A program made the position numbers and the translations under genes. Positions 1 to 64,000 of a stretch of 64,000 nucleotides of DNA are shown here, in pieces. Source of the stretch: Lagierella massiliensis. GTDB taxonomy: Bacteria > Bacillota > Clostridia > Tissierellales > Peptoniphilaceae. Location: positions 76,739-140,738 of the forward strand of contig NZ_CYUO01000004.1 in the NCBI RefSeq assembly GCF_001407835.1, in the 5' to 3' direction. Within the stretch, counting starts at the first letter, position 1. Every line of letters begins with the position of its first letter. The notes under the pieces are model-generated. The model made no database searches, had not been told where the DNA came from, and saw nothing but the letters and a program-made list of their open reading frames with translations.

Positions 1-1
1 T

Positions 2-253
2 TTTGTTGTAAAAAAGAATAATTTACCTGGATCTCGTGTTGGTTTCTCTATTACTAAAAAATTTGGAAATGCCGTTACAAGAAATAAAATAAAAAGAAGA
101 CTTAAAGAGATTTTCAGGTTAAACTTTGACTCGTTGATTCAAGGCTACGATATTGTAGTAATACCAAAACAAAACACTAAAGAGTTAAGTTATGAAGAAC
201 TTGAAAAATCATGTATGCATCTTATAAGAAAAATATCGAAAAGAGTGAAGTAA
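2..253 (+). CDS. rnpA: Ribonuclease P protein component, 3' part
   Basis: This is the last 83 codons of the protein subunit that helps the RNase P ribozyme trim the 5' leader of pre-tRNAs. The 5' end lies before the window. The reading frame starts at base 2 and shows the family signature: a GxSV-like stretch (SRVGFSITKKFGNAV), then the RNR-type basic motif TRNKIKRRLKE, then the YDIVVIPK strand and a basic C-terminus. The stop codon TAA (251-253) shares its last base with the start of yidD, so the two are translationally coupled. Position ahead of yidD, yidC and jag is the conserved Firmicute arrangement (rpmH and dnaA would be expected just upstream). Only the truncation by the window edge limits certainty. 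Confidence 0.95.
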   Translation, partial: FVVKKNNLPGSRVGFSITKKFGNAVTRNKIKRRLKEIFRLNFDSLIQGYDIVVIPKQNTKELSYEELEKSCMHLIRKISKRVK

Positions 254-465
254 TGAGATATATACCAATATTCATAATAAGATTATATCAAATATTTATT
301 TCCCCATACCTTGGGCAAAATAAATGTAAATATTATCCGACATGTTCCGAATATGCTATTCAGGCATATAAAAAATATGGTGTATTTAAAGGAACTTTAC
401 TCGCTTTGTGGAGAATTTTGAGATGTAATCCTTTTAGCAAGGGCGGCTATGATCCATTAAAATAA
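253..465 (+). CDS. yidD: Membrane protein insertion efficiency factor YidD
   Basis: Small (70 aa) membrane-associated protein that assists YidC-dependent insertion of inner-membrane proteins. The family hallmarks are visible: an amphipathic N-terminus (IRLYQIFISPYLG), the cysteine cluster C-x6-C in KCKYYPTCSEYA, then LRCNPFSKGGYDP. I chose the ATG at 253, which overlaps the rnpA stop (TAATG); a longer frame from 211 would run inside rnpA and lacks family similarity. It sits between rnpA and yidC, 14 bases ahead of yidC, as in most Firmicutes. Confidence 0.95.
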   Translation: MRYIPIFIIRLYQIFISPYLGQNKCKYYPTCSEYAIQAYKKYGVFKGTLLALWRILRCNPFSKGGYDPLK

Positions 466-479
466 GATTAGGAGAGTAT

Positions 480-1220
480 ATGACAAAATTATTGAGTTCG
501 ATAATTGGTAAGATTCTTGAAGTTATTTATCTTACTGTATCGAAAATAGGAACTGAACCTAAGAGCATTTCATATTTTGCTATATCAATTCTTATACTTA
601 CATTGATATACAAATTGGTAATGATGCCGGTTACAATTTCTAACATAAAAATGCAAAAGCTAAATGCAAAGTTTCAACCAGAACTTAAGAAGCTTGAAGC
701 AAAATATAAACATGACCCTCAACTCTATCAGCAAAAGGTTATGGAGTTTCAAAGGGAGATGGGTTATAATCCACTTGCTTCCTGTTTGCCTATGCTAATA
801 CAAGTTCTTATTATTTGGGCACTTTTCCCAGTTATGAGAGAACCTCTTAAGTATTTAGAGTTAAGTAAGGATATTAACCTTAATTTCTTCTGGATTAAGG
901 ATATTACAGTAGCTAATTCAAAAGATTTAATTCTTCCTATACTATTAGCACTTACTCAATTCTTATTTACAAAGATGATGACTCCAAAAATGCCACAAGA
1001 TGATAATAATAATCCTATGCAAGGTATGAACTTTGCAATGCAATATGCAATGCCTATAATGTTCTTTTTCTTTGCAAGAAATTATCAACCGGCACTATCT
1101 ATTTATTGGATAACAGGAAATATCATTGAGATGATATTTAGATTTTTTATCATGAAAAATGATGATGAAGAAGAAGTTGTATTGAATAATAAGGACAGTA
1201 AAAAGGGTAACAAGAAATAG
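480..1220 (+). CDS. yidC: Membrane protein insertase YidC/Oxa1
   Basis: A 246-residue polytopic insertase that places proteins into the cytoplasmic membrane alone or with Sec. Membrane segments are seen near residues 30-50, 105-120, 150-165 and 190-220, with the basic cytoplasmic hairpin between the first two (KMQKLNAKFQPELKKLEAKY). The family motif region FNPLASCLPMLIQ-like (YNPLASCLPMLIQVLI) is clear. It lacks the large periplasmic domain of Gram-negative YidC and lacks a lipobox, unlike Bacillus SpoIIIJ. It starts with an ATG behind AGGAGAG (470-476). The tail is highly charged (DDEEEVVLNNKDSKKGNKK), as is common for ribosome-contacting tails. Part of the rnpA-jag run. Confidence 0.93.
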   Translation: MTKLLSSIIGKILEVIYLTVSKIGTEPKSISYFAISILILTLIYKLVMMPVTISNIKMQKLNAKFQPELKKLEAKYKHDPQLYQQKVMEFQREMGYNPLASCLPMLIQVLIIWALFPVMREPLKYLELSKDINLNFFWIKDITVANSKDLILPILLALTQFLFTKMMTPKMPQDDNNNPMQGMNFAMQYAMPIMFFFFARNYQPALSIYWITGNIIEMIFRFFIMKNDDEEEVVLNNKDSKKGNKK

Positions 1221-1232
1221 GAAGGAGCTTAG

Positions 1233-2096
1233 ATGAAATCGACAGTTAAAGTGGCAAAGACCGTTGATGAAGCGGTAAAACTTGCTATTGAAGAATTGAA
1301 TTGTTCGAAAGAAGAAGCTGTTATAGAAGTAATAGAAGAACCTAAATCTGGTATATTTGGACTTTTTGGCGCAAAGGATGCCATGGTAAGAGTTTCATGT
1401 GAAGAAGATATAGGTCAGCTTTTAAATGAAGTAATATCTGATAATAGCTCCAAAGTAGACACAGAAGTTAAGAAAGAGACTAAATCAAAAGAAGTTTTTG
1501 AAAAAGAAAATAAAAAAGAAATTGACAAGGATTCTAATAGGGAAGTTTCAGATAGAGATTTAAAAACTAAAGAAGTTGAAAAATTTGAAGAAGTTAGTTC
1601 TTCAGAAGAGAGCACAAAACCTGTTGAAGTGGATGAAGAATTTAAATCTAAAGTTAGGGAATTTTTAAATTCTGTAGTTGAAAAGATGGGTATTGAATCA
1701 AATATTGAAACTTTTCATGATGAATTTGGCATCAAATTTAATATAGTCCCAGTAAATGAAAATGACATTGGAATTGTTATTGGAAAAAGAGGGGAAACAC
1801 TTGATGCAATTCAATATATTGTAAACCTTGTTGCCAATAGAAACTCTGATAAATACATCAGAATTTCTGTAGATTGCAATGGATATAGAGATAAAAGGAT
1901 TAATTCTTTAAAATCTCTTGCAAAAAAAATGGCAAATAAAGCGTTAAAATACAATAAAAATATGAGATTAGAACCAATGAATCCATTTGAAAGAAGAGTA
2001 ATCCATTCAAGCCTTCAATCCTTTAAAGGAATTTACACTGTAAGTGAAGGAGAGGAACCTTTCAGAAGAGTGGTTATAAAAGTAAAAAAAGATTAA
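1233..2096 (+). CDS. jag: Jag/KhpB RNA-binding protein (Jag_N, KH, R3H)
   Basis: RNA-binding protein of the Jag/KhpB/SpoIIIJ-associated family, implicated in Firmicutes in control of cell elongation and sRNA-related regulation. Three domains are seen in order: Jag_N at about residues 1-55 (VAKTVDEAVKLAIEEL ... GIFGLFGAKDA), a KH domain at about 150-225 with the IGKRGETLDAIQ loop, and R3H at the end with NPFERRVIHSSL. Between Jag_N and KH lies a Lys/Glu/Ser-rich linker of about 80 residues of low complexity, longer than in the shortest family members. The ATG follows AAGGAGC, 12 bases after yidC. A hairpin terminator follows at 2105. Confidence 0.93.
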   Translation: MKSTVKVAKTVDEAVKLAIEELNCSKEEAVIEVIEEPKSGIFGLFGAKDAMVRVSCEEDIGQLLNEVISDNSSKVDTEVKKETKSKEVFEKENKKEIDKDSNREVSDRDLKTKEVEKFEEVSSSEESTKPVEVDEEFKSKVREFLNSVVEKMGIESNIETFHDEFGIKFNIVPVNENDIGIVIGKRGETLDAIQYIVNLVANRNSDKYIRISVDCNGYRDKRINSLKSLAKKMANKALKYNKNMRLEPMNPFERRVIHSSLQSFKGIYTVSEGEEPFRRVVIKVKKD

Positions 2097-2104
2097 GAAA
2101 GATT

Positions 2105-2133
2105 AAAAGTCTGCAGTTGCAGGCTTTTCTTTT
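2105..2133 (+). terminator. Rho-independent terminator after jag
   Basis: An 11-bp stem (AAAAGTCTGCA / TGCAGGCTTTT, one G-T pair) with a 2-base gap at its tip and a T-rich 3' side. It separates the rnpA-jag unit from mnmE. A TATAAT at 2150-2155 just downstream is a plausible -10 for mnmE; I see no good -35. Confidence 0.8.
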
Positions 2134-2176
2134 AGTCTTTTTCATATGGTATAATCATAAAAAAGGATGTGACTAA

Positions 2177-3541
2177 ATGGAAGATACAATTACAGCTATT
2201 TCGACTGCAACTGGAGAAGCAGGAATAGGAATTGTAAGAATGAGTGGTAAAACAGCATTTGAAGTAGCTAATAAAATTTTTAAACCTAAGTCTACAAATA
2301 GAGATTTTGAAAATAGAAAACTTATTTATGGTCATATTTATGACAAAGAAGATATTATAGATGAAGTATTAATCAGCTTTATGAAGGGACCTTCAACCTA
2401 TACAAGGGAAGATATGGTTGAAATATACACCCATGGTGGTATTATCGCCGTTAGAAAGGTGTTGGACCTAACCATAAGAGAAGGAGCAAGGATAGCTGAC
2501 AGAGGAGAATTTACTAAAAGAGCTTTTTTAAATGGAAGGCTTGATTTATCACAGGCAGAGGCAGTAATAGATTTGATTAAGGCAAAAACTGACAAGTCCT
2601 ACGAAGCCTCTATAAACCAACTGGGAGGCTCTCTAAAAAATGAGATTAAGGAACTTAGAGATAAGTTATTGGATGAACTTGCCAGAGTTGAATATACCAT
2701 AAACTTTACAGAAGATGGTCAAGAGGAGCCAGACAAAAATATCATTCTAAGAGAAGGTAGAGAAGTTTTGGAAAGGCTTGAAAAGTTATATAATTCATCC
2801 AACAAGGGGAAGATTATAAGAGATGGTATAAATACAACAATTATAGGAAAGCCAAATGTTGGAAAATCTTCATTACTAAATTCTCTCGCAAAGGTAAATA
2901 AGGCAATAGTTACAGATATTCCTGGAACTACAAGAGATGTTATAGAAGAGTATATAGATCTTGATGGCATTGTGCTTAAGATTTCAGATACTGCAGGTAT
3001 TAGAAATAGTGAAGATATTGTAGAACAAATTGGTGTGGATAGGTCCTTAGACTATGCTAAGACGGCAGATCTTATAATTGCAATATTTGATCTTTCAAAG
3101 CCAATGGAACCAGACGACAAGAGAGTTATGGATTTACTTTCCAAACGTAAATCTATAGTTCTACTAAACAAGTCAGATTTAAAAAGAGAGTTTGACATCA
3201 ATCACTTAAATATAGATAGTGATATTCCTGTGGTTGAAGTTTCCATTAAGGAAAACAAGGGAATTGAGGCTTTGGAAAAAGAGATTATAAATATGTTTTA
3301 CCAAGGAGATATAAAGTCTTCTTCAGATTTGTTGGTTACCAATGTAAGACATAGAGATATAATAAAAAAGGCTATGGATTATCTAAAGTCATCTATGGAC
3401 GACCTTGAAATGGGAGTTCCTATAGACTGCATAGAACTTGATTTGAGATCTTCATGGGAAATTCTTGGTGAAATTACTGGAGAAACCATTGAAGATGATG
3501 TATTAGATAAGATATTTAGAGATTTTTGTATTGGGAAATAG
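2177..3541 (+). CDS. mnmE: tRNA modification GTPase MnmE
   Basis: With MnmG it makes the (carboxymethyl)aminomethyl modification on wobble U34 of certain tRNAs, using folate, FAD and GTP. The 454-residue length is normal. N-terminal tetrahydrofolate-binding domain ([21 protein letters not shown]-like start), helical domain, inserted G domain with [12 protein letters not shown] (P-loop), DIPGTTRD (switch), DTAG and NKSD, and the C-terminal CIGK with its catalytic cysteine are all present. The ATG at 2177 is preceded by AAAGGATGTGA. The stop codon lies 5 bases before the mnmG start. Confidence 0.97.
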
Positions 3542-3545
3542 GATT

Positions 3546-5453
3546 ATGGAAATAAAAAAATATAAAGAAGACTCAGTTGATGTATTAGTTGTAGGTGCAG
3601 GACATGCAGGAACAGAAGCTGCTCTTGCAACTGCAAGACTGGGACTTAAAACAGTTATAGTAACAATGAGTTTGGATTCCGTGGCTGACCTTCCATGTAA
3701 TCCAAATATTGGTGGTACAGGCAAAGGACATCTTGTTAGAGAGATTGACGCCCTTGGCGGACAGATGGCTCTAATCATAGACAAGACATTTATTCAGTCA
3801 AGAATGTTAAACACATCTAAGGGACCAGCTGTACACTCCTTGAGGGTACAAGCGGATAAGCCTGCCTACCATAGAGAGATGAAGAAGGTACTTGAAAACA
3901 CAGAGAATTTAGACTTAGTTGAAGGTGAAATCACAAAGATAAATGTAGAAGACAAAAGAGTCGTTTCTGTAGAGACTTTAAATGGTGCAATTTATGAAAC
4001 AAAAGCGGTAATTCTTGCTACAGGAACATATTTAAAGGGACTTATACTTCAAGGAGAACTCCAAATAGAGTCTGGTCCCCATGGTTTAAAATCATCAAAA
4101 TACCTTTCTAATTCTTTAAAGGAACTTGGCATAGAACTTAGAAGATTTAAGACTGGAACGCCTGCAAGAGTTCACAGAGATAGTTTAGATTTTTCTGTAA
4201 TGGAAGTTCAACCAGGAGATGAAGAAATTATACCATTTTCATTTATGAATTTTGGTAAAGATATTAGCAAGAAGCAAGAAAATTGCTATCTAACATATAC
4301 AACAAAGGAAACTAAGAAGATAATTGAGGACAATTTGCACAGAAGCCCAATGTATGCAGGCATTGTAAAGGGAGTTGGGCCAAGATATTGTCCATCAATT
4401 GAGGATAAAGTCGTTAGATTTAGCGAAAGAGACGAGCACCAGGTATTTGTTGAGCCTGAAGGTCTTGACACAAAAGAGATGTATATTCAGGGGGTTTCTT
4501 CAACTTTACCTGAAGATGTTCAAAAAGAGATGTATAAGACCATTATAGGATTCCAAAACATGAAATTTATGAGGTCAGCCTATGGAATAGAGTATGATTG
4601 CATTGATCCGACAATTTTAAAGAGAACCTTGGAACATCAAGATATAGATGGGCTTTATTTTGCTGGTCAAATCAATGGCTCATCAGGATATGAAGAAGCT
4701 GCAGCACAGGGACTTATGGCAGGTATAAATGCATATTTAAAAATAAAGGGGAAGAAACCTTTCATACTGGACCGTTCAGATGCATATATAGGAGTTTTAA
4801 TTGACGACTTGGTAACAAAGGGAACCAACGAACCCTATAGAATGATGACATCAAGGGCAGAGTATCGTCTAACACTTAGACAAGATAACGCTGATTTTAG
4901 ACTTACAAAATATGGCTATGACATAGGTCTTGTCTCAGAAGATAGAATGGAAAAGACTAATAAAAGGCTTAAAGCCGTTGAAGATGAACTTAAAAGGCTT
5001 GACTCCATAAAAGTAAATCCAAGTGAAGAAAATAATAAAATTATTGAAAGTCTTGGTTCTACAAAGCTTCAAAAATCACTTAGTTTGACAGAGCTTATTA
5101 GAAGACCAGAACTTGACTATGAAAAAGTGAAGGTATTTGACGAAGAAGCTTCAAAACTTGATAGAGAAATAAAAATTCAAGTACAAACCCATATTAAATA
5201 TGAAGGATACATTGAAAAACAAAAACAACAAATCGAAAGATTTAAAAAACTTGAAAGAAGAGATATAAGCTTTATTAATGACTATAGTGAATTAAAAGGT
5301 CTTTCTAATGAAGCTGTACAAAAATTAAATCAAATAAGACCTGATTCACTCGGACAGGCAAGTAGAATTTCTGGTGTTAGTCCCGCAGACATAAATGTAA
5401 TCCTTATTTACCTTGAAAGCAGAAAGAGGAATAAACATGAACAGTCTAAATAA
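3546..5453 (+). CDS. mnmG: tRNA uridine 5-carboxymethylaminomethyl modification enzyme MnmG (GidA)
   Basis: FAD enzyme partner of MnmE in wobble-uridine modification. 635 residues. The N-terminus carries the dinucleotide-binding motif [12 protein letters not shown], followed by the GidA signatures [22 protein letters not shown] and [17 protein letters not shown]; the C-terminal helical domain ends with [18 protein letters not shown] use the ATG at 3546, which matches the usual short N-terminus; a TTG at 3531 would add five residues and overlap mnmE. The 3' end overlaps rsmG by 17 bases. Confidence 0.97.
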
Positions 5454-6144
5454 AGTAATGAATAAAGAAGGCATTGAGTTAAAAGAAGACTGTTTAGAAA
5501 AGTTTGAAAACTTTAGACAAACACTTCTTGAGACCAATAAGTATTTGAATCTTACCTCAATAACAGATGAAGAAGAAGTAAACTACAAACACTTTTTAGA
5601 TTCGCTTCTTCCATTGCAAAAGATAGAATTTAAAGAAAATTCAAAAGTTATAGATATAGGAACTGGTGGAGGATTTCCTGGACTTCCAATGAAATTTTAT
5701 AGAGATGATTTAGAAATAACTCTATTAGACTCATTAAACAAAAGAATAAAGTTTCTAAAAGATACTATATATAAAATGAAATTATCCAATATAAAAGCAA
5801 TTCATGGGAGAGCTGAAGAACTTGGAAGACAAAAAGAATATCGTGAAACATATGACTATGCAATTTCAAGAGCGGTTTCAAGACTTAACACATTGGTTGA
5901 GTATAGTTTACCATTTGTAAAAGTTGGAGGATATTTTATATCTATGAAAGGACCAGGAGGAAGAGAAGAGGCTGAAGAAGCAAAAAATGGGATTAAGTTG
6001 TTAGGTGGAGAAATCACAGATATAATTGAATATCAACTTGATTATGAAGACTCTGATAGAACTCTTGTTGTAATAAAAAAAATATCCCCCACCTCAAAAA
6101 AATATCCACGAGGTGGAGGAAAACCAAAAAATAAACCATTATAA
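5437..6144 (+). CDS. rsmG: 16S rRNA (guanine527-N7)-methyltransferase RsmG (GidB)
   Basis: SAM-dependent methyltransferase acting on G527 of 16S rRNA. 235 residues. The SAM motif [15 protein letters not shown] is at about residues 69-83 and the C-terminal [15 protein letters not shown] is typical. The ATG at 5437 has an AGAGGA six bases upstream inside mnmG; an upstream TTG at 5413 is less likely. In many Firmicutes noc-parA-parB follow this gene. Here they do not, although parS-like sites are nearby. Confidence 0.96.
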
Positions 6145-6163
6145 TATTTACTGCATTAAATAG

Positions 6164-6195
6164 ACCCTCAAAGGAAATTCCTTGAGGGTTATTTT
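6164..6195. terminator. Bidirectional terminator between rsmG and the convergent beta-propeller gene
   Basis: Stem built on ACCCTCAA / TTGAGGGT extended by GGAA / TTCC across a bulge, with T-rich flank on the plus side. It overlaps the 3' end of the minus-strand gene, so it can serve both convergent units. Confidence 0.75.
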
Positions 6196-7315
6196 ATTCT
6201 AAAGGAGAAAGATTTTTAAAGTCAGGTCCTTTAAGTAGAGAAATAAAAGATCGCTTCAATTTATCAATGGATGAATAATATAAAAATACTGTATCATCCT
6301 TTACCATAAAAGTAGACTTATAAATTAGCCAATTATCAAAACTTGCTTCAGAAGGGTCCAAAATTTTAATAGGGTTTATGAAATTAATTCCATCCTTTGA
6401 GGTAAGAACAAATAATGAAGAAGTATCCATTTTGCCATCAGGACAGTTCATAGTTAAACAATAATAAATATTTTCTATTTTTTTTACTTCCAAATGCCAA
6501 GGATTGTAGTTTGTCCAAGATCCCTTCTCCAAATTCATTGGTACAACTGGAGTAAAAGTTTTTAAATCCTTTGACTCAGTATAAACATAAGCATCCTCCC
6601 CTATGTTCATATTTTTACGATAATATATCTTATAAATACCATTTTCATAAATGACTGATGGAGCTCCAAGACCATATCCACTTGTTCCAAAATCCATTAT
6701 AACCTCGGGTTCTGTAAAAGTTTTTAAATCTTTAGTAGTTATTCGCAAAAGTCTTGAAAGCCTTGTTTTTTTATTGGATTCTCTATACCATAGTTCTAAA
6801 GTATCATCTCTTTCAAATAGACACACATCGGAGAGATGGCAGTCGTTTTCAGGTAAGGCAAGAGGATTTCTAACATCTAATAGAGGTTTAAAATTAATTC
6901 CATCATCAGATACTACAATACTTGGGTTTTCAGTAGAATCGTTTAAAAAACTATATGGTGTAAAAGCTAAAATATATTTATATCCAAATTTGCCATCTGA
7001 GTCATAGACGATAGATGGATGGATTGCCTGGTTATTTGATTCAATATATGTAGGAATTTCCAAATGACTTTTTGCATTGAGCAAAAGAGCGTCATTAACT
7101 AATTCAGACCCTATATAATTCTTTTCATCTTCAATGACTTCTTCCGTAGGTAAAAAGTTAGAAGGCTCTAAGTTTTTTTCAGTTGTATTAACATTAATAA
7201 TGCTATTATTTCCAGAATGAATTGTACTATATTTATTAATGTAGATAGTAGCCCCAATAATAGCCAAGGATAAAACGCATATAAATAAAAATTTTATTTT
7301 TCCCAAAAGTATCAC
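6194..7315 (-). CDS. Membrane-anchored beta-propeller protein, glycosidase-like (GH43/32-type fold)
   Basis: 373 residues with one N-terminal hydrophobic segment (residues about 6-23), so probably secreted or anchored outside the membrane. The rest shows repeated blades of the type AHPSIVYD, NPSIVVSDDGINF, GLGAPSVIYENGIYKIYY, YNPWHLEV and LFVLTSKDGINF, spaced about 50-60 residues apart, which is the pattern of five-bladed propeller glycosidases (GH43/GH32/GH130 relatives). I cannot assign a substrate and I cannot identify the full acidic catalytic triad by eye. The start is uncertain: GTG at 7315, or TTG at 7306, the latter with a better-placed GGGTGAT. It is convergent with rsmG and next to the DnaA-box region. 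Confidence 0.6.
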   Translation of the reverse strand: MILLGKIKFLFICVLSLAIIGATIYINKYSTIHSGNNSIINVNTTEKNLEPSNFLPTEEVIEDEKNYIGSELVNDALLLNAKSHLEIPTYIESNNQAIHPSIVYDSDGKFGYKYILAFTPYSFLNDSTENPSIVVSDDGINFKPLLDVRNPLALPENDCHLSDVCLFERDDTLELWYRESNKKTRLSRLLRITTKDLKTFTEPEVIMDFGTSGYGLGAPSVIYENGIYKIYYRKNMNIGEDAYVYTESKDLKTFTPVVPMNLEKGSWTNYNPWHLEVKKIENIYYCLTMNCPDGKMDTSSLFVLTSKDGINFINPIKILDPSEASFDNWLIYKSTFMVKDDTVFLYYSSIDKLKRSFISLLKGPDFKNLSPLE

Positions 7316-7377
7316 CCATTAAAGAATACCATATTATAGTGATTTTAAATATTACAAATTTATTACAATATAGCAAT

Positions 7378-7410
7378 TGTGGATAACTATGTGGATATCA
7401 TTGTGGATAA
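7378..7410 (-). promoter_or_regulatory. Three phased DnaA boxes
   Basis: TGTGGATAA, TGTGGATAT, TGTGGATAA on the plus strand at 7378, 7390 and 7402: two perfect and one single-mismatch copy of TTATCCACA read on the minus strand, at a 12-base period. Confidence 0.75.
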
Positions 7411-7561
7411 GTTTGGTTGTAGATACTTAAAATAACTTAAATAAAAGAGTGAGTTGAAAAAAATCAATTAAAATTCTTGGAAAATAGCCATTTAATTTAA
7501 ATGGAAAACTCATAAGAGCTAAATAAAAAAATTTAGTTAAGAACTTTTAAAATTAAAATTT

Positions 7562-7570
7562 TGTGGATAA
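7562..7570 (-). promoter_or_regulatory. DnaA box
   Basis: TGTGGATAA, perfect match to the DnaA consensus on the minus strand, 160 bases beyond the triplet and in the same orientation. Confidence 0.65.
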
Positions 7571-7662
7571 CTGGTTCATTTTTAAGAGAAAAATATGTAT
7601 GAACAATTCGTCTTAAATTGACAATTCAAATTTTAATTTTACAATTAATGATTATAAAGTAA

Positions 7663-7678
7663 TATTTCACGTGAAACA
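7663..7678. promoter_or_regulatory. parS-like site (one mismatch)
   Basis: TATTTCACGTGAAACA, one base different from the ParB binding palindrome TGTTTCACGTGAAACA. Confidence 0.75.
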
Positions 7679-7729
7679 ATAACGAAAATGCAAATAAAAA
7701 AATCATTATAAAGTTTTTTTACATTAAAA

Positions 7730-7745
7730 TGTTTCACGTGAAACA
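7730..7745. promoter_or_regulatory. parS site (perfect)
   Basis: TGTTTCACGTGAAACA, identical to the Firmicute ParB-binding consensus, 67 bases from the first copy and just past the 3' end of the cinA-like gene. Confidence 0.85.
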
Positions 7746-7752
7746 AAAAGTC

Positions 7753-8295
7753 CTATACTGAATATACTTTTCCAATATTAAGTTTGTATCCTTCATACTC
7801 TGTTATAACCTTATGACTTAAATAAAATGAAAGATTAACAACATTATGCCTAACTTCGTTTCTGGTACCTTTAAGCATTAATTTATAAATTTTTTCAATT
7901 TCTTTATATTTTATTCCAAGATAAACTAAACCACTATTTTCACCAGGTCCTGCATACCCTGTTGCAATTATATTTAAATCTGATTTTGAAATTTCACTTA
8001 ATCCATGTAACATTTCCGCAGCTGTTTGAGCACTTACAGCGGTATGTTTTGACAGTGTTTCACGTGAAACATTTAATAGTCTCGTTTTAGTTTCTTCTGT
8101 GTAAGTTACAGCGCCCATTTCTAATACATTACTTGCTCCTGCTATATTAGCTATGGATGCAGCGATTAGTCCAGCTGTAAGTGATTCTCCAGTAGAAATA
8201 GTTATATTATTTTCTATTAGAAATGGAACAAAATTTTCTTCCAAATTTATTTTATTTTCTACTTTATTAATCTCCTTAATCACATTGTATTTCAT
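7753..8295 (-). CDS. CinA C-terminal domain protein (nicotinamide-nucleotide amidase, PncC-like)
   Basis: 180 residues, single CinA_C domain. The family deamidates nicotinamide mononucleotide to nicotinate mononucleotide in pyridine nucleotide salvage. Signature stretches are STGESLTAGLIAASIANIAGASNV, GAVTYTEETK, the VSAQTAAEM segment and ATGYAGPGE. It lacks the molybdopterin-binding N-terminal half of full CinA, as do PncC-type proteins. The ATG at 8295 is preceded by GGGTGAT at good spacing; a GTG at 8307 is possible. A perfect parS site (8056-8071) lies within the coding sequence, over codons reading VSRET. Likely monocistronic. Confidence 0.85.
   Translation of the reverse strand: MKYNVIKEINKVENKINLEENFVPFLIENNITISTGESLTAGLIAASIANIAGASNVLEMGAVTYTEETKTRLLNVSRETLSKHTAVSAQTAAEMLHGLSEISKSDLNIIATGYAGPGENSGLVYLGIKYKEIEKIYKLMLKGTRNEVRHNVVNLSFYLSHKVITEYEGYKLNIGKVYSV
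8056..8071. promoter_or_regulatory. parS site (perfect, inside the cinA-like gene)
   Basis: TGTTTCACGTGAAACA within coding sequence, third copy within about 400 bases. parS sites in Firmicutes often lie inside origin-proximal genes. Confidence 0.85.
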
Positions 8296-8402
8296 TTTAT
8301 CACCCACATAGATTATAACCCAATTAATTTGATTTAAAAACCTTTGTTATATTGACTGTCATGTTATATAATGGTGAATGGACAAAATAGGAGTTGATAG
8401 AA

Positions 8403-9191
8403 ATGAAGTTCACATCACTATCCAGTGGCTCTTCAGGAAATTCCCTATTAGTAGAAACAGATAAAACGAGAATTTTAATAGACGCGGGTTTTACAGGTAA
8501 AAGACTTGAAACATTAATTAAAAATGCTGGAGTATTACCTGAAACGATAGATGCAATACTTGTTACACATGAACATAATGACCATATTAAAGGGGCTGGT
8601 ATTATGAGCAGAAGGTTTAATATTCCAATTATTGCAAACGAAGAGACATGGATTGCTATGATTAAAAAAATAGGACCAATTGATGATAATAATATATTAG
8701 TATTTAAAAATGATTATGATTTTACTTTGAAGGACTTAGATATACACCCGTTTAGTACATTTCATGACGCTGCAAACAGCTGTGGTTTTACAGTCAATCA
8801 TAAAAAAAATAAGATTTCGATAATGACAGATACTGGTACGGTCAATGAAAGAATAAAAAGGCAGTTATTTGGCTCTGATGTTATTTTTATTGAATCTAAT
8901 CATGATCCAATTATGCTTATGAATGGACCATATTCACCAGCTTTAAAGAGAAGAGTTGCTTCAACAAAGGGTCATCTTTCAAATCTTGATTGTGCGCAAA
9001 CTCTTGAAGAAATACTTAGTGGAAATGGAGAAAAGGTAATTCTTGCACATTTAAGTGGTGAGAATAACACTGCAGATATTGCACTTAATACAGTCTCGAA
9101 CCATCTTATGGATTTGGGTCTTGATTTAAATCGAGATATTTCACTAAATGTTGCAGATAGAAATGGCGTAAGCAATAGGATTGAGTTATAA
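8403..9191 (+). CDS. walJ: MBL-fold metallohydrolase, WalJ/YycJ family
   Basis: 262 residues, cytoplasmic metallo-beta-lactamase fold. Motifs: LSSGSSGNS at the N-terminus, THEHNDH (metal ligands HxHxDH) at about residue 60, and downstream TDTG, ESNHD and AHLSGENN ligands. The family (YycJ/VicX) is linked to the WalRK cell-wall two-component operon in other Firmicutes and has been connected to DNA repair; here walRK genes are not present. Start ATG at 8403 has AGGAG at 8389-8393; a TTG at 8394 is too close to it. rlmH follows after 3 bases, the same pairing seen in Bacillus and Staphylococcus origin regions. Confidence 0.9.
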   Translation: MKFTSLSSGSSGNSLLVETDKTRILIDAGFTGKRLETLIKNAGVLPETIDAILVTHEHNDHIKGAGIMSRRFNIPIIANEETWIAMIKKIGPIDDNNILVFKNDYDFTLKDLDIHPFSTFHDAANSCGFTVNHKKNKISIMTDTGTVNERIKRQLFGSDVIFIESNHDPIMLMNGPYSPALKRRVASTKGHLSNLDCAQTLEEILSGNGEKVILAHLSGENNTADIALNTVSNHLMDLGLDLNRDISLNVADRNGVSNRIEL

Positions 9192-9194
9192 TAT

Positions 9195-9671
9195 ATGAAT
9201 GTTAAAGTAATCACAATAGGAAATATAAAAGAAAATTTCATAAAAGATGGAATTAATGAGTTTAAAAAGAGAATTAAGCCCTATGCAAACTTAGAAGAAA
9301 TTGAATTAAAAGAAACGCTAATAACTGATGAAAATACTTCCAACATAGAAAAGTCATTGGATGATGAAGCTGATAAAATATTATCAAAGATTAACAACAG
9401 AGACTATGTTATAGTTCTTGATATAAATGGAAAGCAATACGATAGTGTAGATTTTTCTAAAAAGCTCGAGGAGCTTAAAATTGATGGTTATAATGATTTT
9501 GCATATGTAATCGGCTCATCGTATGGGCTAAGTAAAAAAATCAAGAATAGAGCCGATTTAAAGCTATCTTTTTCTAAGTTTACTTTTCCTCATCAGCTGA
9601 TGAGATTAATATTATTTGAACAAATTTATAGATGGATTAAAATTTCTAAAAATGAGCCCTACCACAAGTAG
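9195..9671 (+). CDS. rlmH: 23S rRNA (pseudouridine1915-N3)-methyltransferase RlmH
   Basis: 158-residue SPOUT methyltransferase acting on the 70S ribosome at position 1915 of 23S rRNA. It shows the SPOUT knot: YVIVLDINGKQYDS, AYVIGSSYGLSKK (SAM-binding, GGSxG region), LSFSKFTFPHQLMRLILFEQIYRW and the invariant C-terminus NEPYHK. It starts 3 bases after walJ with little ribosome binding site, so coupling is likely. The terminator hairpin overlaps its stop codon. Confidence 0.97.
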   Translation: MNVKVITIGNIKENFIKDGINEFKKRIKPYANLEEIELKETLITDENTSNIEKSLDDEADKILSKINNRDYVIVLDINGKQYDSVDFSKKLEELKIDGYNDFAYVIGSSYGLSKKIKNRADLKLSFSKFTFPHQLMRLILFEQIYRWIKISKNEPYHK

Positions 9672-9682
9672 GGCTTGTTTAG
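9655..9682 (+). terminator. Terminator overlapping the rlmH stop
   Basis: AGCCCTAC / GTAGGGCT stem with loop CACAA, then a short T-run. The stop codon TAG is part of the 3' arm. Confidence 0.7.
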
Positions 9683-9724
9683 TTAAAGCATTAATTCGTG
9701 GTATACTTATATTGAGGTGTTAAT

Positions 9725-10591
9725 TTGGCTAAAAATGGTTTACAAAATGGCTTTTGTCCTCAAATGGTTGTAACTGAAGAATTAAAATCATTGGAAGATA
9801 TTGAAAGAGCTATTATCAAAAGATATAGGAAATATATATGGTCTAAATTTATAAAGGCCATTAAGGAATACGATTTAATTCAGGATAATGACAAAATTGC
9901 CATAGCTATATCTGGAGGAAAAGATAGTTTACTTTTGGCAAAACTATTTCAAGAGTTACAAAGGAATGGCAAGAATAACTTTGAACTTGAATTTATTGCA
10001 ATGGATCCAGGTTATCATGAAGATATAAGACAACTTTTGGAGGAAAATTGTAAGTATTTGAATATTCCCGTTACAATTTATGACTCTGATATTTTTAAGG
10101 TTGCAGATAAAATTTCTTCAGATTATCCATGCTACATGTGTGCAAGGATGAGAAGAGGTTCATTATATGCAAAGGCAAAAGAGCTTGGATGCAATAAACT
10201 TGCCCTTGGGCATCACTTCGATGACGTTATAGAGACAAATATGTTAAATATACTATGTGCTGGTAATTTCAAGACTATGATGCCAAAATTAAGGGCACAA
10301 AACTTTGATAATATGGAAATTATAAGACCAATGTACTTTATAAGAGAAGAAAGTATTATTAAGTGGATGAGCTATACTGGACTTATGCCGATGAACTGTG
10401 CATGCATGGTGGCTGCAAAAAAGATTGGGTCTACAAGATACAAGATAAAGGATCTGATAAAACAGCTTGAAAATGACGGGTTTAAAAATGTTGCAATAAA
10501 TATATTTAGATCCTGTGAAAATGTAGATTTAAACAGAATACTTGGGTATATAAATGAAGATGAAAAGCATTCATTTTTAGATAATTATTAG
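9725..10591 (+). CDS. TtcA-like PP-loop ATPase, tRNA thiolation type
   Basis: 288 residues of the TtcA/TtuA-like adenine-nucleotide alpha hydrolase group, which activates a tRNA base for sulfur transfer. The PP-loop SGGKDS is at about residue 61; CYMCARMRRG provides the C-x2-C pair and NCACMVA supplies further cysteines that in this family hold a [4Fe-4S] cluster. Homologues lacking the classical N-terminal zinc motif are common in anaerobes. It uses a TTG start with GAGGTG five bases before. The flavodiiron gene follows after 10 bases. I cannot distinguish tRNA-C32 thiolation from other substrates. Confidence 0.75.
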   Translation: MAKNGLQNGFCPQMVVTEELKSLEDIERAIIKRYRKYIWSKFIKAIKEYDLIQDNDKIAIAISGGKDSLLLAKLFQELQRNGKNNFELEFIAMDPGYHEDIRQLLEENCKYLNIPVTIYDSDIFKVADKISSDYPCYMCARMRRGSLYAKAKELGCNKLALGHHFDDVIETNMLNILCAGNFKTMMPKLRAQNFDNMEIIRPMYFIREESIIKWMSYTGLMPMNCACMVAAKKIGSTRYKIKDLIKQLENDGFKNVAINIFRSCENVDLNRILGYINEDEKHSFLDNY

Positions 10592-10601
10592 GAGGATATT
10601 T

Positions 10602-11807
10602 ATGAACAGTATATGTAAAGAAATCCTATCAGATTTGTACTATATAGGTGCAAATGATAGAGAAACAGAGTTATTTGAAAATATGTTACCACTACCAAGA
10701 GGGGTATCATATAACTGTTATCTAATCAAAGACGAAAAGACAGCACTTTTGGACACTATTAGAATCAACAAGTCTGGTGGGTTCATTGAAAATGTTAGAA
10801 ATATTTTAGATGGAAGAAAACTGGATTATCTTGTAGTTCAACATATGGAACCAGACCATTCAGGTTGTATAAAAGAAGTTTTAGAAGTTTATCCTGATGT
10901 AGTAATTGTTGGAAACAAGAGGACTAAGACTATGTTATATGACTTACTTGAACTTGAGCCTTCAGATGACAAGTTTATGGAAGTGAATAATGGAGACGTT
11001 TTGAAACTTGGAAAGAGAGAGCTTAACTTCGTGATGACTTCAATGGTTCACTGGCCAGAGTCAATGGTAAGTTATGAACCAAATGACAAAGTACTATTTT
11101 CACAAGATATATTTGGTGGCTTTGGTACATTGGATGGAGCAATTTTCGACGACCAAGCAGATTACTCAATCTACCAATCAGAAACAAGAAGATACTATGC
11201 AAATATTGTTGGAAAGTACTCAATGGTTGCTTCAAAAGCAGTAGATTCAGTAAAAGATCTTGATATTGATATAATTTGTCCAGTTCATGGTTTCGTATGG
11301 AGAAAGAACCCAGAAATAATCATAGAAGATTATAGAAAGTGGTCAAACTATGAAACAGAAGAAGGTGTTGTTATAGTTTATGGCTCAATGTATGGAAATA
11401 CAGAATCTATGGCAGACCACCTTGCACAGTTTTTAGCAGAAGAAGGAGTTAGAAATGTTCAAGTATTTGACTGTTCAAAGACTCACTTCTCATATATAGT
11501 TTCAGAAATCTGGAAGTACAAAGGACTTATATTAGGTTCAGCAACATATGACAACTCAGTATATCCAAATATGTATAATCTACTAAATCTATTGAAACAC
11601 AATAAGATTAAAAACCATGCTCTTGGAATATTCGGTTCATATGGATGGAGCGGTGGAGCAGTTAAGGACCTAAAGGCATTTGCTGAAGGAAGTGCTTTTG
11701 ACTTAACTGAAACCGTTGTAGAAGCAAGAGGAACAATGCACGAAAAGGAACTTGAAGGACTAAGAAAAATGGCCAAAGAAATGGCTGAAAAAGTTCTTGA
11801 AAAATAA
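10602..11807 (+). CDS. Flavodiiron protein (FprA type, O2/NO reductase)
   Basis: 401 residues. N-terminal MBL-like diiron domain with HMEPDHSG (HxExDH ligands) at about residue 82 and further histidine/aspartate ligands (VHWPES, FSQDIFGGFG, CPVHGFVW); C-terminal flavodoxin-like FMN domain with VYGSMYGNTESMADHLAQ at about residue 260. Such proteins reduce O2 to water or NO to N2O and protect strict anaerobes from oxygen. Good RBS (AGGAGG) in front of the ATG at 10602. Probably cotranscribed with the PP-loop gene. No rubredoxin domain is fused, so electrons must come from a separate rubredoxin or ferredoxin. Confidence 0.92.
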   Translation: MNSICKEILSDLYYIGANDRETELFENMLPLPRGVSYNCYLIKDEKTALLDTIRINKSGGFIENVRNILDGRKLDYLVVQHMEPDHSGCIKEVLEVYPDVVIVGNKRTKTMLYDLLELEPSDDKFMEVNNGDVLKLGKRELNFVMTSMVHWPESMVSYEPNDKVLFSQDIFGGFGTLDGAIFDDQADYSIYQSETRRYYANIVGKYSMVASKAVDSVKDLDIDIICPVHGFVWRKNPEIIIEDYRKWSNYETEEGVVIVYGSMYGNTESMADHLAQFLAEEGVRNVQVFDCSKTHFSYIVSEIWKYKGLILGSATYDNSVYPNMYNLLNLLKHNKIKNHALGIFGSYGWSGGAVKDLKAFAEGSAFDLTETVVEARGTMHEKELEGLRKMAKEMAEKVLEK

Positions 11808-11813
11808 TAAAAA

Positions 11814-11844
11814 ACTTAGGGAGATAAACGCTATCTCCCTAAGT
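11814..11844. terminator. Bidirectional terminator
   Basis: ACTTAGGGAGATA / TATCTCCCTAAGT, a 13-bp perfect stem with a 5-base loop between the convergent flavodiiron and ABC ATPase genes. Confidence 0.85.
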
Positions 11845-12675
11845 AAACATTTCAAAATATTCATTTTTTAAAGAGTCTCTTAAATTTAAAATATTAGAGA
11901 TTTCAATATTATTTTGTAGAAGTATCCCTAATACATCATTCAAATTCTTATTACTAATTATTAATTCATTTTCTATTTTCAACAAATCTTTTGACTTAAG
12001 CAAATCAATTGATTTTAAATCGTTATCTGTAATCAATTTCAAAGAATCTAATGCATAAGAGTGGTATTCTATTATTTCTCCATCCTTTAAAAAAAGTATA
12101 TCTTCGGTTAAATCATTTACATCATCTAAAATATGTGACGATAAAATTATTCCTTTAGTTTCAGCTAATTTTAGCAATAGAGATTTCATTTTCTTTACAG
12201 ACCCTGGATCAAGACCAGAAAGAGGCTCATCCAATAAAACATATTTTGTATCTGGAAGAATCGACAACGCTATCATAGATCGGTTTTTCATGCCTAAACT
12301 ATAGGTTTTAATCTTATCATTACAAAAATGTGATACATCTGTTAGGTCCATTATCTCTTTAATTTTATTTTTAGATATTCCATAGATCTTAGCAATATAA
12401 TTCAAATAATCATATAAAGTCATTTCCACATCTAAAATTGTATGGTCACCTAAAAAAGTTAAATGCTTTAAAATCTCTCTATTATTAAAGTCTTTTCCGT
12501 TAATCATAATATTTCCCTTAGCTGAAAGTTTCTGAGAGATACAGTTTAGTAATGTTGTTTTACCTGCGCCATTTGGAGCTACTAGAGCTTTAATACCTCT
12601 ATCTAAATCAAAAGATACATTTGTCAAAACTTTTTTATTTTCATAGTTAAAATTTAAATTTCTAATTTCAAGCAT
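11839..12675 (-). CDS. ABC transporter ATP-binding protein
   Basis: 278 residues. Walker A APNGAGKTT at about residue 36, degenerate signature TYSLGMKNR (the usual LSGGQ is replaced by SLGMK, common in ABC-2 type exporters), Walker B YVLLDEPLSGLDP and switch SSH are present. The C-terminal about 80 residues (from ILFLKDGEIIEYHSY) form a short accessory region as in CcmA/YxlF types. It overlaps the 3' end of the permease gene by 22 bases, so the two are coupled. Substrate unknown. Confidence 0.88.
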   Translation of the reverse strand: MLEIRNLNFNYENKKVLTNVSFDLDRGIKALVAPNGAGKTTLLNCISQKLSAKGNIMINGKDFNNREILKHLTFLGDHTILDVEMTLYDYLNYIAKIYGISKNKIKEIMDLTDVSHFCNDKIKTYSLGMKNRSMIALSILPDTKYVLLDEPLSGLDPGSVKKMKSLLLKLAETKGIILSSHILDDVNDLTEDILFLKDGEIIEYHSYALDSLKLITDNDLKSIDLLKSKDLLKIENELIISNKNLNDVLGILLQNNIEISNILNLRDSLKNEYFEMFT

Positions 12676-15152
12676 ACATTTCTCCTTAATTTTTTAATGC
12701 TAAGTAGATTCAATAAAGCTGAACAAAATATAAGTATAACTAAACCTAAAAGAAAACTATATCCATTGGTACCATGATATGATCTTAGGAAACCTGAAAG
12801 GATAAAGTCGCTATCCAAGTAAGTTGTAGGTAGTATAAGAGAATATTTTGTTAAAAAGCTTATAATTATCCCAATAAGAACTATGGAAAAGTAGATTCCA
12901 ATAGTAGTTTTATTATTAAAAATTAAGCTGAAAAACACTAGCAATGAGTTAATCACTAAAATTACTACGGTGGAAAATAAAGCATTTAGTAAAATGTACT
13001 TTCCAACGGAATAAAATTTGAAGCTATCTTTAAAAGTTATCGCAACAGGATAATTTAAGTATCCTATTTTATAAAATATTCCTGACAATATAAATATTAG
13101 TCCCATAATTATGAAATATATAACAACTCCAGGAATAAAACTTCCAACAAAAGCTTCTATATAACTTTTTATAAAATCTTTTTTCAAAGAGATATTGAAG
13201 ACTATATGATTCTTTTTCCATAAAAATATAGAAGTGAATAAAGGAATAGTTAGTACTAATAACAAGTTTAGCTTTAGATGGTAAAAATTATAAAGATTTC
13301 CAAAGGAAGAATTATCTTTAATAGTACCATAGTCTAAATATTCTCTAAATAAATAGTCTAAACTCAAATATCTACTTGAGTCAAAGTTAGAAAATATTGG
13401 AGTTAAAAATGTATCGGGAACAGGAGCGTTCCTCTTCTCATATTCGCTAACAAAACTTTTATTTAATTTTAAAGTATTATCAGAGAAAGTCCTATCTTTT
13501 AAAAAAGGATTAAATTTCAAACTCGAATCTTTACTTAACGCGGTTTTTTCCATATAATAATATTTTTTTGGGTCATTAAATCGATTTTTAAAAGATAAAT
13601 AATGATCCAGACTCATTTTTGAATCTTCTACTATAGATTTTTGAGTTTGTATTTCACCTTCTTCATAGTAATCCAATTCCAATTTGCTATCTTCATCAAG
13701 ATTTTCCCTTTCCTCATCTGTTAGATTACGAGAAGAGTTGAATAATTCATGATAATTATCAAGGTTTTCTTTTTCATTATTATAGGCATTATTATAAAGT
13801 TTGAAATTTATGTTAAAGTAATGGTTGAAGTTTTCAATATATTTTTGGTTATTTAAAGAAACTCCTCGTATAAAAAGAAGGGATATTAATAACAAATATG
13901 GAAAACTTTTAACAATAGGATATTTTACATAATAATTTAAAGTAAAAGGATTTTTCAAATAAATGCCTTTTAAGTTTGACATAAAGTCTTTAATTTCAAG
14001 CTTAACAGATACAAATAAGATGATTATCGCAAAAGTAAAGCATAATACAATAGTAATAATATTTCCTCTACTCAAACTTGAAAAATTATAATTATTCAAA
14101 AGATTAAAGAGATTTAGTTTAATTAAAGAAAAGTTCAGTAACCTAGATTTTGATATCTGTTCAATTGCTATTAAAGCTGAAAAAATTAAAACCAAAACTT
14201 TAAAATATAGTTTATTTAAAAGTTTAAAAAGGAAGTTAAGAAATATTGAACAGATAGTGGTAAAAATTATGAATATTGCACCTTTATATAAAAATATATG
14301 AAATGGTTTTTCGGTGATGTACACAGTGTTTCCATTTATAATCTGTGGATTAAAATAGTAATAATCAAATTTTCCAGGTCCATCTCCAAAAATATATGTC
14401 AAGAATAGAATAAAAAACAACACACTTAAGCTAAACAAAATAAGTGTAATTATATAAAATATTAGGGCTTTAAGTTTAAGTAAAAACAAATTATTATTAA
14501 GCCTTAGTGAAATTTTGTCTTGGTTCAACATATAGGCGCCAATCAATGATAATAGTATTAAAAGTGGGAGATTAAATATTTTATTGGATTTTGAAGCAAT
14601 CAATGAGTTAAAGTATACTTTATTTTCGTCAACAACTTGAAAATCATTAGATTCTAGATTATCATATCTCTTTATGACAAAGTCCATAAAGTTTGAATCG
14701 AGAATGTTATATTCTTTATCAGAAGTATCTTTATAAAGATCAATAAGCTCTCTTTGTCCTTTTACGAAATCTTCCTTATCCATATCCGATGCTGGAACAG
14801 CATCAGCAAATTTAGACGCAGGAACTTCCTCACTTGAAAAAGAGGATTGAATATATGATAACATCTCTTTTAGAGTTAAATAATAATCTATTTGTTCAAT
14901 TGTTTTAGAATCTTCTTTTTTGTAGTCAGGACTAACATTTTCATATCGCCCAAAGACAATGGAGTTTAAATCATTTTGGGACAGATTTTCTTGAAGAAAA
15001 TTATAGACTTCAATTTCTAATAATAAATAGACTTCGTTTTCTTTAGAAGCAAAATTATTTTTTTCTAAAGTGAACACAAAAGAACTTAAAATAACAGATA
15101 TTATTAGAAGATAGATATGTATCTTGTTTTGAAAAAATCTTTTTGTAATCAT
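12654..15152 (-). CDS. Large ABC-2 type permease
   Basis: 832 residues, about 12 hydrophobic segments in two groups: one N-terminal segment, a group at about residues 195-430, and a group from about 600 to the end. Polar extracytoplasmic stretches separate them (about residues 30-190 and 440-590), both rich in Asp, Ser, Asn and Lys. This duplicated layout resembles ABC-2 permeases of lantibiotic immunity or drug-export type, but I recognise no closer family. It partners the following ATPase gene. The ATG is preceded by GGAGAAAT. Transported substrate unknown. Confidence 0.7.
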   Translation of the reverse strand: MITKRFFQNKIHIYLLIISVILSSFVFTLEKNNFASKENEVYLLLEIEVYNFLQENLSQNDLNSIVFGRYENVSPDYKKEDSKTIEQIDYYLTLKEMLSYIQSSFSSEEVPASKFADAVPASDMDKEDFVKGQRELIDLYKDTSDKEYNILDSNFMDFVIKRYDNLESNDFQVVDENKVYFNSLIASKSNKIFNLPLLILLSLIGAYMLNQDKISLRLNNNLFLLKLKALIFYIITLILFSLSVLFFILFLTYIFGDGPGKFDYYYFNPQIINGNTVYITEKPFHIFLYKGAIFIIFTTICSIFLNFLFKLLNKLYFKVLVLIFSALIAIEQISKSRLLNFSLIKLNLFNLLNNYNFSSLSRGNIITIVLCFTFAIIILFVSVKLEIKDFMSNLKGIYLKNPFTLNYYVKYPIVKSFPYLLLISLLFIRGVSLNNQKYIENFNHYFNINFKLYNNAYNNEKENLDNYHELFNSSRNLTDEERENLDEDSKLELDYYEEGEIQTQKSIVEDSKMSLDHYLSFKNRFNDPKKYYYMEKTALSKDSSLKFNPFLKDRTFSDNTLKLNKSFVSEYEKRNAPVPDTFLTPIFSNFDSSRYLSLDYLFREYLDYGTIKDNSSFGNLYNFYHLKLNLLLVLTIPLFTSIFLWKKNHIVFNISLKKDFIKSYIEAFVGSFIPGVVIYFIIMGLIFILSGIFYKIGYLNYPVAITFKDSFKFYSVGKYILLNALFSTVVILVINSLLVFFSLIFNNKTTIGIYFSIVLIGIIISFLTKYSLILPTTYLDSDFILSGFLRSYHGTNGYSFLLGLVILIFCSALLNLLSIKKLRRNVCLKLEI

Positions 15153-15254
15153 AATTTCTCCTTGTTTTTCAGGATAGAGAAAATATCCTACATATTATGC
15201 TGATTAAATATTATCATAATAAGAAAAAATACAAAATAAATTGTTGAAACAAAA

Positions 15255-15284
15255 CTGTCGAGATATCCCGACAGCTTTATTTTA
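15255..15284 (-). terminator. Terminator of the formate dehydrogenase operon
   Basis: CTGTCG / CGACAG stem continued through GAT / ATC with one A-C mismatch; on the minus strand it is followed by a T-rich run. It lies 5 bases past the fdh stop. Confidence 0.65.
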
Positions 15285-18023
15285 TTCTGTTACAAGTTCA
15301 ACGTCGTCCAAATAATCTGGTAATACTAAATTATCTGGTTCGTGATCGGACTTTTTAATATTTACCGCCGCAACTTTGTATTCTGCAGTCTTTGTAATTG
15401 GATCGTAAGCGTCGTTTGTAAGCTCATTAACTGGAGACTCCCAGAAGTGGAATGTCATCCAAAGCATACCTGGTTTAACTCTGTCTGTAACTGTAACTCT
15501 TGTCCAAAGTTTTCCCCTTCTTGACTTAACTTCTATTACATCATGTTCAACAAGTCCATATTCTTTAGCGGTTATTGGATGAATTTCTGCAAGTTCACAT
15601 GGTCTGATGTTGTTTAATGTATCTGACTTTCTGGTCATAACATTGTAGTGGTATAACATTCTACCTGTTGCCAGTAAGATAGGATATTCGTCGCAAACTA
15701 ATTCTGCAGGGTCCTTGTGTTCTGCTGGCATTAATTTTCCAACGCCCCTTGCAAAGATACCCTTGTGTAGATATTTTGTTCCAGGATGTTTAACTGTTGG
15801 ACATGGCCATTGTAGACCATTTTTGTCTATTCTTTCATAGGTCATACCTGCATAGGATACGGCAGCTTTTCTTAGGTCATTGAATACATCTTCTGATGTC
15901 TTAAAGTCAAAGCCGTTAACTCCCATTGCTTTTGCGATATCTGATATAATCTTCCAGTCAAGTCTTGCTTGTCCAGGAGGATTTACTGCTTTTCTGACTC
16001 TTTGAACTCTTCTTTCAGTATTAGTGAAAGTTCCGTCTTTTTCTGCATAGCAAGTTGCAGGAAGAACTATGTCAGCATGAGTTGCTGTAGGAGTCATAAA
16101 GATATCTTGAACAACTAAGAAGTCCAAATTGTCAAGGGCAGCCTTTACATGGTTTGCATTAGGGTCTGATAGTACTGGATCTTCTCCCATTATATACATT
16201 GCCTTGACGTTGCCTTTGTGGGCATTGTCGAACATTTCAGGAATTCTATATCCTTTATTTCTGGTTAATTTTGTATTCCAAATCTTTTCATATTTTTGGA
16301 TGGTATCTTCATCGTATGCATTTGCATATCCTGGGAAGTTGTTAGGAAGTGCAGCCATATCGCAGGCACCTTGAACGTTATTTTGTCCTCTTATAGGGTT
16401 AACTCCCGCTGATTCAAATCCTACATGGCCTGTTATAAGGGCAAGGTTTGAAAGGGACATAACATTCTCTGTACCATTTGTATGTTCTGTAATACCTAAT
16501 GTATAGAAGATTCCAGCCTTTTTAGATGATGTATAGATATGGGCAGCTTCAACAAGCTTGTCATAGTCTATTCCAGTTATCTTTTCAACTTTTTCTCTAT
16601 CGTATTTTGAAACTACTTCTTTTAATTCTTCAAAACCTTCAACTCTTTCTTCAATGTATTCATGATCAATTAAATCTTCATCTATGATTATCTTCATAAG
16701 ACCGTTGATTAAAGCTACATCAGAGCCTGAGTTTAAAGGCAACCAAACATCTGCCATGGATGCAAGTTCGGTTCTTCTTGGGTCTATTACAATAAGCTTA
16801 CAGCCATTGTATTTAACAGCCCTTTTCATCTTATTACCAATAATAGGATGAGCTTCTGTTGCATTAGATCCGATTACGAAAAGCACATCGGCATTGTCGA
16901 TTTCTTCAATGGAGTTAGTCATGGCTCCACTACCAAGTGTTGTTGCAAGACCTGCAACTGTAGGAGCATGTCAGGTCCTTGCACAGTGGTCAACGTTATT
17001 TGTACCAAGGGCAACTCTCATAAATTTTTGGAATGCGTAGTTGTCTTCGTTGGTAGTTCTTGCAGAAGAAAGCCCTGCAAATGCGTCTCCACCGTATTCT
17101 TCTTTTATATCTAAGAATTTATCTGCAATTGTGCTTATGGCTTCGTCCCAAGAGATAGGTACAAATTCCCCATTAACTTTTTTTAGAGGAGTCTTTAATC
17201 TGTCGGGACTATTTATTAAGTCGATATGGCTTCGTCCTTTAACGCATAGTGAAGTTCCATTAACAACGGCATCAGCAGTAGGAGTTACGCCAATTACCTT
17301 ACCATCTTTAACATTTAAGTCAAAAGTACATCCAGTACCACAGAAAGGACAGGTTGTTCTAACTTTTTTATCTATTTCCCATGGTCTTGTTCCTATGAAG
17401 TGCTTGTTTATAATAGCACCTGTAGGACATACTGATATACATTGACCACATAATCTACAGTTTTCATCTGAAAGAGGTAGGTCAAAACCTGCTGCTATCT
17501 TTGAGTTAAAGCCTCTTGAAACAAAGTCTATTGCAGTGGTAACTTGTACTTCTTTACATACTCTTACACATTTACCACATAGTATACATTTTGATTGATC
17601 TCTTAAAAGTACAGGGTTTCTTGCCTCTACTTCATAGTGTTTCTTTTCTCCTTCAAAAGTTGGTCTTACATCAAATTCATAAGCCAAATTTTGAAGTTCG
17701 CAGTGGCCTGTTTTATCACAGGTTAAGCAGTCTTCAACTGGATGGTTTGAAAGTAGTAAGTCAAGTACGGTTCTCCTTGTCTTTTGAACAAGTTCTGTAT
17801 TTGTCCTAACTACCATTCCGTCAGTTGCTGTAGTGCAACATGTGGCTACGAGATTTCTAAAGCCCTCTACTTCAACGACACACATTCTACAACCACCGAA
17901 GTGGGATAGGTTGTCGTCGTGGCAAAGAGTAGGGATTCTCGCGCCAGCTTGTCTACAGGCGTCAAGCAGTAAAGTGCCTTCCTTAACCTCGATATCCACT
18001 CCGTCAATATTGAGTTTTATCAT
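15282..18023 (-). CDS. fdhA: Formate dehydrogenase catalytic subunit, selenocysteine-containing
   Basis: A single 913-residue gene interrupted only by an in-frame TGA at 16971-16973 (residue 351), read as selenocysteine. The context CARTUHAPTVAGLA matches the active site of Sec formate dehydrogenases, and the frame continues unchanged on both sides. Domains in order: NuoG-like [2Fe-2S] (residues 1-75), His/Cys [4Fe-4S] (HPVEDCLTC ... HCELQ), two [4Fe-4S] motifs (CILCGKCVRVCKE, CRLCGQCISVCP), the molybdopterin-domain cluster (CPFCGTGC), then bis-MGD Mo/W domains ending with the dinucleotide-binding domain (ATGRMLYHYNVMTRK). It oxidises formate and passes electrons to the NuoG/F/E-like partners upstream. 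ATG at 18023 behind AAGGTGAG. Last gene of the operon. Confidence 0.95.
16942..16973 (-). promoter_or_regulatory. SECIS-like hairpin with the Sec codon of fdhA
   Basis: On the minus strand the UGA is followed 12 bases later by GTTGCA-GGTCT-TGCAAC, a perfect 6-bp stem with a 5-base loop carrying GG and U, the arrangement bacterial SelB recognises. It forms part of the coding sequence. Confidence 0.8.
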
Positions 18024-18032
18024 ATTCTCACC

Positions 18033-18488
18033 TTACCAAATTTCTCTATAACCTACATTTATATACATTTCTTCAAGTCTTGTCTTGTGAAGTTTTTCCA
18101 TGTTTTTTAAATTTGTAAATACTTCTTTCTTTTCCTGTTCATGAGCTGAATCTCTTAAAGCGCCATACATTAGCATTGCATCTTCTTCCCTTTTTATAGC
18201 AAGAGCTATTGCATCAGGGAAACTCATGTCGACACTAAGTTCAGGAGCGTCAAGTGTTTCAGCGATTTCATAATCAACAGGTTCGCTTAGACTCATTGAT
18301 TCACCTTCATTGTCCCTATAGGCTTCTAAGAACTTTTTGTGCTCAAGTTCTTCATTTGCCAAATCTACAAAGGTTTTGTGAAGGAGTTTATCTTCTATTT
18401 TATCAGCGGCTTTCATATAGAAGTCATAGGACTTTTCTTCTTCGCCGATTGCAAATTCTATAACTTTTTTAAAATCTTCTCTATTCAT
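18033..18488 (-). CDS. Ferritin-like diiron protein (rubrerythrin-type domain)
   Basis: 151 residues forming a four-helix ferritin-like bundle. Diiron ligand motifs are visible on each helix: EEEKSYDFY, EELEHKKF (ExxH), REEDAMLMY and MEKLHKT (ExxH). There is no rubredoxin domain, so it is not a full rubrerythrin. It overlaps the NuoG-like gene by 8 bases and ends 9 bases before fdhA, so it belongs to the formate dehydrogenase operon. It may detoxify peroxide or handle iron near oxygen-sensitive clusters. The functional link is inference. Confidence 0.8.
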   Translation of the reverse strand: MNREDFKKVIEFAIGEEEKSYDFYMKAADKIEDKLLHKTFVDLANEELEHKKFLEAYRDNEGESMSLSEPVDYEIAETLDAPELSVDMSFPDAIALAIKREEDAMLMYGALRDSAHEQEKKEVFTNLKNMEKLHKTRLEEMYINVGYREIW

Positions 18489-19446
18489 TTTCTACCTCAT
18501 CAAGTTTGTTCATCTTTTCATAAACATTGTCTAAATTTAAAGCCTTTGCCCAAGTAACTTGTTCAAATTCGTTACCTTCATCATGGTAAAATTTCTTATA
18601 TGGCTTTTCAGGAAGGTCAACATATTCAAGTTCTGTTAATAGTCTTCCCTTTAAGCAAAGAGGTCTTCCATTTTGTGGGCTTGCAGCTTCAACAGCAACG
18701 ACCTTGTTTTTATCCATAATAAGTTTCATATTACAGCCATAGTCACAGGATTTACATTTAACTTCCTTAATAGTTCTTTCCCATGTTCTTCCCTTGCGGT
18801 AAGCTCTTCTGTCAACAAGAGCACCAACAGGACATTCTACAACACATCTATTACAGGAAACACAACCTGATTTTTCAAGACTTGTGTCATAGTCTGCTAT
18901 TATTTTTGTAGAAAAACCTCTGTTTCCAAACTGTAAAATATTTCTATCTGGAACTACTGCACAAGTTCTAACACATCTTCCACATAGAATACACTTAGAT
19001 TCGTCCCTTAAGATATATGGGCTGGAAGTGTCAGTAAACTCTGCCTTTTCGCTACCTCTCCTTGCACCATCGTGAACTCTAAATTTAACATCATATCTAT
19101 ATGCAAGGTCTTGAAGTTCACAATTACCATTTTTAGAACAGGTTAAGCAGTCAGACGGATGATTATCCAAGTAAAGCCTTAGTAAATTCTTTCTAATTTG
19201 TACAATCTCTTCAGTTTCCGTATGAACTACCATACCTTCAGTGGCAGGAGTTGAGCATGCTGTTACAAGCTTATTAAAACCTTCTACTTTAACAAGGCAC
19301 ATACGACATGAAGAAACAACTGGAAGCTCTTTGCTATAGCATAGAGTTGGGATTTTTATGCCAGCTCTTTTTGCAGCTTCTACTAAATTAGTTCCCTCTA
19401 AGACTCTCACAGGCTTATCATCAATAGTTAAACTAATAAATTTCAT
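18481..19446 (-). CDS. NuoG/HydA-like iron-sulfur electron transfer subunit
   Basis: 321 residues holding only the electron-wire half of NuoG/HydA: [2Fe-2S] domain (CYSKELPVVSSCRMC ... C), His/Cys cluster (HPSDCLTC ... NCELQ), two [4Fe-4S] motifs (CILCGRCVRTC, CVSCNRCVVECPVG), and the N-terminal [4Fe-4S] subdomain of molybdopterin oxidoreductases (CKSCDYGC ... PLCLKGR). It ends there, with no H-cluster or molybdopterin domain. It probably conducts electrons between FdhA and the NuoF-like subunit. I start at the ATG 19446 with AGGTGA six bases upstream; a GTG nine bases earlier is possible. It is 9 bases after the NuoF-like stop. Confidence 0.85.
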   Translation of the reverse strand: MKFISLTIDDKPVRVLEGTNLVEAAKRAGIKIPTLCYSKELPVVSSCRMCLVKVEGFNKLVTACSTPATEGMVVHTETEEIVQIRKNLLRLYLDNHPSDCLTCSKNGNCELQDLAYRYDVKFRVHDGARRGSEKAEFTDTSSPYILRDESKCILCGRCVRTCAVVPDRNILQFGNRGFSTKIIADYDTSLEKSGCVSCNRCVVECPVGALVDRRAYRKGRTWERTIKEVKCKSCDYGCNMKLIMDKNKVVAVEAASPQNGRPLCLKGRLLTELEYVDLPEKPYKKFYHDEGNEFEQVTWAKALNLDNVYEKMNKLDEVENE

Positions 19447-19455
19447 ATTTATCAC

Positions 19456-21327
19456 CTATTTAAAAACAATAGCTTGTTTAGGACAAACTTGTTTACAGTT
19501 GCCACACTTTATACATTTTTCTTGATCTATAACATGAAGTTTTTTAACTTCTCCCTCTATACAGTCAACAGGACATTCTCTCTTACATCTTGTACATCCT
19601 ATACATGCATCAGTTATGAAGTAATTCAACAGGTTTTTACAGTGATGAGCAGGGCATGTATGATCTACAACATGGGCTTCGTACTCATCTCTAAAGTATC
19701 TTAAGGTTGAAAGAACTGGGTTTGGAGCTGATTGACCAAGACCACAAAGAGAAGATACTTTAATTATATTTCCAAGTTCTTCAAGTCTGTCAATGTCTTC
19801 AAGAGTTCCATTTCCTTCAGTAATCTTTTCTAAGATTTCAAGCATTCTCTTAGTACCTTCTCTACATGGAGTACATTTACCACATGATTCATCAACAGTA
19901 AATTCAAGGAAGAATCTTGCGATATCAACCATACAAGTGTCTTCGTCCATTACGATCATTCCACCTGAACCCATCATAGAGCCAAGAGCTGTTAAGTTAT
20001 CGTAATCAATAGGAGTGTCAAGGTAGTCCTTAGTTATACATCCACCAGAAGGTCCACCAGTTTGAACTGCCTTAAATTCTTTATCATTTATAATACCGCC
20101 ACCGATATCGTAGATAATCTCTCTTAAAGTTGTTCCCATTGGAACTTCTATAATACCAGTTCTCTTAATCTTTCCACCTAAAGTAAATACTTTTGTACCT
20201 TTAGATTTTTCAGTACCAATCTTGTTAAACCAGTCTGCGCCTCTAAATATAATTTGAGCCACATTTGCATAGGTTTCAACGTTGTTGATAAGGGTTGGTT
20301 TACCCCAAAGTCCTTCATTTGCAGGGAAAGGAGGTTTGTTTCTTGGAATACCTCTCTTACCTTCAATTGATTCTATAAGAGCCATCTCTTCACCACATAC
20401 GAAAGCTCCAGCACCAAGTCTAAGTTCAAGTTCAAATGAGAAGTCAGTTCCCAATATATTCTTGCCCATTAAGTTGTGCTCTCTTGCTCTTTCAATACTC
20501 TTTTCAAGTAGTGCAACAGCTGATGGATATTCGGCTCTAATGTAAATATAACCTTGATGTGCACCAATTGCATAGGCTGCTATCGTCATTGCTTCAATAA
20601 CTGCATATGGGTCACCTTCAAGGATGGATCTGTCCATGAATGCACCAGGGTCGCCTTCGTCAGCGTTACATATAACGTACTTGATGTCATTTTGTGCATC
20701 ATGAGTGAATTGCCATTTTAAACCTGTAGGGAATCCACCGCCCCCACGACCTCTAAGTCCACTTTCTTTGATTTCGTCTATGACTTCTTGAGGAGTCATC
20801 TTAGTTAAAGCCTTTTCCAAACCTCTGTAACCGTCTAAAGCTATGTACTCTTCTATAGAGTTAGGATTTACTAAACCACAGTTTTTATGGGCGATTTTCT
20901 TTTGCTTTTTATAAAATGAGGTTTCATATATTGACTTTAAAACATCGTCAGTTAAAGTTTCTTTATAGATAAGTTCCTCTACAGTTTTTCCACCAAGTAA
21001 GTCTTCTTCAGCTATTCTTGTTCCGTCACCTTCTTTAAGATATGCATAGAACTTTCCACCAGGATATACTATTGCAATAGGACCAGCTTCGCAAAGACCA
21101 AAACATCCAACCCTTACAACGTCAATGGATTTTTCTTTTCCAGCTTTTGAAATAGCTTCACGTATTTCCTTTTCAATAACTTCTGAATGGGAAGATCTAC
21201 ATCCAGTATCACCACAAACAAGAACTTGTTTTTCATAAATACTGTTAACATCCTCAAAAAGATTGGATCTTAAAGCCATTTGAGGTAATGTCTTATCCTT
21301 AATTTCTAACAATTCTTTTAAGTTCAT
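19456..21327 (-). CDS. NuoF/HydB-like NAD(P)- and FMN-binding subunit
   Basis: 623 residues. Order: N-terminal thioredoxin-like [2Fe-2S] domain (CGDTGCRSS ... GCFGLCEAGP), the FMN/NAD domain (GLRGRGGGGFPTGLKW, CNADEGDPGAFMDR, RLGAGAFVCGEEMALIESIEG), the SLBB segment, the N3 cluster motif CGKCTPCREG, then two C-terminal [4Fe-4S] ferredoxin motifs (CIGCTRCKRECPVD, CIKCGNCKQVCPK). This layout is that of HydB/HylB-type diaphorase subunits of bifurcating enzymes. The start ATG overlaps the NuoE-like stop (TAATG). It exchanges electrons with NAD and possibly ferredoxin. Confidence 0.93.
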   Translation of the reverse strand: MNLKELLEIKDKTLPQMALRSNLFEDVNSIYEKQVLVCGDTGCRSSHSEVIEKEIREAISKAGKEKSIDVVRVGCFGLCEAGPIAIVYPGGKFYAYLKEGDGTRIAEEDLLGGKTVEELIYKETLTDDVLKSIYETSFYKKQKKIAHKNCGLVNPNSIEEYIALDGYRGLEKALTKMTPQEVIDEIKESGLRGRGGGGFPTGLKWQFTHDAQNDIKYVICNADEGDPGAFMDRSILEGDPYAVIEAMTIAAYAIGAHQGYIYIRAEYPSAVALLEKSIERAREHNLMGKNILGTDFSFELELRLGAGAFVCGEEMALIESIEGKRGIPRNKPPFPANEGLWGKPTLINNVETYANVAQIIFRGADWFNKIGTEKSKGTKVFTLGGKIKRTGIIEVPMGTTLREIIYDIGGGIINDKEFKAVQTGGPSGGCITKDYLDTPIDYDNLTALGSMMGSGGMIVMDEDTCMVDIARFFLEFTVDESCGKCTPCREGTKRMLEILEKITEGNGTLEDIDRLEELGNIIKVSSLCGLGQSAPNPVLSTLRYFRDEYEAHVVDHTCPAHHCKNLLNYFITDACIGCTRCKRECPVDCIEGEVKKLHVIDQEKCIKCGNCKQVCPKQAIVFK

Positions 21328-21833
21328 TAACTATTCACCTCTTCTTTTTCTCTATAAGAATCCAAAATCTTTTTCACATCGGAACTTTTAAGTTTGCCAT
21401 AAACGTCTCCGCTTATAGTCATAACAGGTGCAAGCCCACAAGCTCCTATACATCTTGTAGCTTGAATAGAGAAGTTCAAGTCAGGAGTTGTTCCACCTAC
21501 TCCAATACCTAAGTTATCACAAACTTCATTTAAAATACTTTGAGCACCCCTAACATAGCATGCGGTACCAAGACAAACTCCAATATCGTGTTTACCTTTT
21601 GGAATCAAAGAGAATTGGGAATAAAAAGTAACTACACCATATATCTCCGCAATGGGAATACCTGTCTTTTTTGAAATGATTTGTTGAATCTCTATAGGCA
21701 AATATCCAAATAAACTTTGGCCCTTATGTAGTATGGTCATAAGAGAACCCTTTTGTTTCTTCTTTTCGTCAATAAAGCCTTCAAACTCTACTAACTTTTC
21801 AGCATTTGCTTCATAGTCAAATGCAAAGTTCAT
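21327..21833 (-). CDS. NuoE/HydC-like [2Fe-2S] subunit
   Basis: 168 residues, thioredoxin-like fold with the four cysteine ligands in CLGTACYVRGA and TRCIGACGLAPV. The N-terminal helical part carries the usual LHKGQSLFGYLPIEIQQIIS and VVTFYSQF segments. First gene of the fdh operon, coupled to the NuoF-like gene by TAATG. The ATG at 21833 has AGGAGGG eight bases upstream; a GTG at 21839 would overlap the ribosome binding site. Confidence 0.93.
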   Translation of the reverse strand: MNFAFDYEANAEKLVEFEGFIDEKKKQKGSLMTILHKGQSLFGYLPIEIQQIISKKTGIPIAEIYGVVTFYSQFSLIPKGKHDIGVCLGTACYVRGAQSILNEVCDNLGIGVGGTTPDLNFSIQATRCIGACGLAPVMTISGDVYGKLKSSDVKKILDSYREKEEVNS

Positions 21834-21852
21834 AAACACCCCTCCTATATTG

Positions 21853-21866
21853 TGAAAATGTTTTCA
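21853..21866 (-). promoter_or_regulatory. cre-like palindrome upstream of the fdh operon
   Basis: TGAAAATGTTTTCA, one mismatch from the CcpA catabolite-response consensus on either strand, lying 20 bases before the first start codon of the operon and facing glpK on the other side. CcpA itself is not in the window, so this is a candidate only. Confidence 0.35.
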
Positions 21867-22015
21867 AAGTAAATGCATTAATGAAACATTTATCCCCTAC
21901 TCACTATACATATTATTTCACAAATTATAAAATTTATCAACTACCTTTAAGTTAATAAAGTGAAAATAATACTAATAAATTGATAAATCCTGTATAATAT
22001 AAAAAGAGGTGAAAT

Positions 22016-23509
22016 ATGGAAAAGTATTTTATGGCAATAGATGCTGGTACGACAAGTAGCAGGTGTATATTATTTAATGAAAGAGGAGAAGTGAAATCAG
22101 TTTCACAAAGGGAAATAAGACAGATTTTTCCACATCCTGGATATGTGGAACAGGATCCTACAGATATATGGGCTACCCAAGTAAGTTGTTGCGTGGAAGC
22201 AATGTCAAAGCTTGGAGTAACTTGGAAGGATATTATATCCATTGGCGTTTCAAACCAAAGAGAAACTACCATATTATGGGATAAAAATACAGGGGAGCCA
22301 ATTTATAATGCAATAGTTTGGCAATGTAGACGGACTGCAGATTATTGTGATGAGCTAAAAAAAGAAGGCTATACTCAGATGATAAAAGACAAGACTGGAC
22401 TTGTTCCCGATGCATATTTTTCCGCAACAAAGATAAAATGGATTCTTGATAATGTTCCAGGTGCAAGAAAAAAGGCGGAGAGAGGTGAAATACTCTTTGG
22501 TACAGTTGATTGCTATTTAATCTGGAAACTAACTGGAGGAAAGGTCCACAAGACTGAGAAATCAAATGCCTGTAGAACCATGCTATACAATATAAAGGAA
22601 CTCAAATGGGATGAGGAGATATTAAAACTCTTGGACATACCAAAGGAAATTCTTCCAGAAGTTGGAACATCAGCAGGAGACTTTGGATACTGTGACAAGT
22701 CATATATGGGAGGAGAGATTCCAATAACTGGAGTGCTTGGTGACCAACAGGCATCCTTGTTTGGACAAAACTGTTTCCAAAAAGGGGATTGTAAAAACAC
22801 CTATGGAACAGGTGCCTTTTTACTTATGAATACTGGAGATACTCCAGTTTATTCAGACCATGGACTGGTTACCACAATTGCCTGGGGACTTGAAGACAGG
22901 GTGGACTACGCCTTAGAAGGTTCGATTTTCGTTGCAGGTTCAGCAATACAATGGCTAAGGGATGAACTTAGAATTATCGATACATCAGAAGACTCAGAAT
23001 ACATGGCGTCAAAGGTTGAAGACACCAATGACTGTTATGTAGTACCTGCCTTTACAGGACTTGGTGCACCATATTGGGACCAATATGCAAGGGGAGCAAT
23101 AGTTGGAATAACAAGGGGAGTAAATAAATATCACATCATTCGTGCAACCCTTGAATCAATGGCGTATCTTTCAAGAGATGTTATAGAAGTAATGGAAAAA
23201 GATTTAAAGGACAAAATCCATCTTTTAAAAGTTGATGGTGGTGCAAGTAACAATAATTTTCTTATGCAGTTTCAAGCTGATATTCTTGGGGTAGATGTAA
23301 TTAGGCCAAGCCTTACAGAGACTACCGCACTGGGAGCAGCTTTAATCTCTGCCCTTGGTAAGGGATATTATAAAAATCTTGACGAGATAAAGCAGACGGA
23401 CATTAAAGAAGTAATATTTAAACCGAATATGAGTGATGAAATTAGAATGGAAAAAATAGAAAGATGGAGAAAAGCTGTGACATATTCTTTATCTTGGGCT
23501 AAAAAATAA
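22016..23509 (+). CDS. glpK: Glycerol kinase
   Basis: 497 residues, FGGY family. ATP-dependent phosphorylation of glycerol to glycerol 3-phosphate. Seen: AIDAGTTSSRCILF (phosphate 1), SNQRETTILWDK, WQCRRTADYCDEL, GDQQASLFGQ, NTYGTGAFLLMNTG, and the adenosine motif DGGASNNNFLMQFQ with TALGAALIS. In many Firmicute enzymes a histidine in a HFYGSEVP-like loop is phosphorylated by HPr; the equivalent loop here reads KSYMGGEIP, so that histidine seems absent. RBS AGAGGTG, TATAAT at 21993. No glycerol facilitator or GlpO is adjacent. Confidence 0.96.
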   Translation: MEKYFMAIDAGTTSSRCILFNERGEVKSVSQREIRQIFPHPGYVEQDPTDIWATQVSCCVEAMSKLGVTWKDIISIGVSNQRETTILWDKNTGEPIYNAIVWQCRRTADYCDELKKEGYTQMIKDKTGLVPDAYFSATKIKWILDNVPGARKKAERGEILFGTVDCYLIWKLTGGKVHKTEKSNACRTMLYNIKELKWDEEILKLLDIPKEILPEVGTSAGDFGYCDKSYMGGEIPITGVLGDQQASLFGQNCFQKGDCKNTYGTGAFLLMNTGDTPVYSDHGLVTTIAWGLEDRVDYALEGSIFVAGSAIQWLRDELRIIDTSEDSEYMASKVEDTNDCYVVPAFTGLGAPYWDQYARGAIVGITRGVNKYHIIRATLESMAYLSRDVIEVMEKDLKDKIHLLKVDGGASNNNFLMQFQADILGVDVIRPSLTETTALGAALISALGKGYYKNLDEIKQTDIKEVIFKPNMSDEIRMEKIERWRKAVTYSLSWAKK

Positions 23510-23568
23510 GAAAATTAGTAGTATAATATATAGTGAAGTAATATTTGATTTGATAAGGAGAGGAAAAA

Positions 23569-24111
23569 ATGGCAAAGAGTATTAAGACAAACTTAGATAT
23601 AATAGAATCTCTATTATATTTTTGGCAAGCAAGTAGCGAAGGAGAAAAGACAGGAGAAGACTACATTAGATCAGTAGCTTCAATGGATGACATGAAGTAT
23701 GTTTACAATGATGAGTTTACTGAAGAAGAAGCAAGAAGAGTTCTTTCTTCAATTTCAAACAGAGAGCTTTTATCTGACACTACAAAATCAGAAAGAAAAT
23801 TCTGGAACAACAATATGTGGATGATGGAAGATTTAGGATTTACAGATCTTATGGTAGCACCTGTAAAGCAACTTCACTCAGACAAGTTCCTTGAAGTGGT
23901 AAACAAACATCCTAACAAAGACAGATACGAAAAAATAGAAATAGTATTTGTTCCAGGACATTTAGATGAATATTATATTGATGAAAACCGTCTAATTATA
24001 AACTTCTTCAAGATAATGGTTGACATCTTCGACAATGAAAAGATTACAATTGCAGGAAAGCCAATGGATGACTATATTGAAGAAAAATTGATAGAGCTAT
24101 TAGAAAAATAA
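23569..24111 (+). CDS. Conserved protein of unknown function, acidic, cytoplasmic
   Basis: 180 residues, soluble, with no signal peptide or membrane segment. It begins with a helical stretch (TNLDIIESLLYFWQASSEG), has a Trp/Asn/Met-rich patch (WNNNMWMMEDLGFTDLM) and a central VKQLHSDKFLEVVNKHP. I do not recognise the family with confidence. It has a strong RBS (AAGGAGAGG) and stands alone, ended by a terminator. Separated from glpK by 59 bases containing a TATAAT. Confidence 0.75.
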   Translation: MAKSIKTNLDIIESLLYFWQASSEGEKTGEDYIRSVASMDDMKYVYNDEFTEEEARRVLSSISNRELLSDTTKSERKFWNNNMWMMEDLGFTDLMVAPVKQLHSDKFLEVVNKHPNKDRYEKIEIVFVPGHLDEYYIDENRLIINFFKIMVDIFDNEKITIAGKPMDDYIEEKLIELLEK

Positions 24112-24123
24112 AGATTTAAAAAT

Positions 24124-24154
24124 AAAGCACTCGGTATCAGCCGGGTGCTTTGTT
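24124..24154 (+). terminator. Rho-independent terminator
   Basis: AAAGCACTCGG / CCGGGTGCTTT stem (one G-T pair) with loop TATCAG, 12 bases after the preceding stop. Confidence 0.85.
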
Positions 24155-24181
24155 AATGTAATAAAATAAGTTGATTCTACA

Positions 24182-24209
24182 TTGACAAAAAAATATTGTG
24201 GGGTATAAT
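24182..24209 (+). promoter_or_regulatory. Sigma-A promoter for the 61-aa membrane protein
   Basis: TTGACA (24182-24187), 16-base spacer, TATAAT (24204-24209). It leaves a leader of about 100 bases with a possible GGTAT/ATACC hairpin before the start codon. Confidence 0.75.
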
Positions 24210-24318
24210 AAATATAAATAAAAAGGTAGGTATTTTTATTAGGATACCCAAAAAAGTTCATAGTAGAAAGGTATTACAATAGGATTATAGGCAGTAGATA
24301 TTAAAAACGGAGGACAAT

Positions 24319-24504
24319 ATGGAAATTTTAGTAGTATTTATACTTATTTATTCCCTAATAGCCATAGGCCTTGGAGGATCTCACTTATTTAAAAATAGGG
24401 ATATGAAAACCCCTGAGGACAATATAATATTTCTATTGAACTTAATACTGTTGGGGATAGGTCTTATAGGTTTTGCATCAAGTATAGGAATTTTTATTCC
24501 TTAA
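24319..24504 (+). CDS. Small two-helix membrane protein
   Basis: 61 residues: hydrophobic helix at about residues 3-21, a charged loop (FKNRDMKTPEDN) and a second hydrophobic helix at about 33-59. Supported by a near-perfect promoter, a GGAGG ribosome binding site seven bases before the ATG and a terminator just after it. Function not recognised. Confidence 0.75.
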   Translation: MEILVVFILIYSLIAIGLGGSHLFKNRDMKTPEDNIIFLLNLILLGIGLIGFASSIGIFIP

Positions 24505-24518
24505 ATATTGATTATTAA

Positions 24519-24552
24519 AAAGCACCAGGTCATAACGCCAGGTGCTTTACTT
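24519..24552. terminator. Bidirectional terminator
   Basis: AAAGCACC / GGTGCTTT stem extended by GG / CC past one mismatch, between the small membrane protein and the convergent mgtC-like gene. Confidence 0.75.
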
Positions 24553-24561
24553 ATATATTTT

Positions 24562-25263
24562 TTAATTTAACTCAATATAATTTACGTCTTTATTTTTTTC
24601 AATATAGCTATCTATAAATTTCATTTTATCTACGAATCCACGATACTCTATTTCAAATACATATCTATATTCGTTAGTACCATTATTCATGATATTTTCC
24701 ATAGTATAATTTTTTATTTCACTGTGGTATTCCTTTAAAAAAGTTTCCAGATTATTTCTATTAATTTTCTTTCCCTTGAAACTAATCTTTAGTCTCATTA
24801 TTCCTCTATTTAGTTTTTTATGATTCAACACTGTTAGTATAAGGATTAAAAATCCACTTCCAAGTAGAGATACCACATATTCGCCATATCCTACGGCTAT
24901 ACATATACTTGCAACTGACCACAGTGAAACTGCAGATGTCATTCCATCGACTGTTATTTTATTTCTAACTAAAATAAGACCGGATCCTAAAAAGCCGATA
25001 CCTGATATGATTTGGGCAGTAAGTCTTGCAGTATCTGCACCGATTACACCAATATATTCAGGATTTTTCATGTTCCACCTAATGGCCTCTTCTGTCATAT
25101 CTACTTGAACCAAAGTTATTACACAGACACCAACTGCAAGTATCATATGAGTTCTTACTCCAGCTGATGAGTGTTTTTCTCTATCAAGTCCAACTATAAA
25201 TCCTATTAGTGAACATATTAAAAGTCTTAAAATAATTTCTGTTGGGGTTAGTACTACATCCAT
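24562..25263 (-). CDS. MgtC/SapB family membrane protein
   Basis: 233 residues. N-terminal half has four hydrophobic segments with family signatures LICSLIGFIVGLDREKHSSAGVRTH and RLTAQIISGIGFLGSGLILVRN; C-terminal half (from about residue 150) is a soluble ACT-like domain. Related proteins are linked to magnesium limitation, acid survival and ATP synthase regulation, but no Mg transporter is adjacent. Good AAGGAGGA ribosome binding site. Monocistronic. Confidence 0.88.
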   Translation of the reverse strand: MDVVLTPTEIILRLLICSLIGFIVGLDREKHSSAGVRTHMILAVGVCVITLVQVDMTEEAIRWNMKNPEYIGVIGADTARLTAQIISGIGFLGSGLILVRNKITVDGMTSAVSLWSVASICIAVGYGEYVVSLLGSGFLILILTVLNHKKLNRGIMRLKISFKGKKINRNNLETFLKEYHSEIKNYTMENIMNNGTNEYRYVFEIEYRGFVDKMKFIDSYIEKNKDVNYIELN

Positions 25264-25414
25264 TTTTATCCTCCTTTGTTTTATATTATAATAGTATCAC
25301 AAGTTAAAGGCTAAATTGTATAATATTTAGTAAAACCCTATGATTTTATAAAAAGAGATATAGAAAATATCTAACTTGAGTATAAATTCTCTTGTTTACT
25401 TTAGTCACATAGTT

Positions 25415-25903
25415 TTATTGATTTGCCTGTTCTAAATCCTTTATATTATCTACAGCAATCATAGTTGCGACAATTAGTTCTTCAAATTCTTCATTGACTA
25501 TATTTAAGGTGTAACAGTCTCTAAGTCTAAAAAATCCTTTTTCAATATATCCAATTAGCTCTTCGTCTTTTAGAATTTGAAAATCGAGGAAGAAAACATC
25601 TCCTTCAATTCTAATATTTTCAGAACAAGGTAACACATATATTGATTTTTTGAAAAATGCCAATTGTTTTTGTAAGGTAATCTTCTTTTTATTTGGAAAA
25701 GTTACGTTATACTCTGGAAGGAAGAAACTAATTTGTTTTTCTATTGTCGTAACTTCGCCGGTTTTATTATTGGTAATTTCAAAATATTTTTTTAAAAATC
25801 GAAATTCTTCATCAACATTATAAACAGGACTTTCATTTTCATCAAAGATTTCATAGTGATCTTCTATTTTAAATATCTTTTGCTCTAAGTAAAGCTTTTT
25901 CAT
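25415..25903 (-). CDS. LURP-one/scramblase-like family protein
   Basis: 162 residues predicted as a small beta-rich protein. The order LYLEQKIFKIEDHYEIFDENESPVYNV, FLKKYFEI, ISFFLPEYNVTF, KKSIYVLP and FRLRDCYTLNI follows the LURP-one-related (DUF567) pattern. The function of bacterial members is not known. The ATG at 25903 has a perfect AGGAGGATATT before it; an upstream start would add nine residues. It follows the DUF1846 gene on the same strand, separated by a terminator. Confidence 0.65.
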   Translation of the reverse strand: MKKLYLEQKIFKIEDHYEIFDENESPVYNVDEEFRFLKKYFEITNNKTGEVTTIEKQISFFLPEYNVTFPNKKKITLQKQLAFFKKSIYVLPCSENIRIEGDVFFLDFQILKDEELIGYIEKGFFRLRDCYTLNIVNEEFEELIVATMIAVDNIKDLEQANQ

Positions 25904-25930
25904 AATATCCTCCTGCTTATTTTTACCCAA

Positions 25931-25956
25931 AAAAAGCCGAAGAATTAACTTCGACT
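25931..25956 (-). terminator. Terminator after the DUF1846 gene
   Basis: On the minus strand AAGTCGAAG / CTTCGGCTT (one G-T pair), loop TTAATT, then seven T residues, directly after the stop codon. Confidence 0.85.
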
Positions 25957-27435
25957 TTAAATATATATAGGATTATTTTCAAATACTGATTCACAGGTTG
26001 CTTGGATTCCAAGTTTTTTGAATAGCTTCTTATCCACTGAACCAAGCATCGCAGATATGTGAACTTGAGCATTTTTCAGCTTAGGTATTTGGTCCAGAGC
26101 AAGTTGTGCTTTTTTATCATTTGCTGCTGATATAGAAAGTGCTATTAGTGTTTCGTCTATGTGAAGTCTTGGATTTTTGCTTCCAAGATAATCTATTTTC
26201 AGCTTTTGGATTGGTTCAATTGCTTCAGGCGATATAAGATGCACTGGATCGTCAATTTCTGCAAGATACTTTAGTGCATTTAATATAAGTGCTGCAGAAG
26301 GACCGAGCAAATCAGAAGTCTTTCCTGTAATTATATGGCCGTCAGAAAGTTCCATTGCAGCGGCAGCAAATCCTGTTTCAGAAGCTCTTTTCATTGCCGC
26401 TGTAACAACAGGTCTGTCTTCAGGGGTAAGCTTTAGCTGTTTCATTAAAAGTTCGGTTCGATAGACCACAGAATGATTTATTCTACCCTTAGCATATTCA
26501 TTTAAAGCTTCATAGTATCTTCTGATAATCTCCTGTTTTGAAGCTTCTTTACAAGCCTCGTCATCTGATATGCAAAATCCTGCCATATTCACGCCCATGT
26601 CAGTAGGGGAATAGTATGGAGAACTTCCGTATATCATTTCAAACATGGCCTTTAATACTGGGAATATTTCAACGTCTCTATTGTATGACACCACTGTTTC
26701 GCCGTAGTGTTCAAGGTGATAGGGATCAATCATATTTATATCGTTAAGGTCTGCAGTTGCCGCTTCATATGCCAAGTTGATTGGATGTTTTAGTGAAAGA
26801 TTCCATATTGGAAAGGTTTCAAACTTTGCATATCCCGCCCTAATACCTCTTTTTTGATCATGGTAGAGTTGTGAAAGACAGGTTGCCATCTTTCCACTTC
26901 CAGGCCCTGGTGCAGTTACAACGATTAAAGGCTTTGTTGTCTTTATATATTCGTTTTTTCCAAATCCCTTTTCGCTCACAATATTTGTAATATCGGAAGG
27001 ATAGTCTTCTATAATATAGTGAGTGTATACATCTATGCCAAGATTTGTAAGGCGTTCTTTAAAAAGGTCCGCTCCTGGTTGTCCAGTGTATTGGGTAATA
27101 ACAACTGAACCAACGTACAGTCCATATTTTTCAAAGCAGTCAATAAGGCGCAGTAGTTCAATATCATATGTGATACCAAGGTCACCTCGAACCTTATTCT
27201 TTTCAATATCCTTAGCATTAATGGTTATGATTATCTCAATTTCTTTAGAAAGTTCCATGAGGAGTCTAAGTTTTATATCTGGTTCAAATCCAGGCAAAAC
27301 TCTGGAGGCGTGGTAGTCATCAAATAGCTTTCCACCAAATTCAAGGTAAAGCTTGTTATCAAACTGCTCTATCCTCTTTCTAATATTTTTCGATTGTAAC
27401 TCAATATATTTATCCTTATCAAAACCGATGTTCAT
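25957..27435 (-). CDS. DUF1846 family protein
   Basis: 492 residues matching the conserved DUF1846 pattern: the N-terminal IGFDKDKYIELQSKNIRKRIEQF, LYLEFGGKLFDDYHASRVLPGF, then VVTAPGPGSGKMATCLSQLYHD (a nucleotide-binding-like loop), NLAYEAATADLND, GVNMAGF and a C-terminal LGSKNPRLHIDETLIALSISAAND. The family is common in Firmicutes and has no firmly established activity. The GPGSGK loop suggests nucleotide or phosphate binding. Stand-alone gene with its own terminator. Confidence 0.88.
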   Translation of the reverse strand: MNIGFDKDKYIELQSKNIRKRIEQFDNKLYLEFGGKLFDDYHASRVLPGFEPDIKLRLLMELSKEIEIIITINAKDIEKNKVRGDLGITYDIELLRLIDCFEKYGLYVGSVVITQYTGQPGADLFKERLTNLGIDVYTHYIIEDYPSDITNIVSEKGFGKNEYIKTTKPLIVVTAPGPGSGKMATCLSQLYHDQKRGIRAGYAKFETFPIWNLSLKHPINLAYEAATADLNDINMIDPYHLEHYGETVVSYNRDVEIFPVLKAMFEMIYGSSPYYSPTDMGVNMAGFCISDDEACKEASKQEIIRRYYEALNEYAKGRINHSVVYRTELLMKQLKLTPEDRPVVTAAMKRASETGFAAAAMELSDGHIITGKTSDLLGPSAALILNALKYLAEIDDPVHLISPEAIEPIQKLKIDYLGSKNPRLHIDETLIALSISAANDKKAQLALDQIPKLKNAQVHISAMLGSVDKKLFKKLGIQATCESVFENNPIYI

Positions 27436-27497
27436 ATGTCCCCCTAATATTCAAAATACATATTAAGTTTACTACAAAACGCTAAATTGTACCATTG

Positions 27498-29141
27498 TTA
27501 TTTGAAGATATAGCCTTCAAAATATCCTAATCCATAATCTTCAGATTCGGCATTATAAGGGACATTAAGTTCTGTTAGAAAAACTTTTACGTTTTCATTT
27601 TGAACAAAATCTATTTCAAATGGTTTTTCTCCACTTAATTTTTCAAGTATTTTTGAAAGTTCATCAATGTCATATGATAGTTCCTCGCCGTTAAAACTAA
27701 AAATGACCTTTTCATCTTGAACATCTACCTTAAATTCACTTACGGCATCACTTGAAACCCTCTTCATCTCCTTGAAAGAAGATATATCCATGGAGTCAAG
27801 TCTTGAATAGTGATAAATTTGATAATTTTCCATAATTATTTTTTCGCCAACTTCTCTTTGAAGTTTAGTAAGATCTATCTTCCTATTCTCTTGTAACCTA
27901 CCAAGCTCATCCCTATGCTTAAAATAATTCAAAATTGAAGACAAATTATTTTTATCTGCCTTACTAAGCTTAGAAACATCAACATCACTCTTATCTAAAG
28001 AAATATTGTTATCTTTAAGAATTTTATCAAAACGCTTAGCTTGACTATTTAAAGCCATGTTGTAGCTATTTATTGGTCCAAGGGTGGTTATTAGTATAAA
28101 TATAGAAAGTACAGCAATAGAAATCACATTACTTTTTCTATTAAAAATCATGTTATAAACCATAAACAAAGTTAGGTATATTCCGATAACTATAACATAA
28201 TATCTGTTTTCTGTAAGACCGAAGTGAGCTATTCTATGACCCATGGTGTAGTACATTAGCCCTAAAAATACAAGAGAAGTAACAGGTAAATAAAATCTTA
28301 TAAGTTTATTTGAATTCTTTCGTCTTTCCGGGCTGAAAAATATTATAAAGAAGGCGAGTATTCCATATACCAAAGCCAAGTAGCATACAATTCTAAGGGG
28401 CATAACACCTTGAGAAATAATCTTTATAAAGTATGCTATAAGAACAAAGCTAAAGATAATTTCGATTGGAATTAAAATATTATTTAAAATCTTAAGTCCA
28501 AAACTTGGCTCTTCCCATAAATCTTCATTTGACTCACTTGGGAAATTGTTTAAAAACATCCACAAGTTCAAAGTGCCAAGTGTTAGCGCCATGGCCTTTA
28601 AAATGTATTCGTCCATTCCCCTTAATCCAAATAGCATGAATATAGAAAATATTATTAGTGACACTCCAAGCCAAACTACAATAGAAAGTAGTGTTGAAAT
28701 AAAAAGTGAACGGATAATTCTATACACATAAAACTCATGGTTTTTAGGGTTGTTATACTTTTCAGCAATCAGACTAAGTGAGATAAAGAAAAAACATAGT
28801 CCAAAAAAGTAAATATAGTTTTTGGAAAATTCAAAATCCCAAGTCCTTCCCATAAACTGGTATGTCAAAAATACTATGACAATTCCCGGAATATAACTTA
28901 ACATTCCAGAAAGTTCGGTTGGTTTTTTGTTAAATTTTCCATTTAAAATTTCGATAAAAATAAACACAAATAGTCCGACTAAGGATGTCGTAACATATCC
29001 GATTAGTTTTTGTGAAAATGAGTAGTCATCCATCACTAAACAAATTAGCACACCGATTACAAGTCCCATAAAAGTTGACACAGGGAATCGTAAAAGAGTA
29101 TTCTCAAAATTCATAAAATTTTTCTTTAAAAAATTTTTCAT
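27498..29141 (-). CDS. DUF4153-like polytopic membrane protein
   Basis: 547 residues with about 11 hydrophobic segments in residues 20-360, then a soluble C-terminal region (about 370-547) rich in Lys, Asp and Ser. The pattern ENTLLRFPVSTFMGL at the N-terminus, tandem helices and a soluble tail fits DUF4153. Starts at ATG 29141, preceded by GTGGAGGAC which itself encodes the last residues of the HTH gene. Forms an operon with the HTH regulator and a DUF2975 protein. Function unknown. Confidence 0.75.
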   Translation of the reverse strand: MKNFLKKNFMNFENTLLRFPVSTFMGLVIGVLICLVMDDYSFSQKLIGYVTTSLVGLFVFIFIEILNGKFNKKPTELSGMLSYIPGIVIVFLTYQFMGRTWDFEFSKNYIYFFGLCFFFISLSLIAEKYNNPKNHEFYVYRIIRSLFISTLLSIVVWLGVSLIIFSIFMLFGLRGMDEYILKAMALTLGTLNLWMFLNNFPSESNEDLWEEPSFGLKILNNILIPIEIIFSFVLIAYFIKIISQGVMPLRIVCYLALVYGILAFFIIFFSPERRKNSNKLIRFYLPVTSLVFLGLMYYTMGHRIAHFGLTENRYYVIVIGIYLTLFMVYNMIFNRKSNVISIAVLSIFILITTLGPINSYNMALNSQAKRFDKILKDNNISLDKSDVDVSKLSKADKNNLSSILNYFKHRDELGRLQENRKIDLTKLQREVGEKIIMENYQIYHYSRLDSMDISSFKEMKRVSSDAVSEFKVDVQDEKVIFSFNGEELSYDIDELSKILEKLSGEKPFEIDFVQNENVKVFLTELNVPYNAESEDYGLGYFEGYIFK

Positions 29142-29142
29142 A

Positions 29143-29346
29143 TTAGTCCTCCACATATTCTAAAATATCTCCAGGCTGACAGTCTAAAGCTTCACAGATT
29201 TTACTTAAGGTATCAAAGCGAACTGCTTTTGCCTTGTCATTTTTCAAAATGGATATATTTGCCATGGTTATACCCACCTTTTCAGAAAGTTCAGTCACAG
29301 ACATCTTTCTCTTCGCAAGCATCACATCAATATTTACTCTAATCAT
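29143..29346 (-). CDS. Small XRE-family transcriptional regulator (YozG-like)
   Basis: 67 residues, almost wholly a Cro/CI helix-turn-helix: MLAKRKMSVTELSEKVGITMANISILKNDKAKAV-type helices (about residues 9-45), then DTLSKICEALDCQPGDILEY. The arrangement with a DUF2975 membrane protein 8 bases upstream is the recurrent YozG-like pairing, in which the membrane protein may control the regulator. Its stop overlaps the ribosome binding site of the DUF4153 gene. Confidence 0.88.
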   Translation of the reverse strand: MIRVNIDVMLAKRKMSVTELSEKVGITMANISILKNDKAKAVRFDTLSKICEALDCQPGDILEYVED

Positions 29347-29354
29347 AGTATCAC

Positions 29355-29822
29355 CTAAATAGTTAAGTCACTGTCGTCTTGAAGATTAACAGCGTCATAC
29401 ATCAAGATGCAAATAAGTGACAGGGCAGCATAAGACATTGCTAAAATAAGCAAAAAAGTTATATTAATAATCAACAAATACATATTTTGTAACGAAAGCA
29501 CTCCAGCAAGCAGGTTACATATAAGAACAATAAAAATATTGACAATTATTGTAAGCCTTATGATTTTTAATTTATTAAGGTTTTCCGAAGTAAAGACTTT
29601 TCCATTATGAATATTTTCATAAATACATATACACATATATCCACAGTAGAGGATTGGCATGAGTTCAATCCATGCAACTATGTTCCAAATAAGTTTACCT
29701 CTATAACTATTTTTAAAAACCAAGTCAATTCCTGCGGGCAAAAGCTCTAAAAGAGAAAATGCTATAAAAATTATTAAAATAATAGATATCAGTTGTAAAG
29801 ATCTACAGTAAAGTTTTTTCAT
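29355..29822 (-). CDS. DUF2975-type membrane protein
   Basis: 155 residues with four hydrophobic segments (about residues 10-32, 45-68, 90-112, 118-140) and an aromatic/Tyr-Cys-rich loop (YCGYMCICIYENIHNGKVFTSEN) typical of DUF2975. First gene of the three-gene unit. RBS GGGAGG. A clear promoter precedes it. Confidence 0.8.
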   Translation of the reverse strand: MKKLYCRSLQLISIILIIFIAFSLLELLPAGIDLVFKNSYRGKLIWNIVAWIELMPILYCGYMCICIYENIHNGKVFTSENLNKLKIIRLTIIVNIFIVLICNLLAGVLSLQNMYLLIINITFLLILAMSYAALSLICILMYDAVNLQDDSDLTI

Positions 29823-29842
29823 AAGAACCTCCCTTTTATTAA

Positions 29843-29870
29843 ATTATAACAAAAATTTATCGTAAGTCAA
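29843..29870 (-). promoter_or_regulatory. Sigma-A promoter of the DUF2975-HTH-DUF4153 operon
   Basis: On the minus strand TTGACT (29870-29865), 16-base spacer, TATAAT (29848-29843), 20 bases ahead of the start codon. Confidence 0.75.
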
Positions 29871-30000
29871 TAAAAAGTTGCCGAAAAAGGATAAAATATC
29901 GCAGTAGATAAAGGTCAATTAAAATCTTACATACTTTTTACAATTCTTTCAAAGTACTTTTACACATAAAGGTAATAATATATAAAAGGAGGTAAGGAAG

Positions 30001-30078
30001 ATGAAGACCTTTAAGCTGGTTAGCGAAATAATGATATTTTTTGCAGTAATAGCAGTATTTTTGGAAATATTATATTGA
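30001..30078 (+). CDS. Putative 25-aa single-span membrane peptide
   Basis: Short frame with a basic head (MKTFKL) and one hydrophobic stretch (IMIFFAVIAVFLEILY), directly behind an unusually strong ribosome binding site AAAGGAGGTAAGGAAG. It ends 12 bases before the next gene. The strong Shine-Dalgarno sequence is the main reason to believe it; there is no homology I recognise. It could be a leader peptide for the following gene. Confidence 0.5.
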   Translation: MKTFKLVSEIMIFFAVIAVFLEILY

Positions 30079-30090
30079 AGAGGTGATAAA

Positions 30091-30450
30091 TTGAATAACG
30101 ATTTTATATGTGACAGTTTGAAGGGTAGAGTAAACTTTAATCCGGAAGAAAAAATCTTTTTAACCGTAGATGGAGAGGAGATACTCTACAGTGAGTTTAT
30201 AAAAGAATGTAGTAAAAACGGCAATAGATTTGATTTTAGAGAATTAAAAAAAGACTTTGAAGTGGCTTCGAATCTTGATATAGAAATGGCCATTAACTCA
30301 AAAAATCCATGCAAAATTGCATTGGCACTTCTTGATAAGAGACTTAGACTACAGGATTTAAAAAAACTTAAAGAAGAATTTGAAAACGAAGAAGGGCTTC
30401 TATCTTTTCTATACAACTTAAGATATCAAGCGGAGGGATTCTATTTTTAA
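30091..30450 (+). CDS. Hypothetical protein, acidic and helical
   Basis: 119 residues beginning with TTG behind GAGGTG. Soluble; N-terminal beta-like part (FICDSLKGRVNFNPEEKIFLTVDGEEILY) followed by amphipathic helices rich in Lys/Glu/Leu. No recognised family. It lies 12 bases after the 25-aa peptide and 46 bases before the GNAT gene, so the three may be cotranscribed. Confidence 0.6.
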   Translation: MNNDFICDSLKGRVNFNPEEKIFLTVDGEEILYSEFIKECSKNGNRFDFRELKKDFEVASNLDIEMAINSKNPCKIALALLDKRLRLQDLKKLKEEFENEEGLLSFLYNLRYQAEGFYF

Positions 30451-30496
30451 TTGCAAGTAGAGTCCTTTTATTATATTCTTTTACATAGGTGATAAA

Positions 30497-31012
30497 ATGA
30501 ATCTTATTATAGAAAAGGCAAAGCCACAACAAGCACAGGAAATTTTAGACTGCATAAAAAAAGCAGTAACAGAATCAGATAATTTAATAGTAACCATGAG
30601 TAATTTGAAAAACTATACAGTTACAGAAGAAAAGTTTTTAATCGAAGGTTATAACCATTCAAAGACGGGACTTATGTTAGTTGGAGTTTTAGATGGGAAA
30701 ATAGTTTCAGTTGGTACATTACAGGGAAATGATATAAATTCAAAATCAGGACATAGAGTAACATTGGGAATTTTTGTACTAAAAGATTATTGGAATATGG
30801 GAATTGGAAGACAGATGATAACAGCCATGTTAGACTACTGCGTGGAAAATCCATATATTGAAATCGTGGATTTAGACGTAAGGGCGGACAATAAAGCTGC
30901 CATTGGACTCTATGAGAGATTTGGATTTGATAGGATTGGATATTATGAAGATTACTTTAAAGACCAAAACGGAAATTATGGTGATGCCATACTCATGGCG
31001 CTTTACCTTTAA
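30497..31012 (+). CDS. GNAT family N-acetyltransferase
   Basis: 171 residues with the GNAT fold. Motif A is at about 92-112 (GIFVLKDYWNMGIGRQMI, acetyl-CoA pyrophosphate loop xxGxGxx as MGIGRQM); motif B follows (DVRADNKAAIGLYERFGF). Related to RimI/RimJ-like and small-molecule acetyltransferases; substrate unknown. ATG preceded by AGGTGATAAA. Confidence 0.9.
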   Translation: MNLIIEKAKPQQAQEILDCIKKAVTESDNLIVTMSNLKNYTVTEEKFLIEGYNHSKTGLMLVGVLDGKIVSVGTLQGNDINSKSGHRVTLGIFVLKDYWNMGIGRQMITAMLDYCVENPYIEIVDLDVRADNKAAIGLYERFGFDRIGYYEDYFKDQNGNYGDAILMALYL

Positions 31013-31025
31013 TTAATAAAAAAGT

Positions 31026-31080
31026 ACATCCTTATTCTTTCATTTTAAATTTAATGATATAATTAATAAAATAAGGATGT
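31026..31080. repeat. Inverted repeat bracketing the TetR promoter
   Basis: ACATCCTTATT (31026-31036) and AATAAGGATGT (31070-31080), an 11-bp perfect inverted repeat with a 33-base spacer that contains a TATAAT (31058-31063). The right arm includes the AAGGATG that serves as ribosome binding site of the next gene. Confidence 0.6.
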
Positions 31081-31086
31081 GAGAAA

Positions 31087-31752
31087 TTGACTAAACAACT
31101 CAGCAATAGAATGATACAAAAGAGAAGAATGTATCAGATTTTCATAGATGCAACTACAGATATTATCGACAACGAGGGTATAGATAATGTGACAATTAGA
31201 AAAGTTGCAGACAAAGCAGGATATAATAGTGCAACTATATATAATTATTTTAAGAACTTAGATGAGCTAAAGTTCTTTTCAGTAATGTCATATATGCAAA
31301 AATACTTAGAGACATTATCATATACCCATGAGGAATTTAAAGACCCTATCAGCAAGTACAAATATGTATGGGAAGTATTTGCCCTACAAGCTTTTAAATA
31401 TCCAACTTATTTTAGAATAATTTTCTTTAAACAGATTTATGAAGATATAGAACCAGTTTTAAAAGAGTATTATGAACTATTTCCAGAGTCAATACCTGGA
31501 GAGATAAATACACAAAGAGAAGTTATTGAAAATATGCTTAGACAAGGAGACCTGTCATCAAGATCCATGGTTTTAATGAAAGACATTATAAAAGGTGGAC
31601 TTATGAATGAAGAAGAGGGTAAACTCGTAGACTCCATGGTGATACGCTTATTTAAAAGTCTATTGGACGAAGTAGAAAAAAATGAGGAGATAGGAGAAGA
31701 AAACTTAGAAAAATTTAAAAAATATTTGGATTTTTTAATACCAAAAAAATAG
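31087..31752 (+). CDS. TetR/AcrR family transcriptional regulator
   Basis: 221 residues; N-terminal TetR helix-turn-helix at about residues 15-60 (ITDNEGIDNVTIRKVADKAGYNSATIYNYFKNLDEL-like pattern, with the conserved TIYNYF). The C-terminal ligand-binding part is helical and not assignable. TTG start six to nine bases after AAGGATGTGAG. It lies 252 bases upstream of the betaine reductase genes on the same strand and is a candidate regulator of them. A terminator separates the two units. Confidence 0.88.
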   Translation: MTKQLSNRMIQKRRMYQIFIDATTDIIDNEGIDNVTIRKVADKAGYNSATIYNYFKNLDELKFFSVMSYMQKYLETLSYTHEEFKDPISKYKYVWEVFALQAFKYPTYFRIIFFKQIYEDIEPVLKEYYELFPESIPGEINTQREVIENMLRQGDLSSRSMVLMKDIIKGGLMNEEEGKLVDSMVIRLFKSLLDEVEKNEEIGEENLEKFKKYLDFLIPKK

Positions 31753-31761
31753 AATTTATAG

Positions 31762-31790
31762 AACTCAGAGAACTACTCTGGGTTTTTTCT
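31762..31790 (+). terminator. Terminator after the TetR gene
   Basis: AACTCAGAG / CTCTGGGTT (one G-T pair), loop AACTA, followed by T6. Confidence 0.85.
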
Positions 31791-31943
31791 TTGCCATAAT
31801 TATAGAATAAAAAATTCTTTTAATACTTTACATAACAGGAAAACCTTTATTTATCAATGTAATATATTACAGCATTAAAAAATAAACGTGATTATTTTAT
31901 AATCGCTATTGCATTTTGATTAGAACAATGGTATATTAATATC

Positions 31944-31957
31944 ATAATCATGATTAT
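31944..31957. promoter_or_regulatory. Operator-like palindrome upstream of the reductase operon
   Basis: ATAATCATGATTAT, a 14-bp perfect palindrome 48 bases before the grdI start, in A+T-rich promoter DNA. Candidate binding site for the adjacent TetR protein; the assignment is inference. Confidence 0.4.
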
Positions 31958-32004
31958 ATATTAATCGCTGATGGCGAAGTCGTAAAATAAAGAGGAGGTT
32001 TCTA

Positions 32005-33333
32005 ATGAAAAAACTTGAAATAGGCAACTTCCATGTAAAGGATGTTGTGTTTGGTGATGAGACCAAGTTTGAAAACGGTATCCTCTCAATTAACAAAGAG
32101 GAAGCGGAAAATTTCATCAGAGAAGATGAATGCATAACAGAAGTAGAAATTAAAATTGCAAGACCTGGAGAGAGAATTAGAATAGTTCCGATTAAAGAAG
32201 CTGCTGAACCAAGGGTAAGACTTGATGGACGTTCAGTATTTCCTGGAGTAACTGGAAAAGTTGAAAAAGCAGGGGAAGGAGTTCTTCATGCACTTAAGGG
32301 AGTTTCTGTCATGGGTGTCGGAATGCACATGGGAAGTTTTGGTGATGGACTTGTAGATATGTTTGGAGAAGGACAAAAGTATACCTACTTTGGAAATCTT
32401 ATTAACATATGTATCATAGCAGATACTAATGAAGACTTTGAAAGACATGAACAACAAAAAAAGAATCGAGCTATAAGACTTGCAACCCACAAACTTGCAG
32501 AATATTTAGGAAAGACAGTTGTAGACAAGACTCCAGAAGATGTAGAAGAATATGTATTTGAAGGTCTTGCATGTAAAGATGAAAAGACTGATTCACTTCC
32601 AAGAGTGGCACTTGTAATGCAACCTCAATCTCAAATGGAAGCAATGGGTTATAATGATTTACTTTATGGATGGGATTTAAATCACTTTGTTCCAACATAT
32701 ATGAATCCAAATGAAGTACTTGATGGTGCAATCATATCAGGATCATTTATGCCATCTTCTTCTAAATGGGCAACATATGATATGCAAAATTTCCCTATTA
32801 TAAAAGAGCTTTATAAAGAACATGGGAAAACGATAAACTTCATTGGTGTAATTATGTCAAATTTAAATGTATCCTTGGAACAGAAAGAAAGATCAGCAAT
32901 ATTTGTATCTAACTTAGCGGAAGCCCTTGGAGTTGACGCGGCAATCGTTACAGAAGAAGGTTACGGTAATCCAGATACAGATTATGTAAGAGTAATAGCT
33001 GGACTTGAAGATGTTTCAGTTAAGACCGTTGGTATTTCCAATGAGGCTACAGGTAGAGACGGAGCTTCTCAACCTTTAGTAGTGCTTGATGAAAAAGCGG
33101 ATGCTCTTGTTTCCACAGGAAATGTCTCTGAACTTATCGAACTTGAAGCTGCAGATGAAGTTTTTGGAGAGCTTGAATCTTTAGGAAGAGACGGACTTTC
33201 TGGTGGTTGGGCAGATGACGAAAAGTTGGGACCTTCAGTTAGAGAAAATGGTTCTATAATAATGGAAAACAATGCTATGTTCTGTGGCGATCAAATTGCA
33301 GGTTGGTCACCAAAGACCATGAAAGGATTTTAG
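32005..33333 (+). CDS. grdI: Betaine/sarcosine/glycine reductase component B, proprotein subunit (GrdI/GrdG/GrdE family)
   Basis: 442 residues, full-length member of the proprotein subunit that in this family is cleaved autocatalytically to leave a pyruvoyl group for Schiff-base binding of the substrate. Seen: the N-terminal LEIGNFHVKDVVFGDETKFENGILSI, GVSVMGVGMHMGSFGDG-like segments, NPNEVLDGAIISGSFMPSSSK, then GVIMSNLNVSLEQKERSA and the C-terminal MFCGDQIAGWSPKTMKGF. In glycine reductase the pyruvoyl precursor is a cysteine near residue 242; here residues 241-253 contain serine but no cysteine. Betaine specificity is inferred from the BCCT transporter downstream; sarcosine (grdG) is possible. 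RBS GAGGAGG. Confidence 0.85.
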   Translation: MKKLEIGNFHVKDVVFGDETKFENGILSINKEEAENFIREDECITEVEIKIARPGERIRIVPIKEAAEPRVRLDGRSVFPGVTGKVEKAGEGVLHALKGVSVMGVGMHMGSFGDGLVDMFGEGQKYTYFGNLINICIIADTNEDFERHEQQKKNRAIRLATHKLAEYLGKTVVDKTPEDVEEYVFEGLACKDEKTDSLPRVALVMQPQSQMEAMGYNDLLYGWDLNHFVPTYMNPNEVLDGAIISGSFMPSSSKWATYDMQNFPIIKELYKEHGKTINFIGVIMSNLNVSLEQKERSAIFVSNLAEALGVDAAIVTEEGYGNPDTDYVRVIAGLEDVSVKTVGISNEATGRDGASQPLVVLDEKADALVSTGNVSELIELEAADEVFGELESLGRDGLSGGWADDEKLGPSVRENGSIIMENNAMFCGDQIAGWSPKTMKGF

Positions 33334-33341
33334 GTGAAGAG

Positions 33342-34649
33342 ATGAAAAAAGTAATACACTATATAAATCAATTTTTTGGTGGACTTGGAGGAGAAGATAC
33401 AGCTTCAGTAGCTCCAAAGCTTGTTGAAGGAGCAGTTGGTCCAGGTCTTGCTTTTAATAAAAATTTAGAAGATGCAGAAATAACACATACTATCATTTGT
33501 GGTGATAACTACGTTGCAGAAAATAAAGAAAAAGCATTTAAAGAAATCATCGAATTGATAAAAGATTTGGATTTTGACATGTTAGTTGCAGGACCAGCTT
33601 TTCAAGCAGGAAGATATGGTTTTGCTTGTGGTGGAGTATGTAAAGCAGTTGAAGAAGAGCTTAAAAAACCAGCTATAACTTCAATGCATGAAGAAAATCC
33701 TGGAGTTGAAATGTTTAGAAACACATTGGTAATCTTTCCAGGAGGAAACTCTGCAGGAAGTATGAGAAAAGATGTTAAAGCAATGACTAACTATGCAAAT
33801 AAATTGCTTAAGGGAGAAAAAGTTGGAGGTTATAAAGAAGAAGGATTCTTTAGACACAAGGTTAGACATCAAGTATGGCTTGAAGAACCAGTAACAGCAG
33901 CAGAACGTGGAGTTCAAATGTTGATTAAGAAAATTAATGGAGAAGCTTTCCAAACAGAACTTCCAATCGAAATGAAAGAAAGAGTTCCAATTGCCATACC
34001 GATAAAGGATTTATCAAAAGCGAGAATTGCTCTTACAACTACTGGAGGAATAATTCCAATAGACAATCCTGACAGAATTCAATCTGCCTCTGCAACAAGA
34101 TGGGGACGTTATGATATTTCTGAAATTGATGATTTAAAAGCAGGAGTATTTAAAACAACCCATGCAGGTTTTGACCCAGCGGCAGCTGACGCAGATCCAG
34201 ACGTAATTATGCCAGTTGACGTTATGAAAGATATGTTAAGAGACAAAGTTTACGGCTCATTACATCCATACTTCTATTCAACAGTTGGTACAGGAACTAC
34301 TGAAGGAGAAGCCAGCAGAATGGCAAAAGAGATGATTCCTCTAATGAAAGAAGATAACGTAGATGCAATTCTAATGGTATCAACCTGAGGTACTTGTACA
34401 CGTTGCGGTGCAACAATGGTAAAAGAATTTGAAAAAGCAGGATTTCCTGTAGTTATGTTATGTAATTTAGTGCCAGTAGCTAAGACAGTAGGAGCAAACA
34501 AAATCGTACCTACCATCTCAATTCCATATCCATTTGGAGATCCTTCAACATCAAGAGAAGATCAATACAAATTGAGATACAAATTAGTTAGACGTGCATT
34601 GGATGCATTAACTGAAGATGTTAAGGAACAAACAGTATTTGCAGTTTAA
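33342..34649 (+). CDS. grdH: Betaine/sarcosine reductase component B, selenoprotein subunit (GrdH/GrdF/GrdB family)
   Basis: 435 residues read through an in-frame TGA at 34386-34388 (residue 349), giving the family redox motif U-G-T-C-T-R-C (UxxCxxC). The frame is unbroken on both sides and the downstream part (PVVMLCNLVPVAKTVGANKIVPTISIPYPFGDP) is the conserved C-terminus. The N-terminal MKKVIHYINQFFGGLGGEDTA is typical. The subunit cleaves the C-N bond of the bound amine and transfers the carboxymethyl group to the selenoprotein GrdA. ATG at 33342 with AGGTGAAG upstream; 8 bases after grdI. No grdA, grdC or grdD lies in the window. Confidence 0.95.
34386..34414 (+). promoter_or_regulatory. 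SECIS-like hairpin with the Sec codon of grdH
   Basis: UGA followed after 13 bases by GTTGC-GGT-GCAAC, a perfect 5-bp stem with a GG-containing loop. The stem sequence GTTGC/GCAAC is the same as in the fdhA element of this window. Confidence 0.8.
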
Positions 34650-34656
34650 GAGGGAT

Positions 34657-34675
34657 AGGTGCTTTATTAGCACCT
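34657..34675 (+). terminator. Weak hairpin between grdH and the BCCT gene
   Basis: AGGTGC / GCACCT with a 7-base loop but no T-run, so partial termination or mRNA processing is more likely than a full stop. Confidence 0.4.
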
Positions 34676-34709
34676 TGTCCTCATATATAAAATAGAAAGA
34701 GAGATAAAA

Positions 34710-36182
34710 ATGAAAAAGAATAAAAATAAAGTATTTTATATATCCTTAGTCATAGTAGCTCTTATAGCATTTTTTGGAATCGTATTCCCAAATCAGTTTG
34801 GTAAAGTAGGAGCTTCAGTTCTTGATTTTTTGACAACAAAGTTTGGATGGTTTTATCTTCTTTCCATGTTTGCCTTTGTTTTGTTCGTCTTCGGAATTGC
34901 ATTCAGCAAATATGGTAAGGTTGTATTGGGGAAAGACGGGGATAAACCAGAATATTCAAACATAACTTGGTTTGCAATGCTATTTTCAGCAGGTATGGGA
35001 ATAGGACTTGTATTCTATGGAGTTTCAGAACCAATTTCCCACTTTATGAAACCAATTGAAGGAATAGTACCAGGCAGTCCAGAAGCTGCAAACTTTGCAC
35101 TTTTTTCTTCGTTTATGCACTGGGGTATTCACCCATGGGCAAGCTATACAATAATAGCACTACCACTTGCATATATGCAGTTTAGGAAAGACAAACCTGG
35201 ACTTATTTCGTCGCTTCTTATCCCGCTTATAGGAGAGGAAAAAGCAAAGGGTCCAATGGGACATATAATTGACATACTTGCAATATTTGCAACAGTAGCA
35301 GGAGTAGCAACTTCTTTAGGACTTGGAGTATTACAAATAAACTCTGGATTAAACTTCCTATTTGGAATTCCAAACAACAATCTTTTTGCTCTAATAACTA
35401 TAGTTTTACTTACAATTATATTCGTGTGGACAGCAGTTGCAGGAATAGAAAAAGGTATATCTAAAGTTTCAAATCTCAATATAATAGTTGCAGGAGGACT
35501 TATGTTATTATTATTTATCATAGGTCCAAAGATTCAAATACTTAATTCACTTGTAAACACTATGGGAAATTATATTTCAGGAGTAGTAAGAGAGAGCTTG
35601 AAGATAGATCCGTTTGGGGATAATACGTGGATTAATGGATGGAGAATATTCTACTGGGCATGGTGGATTGCATGGGCACCATTTGTAGGAATTTTTATTG
35701 CAAGAATTTCTAAAGGTAGAACTATAAGAGAGTTTGTTACAGGTGTTACTACAATTCCAGCACTTGGATCCTTTGTGTGGTTTGCCATATTTGGTACAAC
35801 TGCCATTTCACAAGGCACAGAAATTGCTGCAAAGGCAGTTAAATCGACAGAGACAGCACTATTTGTAGTCTTTAAACAGCTTCCACTTGGAATATTGATG
35901 TCAATTATCTCAATAGTATTGTTGTATACATTCTTTATAACAAGTGCAAATTCAGCTACATTCGTATTGGGAATGTTAAGCGAAAATGGAGATTTAAACC
36001 CATCAAATAAAACCAAGATACTTTGGGGAGTTATACAATCCGCACTTGCATATGCATTGTTACTTGCAGGCGGACTTCAAATGTTACAAACAGCTTCAAT
36101 AACAGTAGCATTTCCATTTGCAATCATAATGATACTTGTAATGGTATCCTTTATGAAAGTGCTTCGACAAGAGAAAAAATAA
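34710..36182 (+). CDS. BCCT family betaine/choline/carnitine transporter
   Basis: 490 residues with 12 predicted membrane segments. Family signatures: SAGMGIGLVFYGVSEPISHF (glycine-rich TM3 and EP motif) and the Trp-rich segment YWAWWIAWAPFVGIFIARISKGRTIREF. The family (OpuD, BetP, CaiT) imports trimethylammonium compounds by Na+ or H+ symport, or antiport. Following the reductase genes by 60 bases, it most likely supplies betaine as electron acceptor rather than as osmoprotectant. RBS AAAGAGAG is modest. Confidence 0.93.
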   Translation: MKKNKNKVFYISLVIVALIAFFGIVFPNQFGKVGASVLDFLTTKFGWFYLLSMFAFVLFVFGIAFSKYGKVVLGKDGDKPEYSNITWFAMLFSAGMGIGLVFYGVSEPISHFMKPIEGIVPGSPEAANFALFSSFMHWGIHPWASYTIIALPLAYMQFRKDKPGLISSLLIPLIGEEKAKGPMGHIIDILAIFATVAGVATSLGLGVLQINSGLNFLFGIPNNNLFALITIVLLTIIFVWTAVAGIEKGISKVSNLNIIVAGGLMLLLFIIGPKIQILNSLVNTMGNYISGVVRESLKIDPFGDNTWINGWRIFYWAWWIAWAPFVGIFIARISKGRTIREFVTGVTTIPALGSFVWFAIFGTTAISQGTEIAAKAVKSTETALFVVFKQLPLGILMSIISIVLLYTFFITSANSATFVLGMLSENGDLNPSNKTKILWGVIQSALAYALLLAGGLQMLQTASITVAFPFAIIMILVMVSFMKVLRQEKK

Positions 36183-36189
36183 TAATAAG

Positions 36190-36221
36190 AAAGGTGCCTA
36201 AGTCTATCTTAAGCACCTTTT
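36190..36221. terminator. Bidirectional terminator
   Basis: AAAGGTGC / GCACCTTT with an inner TAAG / CTTA stem, between the convergent transporter and cell-wall protein genes. Confidence 0.85.
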
Positions 36222-36224
36222 AAA

Positions 36225-38045
36225 TTACTTTTCATATAAATATCTTACAGTTTGTAAATCGTGATACTTCCAAGAATATACTCTTGAGTATTCTTCAATT
36301 ATAAATCCACCAGCAAGTGTTGCATGAGCAGTCATTGGTCTTCCACCGTTTTTACCGATGTAGATTGCACCGTGATTATATTGTCCGGCTCTTCTTGCAG
36401 AGTAAGGAAGGTCTCCAGGAAGTAGGTTGTTAAAGTCTGTCTTAATATATTTTCCACCATACTTTGGAGCTTGTTTATATTGAACTTCTACCATCCTGTA
36501 TCCGCCGTCTGCCTTTACATCACAATCTTTAGGTCCTGGAACTGCAATTCCATTTTCTTTATAGGCAGAGTAAATTGCACCAACGCAGTAAACTCCAGAT
36601 TTGTCATTTAAGTCGAAGCCATACCATTTGAAAGGAATTCCAGCTCTTTCACAAGCGTAGTTAGAAATTTTTTGTCCAAGGAATCTATTTTGTTGGTTTG
36701 AACCTTCAAGCCAAGTATTTTTTAAATCTTCAGCAGTAGGCATGTACCATTTAACAGGAGTGTCTTTTTTAAATCCAGACATTCTGGTTCCTTCTTTTAT
36801 AGCTCCGTCATCACCAAACCAATAGCATGTAAGTCCAGTATTTCTTGGTCCACCATGGTACATATAATAATCTACAGGATCAAAGTAATATATCTTTTGA
36901 CCTTCTTTTAAAAATCCCCTTGCAAGACCAGTTTCAGCCTTTGCATAATAAGTATTAGAACCTTCTTTAATAAAACCAAGTTTTAAAGAACCGTCTTCAT
37001 TGATTAAATATCTATGTCCGTCAATGTCTACAATTCCCTTATTGTTTTCGTCCTTTACAATTACTTCACCAGTTTCAACATTTCTTAAATAAGTTTTTGA
37101 TCCGTCATCAACAACTTGAACTTCGCCAAAGTCCTTAACTATTTTTTCGTAATAGCCATTAATAGCAAGTTCCATAGCTTCTTCAGAAACTGAAGAGTTA
37201 CCACCAACTACAAAGATTTCTTCTGCAGCTTCACATAGTGACATTGTTCTTTCGCTCTTTGCCCTTGGAGCAAACACAACGTCAACGCCCTTGGCATTTA
37301 CAACGTTTACAGCTGAAAGTGCATCAGGGAAGTCTGCTCCATTTACAAATGCAAGGTTATAGCTTTCAGTAGCTTCTGCAATCTTTAAAGCTGTGTCATA
37401 TCTATCCTTACCAGCAAATACAGTTTCAGCAGCAACGTCAACAGATGACTTTCCACCAAAAGCGTATTTAACAACAACATCTTCTACAGGAAGTTTATTT
37501 GAAGGAGGTACAAGCACAAGACCTGCATTATTTTCCTTTAATAAACCAGTTGAAGCTAAAGCGTCGGCATAGTTTTCTCCACTTGCAACCCCAACTTCTT
37601 GAAGTTCAGATTCTTCAATAGTCTTTGCATTTGTCAAATATCTATCTGAACCTGAAAGTCTCTTAACCTCTGCAGAAGTTACTTTTAAATTTTCTTCAAA
37701 CTTCTTAGAAATTGATGAAGTTCCACCGATAATATAAACTTCTTCAATTTCATTTTCCTTAACGAAATTAGAATAATCTTCATTTCCGTTAACTAATATC
37801 AACTTACCATTTTTAGTAGTACAAATGTTTACAGAAGAAAGAGCATCTGGGAATTGTCTTCCATTTGCAAATACTAAAGTGTTTGACTCAAGCATCTGCG
37901 CAGCTTTTATTGAAGTTTCGGTTCTGTCTGCACCTGCTATTCTTGTCCATGATGTAGCAGCATGTGAACTATTAATAGATAGAGCAGAAAAAGTCACAGC
38001 TAAAGCTACAGAGAAAAGCTTTTTACCAAAAAAATGTTTTTTCAT
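36225..38045 (-). CDS. Secreted cell wall-binding protein with CWB2 repeats and NlpC/P60-like domain
   Basis: 606 residues. Signal peptide at 1-29 (KKLFSVALAVTFSAL ... SSHA). Three CWB2-type repeats follow (about 30-320): each holds a GxDRxxTxxK/A motif, a FPDALS or YADALA motif and a VYIIGGxSSIS-like motif; they anchor proteins to wall polymers. Next are glucan/choline-binding-like repeats (YLINEDGSLKLGFIKEG, KIYYFDP), then a C-terminal NlpC/P60-like domain with C487 in GVYCVGAIYSAY and H558 in NHGAIYIG. The usual DCSG box is changed to VYCVG. Probable peptidoglycan hydrolase or amidase. ATG 38045 with AGGAGGAC. Confidence 0.82.
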   Translation of the reverse strand: MKKHFFGKKLFSVALAVTFSALSINSSHAATSWTRIAGADRTETSIKAAQMLESNTLVFANGRQFPDALSSVNICTTKNGKLILVNGNEDYSNFVKENEIEEVYIIGGTSSISKKFEENLKVTSAEVKRLSGSDRYLTNAKTIEESELQEVGVASGENYADALASTGLLKENNAGLVLVPPSNKLPVEDVVVKYAFGGKSSVDVAAETVFAGKDRYDTALKIAEATESYNLAFVNGADFPDALSAVNVVNAKGVDVVFAPRAKSERTMSLCEAAEEIFVVGGNSSVSEEAMELAINGYYEKIVKDFGEVQVVDDGSKTYLRNVETGEVIVKDENNKGIVDIDGHRYLINEDGSLKLGFIKEGSNTYYAKAETGLARGFLKEGQKIYYFDPVDYYMYHGGPRNTGLTCYWFGDDGAIKEGTRMSGFKKDTPVKWYMPTAEDLKNTWLEGSNQQNRFLGQKISNYACERAGIPFKWYGFDLNDKSGVYCVGAIYSAYKENGIAVPGPKDCDVKADGGYRMVEVQYKQAPKYGGKYIKTDFNNLLPGDLPYSARRAGQYNHGAIYIGKNGGRPMTAHATLAGGFIIEEYSRVYSWKYHDLQTVRYLYEK

Positions 38046-38361
38046 AAGTCCTCCTTGCAAATTATTTGAGAACATTATACTGCAAAGTTATAAAAATATC
38101 AATGTGAAAATTTATAAAATAAAAGAAAATTTAAAGTATGAAAAAATATAATAAAATATTTAAAAGTTGGAAAGTTTAGAGTAATTTGAAGTTAAGATTT
38201 AATTTGATATAGACTTCACAAAATTGAGTTATATTTATATACATGATAAAATTATTAAAACAAAAGGTTTAATAAAAATAAGAAATTTTTAAATTATTTA
38301 CTGTTTCGTTCCAAGCCTTTGAAGTGTAAAAATAAGTAGATGGAAGAGGAGGTTAGAATAA
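38046..38361. other. A+T-rich intergenic region, divergent promoters expected
   Basis: 316 bases between divergent genes. It holds only A+T-rich sequence; an antisense-type frame that crosses into the cell-wall gene has no codon or RBS support. No -35/-10 pair is convincing enough to call, and no small bacteriocin-like gene was found. Confidence 0.5.
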
Positions 38362-40308
38362 ATGAAAATTATAAAAAACATTTTCCTTTTTTGCTTTTTG
38401 ATATTTGGATTTATTATGCAATCGGAAGTTTTTCAAAGTGAACTTTTTAATTTTTCGACAGCTTATTATAAAGCGTCTAACTTTGAAGTTTCAACCGAAA
38501 ACATTCAAGATTTTTTAGAGGATGCACAGAAGGCTTCATCTAAAAATAATGTAGAAGTATTTTCTTATTATACAGAAATAAAAAGCAAGTTTCGCTTCAC
38601 GCTCCACATTTATGGCGATTCTGATGTGATTCGAAAATCGATTAAAGATGTGGCAAATGTTGAAGAGAAGGAGTACACATCATTAATTTCAGGAATTACA
38701 GATGTTAAATACCATGATTTGAAAGAGCTTGAACCAGAGTCCGTTAACTACGAGAACTTTATATGTTATATAGGAGATGATGATGCAGTTAACTCTACAT
38801 ATAAGGACTTAGAAGCAAAGTATAACTTAACTAGCCCACAATACTGGAATGCAACAGAAAAAGATATGATGATAATCGTATGGGTAATGATTAGTTTACT
38901 TATGATAATAATGAACTTGGTGGAGGTAATTAGAAGAAAGAAAGAGATAGCCGTAAGAGTTTTGTTTGGCGAAAGTGTAAGTTCAATTGTGTTTAAAACA
39001 GCAATTAGTAATTTAGTTTCTTCTATAGTGTTATTTATATTGGCAAAGCTATTGATGTTAAACTTTATATCGGGAGCATATGAAAATAAATTAATAATTT
39101 TAATTTACCTGGTAGGAGTAGTGCTTTCAACACTTCCATATTTTATTTTCTATTCTATGGATGTTAAAAAATTACTTTCAAATGCCACTGACTCAAAGGG
39201 TTCAATGTACTTATTGTATGCACTTAAACTAATTGCAGGAGCTCTAACTATCATAACGCTTATTACAAATATCAGTAGTATCAATGGCAATTTATTTGCT
39301 GACGGAAGTTTACTTAAATCATATTACAATGCAAACTACCTTAGAGTACAAACTGAAGGCTTTGACTACGAAAAGGAACAAAAATTTTGGGATGAGGTTT
39401 ATGAAAAAGAGTATTCCGTAATGAATCCTTCCATATGTATAAATATTTCAAATGGCAAGAATGACGTTGTTTTTGTGAATAATACTGGAAAGGATATGCT
39501 ACAGGGCTTTCAAGAGAGTGTGGAGAAAGAGTCTTTGGACGAAAATGACTTGATTATTTTTATCCCAAAGGGCAAGTCATTTGAAGAAAATAAAATGTTA
39601 GCATATGACAGATTGGATTTTTGTTTTAAATATCCAAAAGAAGATTTCAAAGACTGGAAAATTAAATACGTGGAGTACTCCGACTCTAAATATTTTTCCT
39701 ATCTTGATAACAACTCAATAGACGGAGTCGAAAGGACAAAAAATCCTATACTAATTTATCAATTAAATAATGATTTGAAAATTGATGGTGAAAACCTTCA
39801 AGGCTACAAAGGAGAAGCTATATTATTTAATACGTCCAAAGAAAACTTGAAAGAGATTTGTAAAAAATACGAAGATATATTAGGTAATTACAATCAGGTA
39901 ATAACAAATGTTGAAGATCAATATAATTACAATCATACTTTTTTAGTTAAACTGCTTGCGTTTTTAAGCTCACTTTGTGTGGTTATTATATTTTTAGACA
40001 TTGCAATTATTTTGGCAGTAAGTCAATTGGAGTTTAGGCGAAATGCAATGAAAATTTCACTTATGAAAATTTTGGGATATGGAATATTTAATCGCCATAA
40101 GTCATTCCTTAGACTTATTATGATAGAAAATCTTGTGATATTTACAGGTTTTTTAATACTTTCCTTAATATCAAAACGAATTGATACAAGAATTACTATT
40201 TTAGTAAGTGCTTTAGTAATTCTGATTGAGTTCATAATAATTATCCTTAATGTAATAAGGATAGAAAGAACAAATGTACAAAAGGCACTTAAGGGAGGAT
40301 GTCTATGA
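38362..40308 (+). CDS. MacB/DUF1430-like ABC permease
   Basis: 648 residues. N-terminal hydrophobic segment, extracytoplasmic domain (about 30-165), three membrane helices (about 168-275), a fourth at about 285-305, a second extracytoplasmic domain (about 310-535), then three C-terminal helices with NAMKISLMKILGYGIFNRHK before them. This MacB/FtsX-like duplication with REIAVRVLFG-like cytoplasmic stretches (KEIAVRVLFGES) matches bacteriocin-associated (lactococcin 972-type) permeases. It overlaps the ATPase start by four bases (ATGA). No precursor peptide is adjacent. Substrate unknown. Confidence 0.75.
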   Translation: MKIIKNIFLFCFLIFGFIMQSEVFQSELFNFSTAYYKASNFEVSTENIQDFLEDAQKASSKNNVEVFSYYTEIKSKFRFTLHIYGDSDVIRKSIKDVANVEEKEYTSLISGITDVKYHDLKELEPESVNYENFICYIGDDDAVNSTYKDLEAKYNLTSPQYWNATEKDMMIIVWVMISLLMIIMNLVEVIRRKKEIAVRVLFGESVSSIVFKTAISNLVSSIVLFILAKLLMLNFISGAYENKLIILIYLVGVVLSTLPYFIFYSMDVKKLLSNATDSKGSMYLLYALKLIAGALTIITLITNISSINGNLFADGSLLKSYYNANYLRVQTEGFDYEKEQKFWDEVYEKEYSVMNPSICINISNGKNDVVFVNNTGKDMLQGFQESVEKESLDENDLIIFIPKGKSFEENKMLAYDRLDFCFKYPKEDFKDWKIKYVEYSDSKYFSYLDNNSIDGVERTKNPILIYQLNNDLKIDGENLQGYKGEAILFNTSKENLKEICKKYEDILGNYNQVITNVEDQYNYNHTFLVKLLAFLSSLCVVIIFLDIAIILAVSQLEFRRNAMKISLMKILGYGIFNRHKSFLRLIMIENLVIFTGFLILSLISKRIDTRITILVSALVILIEFIIIILNVIRIERTNVQKALKGGCL

Positions 40309-40910
40309 TAAAAATAAATGAAATTTGTAAGAAGTATGATGAAAAAGTATTGTTTCAAAACTATAGCTTAGAAATTCCTGATGGAAGTTTTGTCATAATC
40401 AGAGGCGATAGCGGAAGTGGTAAAAGCACTTTACTAAATATGATTGGCGGCATAGAATATCCAGATAGCGGTTCGATTATTGTAAATGGATTTGATGTAT
40501 CAAAAAAGAAAAAGCAAAAATACTTCTCGGAAGTTGTAGGATTTTTATTTCAAAACTTTGCCCTTTTAGAAAACAAGACCGTGTTAGAAAATTTAAATTT
40601 GATAAAGAAAACAGGAAGAACGGACATATCAATAGATGAAGCTTTAAAAAAAGTGGGCTTAGAAAAAGAGAAAAATAAAAAGGTTTATAAACTATCAGGA
40701 GGGGAGCAACAAAGAGTTGCGTTAGCTCGTCTTATGATAAAGAAGTGTTCTGTTTTATTGGCAGACGAACCAACAGGATCCCTGGATAAAAAGAACAGTG
40801 AAATTGTAATGAAGATTCTTCACGATTTAAATAGACAGGGGAAGACTGTGATAGTTGTAACCCATGACGACGATATAATTGAAAGGGAAGATATGGTTAT
40901 ATATTTATAA
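40305..40910 (+). CDS. ABC transporter ATP-binding protein (LolD/MacB-like)
   Basis: 201 residues: Walker A RGDSGSGKSTLLN, Q-loop FLFQNFALLENKTV, signature LSGGEQQRVALARL, Walker B VLLADEPTGSLD, and H-loop VTHDD. The short LolD/MacB-type ATPase fits the permease before it. I use the ATG at 40305 in the ATGA overlap, seven bases past AAGGGAGG; an ATG at 40299 sits too close to that site. A terminator follows. Confidence 0.92.
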   Translation: MIKINEICKKYDEKVLFQNYSLEIPDGSFVIIRGDSGSGKSTLLNMIGGIEYPDSGSIIVNGFDVSKKKKQKYFSEVVGFLFQNFALLENKTVLENLNLIKKTGRTDISIDEALKKVGLEKEKNKKVYKLSGGEQQRVALARLMIKKCSVLLADEPTGSLDKKNSEIVMKILHDLNRQGKTVIVVTHDDDIIEREDMVIYL

Positions 40911-40963
40911 GTGAGATTTCTTTTCTTGTAGAATGATTAAGAACTCACTAACAAGCAAATAAA

Positions 40964-40997
40964 AGAGGTGTCGAAATTATTGGCACCTCTTTTTTTA
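40964..40997 (+). terminator. Terminator after the ABC pair
   Basis: AGAGGTGTC / GGCACCTCT, 9-bp stem with one G-T pair and a 9-base loop, followed by T7. It can also terminate the convergent TetR transcript. Confidence 0.85.
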
Positions 40998-41032
40998 ATA
41001 TAAATTCTTTATAACCCTTTTTTATTCACTGA

Positions 41033-41653
41033 TTATTCACCAAAAACTTCTTCGTAATACTCTTTAGTGAAAATGCCCTTAAATACGATTTTTTCGAAAT
41101 AAAGTTTTTTTAGTTTCACAAATTCATTTGAATCAAGAATTTTTTTCTTTCGTACATAGATAATGAAGTTATACATATAAGTCACATAAATGAATTTATA
41201 CATATCTTTTTCTAAGCCCTTTGAAATTTTTCCCTCATCATAAAGAAGATCAAGTTCATCAAGAACTTTGTTGTTCAATTCATCTGCATAACCATCAAAA
41301 TAAAATTTACTCAATATATAAGTTGGAACGGTTAGCCAAGTTTTGTTAAAGGCTATTTCCAAAGGAGTCAAAATTTTATTTAAATCTATATATGGATTGT
41401 TTGTAAATAGACTCTTGTTGTGCTTATATTCTTCATCGAGAATTTTTTTTTCAATTTCACACATATAATATAGATACATATCATCTTTGCTGTCAAAATA
41501 TTTATAGAAAGACCCTACAGATATGTCACATTTCTTTGATAAATCTCTAATTGTTACGTCATCAAAATCCCTATCCACAAACATTTGCAGAACGTTATCT
41601 CTAATCATTTCTTTTTTTGAGTTATCTAAATTAATATAAGTTTTTTTTACCAT
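41033..41653 (-). CDS. TetR/AcrR family regulator, divergent from the peptide uptake operon
   Basis: 206 residues. HTH at about residues 25-60 (DVTIRDLSKKCDISVGSFYKYFDSKDDMYLYY), with the SFYKYF recognition-helix end typical of TetR. The C-terminal domain is helical and aromatic. ATG at 41653 with GAGG seven bases upstream; an in-frame ATG 12 bases earlier is less well placed. It is divergent from the Opp operon, whose promoter carries a palindrome downstream of the -10 box. Likely represses that operon. Confidence 0.87.
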   Translation of the reverse strand: MVKKTYINLDNSKKEMIRDNVLQMFVDRDFDDVTIRDLSKKCDISVGSFYKYFDSKDDMYLYYMCEIEKKILDEEYKHNKSLFTNNPYIDLNKILTPLEIAFNKTWLTVPTYILSKFYFDGYADELNNKVLDELDLLYDEGKISKGLEKDMYKFIYVTYMYNFIIYVRKKKILDSNEFVKLKKLYFEKIVFKGIFTKEYYEEVFGE

Positions 41654-41851
41654 CAAATACCTCATCTATTTTTGTATTTATCAATCATGAAAACAAACAT
41701 AAATTCAATCAAATGATATAGCAATAAAAGATAATTGTCAAAGGTATTACATAAATTATTAGCTGATTAAGTTGAGTGTAAAATTTTAAAATTTTTTATC
41801 TTAGTTTTTAAAATAAATAAATTTTGTTAAAAGTTTTTTAGTTAAAAAGTC

Positions 41852-41880
41852 TTGACACTATAACGGGATAAAGTTATAAT
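41852..41880 (+). promoter_or_regulatory. Consensus sigma-A promoter of the peptide uptake operon
   Basis: TTGACA (41852-41857), exactly 17 bases, TATAAT (41875-41880): a perfect match to both hexamers, which suggests a strong promoter held in check by a repressor. Confidence 0.9.
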
Positions 41881-41886
41881 AATCTC

Positions 41887-41906
41887 AAGGTGAACGTGTT
41901 CACTTT
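41887..41906. promoter_or_regulatory. Operator-like inverted repeat
   Basis: GTGAAC-GT-GTTCAC (41890-41903) with flanking AA / TT, placed at about +1, where a bound TetR dimer would block initiation. Likely target of the divergent TetR protein. Confidence 0.75.
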
Positions 41907-41944
41907 GATGGTCGACTATAAAGTACATGAATAAGGAGGAATAA

Positions 41945-42913
41945 ATGTCTAAGTACATGATTAAAAGAGTATTGTCAGCGCTCTTAACTGTGTTAGTAGT
42001 TTTTAGTTTGAACTTTGTAATTATTAACGCAGCTCCTGGAAGCCCAATAAAGACTATGATGGGTAAGGAAGTTGACAATATTGAGTTACAAAAAGCGTTG
42101 GAAAAGAAATATGGTTTCGATCAACCGCTTCACAAGCAATATTTAAAGTATTTAGAAAACGTTTCTAAAGGGGATCTTGGAATTTCTGTTATCTATAACA
42201 GACCAGTTAAAGATATGATTTTAGAAAAATTGGGTCCAACGATATTATTGGTTCTGTCATCTGCGATAATATCTTTAATTTTAGGAACGGCAATGGGAAT
42301 AGCAGCTGCAAGGCGGGAAGGTTCTTTACTTGATGTCATATTTTCATCGGTAAATTACATACTTAATTCTATGCCATCTTTCTGGTTGGGGCTGATGTTG
42401 GTAATAATTTTTTCAACTAAACTCGACTTGTTGCCAACTTTTGGAATGACGGATCCAAGGGCTGACTATACTGGAATAAATTATTTTCTGGACGTGTTAA
42501 AACATTTAGTGTTGCCAGTTTTGACTATGGTTTTAATACAAATTCCGTTGTATTTCAGGATAGCTAAGTCATCTGTGCTACAAGTTGTTAACGAAGATTA
42601 CATTCAAACTTTTAGAGCTTGTGGTATGAGTGAGGAAAAGATTTTCAACAAGTATATTTTTAAAAATGCAATTCTTCCTACAATTACAATTTTTGGAATT
42701 TCTATTGCATATTTAGTAACAGGAGTTGCTTTGGTAGAAATAATATTTGCTTGGCCAGGAACAGGAAGGCTTGTGCTAAATGCAATTAATCAAAGGGATT
42801 ATCCTACACTAATGGGAATTTATTTGGTTATGAGTATATCAATTGCAGTTGTAATGATGATAGTTGACATTATTTATGCATTTGTAGATCCAAGAATAAG
42901 GTATGGTGATTAA
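41945..42913 (+). CDS. Oligopeptide ABC transporter permease (OppB/DppB type)
   Basis: 322 residues, six membrane segments. N-terminus YMIKRVLSALLTVLVVFSLNFVIINAAPGSP is typical of OppB/DppB; the cytoplasmic EAA-like loop YIQTFRACGMSEEKIFNKYIFKNAILP is clear. RBS AAGGAGG. First gene of the operon with dppC/D/F-like, substrate-binding protein and carboxypeptidase genes. Confidence 0.92.
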   Translation: MSKYMIKRVLSALLTVLVVFSLNFVIINAAPGSPIKTMMGKEVDNIELQKALEKKYGFDQPLHKQYLKYLENVSKGDLGISVIYNRPVKDMILEKLGPTILLVLSSAIISLILGTAMGIAAARREGSLLDVIFSSVNYILNSMPSFWLGLMLVIIFSTKLDLLPTFGMTDPRADYTGINYFLDVLKHLVLPVLTMVLIQIPLYFRIAKSSVLQVVNEDYIQTFRACGMSEEKIFNKYIFKNAILPTITIFGISIAYLVTGVALVEIIFAWPGTGRLVLNAINQRDYPTLMGIYLVMSISIAVVMMIVDIIYAFVDPRIRYGD

Positions 42914-42914
42914 A

Positions 42915-43757
42915 ATGAAAACTGATTTTATGAAATTAATAAAAAGGGACAATCAACTCAAGGCTGGATTGATTGGACTTTTAATAATTCTTATAATAAT
43001 TATTTTTTCACCATTGATTGCAAATTTTGACCCATATGAATTTGGAGATTTTCCATTGGCAAAAATATCTGAAGAAGGTCATATTCTTGGGACTAATCAC
43101 TTGGGACAAGATGTATTTTCTATGATAGTTTATGGAACAAAAACTTCTGTAAAAGTTGCGGTTGTTTCAGCACTTATCTCAGGTGTCATAGGAATAATAA
43201 TCGGTGGAATCGCAGGTTATTTTGGAGGAGTTGTAGACAGGGTTTTGTCAGAGGTCATAAATATATTTATGATGCTTCCAACATTTTTCTTAATACTTAT
43301 GATTATTGCCCTTTTTGGAAGTTCTATAACAAATGTAATGATTGTTATTGGTCTTACTACATGGCCAAGTAATGCTAAGCTCATGAGAGCTCAAGCAATG
43401 AGTTTAAGAGAGAGAACTTTTGTAAAGTCAGCAATCTCCATGGGTGAAACAAAAAAACAAATTCTATTTAAATACATCATTCCTAATGGTATATATCCAG
43501 TTATTTCAAATACAACTGTGGGTATGGCAAACGCGATACTTACTGAAGCTGGACTTTCTTTCTTAGGTCTTGGAGACCCAAATACAATTAGCTGGGGGCA
43601 AATGATTTTTGAAGGAAAGCAATATATTACTAATGCATGGTGGATTTCAACTTTTGCAGGTATTGCAATTGTACTAACTGTAACTTGTTTTTATTTGCTT
43701 GGCGACGGATTGAATAGAGTTTTAAATCCTAAGAATTTAAGCAGAGGAGGAAAATAA
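42915..43757 (+). CDS. Oligopeptide ABC transporter permease (OppC/DppC type)
   Basis: 280 residues, six membrane segments; GTNHLGQDVFSMIVYGTKTSVKVA is the family's periplasmic-loop signature and LRERTFVKSAISMGETKKQILFKYIIPNG the EAA loop. The ATG at 42915 follows directly after the dppB stop; its GGTGATT ribosome binding site lies inside dppB. It overlaps the next gene by one base (TAATG). Confidence 0.92.
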   Translation: MKTDFMKLIKRDNQLKAGLIGLLIILIIIIFSPLIANFDPYEFGDFPLAKISEEGHILGTNHLGQDVFSMIVYGTKTSVKVAVVSALISGVIGIIIGGIAGYFGGVVDRVLSEVINIFMMLPTFFLILMIIALFGSSITNVMIVIGLTTWPSNAKLMRAQAMSLRERTFVKSAISMGETKKQILFKYIIPNGIYPVISNTTVGMANAILTEAGLSFLGLGDPNTISWGQMIFEGKQYITNAWWISTFAGIAIVLTVTCFYLLGDGLNRVLNPKNLSRGGK

Positions 43758-44740
43758 TGCAAGAAAATGAAACGATACTAAGAGTTGAAAACTTAAATAT
43801 TTCCTATGTTAACAAAAACTCCTCTGTAAAAGCTGCTAAGAATGTAAATTTTTCATTAAGTGAATCTGATTCCTTAGGAATTGTAGGAGAATCTGGTTCA
43901 GGAAAATCAACTGTTGCAATGGGAATTATTAGGCTGTTGGATCCTGAGGAAACTAAAGTTACTGGAAAAGTTTATTTTTCTAATAAAGAATTATTATCCC
44001 TATCCGATCAGGAATTTAACAAGCTTAGGTGGAAAGAGATTGCTGTTGTTTTTCAAAAATCCATGAACTCTTTGAGCCCAGTGCATAGAATTTTTGAACA
44101 GGTTTATGACATTTATAGAGTTCATGAACCTAAAGCTACGAAGGAACAGGTTAAAGAAATTTTTGTAGAACTTTTGAAAAAAGTTAATCTCTCTGAAAGA
44201 GTTGTTAATTTATATCCCCACGAACTATCTGGAGGAATGCTTCAAAGAGTTTCTATAGCCATAGCACTTCTTTTTAACCCTAAGTTACTGATTTTGGATG
44301 AAGCTACAACGGCTTTAGATGTTGTTACACAGGGTCAAATTTTAGATGAAATTTTAAAACTTGAAAAGACGATGAATATGACAAGAATCATGATAACTCA
44401 TGATATTTCTGTCGTAGCTCAAACTTGTAATAAAGTAGCGATATTTTATGCAGGGGAACTTATGGAATTTGGGTTTACTAAAGATGTTTTAAAGAATCCA
44501 TATCATCCATATACTATAGGATTAATTGAGAGTTTTCCATCTATGAATGGAGAGACAGAAGAAATTAAATCAATACCAGGTTTTATGCCTGATCTTTCAA
44601 AAGAAAACACTGGTTGTATATTCAAAGATCGTTGTCCATATGCTTTAGATATATGTGGTAAAGAAAAACCAAAAGAAGTGGAAGTAGACAATCGAAGAGT
44701 ATATTGTCACAATATTCAGGAGATTAGAAATGGAAAATAA
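43757..44740 (+). CDS. Oligopeptide ABC transporter ATPase (OppD/DppD type)
   Basis: 327 residues: Walker A GESGSGKSTVAMG, Q-loop VVFQKSMNSLSPVH, signature LSGGMLQRVSIAIAL, Walker B LLILDEATTALDVVTQ, H-loop TH, and the C-terminal oligopeptide domain with its cysteine motif (GCIFKDRCPYALDIC ... C), which in this family may hold an iron-sulfur cluster. RBS AGAGGAGG. Overlaps the OppF-like gene by 11 bases. Confidence 0.94.
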   Translation: MQENETILRVENLNISYVNKNSSVKAAKNVNFSLSESDSLGIVGESGSGKSTVAMGIIRLLDPEETKVTGKVYFSNKELLSLSDQEFNKLRWKEIAVVFQKSMNSLSPVHRIFEQVYDIYRVHEPKATKEQVKEIFVELLKKVNLSERVVNLYPHELSGGMLQRVSIAIALLFNPKLLILDEATTALDVVTQGQILDEILKLEKTMNMTRIMITHDISVVAQTCNKVAIFYAGELMEFGFTKDVLKNPYHPYTIGLIESFPSMNGETEEIKSIPGFMPDLSKENTGCIFKDRCPYALDICGKEKPKEVEVDNRRVYCHNIQEIRNGK

Positions 44741-45692
44741 TATTATTGTAGAAAATGTAAAAAAATTTTATCCTGCTAATAAAAAACTCTTTAACAAATC
44801 TTATATTCAGGCTGTAGATGATGTTAGTTTTTCGATAAAAAGAGGAGAAATTTTAGGGCTTATAGGAGAAAGTGGATGCGGAAAGTCCACTTTGGGAAGA
44901 GTACTTGCAAGATTAGAAAAGCCTACTGAAGGAAAGATTTTCATAGGTGATGAATCAGTTGAAGAGATTTTAAAGAAAGATGAGAAATCATTTAGAAGGT
45001 ATGTCCAAATGATATTTCAAAATCCATATGACTCATTCACACCTCGAGATAAAATAGGAAATATTCTTATGAGGCCTTTAAAAATTCATAACATAGGAGG
45101 TAGTGAACAAGAAAGATACGATACTTGCGTAAAGGCTTTAGAACAAGGGGGACTTAGACCTGCTAAGGAAATAATGGAAAGATATCCTCATCAACTTTCA
45201 GGTGGTCAGCTTCAGAGAATATCTATAATAAGAGCTACTCTATTAAAACCTAAATTTATCATTGCAGATGAGCCTGTAAGTATGCTCGACATTTCCGTTA
45301 GAGCTGACATTATCAATGCATTGTTAGATTTAGCAAAGCAGGGAACTTCTATTTTGTTTATAAGTCACGATATTGCACTTACAAGATTTATTGCAGATAA
45401 GATAATGGTTATGTATTTAGGAAAAACTGTGGAATATGGATATGCAAAAGATGTAATTCAAGAGCCAGCTCATCCTTATACTAAAGTGCTTATTTCAAAT
45501 TGCGCTTCAATAGATCCAACAGAGCAGATGAATAGAATTGATATTAAAGGAGAACCACCAACACCAGTTGATTTAAAACCGGGTTGCTATTTTGCAAACA
45601 GATGTAGTTTTGCTACAGAGGAGTGTTGTAAAGATTATCCTAAAAAGGTAAATCTTGGAAACGAACATTATGCTTATTGCATAAAATTATAA
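44730..45692 (+). CDS. Oligopeptide ABC transporter ATPase (OppF/DppF type)
   Basis: 320 residues: Walker A GESGCGKSTLGRV, signature LSGGQLQRISIIRATL, Walker B FIIADEPVSMLDISVR, H-loop SHD, C-terminal PGCYFANRCSFATEECC cysteine motif. Pairs with the OppD-like ATPase. The substrate-binding protein gene follows after 13 bases. Confidence 0.94.
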   Translation: MENNIIVENVKKFYPANKKLFNKSYIQAVDDVSFSIKRGEILGLIGESGCGKSTLGRVLARLEKPTEGKIFIGDESVEEILKKDEKSFRRYVQMIFQNPYDSFTPRDKIGNILMRPLKIHNIGGSEQERYDTCVKALEQGGLRPAKEIMERYPHQLSGGQLQRISIIRATLLKPKFIIADEPVSMLDISVRADIINALLDLAKQGTSILFISHDIALTRFIADKIMVMYLGKTVEYGYAKDVIQEPAHPYTKVLISNCASIDPTEQMNRIDIKGEPPTPVDLKPGCYFANRCSFATEECCKDYPKKVNLGNEHYAYCIKL

Positions 45693-45705
45693 TAAGGAGG
45701 AACAT

Positions 45706-47295
45706 ATGAAAAAGAAATTAATGGCATTAATGCTTGTGGCCGCCATAATGATGGTTGGATGTAAGCAAGGTGGTAAGAATGTTGACAGTACTGGTTCAAC
45801 AAATGTAGGAGAAGCTAAAACAGGTGGACAACTTATAGTAAGACATATTGGAGATCCTATGAGTTGGGACCCAGATAAGTTACCGGATGATAACGGATAT
45901 CCAATTTTCCAAAATATTTTCAATAGACTTGTAAAATTGGATGCATCTAAAAAGATTGTACCTGATCTTGCAGCGTCTTGGGATGTTTCAGAGGATGCAA
46001 AGGAAATAACTTTCCACTTAAGAGAAAATGCTAAGTGGCATGATGGAGAAAAAGTTACCGCTGAAGATGTTAAGTATACTTTCGAAAAGATTAAATCAGA
46101 TCAAGCATACTTAATGAACACAAAATTCCAAAATATAGAATCTTTTGATGTTGTTGATGACAACACCATAACATTCAAATTGAAAGAACCAGATATTTCA
46201 CTAATTGCAGAATTAGGTTGGTATTCAACTTTTATATTACCTAAGCATGTGTTAGACAATGGTAAGCCTTGGGAAGAAAATGAAGCAATTACATCAAAAC
46301 CTATTGGTAGTGGTCCTTTCAAATTAGAAAAATTTGTTCAAGGTGAATCTATAACCCTTGTTAAAAATGAAGACTATTGGGAAGGTGCTCCAAAGTTAGA
46401 CAAAGTAGTTTATAGTATAATTCCTGATGACGCTACAGCCGTTCAAGCCTTGGTAAACGGTGAACTTGACTTCTTGGAAAATGTTCCATCTGCAAGTGCT
46501 GAACAATTACTTCAAGATGAAAACATAAGAATGGAACTTAATAGATACCCTTCACCTATGAGATTAATATTTAATATGGAAAATGAAAAAGTTAAAGATG
46601 TAGCCGTTAGAAAAGCAATATCATATGCCATAGACAAAGAAGAAATTTCAAAGAAAGTATTCCATGGTTTTCAAAAACCAGAATATTCAATGTACCCAAG
46701 TCTAATTGAAGAATTTGCAAATACTAAAGATGTAAGTCCAAAGTTTAGCATTGAAGATGCAGTGAAAACTCTTGAAGATGCTGGATACAAAAAAGATAAA
46801 GATGGATATTATATCAGAGGTTTAGAAATTGAAGTATTTGAAGGGGGAGGATATCCTGATGCAGCTAAACTAATGGAAGCCTCTTTGAAAAAAGCTGGTA
46901 TAGAAATGAAGATTAATGTATCAGAATATAATGCATGGGCTGAAAAAGTAGGAACAAATCATGATTATATAATGGAACTTCAAGGTGGATTTATGGGACC
47001 AGACCCTTCAGCATTAAATGCAAGATATGGAACTGGAGCATCAAACAACTGGTCACAATATTCAAACCCTGAGTTTGACAAATTAGTTAAAGAAGCAAAC
47101 ACAGAACCTGATAATGCAAAAAGAGCAGATTTATACAAACAAGCACAAAAAATATTGGCAGAGGATGCAGTATTTGTACCTGTAATAGAATTTGCAAGTT
47201 ATGATGCAAACTCAAAGAGATATGAAAACCTTCCAATTGACGGAGAAGGAAAATGGGGTTGGGCAGAATTTACATTTACGGAGATGGTAAAATAA
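45706..47295 (+). CDS. Peptide-binding lipoprotein (SBP family 5)
   Basis: 529 residues. Lipoprotein signal with lipobox MVGC at about residue 19. Mature protein shows family-5 patterns: GGQLIVRHIGDPMSWDP, AASWDVSEDAKEITFHLRENAKWHDGEKVTAEDVKYTFE (the SBP5 signature), GSGPFKLEKFVQGESITLVKNEDYW. It captures oligopeptides and delivers them to the permease. AAGGAGG ribosome binding site. Its stop overlaps the start of the carboxypeptidase gene. Confidence 0.93.
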   Translation: MKKKLMALMLVAAIMMVGCKQGGKNVDSTGSTNVGEAKTGGQLIVRHIGDPMSWDPDKLPDDNGYPIFQNIFNRLVKLDASKKIVPDLAASWDVSEDAKEITFHLRENAKWHDGEKVTAEDVKYTFEKIKSDQAYLMNTKFQNIESFDVVDDNTITFKLKEPDISLIAELGWYSTFILPKHVLDNGKPWEENEAITSKPIGSGPFKLEKFVQGESITLVKNEDYWEGAPKLDKVVYSIIPDDATAVQALVNGELDFLENVPSASAEQLLQDENIRMELNRYPSPMRLIFNMENEKVKDVAVRKAISYAIDKEEISKKVFHGFQKPEYSMYPSLIEEFANTKDVSPKFSIEDAVKTLEDAGYKKDKDGYYIRGLEIEVFEGGGYPDAAKLMEASLKKAGIEMKINVSEYNAWAEKVGTNHDYIMELQGGFMGPDPSALNARYGTGASNNWSQYSNPEFDKLVKEANTEPDNAKRADLYKQAQKILAEDAVFVPVIEFASYDANSKRYENLPIDGEGKWGWAEFTFTEMVK

Positions 47296-48668
47296 TGAGA
47301 GAATTAATAGATAGAGTAATAGACAGAGTCCCTGATTATAAAACATTTTTTACAGTAGATGAGCTTAATCAAATGAGTTATGATTTAGCTGAAAAACATA
47401 GTGATATAGTTGAAACTTTTGAGTTCGGAAATTCAAAAGAAGGAGAAAAAATTATTGGACTTAAGATAGGAAAAGGAAGCAAAAACGCATTAGTGTTTGG
47501 ACTTCCTCATCCCAATGAACCAATAGGAACCATGACAATTGATCATTTAATAAACCAATTGGTGGAAGATGAAGAATTTAGAAACTCATTAGATTATACT
47601 TGGTATATTATAAAGGCATGGGACGTAGACGGCGCAAGAAAGAATGAAGGATGGTATAAAGGACCATATAACCTATACAACTATGCAAGAAATTTTTATA
47701 GACCTGCTGGATTCCTTCAAGTTGATTGGACTTTCCCGATAGAATATAAAAACTTGAAATTTGATAAACCTATACCAGAAACCAAAGCTATGATGGATCT
47801 CATCGACGAGATTAAACCTACGTTTATTTACTCACTACACAATGCGGGATTTGGAGGAGCTTACTGGTATATTAGCAAAGAAGTTAGAGAAGTATTTGAT
47901 GATTTTATCAAAGCAGCTAATAAGCAAAACATTCCAGTTCACTATGGAGAGCCAGAAGCACCTTATTGTGAAGAATTTGCACCAGCCATCTATAAAGAAT
48001 TAAAAATTTCAGATGAATATGATTATTTAGAAAAATATGGTAACGAACATCCAGAAAAAGAAATAGAAGTTGGAACATGTTCAGCCGATTATGCAGGAAC
48101 AAGATATGATTCATGTACACTTGTTACAGAACTTCCATATTTTTACGATAAAAGAATTGACGATAAATCAGAGTCAGATATTACAAGAAAAGAAGCAATT
48201 AAAAATTCTATAGAATACTCTGAGAGTTTAGATAAATATCTTATAGAATCAATGAAAATATCAAAACCATATTTAGCAGAAAAAAATGTTTATAAATTGG
48301 CATTGGAAGCATTTACAGATTTAGAAGAAGTTCATTCAGCTACTCTAAAGATGATAGAAGAAGATGAAAAGTACAATAAGACTGCTACAGTTGCTGAAAA
48401 ATTTGACAATTCATTAGTAACTAAGTTTTATAGCATGCTATCTTTAGGATTGATAGTAAGAATGAATGAAGAAGAAATGAAAAAACTTGATAAAAATTCT
48501 GAAGCTTATAAAATCTTAGAAGGAGAATTTAAAAAATCTGAGATAAAATTAAAAGAATTAAGCGAATATTTAGAAGAAAACATGGACTATAGCGTTGTAC
48601 CAATAAAGAGATTGGTATCAGTGCAATTAGAATGTGGATTGGCATTAGCCTACTATTTAGATAAATAG
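47295..48668 (+). CDS. M14-like zinc carboxypeptidase, cytoplasmic
   Basis: 457 residues without signal peptide. The zinc-binding HPNEP motif (HxxE) is at about residue 76, the third ligand candidate is in SLHNAGFGG, and a catalytic glutamate candidate in VTELPYFYD, the arrangement of M14 metallocarboxypeptidases. The C-terminal third (from about residue 300) is helical and outside the usual fold. Its ATG overlaps the binding-protein stop (TAATG) with GGAGATGG eight bases before. It is the last gene of the peptide uptake operon and probably trims imported peptides. Substrate preference is unknown. Confidence 0.85.
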   Translation: MRELIDRVIDRVPDYKTFFTVDELNQMSYDLAEKHSDIVETFEFGNSKEGEKIIGLKIGKGSKNALVFGLPHPNEPIGTMTIDHLINQLVEDEEFRNSLDYTWYIIKAWDVDGARKNEGWYKGPYNLYNYARNFYRPAGFLQVDWTFPIEYKNLKFDKPIPETKAMMDLIDEIKPTFIYSLHNAGFGGAYWYISKEVREVFDDFIKAANKQNIPVHYGEPEAPYCEEFAPAIYKELKISDEYDYLEKYGNEHPEKEIEVGTCSADYAGTRYDSCTLVTELPYFYDKRIDDKSESDITRKEAIKNSIEYSESLDKYLIESMKISKPYLAEKNVYKLALEAFTDLEEVHSATLKMIEEDEKYNKTATVAEKFDNSLVTKFYSMLSLGLIVRMNEEEMKKLDKNSEAYKILEGEFKKSEIKLKELSEYLEENMDYSVVPIKRLVSVQLECGLALAYYLDK

Positions 48669-48723
48669 ATCAAATACTTACATTTAAAACATGTCAGTAA
48701 ATTTTTTCTATGAATAAATTTAT

Positions 48724-48770
48724 GTATCAACCTATATCCTAAAGCAGGGTATGGGTTGATACTATTTTTT
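48724..48770 (+). terminator. Strong terminator of the peptide uptake operon
   Basis: 16-bp stem (GTATCAACCTATATCC with GGGTATGGGTTGATAC, two G-T pairs), 7-base loop, then a T7 run. Its outer arms recur at 63211-63252. Confidence 0.85.
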
Positions 48771-48884
48771 TGCTATAAATAAAAAAACTAAAAGGTATAT
48801 AGGATAGCCTCAGCTTTTAAAATTGATAAAAACTAAAAGTTCTTATATAATATAGACAATATTTTATTGCTATAGGGAGGAGTT

Positions 48885-49403
48885 ATGAAAAAAGAAATTA
48901 AACTAAGAAATATTATATTCCCAATTTGGATGCTTTGGATGCTTCCACCAGTTTGGCTTGTGGTCATTCCAGCAAATATAATAATTGACTACTTGGTTTT
49001 AAATGGTACATTAGAATATCTTAAAGTGGAAAATAAAAAGCAAATACTCCATGGCGTGTTGGCAAAGACTGTAATATTTGGATTTTTAGCAGATATAATT
49101 GCGTCAATCCCACCTATTTTACTAAATATAGTTTTCTCTCCAGAATACAACACAGAGCTTGGGAAGTGGTGGCAAAAGAATATAGTCCCTATGAATTATA
49201 GACCCTACGAATCTATAATAGCAGTTATAATACTTTTAATATGTGTTGCCCTTGGAGGATTTTTAATATACTTTTTCAATAAAAAATTCATCTACAAGGA
49301 CATGGACTTAACCAAATGTGAAAAGTATATTCTTGCAAGAAACATGGCACTAATTACGGCACCATATTTATTTTTAGTACCAACAGCATGGTTTGTTAAA
49401 TAA
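48885..49403 (+). CDS. Hypothetical four-span membrane protein
   Basis: 172 residues with hydrophobic segments at about 12-35, 57-85, 108-132 and 150-170. Conserved-looking Trp/Pro residues near the N-terminus (PIWMLWMLPPVWLVVIP). Good RBS (GGGAGGAG). No family recognised. Stand-alone; a GATGAGAC / GTTTCATC hairpin with T7 at about 49488-49518 may terminate it. Confidence 0.7.
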   Translation: MKKEIKLRNIIFPIWMLWMLPPVWLVVIPANIIIDYLVLNGTLEYLKVENKKQILHGVLAKTVIFGFLADIIASIPPILLNIVFSPEYNTELGKWWQKNIVPMNYRPYESIIAVIILLICVALGGFLIYFFNKKFIYKDMDLTKCEKYILARNMALITAPYLFLVPTAWFVK

Positions 49404-49487
49404 ATGTAATACCTGTTTCAGAAAAATTTTTTTATTATTTTGAAAAAATCTATATTCTATAACAACGCATAAGAATTAAAACTTAGG

Positions 49488-49518
49488 GATGAGACGAGAG
49501 TTTCATCTCTTTTTTTGT
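49488..49518 (+). terminator. Hairpin terminator before trmB
   Basis: GGGATGAGAC / GTTTCATCTCT, with G-T pairs, followed by seven T residues. Confidence 0.6.
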
Positions 49519-49634
49519 ATTCAAATTGAGAATAGCCTTGTAAATTTAAATAAGATGAAGTTAAAGAGGAACAAATTTGGTTTCAATTAATTTTTTTAGT
49601 AAAATTAAATCAATAAGCTAAAAGAGGTAAAGAT

Positions 49635-50270
49635 ATGAGAATGAGAAAAAAACACTGGGCTATACCAAATTTAAACAAAAATCCATACATATATATGAAA
49701 CCACAAGAATTTAAAGGCAAGTGGCAGAAAAATTTTGAAAAAGCCCAACCAATACATCTTGAAATAGGAACTGGAAGAGGGGACTTCATTGTTGAAAAGG
49801 CAAGGCAGAATCCAGATACAAACTATATAGCCATGGATAGAGAAGCAAATGCATTTGTAGAAGCTGGAGAGAAGATAAAAGAAGCAAAACTTTTAAACAT
49901 TATTGGAATCCTTGGAGATGCTGATAATCTTTTAGAGATTTTTGGGAAATCTGAAGTTGAAAAAATATATATAAACTTTTGCAATCCATGGCCAAAGAAC
50001 AGACATAAAAAAAGAAGACTAACACACCCCCTATTCTTAAATATGTATAAGGAGATATTAAAAGAAAATAGCGAAATAGAGTTTAAAACCGATAATGACG
50101 AACTATTTGAAGATAGCATAGACTACTTTGAAAGAGAAGGCTTTAAAATTGAAATAATAGATAGAGATTTGAAGGTAAAAGAAGACGAAGTCATATCCTA
50201 TTACGAACAAAGATGGAGAGAACAAAATATCAAAATCAAATTTTTAAAAGTAAAATTTGTGAAATCTTAA
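49635..50270 (+). CDS. trmB: tRNA (guanine-N7-)-methyltransferase TrmB
   Basis: 211 residues, class I SAM methyltransferase that makes m7G46 in tRNA. LEIGTGRGDFIVEKA is the SAM loop at about residue 41, followed by the family block INFCNPWPKNRHKKRRLTHPLFL and the C-terminal TDNDELFEDS and YEQRW segments. AGAGGTAAAG ribosome binding site. Monocistronic. Confidence 0.96.
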   Translation: MRMRKKHWAIPNLNKNPYIYMKPQEFKGKWQKNFEKAQPIHLEIGTGRGDFIVEKARQNPDTNYIAMDREANAFVEAGEKIKEAKLLNIIGILGDADNLLEIFGKSEVEKIYINFCNPWPKNRHKKRRLTHPLFLNMYKEILKENSEIEFKTDNDELFEDSIDYFEREGFKIEIIDRDLKVKEDEVISYYEQRWREQNIKIKFLKVKFVKS

Positions 50271-50422
50271 ATTGAGTTAATAGAAATAAACTTTTAGCGA
50301 ATAGAAAAATATAAAGATAGGAAAATCATAATTGCAATAACATTGAAACAGGTGTTGACTTAGGGTATGATTTATTTAAATAACTTATATGAAAACATTA
50401 TTCACGCACCAAAGGAGCAAAG

Positions 50423-51469
50423 ATGATTACAAAAAAAGTAAACTCTATAAATTTAGGACTAAAACCTACGCCAATTCATAAACTTGAAAATATCTCTATG
50501 GAATATGGGTGTGAAATCTATATTAAAAGGGATGATTTAATTGGTGTTGGTCTTGGAGGAAATAAGGTAAGGAAGCTTGAATATCTTTTAAAAGACGCTA
50601 AGGACAGGGGAGCGAAGGTGGTTTATACAAATGGTGCACTACAGACGAACCATGGAATGTTAACTGCCACTTGTGCAAGCAAACTTGGAATGAAATGTTT
50701 GCTCTTTTTAAAGAAGGATGATAAAAAAGAAATTGAAAAGCTTAGTGGCAATCTACTTCTTGATGAATACATAGGCTGTGATGTATTTTTTATTGATGTA
50801 TCTAATATTAGTGATAGTAATGAAGCAAACTTAAAATTTAATGAAGAGATTGAAAAGCATATTGAGGAATATAAAGAAAAACACTCCTTAAAAGACGAGG
50901 AAGTTTATAATATTCCTTTTGGTGGAAGCACTCCCCTTGGAATACTTGGCTACAGCGAATGTATTAAAGAGATAATGGAGCAAGACAAAGGCTTTGAATA
51001 TATATTTTCTGGAAATGGATCTGGGGGAACCTATGGTGGTGTGTTTTTAGGTTGTAAACTCTATGCACCAAATGCAAAAGCCATCGGTGTAAATGTAATG
51101 CATATGCCACAAGATAAAAAGACTTTTATAAAGGGACTAATTGATGAAGCCCTAAACTATTACGATGTGAAAGTTGAAATAGATGAGAGTGAAATGAAAC
51201 TTCTTTCGAATAGTATTAACGAAGGTTATGCAATTCCAGACCAGGAAACAATTAATTTTATAAAGAAGATGGCAAGGACTGAGGGTATATTTTTGGATCC
51301 TGTTTATTCTGGAAAGATATTTAATGGCGCTTTAAAATATATTGATGAAAACTTAAAGGATTCTGGCAAAAAGATTTTAATTATCCACTCTGGAGGACTT
51401 CCAGGGTTATTTAATGAACCAATGATTGATTTTTGTTCCAATAGATCTGATGTTTTAAAAAGTAAATAG
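50423..51469 (+). CDS. PLP-dependent D-cysteine desulfhydrase / ACC deaminase family enzyme
   Basis: 348 residues, fold-type II PLP enzyme. PTPIHKLENIS, IKRDDLIGVGLGGNKVRKLEYLL (with the Schiff-base lysine in GGNKVRK), TNGALQTNHG, and GSGGTYGG (phosphate-binding loop) match the D-cysteine desulfhydrase/1-aminocyclopropane-1-carboxylate deaminase family. Cleavage of D-cysteine to pyruvate, ammonia and sulfide is the most likely reaction, but other D-amino acids are possible. Terminated by a hairpin with T8. Confidence 0.87.
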   Translation: MITKKVNSINLGLKPTPIHKLENISMEYGCEIYIKRDDLIGVGLGGNKVRKLEYLLKDAKDRGAKVVYTNGALQTNHGMLTATCASKLGMKCLLFLKKDDKKEIEKLSGNLLLDEYIGCDVFFIDVSNISDSNEANLKFNEEIEKHIEEYKEKHSLKDEEVYNIPFGGSTPLGILGYSECIKEIMEQDKGFEYIFSGNGSGGTYGGVFLGCKLYAPNAKAIGVNVMHMPQDKKTFIKGLIDEALNYYDVKVEIDESEMKLLSNSINEGYAIPDQETINFIKKMARTEGIFLDPVYSGKIFNGALKYIDENLKDSGKKILIIHSGGLPGLFNEPMIDFCSNRSDVLKSK

Positions 51470-51475
51470 GTTTTG

Positions 51476-51504
51476 AGGCAAGATGCTACCTTGTCTTTTT
51501 TTTA
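51476..51504 (+). terminator. Terminator after the desulfhydrase gene
   Basis: AGGCAAG / CTTGTCT, 7-bp with one G-T pair, 7-base loop, followed by T8. Confidence 0.75.
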
Positions 51505-51592
51505 TGGATAATCTTTGACATATTGTAGTAATTAACATCTATTAATAATTGAAATCCAGGTATATAATAAAACAAAGAGCAAGGAGGGTGCT

Positions 51593-52012
51593 ATGAAAAA
51601 AATATTACTTACATTGTTGTCGCTGTTAATTATTCTTAATTTATCAGCATGTAACAAGGCAGAAGAATCAAAAATCGAAAGAAATATCGGCAAGTCTGAA
51701 AAGTTCTCTACTGAAGAGATAGATAAGGCTATGGTTTTAGTTGAACAGAACTTTGCATTTAAAGACGCAGAGCTTACAAAGATTTATTACGATGAAGAAA
51801 AATCAAATGAAGAAGTTGATGTATACAAGACATATGGAAGAGGGTCTATGAACGATATAACTCCAGATAACATAATAGTTATAAATACGGACTTCACTGT
51901 AAGTAGCGATATAAACGAAGGTCTAAGTGAAGGCGAATACAAAGCTTTTAATTGGATACTTATAAGAGAAGATAAAAATAGTGATTGGAAAGTAGAAGAG
52001 AAAGGATATTAA
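51593..52012 (+). CDS. Small lipoprotein of unknown function
   Basis: 139 residues. Signal peptide with lipobox LSAC (Cys at about 20). The mature part is acidic, with FAFKDAELTKIYYDEE and DNIIVINTDFTV; it is similar in character to small secreted lipoproteins of this group, but no family is recognised. RBS AAGGAGGG. A terminator follows. Confidence 0.75.
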   Translation: MKKILLTLLSLLIILNLSACNKAEESKIERNIGKSEKFSTEEIDKAMVLVEQNFAFKDAELTKIYYDEEKSNEEVDVYKTYGRGSMNDITPDNIIVINTDFTVSSDINEGLSEGEYKAFNWILIREDKNSDWKVEEKGY

Positions 52013-52015
52013 ATG

Positions 52016-52045
52016 AAATGATGGCGAAAGTCATCATTTTTTTGA
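52016..52045 (+). terminator. Terminator after the lipoprotein gene
   Basis: AAATGATGGC / GTCATCATTT with a GAAA tetraloop and T7 run. Confidence 0.85.
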
Positions 52046-52120
52046 TGAAATTTTAGTGGATTTGTTATATAATTAACTACAATGATTTGTAAATAAATCA
52101 AAAATATTGTGGAGGAAATT

Positions 52121-54769
52121 ATGAAAAAAGTTGGAAAATTAGCGTTGGTGTTAGCGATTTCTTTAAGTATTTCTTCAACTTCTTTAGCCAGTGGAGTTGT
52201 AAAGAGATATTCGGGAAAGAACAGACAGGAAGTTGCTGTAAAGGTAGCAACAGATGAGTTTAGTGGTTCAAATTCATCTATACTTGTAAACTCCCATGCA
52301 TTTGCAGATGCACTTAGTGCTTCAATTATCAGTCAAGGTAAGATGCCAATACTCTTTACTGGTGCTGATGACATGGACTCAAATACAAGGGAAAAACTTA
52401 AAGACTTTGAGCAAGTTATAATTCTTGGGGGAAAGAGTTCTGTTTCTGAAAAGGTAGAAAATAGTCTTACGAATAAAAAAGTTTTGAGGATTGCTGGCCG
52501 TGACAGATATGAAACCAATAGAAAGGTAATATTATCTACCTATAAAAATCTTGATGAAGTTGTATTAGCAACTGGTAAGGTTCACGCAGATGCACTTTAT
52601 GGAATAAGTTATGCAAATAAGGTTAAATCACCAATACTTCTTGTTAGGGACAATGTAGAAGAATCAAAAGAAGTATTTAGTAAGCTTGGTGTAAAAAGAT
52701 TCACTCTTATAGGTGGTTCAATGTATCTTCCTAAGTCTATTGAAGAAGGACTAAAAGCTATGGGTAGTGTAAAAAGAATTGCAGGTAAGGATAGATATGA
52801 AGGTTCACTTAAGGTACTAAAGGAAGTTTATGGGGAAAACTTAAAAGAAGTTTTAGTTGCAAGTGGTGAGAACTTTGCAGACCCTCTTGTAGCAGGACCT
52901 GTAAGCATAAAGAGAAACGCACCAATTGTACTTGTTAATAGTGGTGATAATGCTGTATTTAAAAATATTATTAAGAAATCAAACCCAAATATAATAATAT
53001 TTGGAGGAAGTTCTTCTGTATCTAAATCCTTGGAAGAAAGTTTTTCAAAGATAGTAAATAAAGAAGATAATTCTGGAACTGTTATAGAAGCTGAAGAGAT
53101 AAGACTTCAAAGAAAATTAAGTGAAGTATTAAAAAGAGCAAAAGATGAATTACAAGGTAAATACTCTAAAGAGTCTCTTGAAAATTTAAAAGAAACCATT
53201 GATGAAGTTACATCAAAAGTTGATAATAAAGATGTTTCAAGTCTTAACAAAGCTATTGATACATTAGAAAAGGCGATAAAAGAACTTGACAAAGCTGTTG
53301 AATTTGGAGACGAAAATGTAAAAGAATACTTACTTAAGCACTTTAAAGAATACGAAGGTAAAGATGTATTTGAAAGTGATATGGGAGAATTTGAATTTAG
53401 ACTTTCCGACAAGTCATTTAGAAAAGATAAAGATTCAAATGAAATCTACGAAAGTGAAATGAAACTTTTAACAGATCTTAGAGTTGTAATATACGACGAA
53501 GATTATAATTGGATGGACATAAAGAGCACAAAGGGAATTGAAAAAGCTTCAAATCTTGAAACTTTAACAATTTCTTCTAATGGGGAAGACTCATCAGGGG
53601 GAATAACAAATATAGAAAATTTAAGAGAACTAAAAAAATTAAAGAGTCTAAGACTTGCACATAATGCTATAACAGACATATCTCCACTTGGAGATCTTCA
53701 AAATCTTGAGAAATTATTTATCTCTCACAATAAGATAGTGGATATAAGCGTATTAAAGAAACTACATGGGCTTAAAGTTTTAGACATTTCTGTAAATCAA
53801 ATTGAAGATATATCAGCAGTATCAAATTTAACAAACTTAGAGGATTTAACTATTAGAAATAATCAAATAGATGATATAACTCCAGTTAAGAGCCTTAAAA
53901 ATCTTACAAGATTAGATATACGACATAATAAATTCAAATCAATAAAAGGAATAGAAGTTTTAGAAAAGTTAAACATCTTTTATGCAGAAGACAATGAAAT
54001 AAAAGATTTTAAACCAGTAGAAAATTTAATTAATTTAAAAGAATTAAATTTAAAAGACAATGAAGGTTTAGATATTGATGTTTCAAAGCTAACTAAGTTA
54101 AAAGATTTAAATCTTGAAAATAATCCTTTATTAAATATAAAAGGAGTTTCTAACTTAAGGGAATTAACTTCATTAAACTTGTCAAAAACAGGTTTTAAAG
54201 ATATTAAAGAACTTTCAGAACTTACTGAATTAGAAAATCTAACTTTAGAAGATAATAATATTGAAGATATATCAGGACTTAAAAATCTTAAACAACTTTC
54301 AAGTTTAAAGATAGCTAACAATAAAATTAAAGATATAAGTTCATTAAAAGATTTAACAGAACTTAGCAGCATAAGATTTAACAACAATGAAGTTAATGAT
54401 TTATCCCCACTAAAAGATAAACCAGATTTGTATAGTATAGAAAGTAATAATCAAGTTATTTCAGGATATACTTTAAACTTAGATAACAAAGAAATTTCTA
54501 TAGACAGTCCATTTAAGGGCCTATCAGTTTATAAACCTGAAGAAGGAGAATTTACTGTAGACGTTGAAACAAATATTATGGGACTTAAGGCACATTATAA
54601 TCCTGAAACTGATAAACTTACTTTTAAAGTAGAAGAAGATTTTGATAAAACAAATAAAGAAATTACTACAAGTCTTTTATTTAAATTTAAAAATGAAAAA
54701 GATTGGATGAATAAAGACTATCCAAACTATGTTTATGAAGTAAAAGACTTTAAAATTGTAATTAAATAG
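52121..54769 (+). CDS. Large surface protein: CWB2 wall anchor, helical spacer, leucine-rich repeats
   Basis: 882 residues. Signal peptide at about 1-23. Three CWB2 repeats (about 24-310; GxxRxExAxKxA, FADALS and VIILGGKSSVSE-type motifs). A helical FIVAR-like segment (about 325-395; YSKESLENLKETIDEV) follows. Then come 14-15 leucine-rich repeats of about 22 residues (about 470-765; LKSLRLAHNAITDISPLGDLQNL pattern, as in internalins), and a C-terminal beta-rich segment. It is wall-attached through CWB2 and the LRR part probably binds protein ligands. No LPXTG motif. ATG at 52121 with GGAGG. Confidence 0.88.
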   Translation: MKKVGKLALVLAISLSISSTSLASGVVKRYSGKNRQEVAVKVATDEFSGSNSSILVNSHAFADALSASIISQGKMPILFTGADDMDSNTREKLKDFEQVIILGGKSSVSEKVENSLTNKKVLRIAGRDRYETNRKVILSTYKNLDEVVLATGKVHADALYGISYANKVKSPILLVRDNVEESKEVFSKLGVKRFTLIGGSMYLPKSIEEGLKAMGSVKRIAGKDRYEGSLKVLKEVYGENLKEVLVASGENFADPLVAGPVSIKRNAPIVLVNSGDNAVFKNIIKKSNPNIIIFGGSSSVSKSLEESFSKIVNKEDNSGTVIEAEEIRLQRKLSEVLKRAKDELQGKYSKESLENLKETIDEVTSKVDNKDVSSLNKAIDTLEKAIKELDKAVEFGDENVKEYLLKHFKEYEGKDVFESDMGEFEFRLSDKSFRKDKDSNEIYESEMKLLTDLRVVIYDEDYNWMDIKSTKGIEKASNLETLTISSNGEDSSGGITNIENLRELKKLKSLRLAHNAITDISPLGDLQNLEKLFISHNKIVDISVLKKLHGLKVLDISVNQIEDISAVSNLTNLEDLTIRNNQIDDITPVKSLKNLTRLDIRHNKFKSIKGIEVLEKLNIFYAEDNEIKDFKPVENLINLKELNLKDNEGLDIDVSKLTKLKDLNLENNPLLNIKGVSNLRELTSLNLSKTGFKDIKELSELTELENLTLEDNNIEDISGLKNLKQLSSLKIANNKIKDISSLKDLTELSSIRFNNNEVNDLSPLKDKPDLYSIESNNQVISGYTLNLDNKEISIDSPFKGLSVYKPEEGEFTVDVETNIMGLKAHYNPETDKLTFKVEEDFDKTNKEITTSLLFKFKNEKDWMNKDYPNYVYEVKDFKIVIK

Positions 54770-54775
54770 CAAAAG

Positions 54776-54801
54776 AGGATCGGATTAACCGGTCCTTTTT
54801 A
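54776..54801 (+). terminator. Terminator after the LRR protein gene
   Basis: AGGATCGG / CCGGTCCT, 8-bp with one G-T pair, loop ATTAA, T-run. Confidence 0.85.
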
Positions 54802-54888
54802 TATGAGTAGAAAAAGTATTTAGATATAAATAGATAGAGCGTTAACTAATCGGGTATAGATAAATTAGTTTGATTTGAGGGGGATAAT

Positions 54889-55512
54889 ATGAATAACGAT
54901 TTTAAAGATATAGTTTTTAACAGACGTTCTGTGAGAGAGTTTGATGAAAACTACAAGATTCCAAGAGATGAAATGTTTCAAATAATCAAAGAATCAACAG
55001 AAGCACCTTCTTCAGTAAACTTGCAACCTTGGAGATTTGTAGTAGTGGAATCACAAGAGGGCAAAGACAAGCTACGTCCACTAATAAGATTCAATCAAAT
55101 ACAAAATGATACATCTTCAGCAATGATAATCATATTTGGAGATATGAAATGCTATGAAAAAACAGAAGAGATTTATAGCAGAGCTGTAGAAAAAGGCTTT
55201 ATGCCAGAAGATGTGAAGGAACAAATGGTAGAAGCTATTTTACCAGCATACACCGGAGCATCAAAACAAAAGATGAATGACATAGTAAAGATTGACTCAA
55301 GTCTCGCAGCAATGCAGATGCTACTTGTGGCAAGAGCCCATGGATACGAAACCTGTGTAATAGGTGGGTTTGAAGAAGATGTCATCGCAGAAGAATTTGG
55401 ACTTGATAAAGAAAGATATGTTCCAGTTACAATAGTTGCAATTGGAAAAGGCGAGTACGACACTTATGAAAGCGTAAGACTTGAACCAGAAGAAGTAACA
55501 AGATTTGAATAA
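54889..55512 (+). CDS. Nitroreductase family protein
   Basis: 207 residues of the FMN nitroreductase fold. RRSVREFDENYKIP at residue 12, SVNLQPWRFVVV and the C-terminal AIGKG segment fit the family, and PVTIVAIGKGEYD is the usual end of the core. It uses NAD(P)H to reduce an unknown substrate. RBS GAGGGGGA. A long imperfect hairpin (55527-55565) follows as terminator. Confidence 0.88.
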   Translation: MNNDFKDIVFNRRSVREFDENYKIPRDEMFQIIKESTEAPSSVNLQPWRFVVVESQEGKDKLRPLIRFNQIQNDTSSAMIIIFGDMKCYEKTEEIYSRAVEKGFMPEDVKEQMVEAILPAYTGASKQKMNDIVKIDSSLAAMQMLLVARAHGYETCVIGGFEEDVIAEEFGLDKERYVPVTIVAIGKGEYDTYESVRLEPEEVTRFE

Positions 55513-55526
55513 CTTGAATTGCATAA

Positions 55527-55567
55527 GAAGATATTTACTAATTGTTGAGTAGTAAGTATCTTCTTTT
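55527..55567 (+). terminator. Terminator before the defence-like cassette
   Basis: AGAAGATATTTACTA / TAGTAAGTATCTTCT, 15-bp stem with one G-T pair and a 9-base loop, followed by T-rich sequence. Confidence 0.75.
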
Positions 55568-55570
55568 CTA

Positions 55571-55599
55571 TTGACAAAACAAGAAGTATATTGTATAAA
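55571..55599 (+). promoter_or_regulatory. Promoter of the five-gene cassette
   Basis: TTGACA (55571-55576), 17 bases, TATAAA (55594-55599). About 75 bases of leader precede the first start codon. Confidence 0.8.
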
Positions 55600-55678
55600 A
55601 ATGATTAAAGCACGAAAAATGATGCGATGTTAGAAATAATATAATATTACTGAAAACGTTTATTGAAATGGAGTAGAA

Positions 55679-58444
55679 ATGATTAGTGGGAATAAATTAG
55701 AAGAAGGATTATATCTTCCGTCAATTTTCGAGAGTCAAAAATTTAATAATATACAAAACTTAAAGATTGAAAAGCTGGATAATCAGTATTTTGTTGATAT
55801 TGCACAATTTAGAAAATTATATCAAAATAATAAAATTTTATTTTTCAATACTGTTAAAGAAATGATTTTCAGGGGCGGATATTTTGAGCTATCCGATACA
55901 AATAAGGTAAACAACATAATAACAAATTATTTTTATGATGATGTGATACATCCAATTTATATTTTTGATGAGTTATTATCTGAAAAAGGTATTGATGATT
56001 TAGAAGTTTTTAAGGTTCAAATTCTATTAAAAAACATGGAAATAAACAATTTTAAGGACTTAAAAGGAATACCGTTAGAAGGATTTAAATATTTAGGATT
56101 AAAAGAAAGTGATATGCCTTTGCTTAAGAAAATATTTAAGGACAATGGTTGTGGATTAAAATCTTTTAATACAGAAACGAATGAAGAAATACATAGTGAA
56201 GGCGAAAAGCAGCTTTATATAAATATAAATGATGTTAAATTTAATAAAAATTGGGATAAAGAATTATTAGAAAAATACGAGATAGAGAACTTTTTAAATA
56301 TAAAAATAGATTTAGGAGATCAAAAAATTTCTGTTAATAAATATCTTAAAAAATTAAGGGGATACTCAGAAATTATTACAAAGGATTTAAAACAATCTAT
56401 ATTTTTCGAGAAAATAATGAAAACTAAAGATCTTAATGAGTTTGTTGACGCTATAAATGTTAAATTAAAAGATAATAGAAAAGACATACTTAGATGGAGA
56501 TGTGCAGGTAATACACTTCAAGACATAGCTAATATTTTAGGTGTAACAAGGGAGCGAGTAAGACAAATATCTAAAAAAAGTTTAGAAATAATAAGAGATA
56601 GACTTATAGAAATAGGGTTTTTTCAGTTTTTGGAAAATAGTAAATTGTATCTACATGAAAATACAGTACTTAAATATGTTCTTACAAACATAGAATGTGA
56701 TGGTATTTTTTTTGATTCAGATTTAGAAATATTTTATAACAAGAACACGGAAAAAATGATGGATAGTTTAAAGAGTATTATAAATTATGTATCAAATAAT
56801 CAAATTACATCTATAAGCTTGTTAAAGAAAGAAATATCAAATACTTTTCATTTAGATAATTTTAATATAAAAAAATATCTTGAGAACATGGATTTGAAGG
56901 TAAGAGAAAATTACATTATAAAATACCCATTAAAAAAGATTGAAGTGTATCGTTATGTTATTAAGAATTTTTATAAAGATACAGCTTTAGATCTTTCTAG
57001 CGAAGAGGGATATAATGATTTTAAAAATAAAGTTGAAAAAATTGATATAGATCCTGAAGAAATAGAGTTGAAAGAATATTCTAAAAAGGATATTAGGAGA
57101 ATTACTGCAGGAATAGAACGATTAGGTTCAGAGATATTAAAACTGGGATCTGATAAATATATTCATTTTGAATTTTCTAGTTTGCCTATAGATGTACTAT
57201 CTAAAATAGAGAAAGATTTAAGAACGGAGATTGATTTTAATGGATTCGTTTCTGTTAAGAAACTATATTACAAATACAAAAAAGAACTAGAACATTATTC
57301 AATACATGAAGATACATTGTATTATATTCTTCACTTATTACTGGATGGTGAATTCTATTTCTATGGGAAAAGTAGTACTTTTAGAATATTTGAAACGGAA
57401 GATTACTTTAAGAGTACAGAAGAATTAATTATAAGTATTTTAGAGCAAAATGATAATAGCATGAATATAGATGACCTAATAGATTTAATGGGAGTCGAAA
57501 GATATACTATTGACGCTGCCATCCAAAACAACTCTATGTTTTTGAAAAATAATGAGGTTATTTTATTTGAAGAAGATAAGAGTGATGAAATAAAAGAAGC
57601 TTTAAAAATTATTGAAGACAAATTTTATAAACTACTACAAGACGAAGAGTATGTTTCGATTTCTAATATGTATAATGAATTTCAACTTGACGAGGAGCTA
57701 AATAAAGCTTTAATAATTTTAAATTGTACTTCTTTAAAAATGTTTAGGAATTTTTTAAGTAGCGCAGTGGATTGTCATATTGGAAATAATAAAGTTGTTT
57801 TTAAAAATCCAAATAAATTTGGACTATTAGATTTGCTATTCAAAGAAAAAGGAAAAGGTAACGAGCTATATCGTAAAGATATAATTGATTATTTACATGA
57901 GATTACTTATAAAGAACCAACGATTTTCATGAGGCTTAGAGAATGGCTTGAAGAATTTAAGTTAGTACCTATAAATTATGATAGATATGCAAGAGAAGAA
58001 GGAATTGTTATTGATTGTAATTTAATTCATGAAATAAAAAAATTTCTTGAAAAGTATATAAATAAAGATTATGTTTCTGTATCAAAATTAAGCGAAAAAT
58101 TCGCTGAACTTCCATACTCACCAGTTAGTATATGGAGTAACGATTTTTTTGCCTATATATTAAAAAGATATTTTAATTACAAACAAGTTGATGATTTTAC
58201 TTTTAATTATGATGTGGATCCTTTCATTATGGTTAATGGAAATAGTGAAACTAATTATAGACAAATTATTCAAAACGAAATGAAAAATTTTAAAGATTAC
58301 CCTAATGAAAAAAATGTATTAAAATATTTAAAATCTTTAGGACTTATACCTGAGTCAGCAAAGGTGATATATATAGAACTATACAATAAGAATATATTCA
58401 CGAAAGATGAAATAGGGAAGGTTAGCACAAGCTATGACAGGTAA
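55679..58444 (+). CDS. Large DNA-binding-type protein with sigma-region-4-like HTH
   Basis: 921 residues. A segment at about 112-156 resembles the helix-hairpin fold of the RNA polymerase alpha C-terminal domain (INNFKDLKGIPLEGFKYLGL). At about 271-312 a sigma-70 region-4-like helix-turn-helix is evident (GNTLQDIANILGVTRERVRQI). The rest is made of Lys/Glu/Ile/Tyr-rich blocks of about 80 residues that resemble successive winged-helix domains; no nuclease or ATPase motif is visible. First gene of the cassette, overlapping the helicase by 11 bases. I do not recognise the full architecture. It may recognise DNA or transcription complexes on behalf of the helicase and ATPase; this is inference. 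Confidence 0.75.
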   Translation: MISGNKLEEGLYLPSIFESQKFNNIQNLKIEKLDNQYFVDIAQFRKLYQNNKILFFNTVKEMIFRGGYFELSDTNKVNNIITNYFYDDVIHPIYIFDELLSEKGIDDLEVFKVQILLKNMEINNFKDLKGIPLEGFKYLGLKESDMPLLKKIFKDNGCGLKSFNTETNEEIHSEGEKQLYININDVKFNKNWDKELLEKYEIENFLNIKIDLGDQKISVNKYLKKLRGYSEIITKDLKQSIFFEKIMKTKDLNEFVDAINVKLKDNRKDILRWRCAGNTLQDIANILGVTRERVRQISKKSLEIIRDRLIEIGFFQFLENSKLYLHENTVLKYVLTNIECDGIFFDSDLEIFYNKNTEKMMDSLKSIINYVSNNQITSISLLKKEISNTFHLDNFNIKKYLENMDLKVRENYIIKYPLKKIEVYRYVIKNFYKDTALDLSSEEGYNDFKNKVEKIDIDPEEIELKEYSKKDIRRITAGIERLGSEILKLGSDKYIHFEFSSLPIDVLSKIEKDLRTEIDFNGFVSVKKLYYKYKKELEHYSIHEDTLYYILHLLLDGEFYFYGKSSTFRIFETEDYFKSTEELIISILEQNDNSMNIDDLIDLMGVERYTIDAAIQNNSMFLKNNEVILFEEDKSDEIKEALKIIEDKFYKLLQDEEYVSISNMYNEFQLDEELNKALIILNCTSLKMFRNFLSSAVDCHIGNNKVVFKNPNKFGLLDLLFKEKGKGNELYRKDIIDYLHEITYKEPTIFMRLREWLEEFKLVPINYDRYAREEGIVIDCNLIHEIKKFLEKYINKDYVSVSKLSEKFAELPYSPVSIWSNDFFAYILKRYFNYKQVDDFTFNYDVDPFIMVNGNSETNYRQIIQNEMKNFKDYPNEKNVLKYLKSLGLIPESAKVIYIELYNKNIFTKDEIGKVSTSYDR

Positions 58445-59789
58445 TCAAGGGAATATAGAATTAAGGGATTATCAATTAGAAGCCATTGAATCTTTTAAAG
58501 ATAAAGAAAAAGGGGTCTTAAAAATGGCTACTGGAACAGGAAAAACATTTACAGCCCTTTCTATTGCAAATGAAACATTTAATAATGATAATAAGCAATT
58601 TTTAGTGATAATGGTACCTACAAGAGATTTAATAATTCAATGGGTTAAAAACTTTAAGAAATTCAACATTAAGAACTATCTACAGGTTGATGGCAGCAAT
58701 AGAAAATGGGAATATGAATTAAAAGATTCCATCTGGAATTATAATTATAATTTCACTAATAGAGTTATTGTTATAGGAACATATAACAGTATGGGCTTAC
58801 CCAGATTCAATGATATATTAACTGAAAATATTGATAGGTCATTTTTATTAGCAGATGAATGTCACAATATTGGACTAAAAAAATTTGAAAATTGCAAATT
58901 AGTTAACTTCCAATACAGATTGGGCCTTTCAGCTACTCCAGAAAAATGGAGAGATTATCAAGGAAATATGATAATAGAAAAGTATTTTCCAAATTGTATT
59001 TTGGAATACTCGTTGGATAAAGCTATAGATCAAGATATGCTTGTAGAATACAACTATTATCCAATAGTGGTAGAGTTTACAGAAGATGAGTTAGAGACTT
59101 TTGAAAATTTAACTAACTTAATTAGATACTATATGTTAGATAAGGATGAAAACAAACAACAATTAGAAAGTTTGTTAAGGCGAAGAGCCATGATTGTTAA
59201 AAGAGCAGCTAACAAGAGAGAAGAATTTTTAAAAATCTTAAAAAACAAAAAAGTATTTGATCCTAGCATTGTTTTCTGTGCACCAGGAGAAGAGATAGAA
59301 ATTACAAAAAGCATTTCAAATTTAGGAATTAAAGCAAATAGATTCACATCTAAAATAGACAGCAAGAATAGAGAAAAATCAATAGAACTATTGCTAAGTA
59401 GGGAGATAGACATGTTAGTTTCTATAAAATGCTTAGATGAGGGCGTTGATATTCCTATCATAAAGGATGCATATATCTTATCGAGCACATCAAATCCAAG
59501 AGAGTATATTCAAAGAAGGGGAAGGGTGCTTAGGAAAAGTGATGAAAAGCTATTTGCAAATATTTATGACTTTATAGTTTTAGATGAAAATCTTCAGGAC
59601 AAAAATTTTGAATCGCTAGCAAATATAGAAATGCCAAGATTTGCTGAATTTTCAGATTTAGCAAGAAATAAATACGAAGCAAGAAGTAAAGTTAGATTTT
59701 TGTTAGAAAAAAGAAATTTATTAGATCTTATAGACAAAAAACCAGAGAATACATTTGAAGAAAGCGAAAAGGAGAATTTTATTTTATGA
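58434..59789 (+). CDS. SF2 DEAD/DEAH-type helicase
   Basis: 451 residues, close to a minimal helicase core. Q-like motif LRDYQLEAIESF, motif I ATGTGKT (K37), II DECH (141-144), III GLSATPEKW, IV-V FTSKIDSKNREKSIELL / CLDEGVDIP, VI QRRGRVLRK. It belongs with the ResIII/XPB-like group found in restriction and repair systems, but has no nuclease domain attached. ATG inside the 3' end of the 921-aa gene and ATGA overlap with the next gene. Confidence 0.92.
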   Translation: MTGNQGNIELRDYQLEAIESFKDKEKGVLKMATGTGKTFTALSIANETFNNDNKQFLVIMVPTRDLIIQWVKNFKKFNIKNYLQVDGSNRKWEYELKDSIWNYNYNFTNRVIVIGTYNSMGLPRFNDILTENIDRSFLLADECHNIGLKKFENCKLVNFQYRLGLSATPEKWRDYQGNMIIEKYFPNCILEYSLDKAIDQDMLVEYNYYPIVVEFTEDELETFENLTNLIRYYMLDKDENKQQLESLLRRRAMIVKRAANKREEFLKILKNKKVFDPSIVFCAPGEEIEITKSISNLGIKANRFTSKIDSKNREKSIELLLSREIDMLVSIKCLDEGVDIPIIKDAYILSSTSNPREYIQRRGRVLRKSDEKLFANIYDFIVLDENLQDKNFESLANIEMPRFAEFSDLARNKYEARSKVRFLLEKRNLLDLIDKKPENTFEESEKENFIL

Positions 59790-59974
59790 AAATACAAAGT
59801 GATATTAAAAATCTTATTGCCAAAGAGCTTAATGATGATGACTTGATAGAAATAGCTCTTAATTTTATAGAAAGAATAAAAGATAATAGAGTTAGCGATG
59901 AGAATGCAAGGATAGAATTATTACAAAATATTGAAAGATATAATATTTCAAGGGGAGATAGATATGCTGATTAA
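59786..59974 (+). CDS. Small acidic helical protein of the cassette
   Basis: 62 residues, mostly helical with Asp/Glu/Asn-rich pattern (KELNDDDLIEIALNFIERIKDN). No family recognised. It overlaps the helicase by four bases (ATGA) and the ATPase by 11, with GGAG upstream in the helicase gene. Tight coupling supports it as real; a partner or adaptor for the ATPase is a guess. Confidence 0.7.
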   Translation: MKIQSDIKNLIAKELNDDDLIEIALNFIERIKDNRVSDENARIELLQNIERYNISRGDRYAD

Positions 59975-61967
59975 GGAGTTAGTTATAAATAATTTTCGTC
60001 AATTTTATGGAGAGCAAAAAATAGAATTTGCTTTAGGAGATAAAAATACAACTTTAATTCAAGGAAATAATGGGGCTGGTAAAACTAGTATTTACAGAGC
60101 TTTAATGTTTGTGCTATATGGAGACGAAAGCCTTAAACAAGACAATTCTATTAAAGATTTAAATCTTGTAAATTTAGATCTATTAGAAGAAAACTTAGGA
60201 AAACCAGTCAAGGCGTCTGTTAACTTGAAATTTGAGCAAGATAATATGGAGTACATTTTAGATAGAGAAATCACAGCGAATAAGTCTGAAGAAGGTAAAA
60301 TAACCAAGAAGGTATTTGAACCTAAGTTACAGCACATTGAAAGTACTGGAGATCTTAGAGAGTCTTTTTCAAGTGCAGATCAAGTTCAAAGGTATATTAA
60401 CTCAATAGTTGCTCCTGAAATAAGAGAGTTTTTCTTTTATGACGCAGAAGAGATGAATCTTTTAGACCCAGAAAGTACTGAAAAATCTATAGCTGAAGAT
60501 ATAAAAAAAGGTGTAATGAACATACTTCAAATAGAATATTTAGAAAAAAGTGTCGATCAAATTAAAATTGAAATTTCAAACTTGAATAAACAACTAAGAG
60601 ATAAGAATAAAAATGATGAAGAATTGAATAATTTACAAGGAATGATAAAAGATTACGAAGAAAGAATTGAAAAGTATGATATAAAATTAAGCAAATTGTC
60701 TGAAGAACGCAAGCAAATGAAAGAAGAAAAAGAACATATAAATAATGTTTTAGGAGATAGTGAAGAAAAGAAATATCAGATAAGCATTATTGAAAAAAAT
60801 GCAGAATTAATTTCAGAAAAAGAGAATTTAATTAAAGAAAAAAAGAAATCAATAACAAAACAAATTATAGACTGTTCTATACTATATGGAATGGATTTAG
60901 TTTATAAAAATAGAGCAAATTTTGAGAGCATTTTAGAAAAAAGCCCAGATATCATTCCAGTGCATATGCTACAAAAAGCGATAAGTGATGGAAAATGTTT
61001 AATGTGTAGCAATGAAATTAAAGAAAATTCGACAGAATATATTTATATAGGGAGGCTTATAAAAGAATATAAAAGTAGTGAAATGACAGGAATTGTAGAT
61101 TCTATTTTAGAAACAGAATCTAAGTATGCTGATAAAGAAAAAATATTGAAGTCAATAAATGAAACTATATCTGATATTGTAAAAAGGAAAGAAGAAATAA
61201 AAGAAAAAAGATTAGAGAATGAGGCTATAAGGGAGAAATATCTTATAGATATCAATGATTCTGAGAAAATAAAAAAACTCACTGATTCTTTGAATAATAT
61301 AGAAATAGATATAGAATCTAATGAAATTAATATTTCAAATGCTATAAGTGTTAAAGATAGAGATTTGGAGCAATTAGAAAAGTTTAAAAAGAAACTCTCA
61401 AAGTTAGAAGAGGAAAAATACAAAGATTTAGAAATTGCAAATACAAAGGAAAAACTAGAAGAAATTAAAAAGGCTATAGAAATAACTATTGATGAGTACT
61501 CTGAACTAATGGTTAATGATCTTTCAGAAGAAATAGGAAAAACTTTTAGAAAACTAATAGATGAAGAAAATCTTTACTTTGACAAAGTAGAAATTAGTGA
61601 TAAATTTAGAATTTCTGTTAAAGATATAAATGGTGACAATATAATTCAAGATTTAAGTGCTGGTCAAAAACAACTTCTATCTTTATCTTTTGTTTTATCA
61701 TTGGCTAAATTAGCTACAAAGGGTGTAGAAGGCATAGAATTTCCGCTTTTTATGGATACTCCATTTGCAAGACTTAGTAGCGAAAATAGAGAAAATGTAA
61801 TCAAAAATATTCCAGAAATGGCAGATCAATGGATACTTCTTTTGACGGATACAGAGTATACTGCTAATGAAAAAAATATATTTAGTCATTTTGAAAAAGT
61901 AGGGAAGATGTATAGCTTAAATAAAGTAAGTGGGAAAACAGAAATTAGTGAAAGAGAGGTTTACTAA
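59964..61967 (+). CDS. DndD/Rad50-like coiled-coil ATPase
   Basis: 667 residues, SMC/Rad50-type layout: Walker A GNNGAGKTS (K40), long coiled coils at about 185-300 and 370-520, a CxxC hook (C345-LM-C348), signature LSAGQKQLLSLSF at about 564, and Walker B FPLFMDTPFARL followed by the LLLTDTEY strand. The head is closest to DNA sulfur modification protein DndD. ATG at 59964, behind AGGGGAGATAG. In Dnd systems DndD is thought to use ATP to alter DNA structure; here no other Dnd modification gene exists, so its job must differ or depend on genes elsewhere. Confidence 0.87.
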   Translation: MLIKELVINNFRQFYGEQKIEFALGDKNTTLIQGNNGAGKTSIYRALMFVLYGDESLKQDNSIKDLNLVNLDLLEENLGKPVKASVNLKFEQDNMEYILDREITANKSEEGKITKKVFEPKLQHIESTGDLRESFSSADQVQRYINSIVAPEIREFFFYDAEEMNLLDPESTEKSIAEDIKKGVMNILQIEYLEKSVDQIKIEISNLNKQLRDKNKNDEELNNLQGMIKDYEERIEKYDIKLSKLSEERKQMKEEKEHINNVLGDSEEKKYQISIIEKNAELISEKENLIKEKKKSITKQIIDCSILYGMDLVYKNRANFESILEKSPDIIPVHMLQKAISDGKCLMCSNEIKENSTEYIYIGRLIKEYKSSEMTGIVDSILETESKYADKEKILKSINETISDIVKRKEEIKEKRLENEAIREKYLIDINDSEKIKKLTDSLNNIEIDIESNEINISNAISVKDRDLEQLEKFKKKLSKLEEEKYKDLEIANTKEKLEEIKKAIEITIDEYSELMVNDLSEEIGKTFRKLIDEENLYFDKVEISDKFRISVKDINGDNIIQDLSAGQKQLLSLSFVLSLAKLATKGVEGIEFPLFMDTPFARLSSENRENVIKNIPEMADQWILLLTDTEYTANEKNIFSHFEKVGKMYSLNKVSGKTEISEREVY

Positions 61968-62416
61968 TGGCTTTTTTATCAGAAGGATCAAGAAGAATAG
62001 TTCTTGATGAAAATTTCGACGATATTGTATCAGTTTTAAAGTCTACATTTGGAATTCACGAAGTTTTTTTTATTACGACTGTGTTAGGATATGTTGATGG
62101 CGGAGCTGTTCAAAAAAACACAAGTAAAGGTCCAGAGTTTAGACCTTCTTACTTAAACAAAGAACAACGCTCAATACTATATTCAATTTTATATGATATT
62201 TATGGTGATGAGTTTATAGAAGGTCTAAACGATAGAGAATTTCAAAAAAATTGTATTGAAACTTTAAAAGATTATGCTAACAGAGGATTAGAAATTCTTT
62301 ATGAAGAAGTTTTTAAATATAATATAGAGAAAGGGGTTCTTTTGAAATCCCACAAAGATTATGATTTAGATTTACTAAAGTATTTTTATGAAAAAGTTAA
62401 TGAAGTTCCATTTTAA
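61967..62416 (+). CDS. Dnd-associated protein 4-like small protein
   Basis: 149 residues. The pattern FITTVLGYVDGG, KGPEFRPSYLNKEQRSILYSI and TLKDYANRGLEIL resembles, from memory, the family named dnd system-associated protein 4 (LGY-G ... S ... R ... YANGGLEIL). I am moderately sure of this family and know no activity for it. TAATG overlap with the ATPase gene; last gene of the cassette, 12 bases before the terminal repeat of an IS remnant. Confidence 0.65.
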   Translation: MAFLSEGSRRIVLDENFDDIVSVLKSTFGIHEVFFITTVLGYVDGGAVQKNTSKGPEFRPSYLNKEQRSILYSILYDIYGDEFIEGLNDREFQKNCIETLKDYANRGLEILYEEVFKYNIEKGVLLKSHKDYDLDLLKYFYEKVNEVPF

Positions 62417-62427
62417 AATGGGACAAA

Positions 62428-62456
62428 AGAAACTGTTGATGTATTGATATGTACCC
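62428..62456 (+). repeat. Left terminal inverted repeat of the IS remnant
   Basis: AGAAACTGTTG followed by ATGTATTGATATGTACCC; matches the complement of 63296-63332 with small gaps. Confidence 0.65.
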
Positions 62457-62491
62457 TCTTTACTGGACAACCCAGTAAGGAGGGTATTTTT

Positions 62492-62728
62492 ATGAAATAT
62501 AGTTATGAATTAAAAAAGGAGTGCGTAGAGTCAGAGTCGTGCAGAGAAGGTAAATGGCCTTATACACCTGAAGAAGTTCATGGACCAGAAATTTTAAAAC
62601 ATGGAAATCATATCAATTGGACACCTGATGAGAAATTAGAAATTGTATCTAAAGTGATAGCTGGAAAATCAATAAAGTCTACTGCAATAGAAAACGAAAT
62701 TAATGAGAGACTTAAAAACTGTATATAA
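62492..62728 (+). pseudogene. Truncated IS3-family OrfA (HTH protein)
   Basis: 78 residues. It begins like IS150-group OrfA proteins (MKYSYELKKECVE ... GKWPYTPEEV, HGPEILKHGNHINWTPDEKLEIVSKVIAGKSIKSTAIE), with a strong AAGGAGGG site. The normal protein continues with a helix-turn-helix and coiled coil; here the frame runs into the IS256 segment after about residue 70 and stops. An internal segment after EEV also appears deleted compared with the family. Confidence 0.75.
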
Positions 62729-63081
62729 GGCTTCTACAGAAGATTTAGCATTAAGTAATTTAGATATGTTTGAAGAGAATTGGGGTAAAAAAATACCCGA
62801 TGTGCGTAAGTTCTTGGAAAAACAACTGGGCTGAATTATCAACATATTTCAAGTATCCAGAAGGAATAAGAAAGCTAATATACACAACAAATGCAATGGA
62901 AAACTTCAATAGACAACTAAGGGAAGTAACTTAAAATAAAACCATCTTTCCAAATGACTATGCTCTGCAAAAAAGCTTGTATTTAGCAATGGTGGATGCT
63001 TCAAGCAAGTGGACAAGTAGAATACGCGGTTGGGATCAAATCTTATCGCAATTATCAATATTTTTTGAGGGGAGGTTTTAG
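62703..63081 (+). pseudogene. 3' fragment of an IS256-family (Mutator) transposase
   Basis: From DLKTVYKASTEDLALSNLDMF through ENWGKKYPMCVSSWKNNWAEL, IRKLIYTTNAMENFNRQLREVT and DASSKWTSRIRGWDQIL to FFEGRF, the C-terminal third of IS256 transposases. Two lesions: an extra A in the A7 run at 62787-62793 shifts the frame, and a TAA at 62932-62934 replaces a Lys codon. The catalytic DDE N-terminal part is absent, so it is inactive. Confidence 0.85.
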
Positions 63082-63169
63082 ATAAGTTAAAAACATAGTT
63101 AAAAGCAGCTGCAAATTTCTACAAAAAAATTTGACAGTTTATTAAAGTCGTGTAAAATTAAGACAAGCT

Positions 63170-63187
63170 CCATTCCTATAGGAATGG
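63170..63187. repeat. Perfect palindrome
   Basis: CCATTCCTATAGGAATGG, 18-bp perfect palindrome downstream of the IS256 remnant. It may be part of the IS256 right end or a hairpin. Confidence 0.5.
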
Positions 63188-63194
63188 ATAGGTA

Positions 63195-63252
63195 TTGATA
63201 CATAAAAAAATGTATCAACCCTTACCCTTATACCAGGATTTAGGTTGATACA
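63195..63252. repeat. Triple inverted motif TTGATACA / TGTATCAA / TTGATACA
   Basis: TTGATACA at 63195, TGTATCAACC at 63211 and GGTTGATACA at 63243. The middle copy can pair with either flank, giving two exclusive hairpins. The outer arms match the terminator at 48724-48762. Confidence 0.55.
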
Positions 63253-63295
63253 CAAAATTATTTACAGAACCTTTAATTAATGTGTTCAGTTTTAT

Positions 63296-63332
63296 GGGTA
63301 CACATCATTATTCGTACACCCCAACAGTTTCT
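63296..63332 (-). repeat. Right terminal inverted repeat of the IS remnant
   Basis: GGGTACACATC then GTACACCCCAACAGTTTCT; complementary to the left repeat. Confidence 0.65.
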
Positions 63333-63341
63333 TCTGTTCTT

Positions 63342-64000
63342 TTATTTCCTCTTTACAAGCACATTTGGCACTGTATAATATTTTCTTGCGCCAGAGATTA
63401 GACTCTCTTTTCCTATTCTTGTATATGGTGCGACAAATTCTTCGTCATATATAAACATTCCAAGTACTACGCCGAACTCGCCAACATGAAGTTGTCCTTC
63501 GCTATCAAATTCTACAAATTTTAGTGGGTCCATGTCGTAATATTCTTGGTAGATATAGTTTTTTCCAAGAATTTCTCTTAATATTTTTCCGTACTCTTCT
63601 TTTGAATGTTCTCTACCTGTATATATTCCTTGGGAAGCATAGGAGTCCATTGGTTTTAATATATAGTCGTCTTTATTATTTAAAACTTCATTAAAGTCTT
63701 CTTCTGTTTCAAACTTCAATGTCTTAGGTATGGACTTTTCTAAAAATTCAATTTCATCCTTTTTTAAAAAGGCTTTTGTTTCGTCCATTAGAAGTATTTC
63801 AAAAATAGGTTTAATATGCATCAGTTGTGATCTAAAGGAGCCAAGCATCATAAATGCATTGTCCATGTAGGCATCTATAAATGGTTCTACTGTGTCAATC
63901 TTATTCATTATTTCAACGGTGACAGCTCTTCTGTACACCAAGTCAACCACATAGTCGCCTTTGCATAGTTTACCATTTTTATATTCAAGATCTCTTATAT
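63342..64000 (-). CDS. ATP-grasp protein, glutathionylspermidine synthase-like (5' end outside window)
   Basis: 219 codons to the window edge, frame open at 64000, so the N-terminus is missing. The segment GDYVVDLVYRRAVTVEIMNK, FRSQLMHIKPIFEILLMDETKAFL, DDYILKPMDSYASQGIYTGRE and IYQEYYD resembles circularly permuted or preATP-grasp ligases related to glutathionylspermidine synthase. A GTG at 63950 is inside the domain and is not a likely start. The product joined to an amine or amino acid is unknown. The stop codon lies 10 bases from the right end of the IS remnant. Confidence 0.75.
   Translation of the reverse strand, partial: IRDLEYKNGKLCKGDYVVDLVYRRAVTVEIMNKIDTVEPFIDAYMDNAFMMLGSFRSQLMHIKPIFEILLMDETKAFLKKDEIEFLEKSIPKTLKFETEEDFNEVLNNKDDYILKPMDSYASQGIYTGREHSKEEYGKILREILGKNYIYQEYYDMDPLKFVEFDSEGQLHVGEFGVVLGMFIYDEEFVAPYTRIGKESLISGARKYYTVPNVLVKRK

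Follow-up and report, generated by a model that had tools for sequence, protein, structure and literature searches.

The intergenic gap downstream of rsmG in Lagierella massiliensis holds four DnaA boxes in a single orientation, separate from the bipartite oriC that flanks dnaA and close to it. The boxes themselves are confirmed. We tentatively propose, at a little under even probability, that they form an accessory, origin-proximal DnaA-box cluster restraining initiation, a third beside the two of oriC. What makes the cluster interesting is its position beside the predicted centromere. The site lies at C4:84116-84308, within the 64,000-bp stretch of DNA that was analysed here (C4:76739-140738, referred to as the window). 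The genome comprises 1.83 Mb in five contigs.

A phased DnaA-box array downstream of rsmG

Four same-orientation DnaA boxes, three of them at an exact 12-base period, followed by an A+T-rich tract in a 437-base gap, had been described in a sequence-only reading of the window, and all of these elements were recovered. Boxes 1 to 3 (7378-7386, 7390-7398 and 7402-7410) follow one another at exact 12-bp steps while box 4 (7562-7570) is an outlier, all four being on the minus strand. Boxes 1, 3 and 4 read TGTGGATAA on the plus strand and TTATCCACA, the full consensus, on the minus strand. Box 2 reads TGTGGATAT and ATATCCACA, respectively; it is one base off consensus and is not matched by the pattern TTWTNCACA. 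The stretch from the array to the outlying box (7411-7561) is 19% G+C, and the gap as a whole (7316-7752, 437 bp) is 21% G+C compared to 31.5% window-wide.

Two minus-strand genes flank the gap. The one at 7753-8307 encodes a CinA-family protein (PF02464 match). The product of the other, at 6194-7315, is probably exported, as suggested by its N-terminal sequence; its likeness to glycosyl hydrolase family 43 is weak, the PF04616 match (E=1.2e-6, 28.5 bits) being under the curated cut-off of 32.2. The genes to the left had been said to point towards the site. This holds for rsmG (gidB; 5437-6144, plus strand, PF02527 match, start codon uncertain) and the genes preceding it, but not for the adjoining gene 6194-7315, which is on the minus strand and points away.

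We then compared the boxes with chance expectation. The loose DnaA consensus is not enriched window-wide (7 matches versus 10.2 expected), and thus only the clustering of the boxes is unusual. The strict box is present in 35 copies in 1.83 Mb, versus 17 for the reversed word, and nine of the 35 fall within 10 kb, divided equally among the dnaN-dnaA gap, the dnaA-rpmH gap and the array cluster (three each). When 35 sites were placed at random, a triple within 193 bp was obtained in 3 of 20,000 trials; when the bases of the gap were shuffled, two boxes were obtained in 0 of 20,000. Together with the permuted words of the family survey described below, these results indicate that a DnaA-box cluster outside oriC exceeds chance. 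A looser scan for clusters (at least three near-consensus boxes, neighbours no more than 100 bp apart) picked up both oriC gaps of this genome and not the array site. It flagged the site in both sister species, the array of this genome being the smallest of the three.

Location of the replication origin

The sequence-only reading had also considered the site origin-like and possibly part of a bipartite oriC, and had proposed GC skew and the mapping of dnaA as checks. Both checks point elsewhere. dnaA (C4:74649-76037, minus strand) lies just left of the window, as does dnaN, also on the minus strand, and does not adjoin the array site. The cumulative GC-skew minimum, computed over C4:1-200738 of the 757,038-bp contig, is at C4:76454, and the site is therefore not at the skew switch. 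dnaA is flanked on both sides by strict boxes, the dnaN-dnaA and dnaA-rpmH gaps having three each. These two gaps make up the bipartite origin, in its usual arrangement around dnaA, and the array is a third group outside it. dnaA, the bipartite oriC and the local skew minimum lie 7.7-9.6 kb left of the array, just outside the window, with the nearest strict oriC box at 7,753 bp from the array, which places the cluster close to oriC.

The layout of the basal unwinding system, as described in PMC8287927, is a DnaA-trio run beside a DnaA box, and oriC2 of Clostridioides difficile is reported to have the same kind of layout (PMC7561715). Following the former, we searched for a trio run within 16 bp of each box. 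In the dnaN-dnaA gap, the run TAG TAG TAG TCG TAG TAG TAC, with five in-frame TAG, lies beside a box. Each of the four boxes at the array site has a single in-frame TAG, a common chance value: among 20,000 random places, 7,214 had one and none reached five. The in-frame TAG count was used besides an unbroken-run score, which, owing to the single TCG within the oriC run, discriminated poorly between the sites. Under a looser NAN rule, the unbroken run was 2.0 at box 7562 (the 95% point of random places) and 3.0 at the oriC box (the 99% point). The trio run in the dnaN-dnaA gap is present in three genomes of this genus and in three of the sister genus.

Thus, with dnaA and the skew minimum left of the window and a trio run present in the dnaN-dnaA gap but not at the array, the array site is rejected as the origin, and the case cautions that a cluster of DnaA boxes with A+T-rich DNA need not be one. 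The genome has, around dnaA, a bipartite oriC with DnaA-trios of the type known from B. subtilis and Clostridioides difficile. The array has the same box sequence as such origins but lies 7.75 kb outside and is without a trio run. Since oriC is left of the window, forks should cross the array rightwards, in the direction of rsmG.

parS sites and the distribution of the array

Three parS-like sites, absent from the sequence-only reading, lie beside the cluster: one at 7663-7678 (TATTTCACGTGAAACA, one mismatch; C4:84401-84416), one at 7730-7745 (the perfect palindrome TGTTTCACGTGAAACA; C4:84468-84483) and one at 8056-8071 (perfect, within the cinA-like gene; C4:84794-84809). A whole-genome search allowing up to two mismatches found parS in these three places only, all beside the array, and the first begins 93 bp past the last DnaA box (7562-7570). 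parB (C4:5232-6068) and parA (C4:6073-6837), both in locus L006, lie on the opposite side of oriC from parS, about 78 kb away. A parS distance of 8-10 kb from oriC is described as usual for B. subtilis and Caulobacter (PMC7671480).

An MnmG comparison gave Mediannikoviicoccus vaginalis (95%) as the closest named relative, followed by a Lagierella massiliensis MAG (89%). NCBI taxonomy assigns Mediannikoviicoccus to the Peptostreptococcaceae and Lagierella to the Peptoniphilaceae, yet the matching genomes (L010, L011) were grouped in one genus. We compared the present genome (G000) with its genus-mates G083 (a MAG of 65% completeness) and G084, and with three genomes of the sister genus g30 (G087, G088 and G089). 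Within the genus, the same gap holds three strict boxes in G000, six in G084 and five in G083, all in the same orientation. In all three genomes the boxes precede three or four parS sites, one of which, a perfect one, is inside the CinA-like gene. In G083 the array comprises five units, three of which have decayed, with an exact period of 12 bp; that of G084 has four full boxes and a weaker one, with 12-bp pairs flanking a broken unit. In both sister species, the counterpart of box 7562-7570 in the alignment is a full box. In alignments where repeats can be placed favourably, box letters were identical to those of the nearest relative at 36 of 36 positions (one box apparently being aligned through a gap) versus 252 of 372 other gap positions, and to those of the farther relative at 34 of 36 versus 265 of 372. 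The contrast was weaker when the two sister species were compared with each other (47 of 54 versus 277 of 395).

None of the three sister-genus genomes was found to have a comparable box cluster. Two of its parS loci were read, L111 and L112, and neither has a strict box: in L112, parS lies beside CinA-WalJ-RlmH-TtcA-flavoprotein genes and in L111 beside TtcA-flavoprotein genes, the names TtcA and flavoprotein being those we presume from the look of the sequences. In G089, none of the 32 boxes listed, out of 34 strict boxes, is on the parS contig. The idea that the boxes travel with parS is therefore not supported. As the sister genus has parS without boxes, the array was probably gained in this genus.

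Two of the g30 genomes show parAB and parS split as here, with parS farther from rsmG. On the dnaN side of dnaA, parB lies at a distance of about 150 kb in G087 and 88 kb in G088, and parS lies 76 kb and 15 kb past rsmG, respectively; in G089, dnaA, parB and parS are on different contigs. A parS variant, TGTTTCACATGAAACA, occurs beside perfect sites in four genera (L010/L044, L048, L062, L112).

The survey was extended to the family. Of its 128 genomes with an RsmG match, 101 were examined, and the 7 kb after rsmG amounted to 674,454 bp, 93 genomes contributing at least 6.9 kb. Thirteen of the 101 have two or more strict boxes within 200 bp (this genus, 3; g36, 7 of 14; g35, 1 of 3; g19, 1 of 1; g4, 1 of 5), and no such pair after rsmG was found in the other 88. 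For 400 permuted words, the mean was 0.05 genomes and the maximum 4; the survey DNA holds 54 boxes in total, whereas the permuted words averaged 7.4 and never exceeded 29. The ten clusters found in the four other genera (loci L049, L052, L070, L075, L097, L099, L102, L129, L135 and L145) lie 1.3-2.0 kb past a ParB match. In the three g36 genomes read closely they are between convergent genes, and in these and in the g4 genome read closely the cluster precedes a minus-strand gene, which we take to be holin-like.

In the other families of the order, none of 59 genomes (50 with at least 6.9 kb) has a box pair, and boxes total 9 versus a permuted mean of 5.4. A ParB-like match, in some cases possibly the ParB relative Noc, follows rsmG in all 59, within 7 kb in 54 and with ParA also in 53. 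Within the family, 48 of 61 loci have a ParB match no more than 7 kb past rsmG (L078 ends early), and parABS after rsmG is thus probably ancestral there. In an MnmG-based tree covering 61 genomes, of which 10 have boxes (three of the 13 box genomes, L129, L135 and L145, being left out), the box label needs at least six changes, which may mix gains and losses. This genus forms a clade next to the box-less sister genus and apart from the g36/g35/g4/g19 group. One family-wide ancestral cluster is thus not supported, and the data are most simply explained by a gain in this genus that is independent of the clusters past parB.

Possible roles of the array

Among the roles that the sequence-only reading had offered, that of a DnaA-titrating cluster is the best supported, although we infer both the binding of DnaA and its effect on initiation. 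DnaA would probably bind the phased boxes head to tail in a short cooperative row, and the 12-bp spacing in a single orientation would suit such side-by-side binding. Lying about 8-10 kb from oriC, the site would be copied right after initiation, and the DnaA held there would double early, which may lower free DnaA at oriC and thereby restrain re-initiation. Without a trio run, the array should not melt DNA itself.

Precedents are known from other bacteria. B. subtilis lacking six DnaA-box clusters outside oriC is reported to initiate early, and one restored cluster to relieve this in part (PMC5295017 and PMC13220808, after Okumura 2012). Those origin-proximal clusters, as the reviews present them, likewise lie outside but near oriC and apart from the unwinding region; here, by contrast, the array is phased at 12 bp on one strand, sits beside parS, was probably gained within one genus and has a predicted role. 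datA and DARS of E. coli also bind DnaA at a distance from oriC and set its activity, the comparison being one of resemblance. Other observations temper the reading. According to PMC5295017, B. subtilis has no identified clusters that play a significant role, unlike E. coli. About tenfold more DnaA is described as causing no over-initiation in B. subtilis (PMC13220808), making simple titration less convincing as a general rule for Firmicutes. Moreover, the cluster is missing from the sister genus, and no such box pair was found in 88 of 101 family genomes or in 59 of 59 genomes of other families; hence it is not generally needed.

The proximity to parS raises another role, which we consider unlikely: DnaA bound to the array would act on the adjacent ParB-parS, rising DnaA preparing the centromere for segregation as at Caulobacter parS. 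There, DnaA is described as binding parS, and DnaA levels too low for replication start as still able to start segregation (PMC6399470). In B. subtilis, ParA is reported to act on DnaA (PMC5295017, PMC13220808). As in the Caulobacter crescentus centromere (Mera 2014, via review), DnaA boxes lie directly beside parS near oriC. In the genome, parS sites (at most two mismatches) number only three, and the first of them follows the last box at 93 bp; this neighbourhood is kept in all three genomes of the genus, and, parAB being about 78 kb off, the cluster sits with the parS sites and not with the par genes. Ten of the 13 box clusters of the family lie 1.3-2.0 kb past parB. A looser precedent is provided by cisII and cisMP of Deinococcus radiodurans, in which repeats binding DnaA and ParB likewise share one intergenic element (PMC7671480). 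These elements, however, are described as lying upstream of parAB and serving as origins for secondary replicons, and their boxes as non-canonical and overlapping with 18-bp iterons (PMC7671480), whereas the boxes here are canonical, apart from parS and no origin. Caulobacter itself belongs to an unrelated phylum; in the present genome parAB is far off, the boxes are seemingly younger than parS, and the case is known from sequence only. By a criterion of our own, which is not a published one, boxes linked to parS should accompany it in close relatives, and in the sister genus they do not: parS in L111 and L112 lacks a strict box, and the link is thus not an old one. Such a box pair is missing from 88 of 101 family genomes, and, as parS at 8-10 kb from oriC is usual according to PMC7671480, the adjacency may be a coincidence. 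Less likely again is a broader version, i.e. a replication-segregation switch of Firmicutes in which an iteron-like array was built onto the centromere after parAB had left, coupling the level of DnaA to ParB-parS, with relatives converging by way of a cluster past parB. A limited literature search for a comparable clostridial DnaA-box/parS cluster gave one match, on Paracoccus plasmids, and an earlier description is possible.

With a gene start 63 bp downstream, the position of the array fits transcription control equally well. The array could be a DnaA-controlled operator that represses or activates the minus-strand gene 6194-7315 with the replication cycle, a role we also regard as doubtful. 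In all three genomes of the genus the array is 60-74 bp upstream of the predicted start of this gene, and a weak promoter-like match (9/12, minus strand) overlaps the boxes here. The trmE-noc operon of B. subtilis is located near oriC. It is among several operons that B. subtilis DnaA appears to repress directly (PMC4447404). Against such a role, 247 bp separate the gene start from the outlying box, the promoter scan was no richer than shuffled DNA (17 versus 14.1, sd 4.1), the best promoter match in the gap (11/12, 7618-7645) is on the plus strand and directed away from the gene, and the comparable clusters of the three g36 genomes read lie between convergent genes. Homologues in the sister genus (four loci in three genomes, about 3.9 kb each) have neither a strict nor a one-N box, and on the same ground the idea that the boxes travel with the GH43-like gene is not supported. 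Six of 130 family genomes were found to encode the GH43-like protein, all of them belonging to this genus or its sister, and in G088 one of its two copies has an in-frame stop. The 7618-7645 match consists of TTGACA, 16 bp and TACAAT and is antisense to the CinA-like gene.

It is highly improbable that the site serves as an origin, working or auxiliary, or that it loops onto dnaA as a third oriC arm: boxes and A+T-rich DNA do share one gap, of 21% G+C versus 22% in the two oriC gaps, and its three strict boxes equal those of each oriC half, but one in-frame TAG per box compares with five at the dnaN-dnaA gap (a count reached at 0 of 20,000 random places), the skew minimum is elsewhere, and the cluster is missing in the sister genus, where the dnaA-flanking boxes and the trio run persist.

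An accessory cluster restraining initiation is therefore the reading we retain. DnaA-box clusters outside oriC may tune replication, and their origin is little charted. The present one can be placed on a tree, being present in three genomes of its genus and absent from three of the sister genus. As it adjoins the predicted centromere, the array also provides a natural test of whether there is any action of DnaA on ParB-parS outside Caulobacter.
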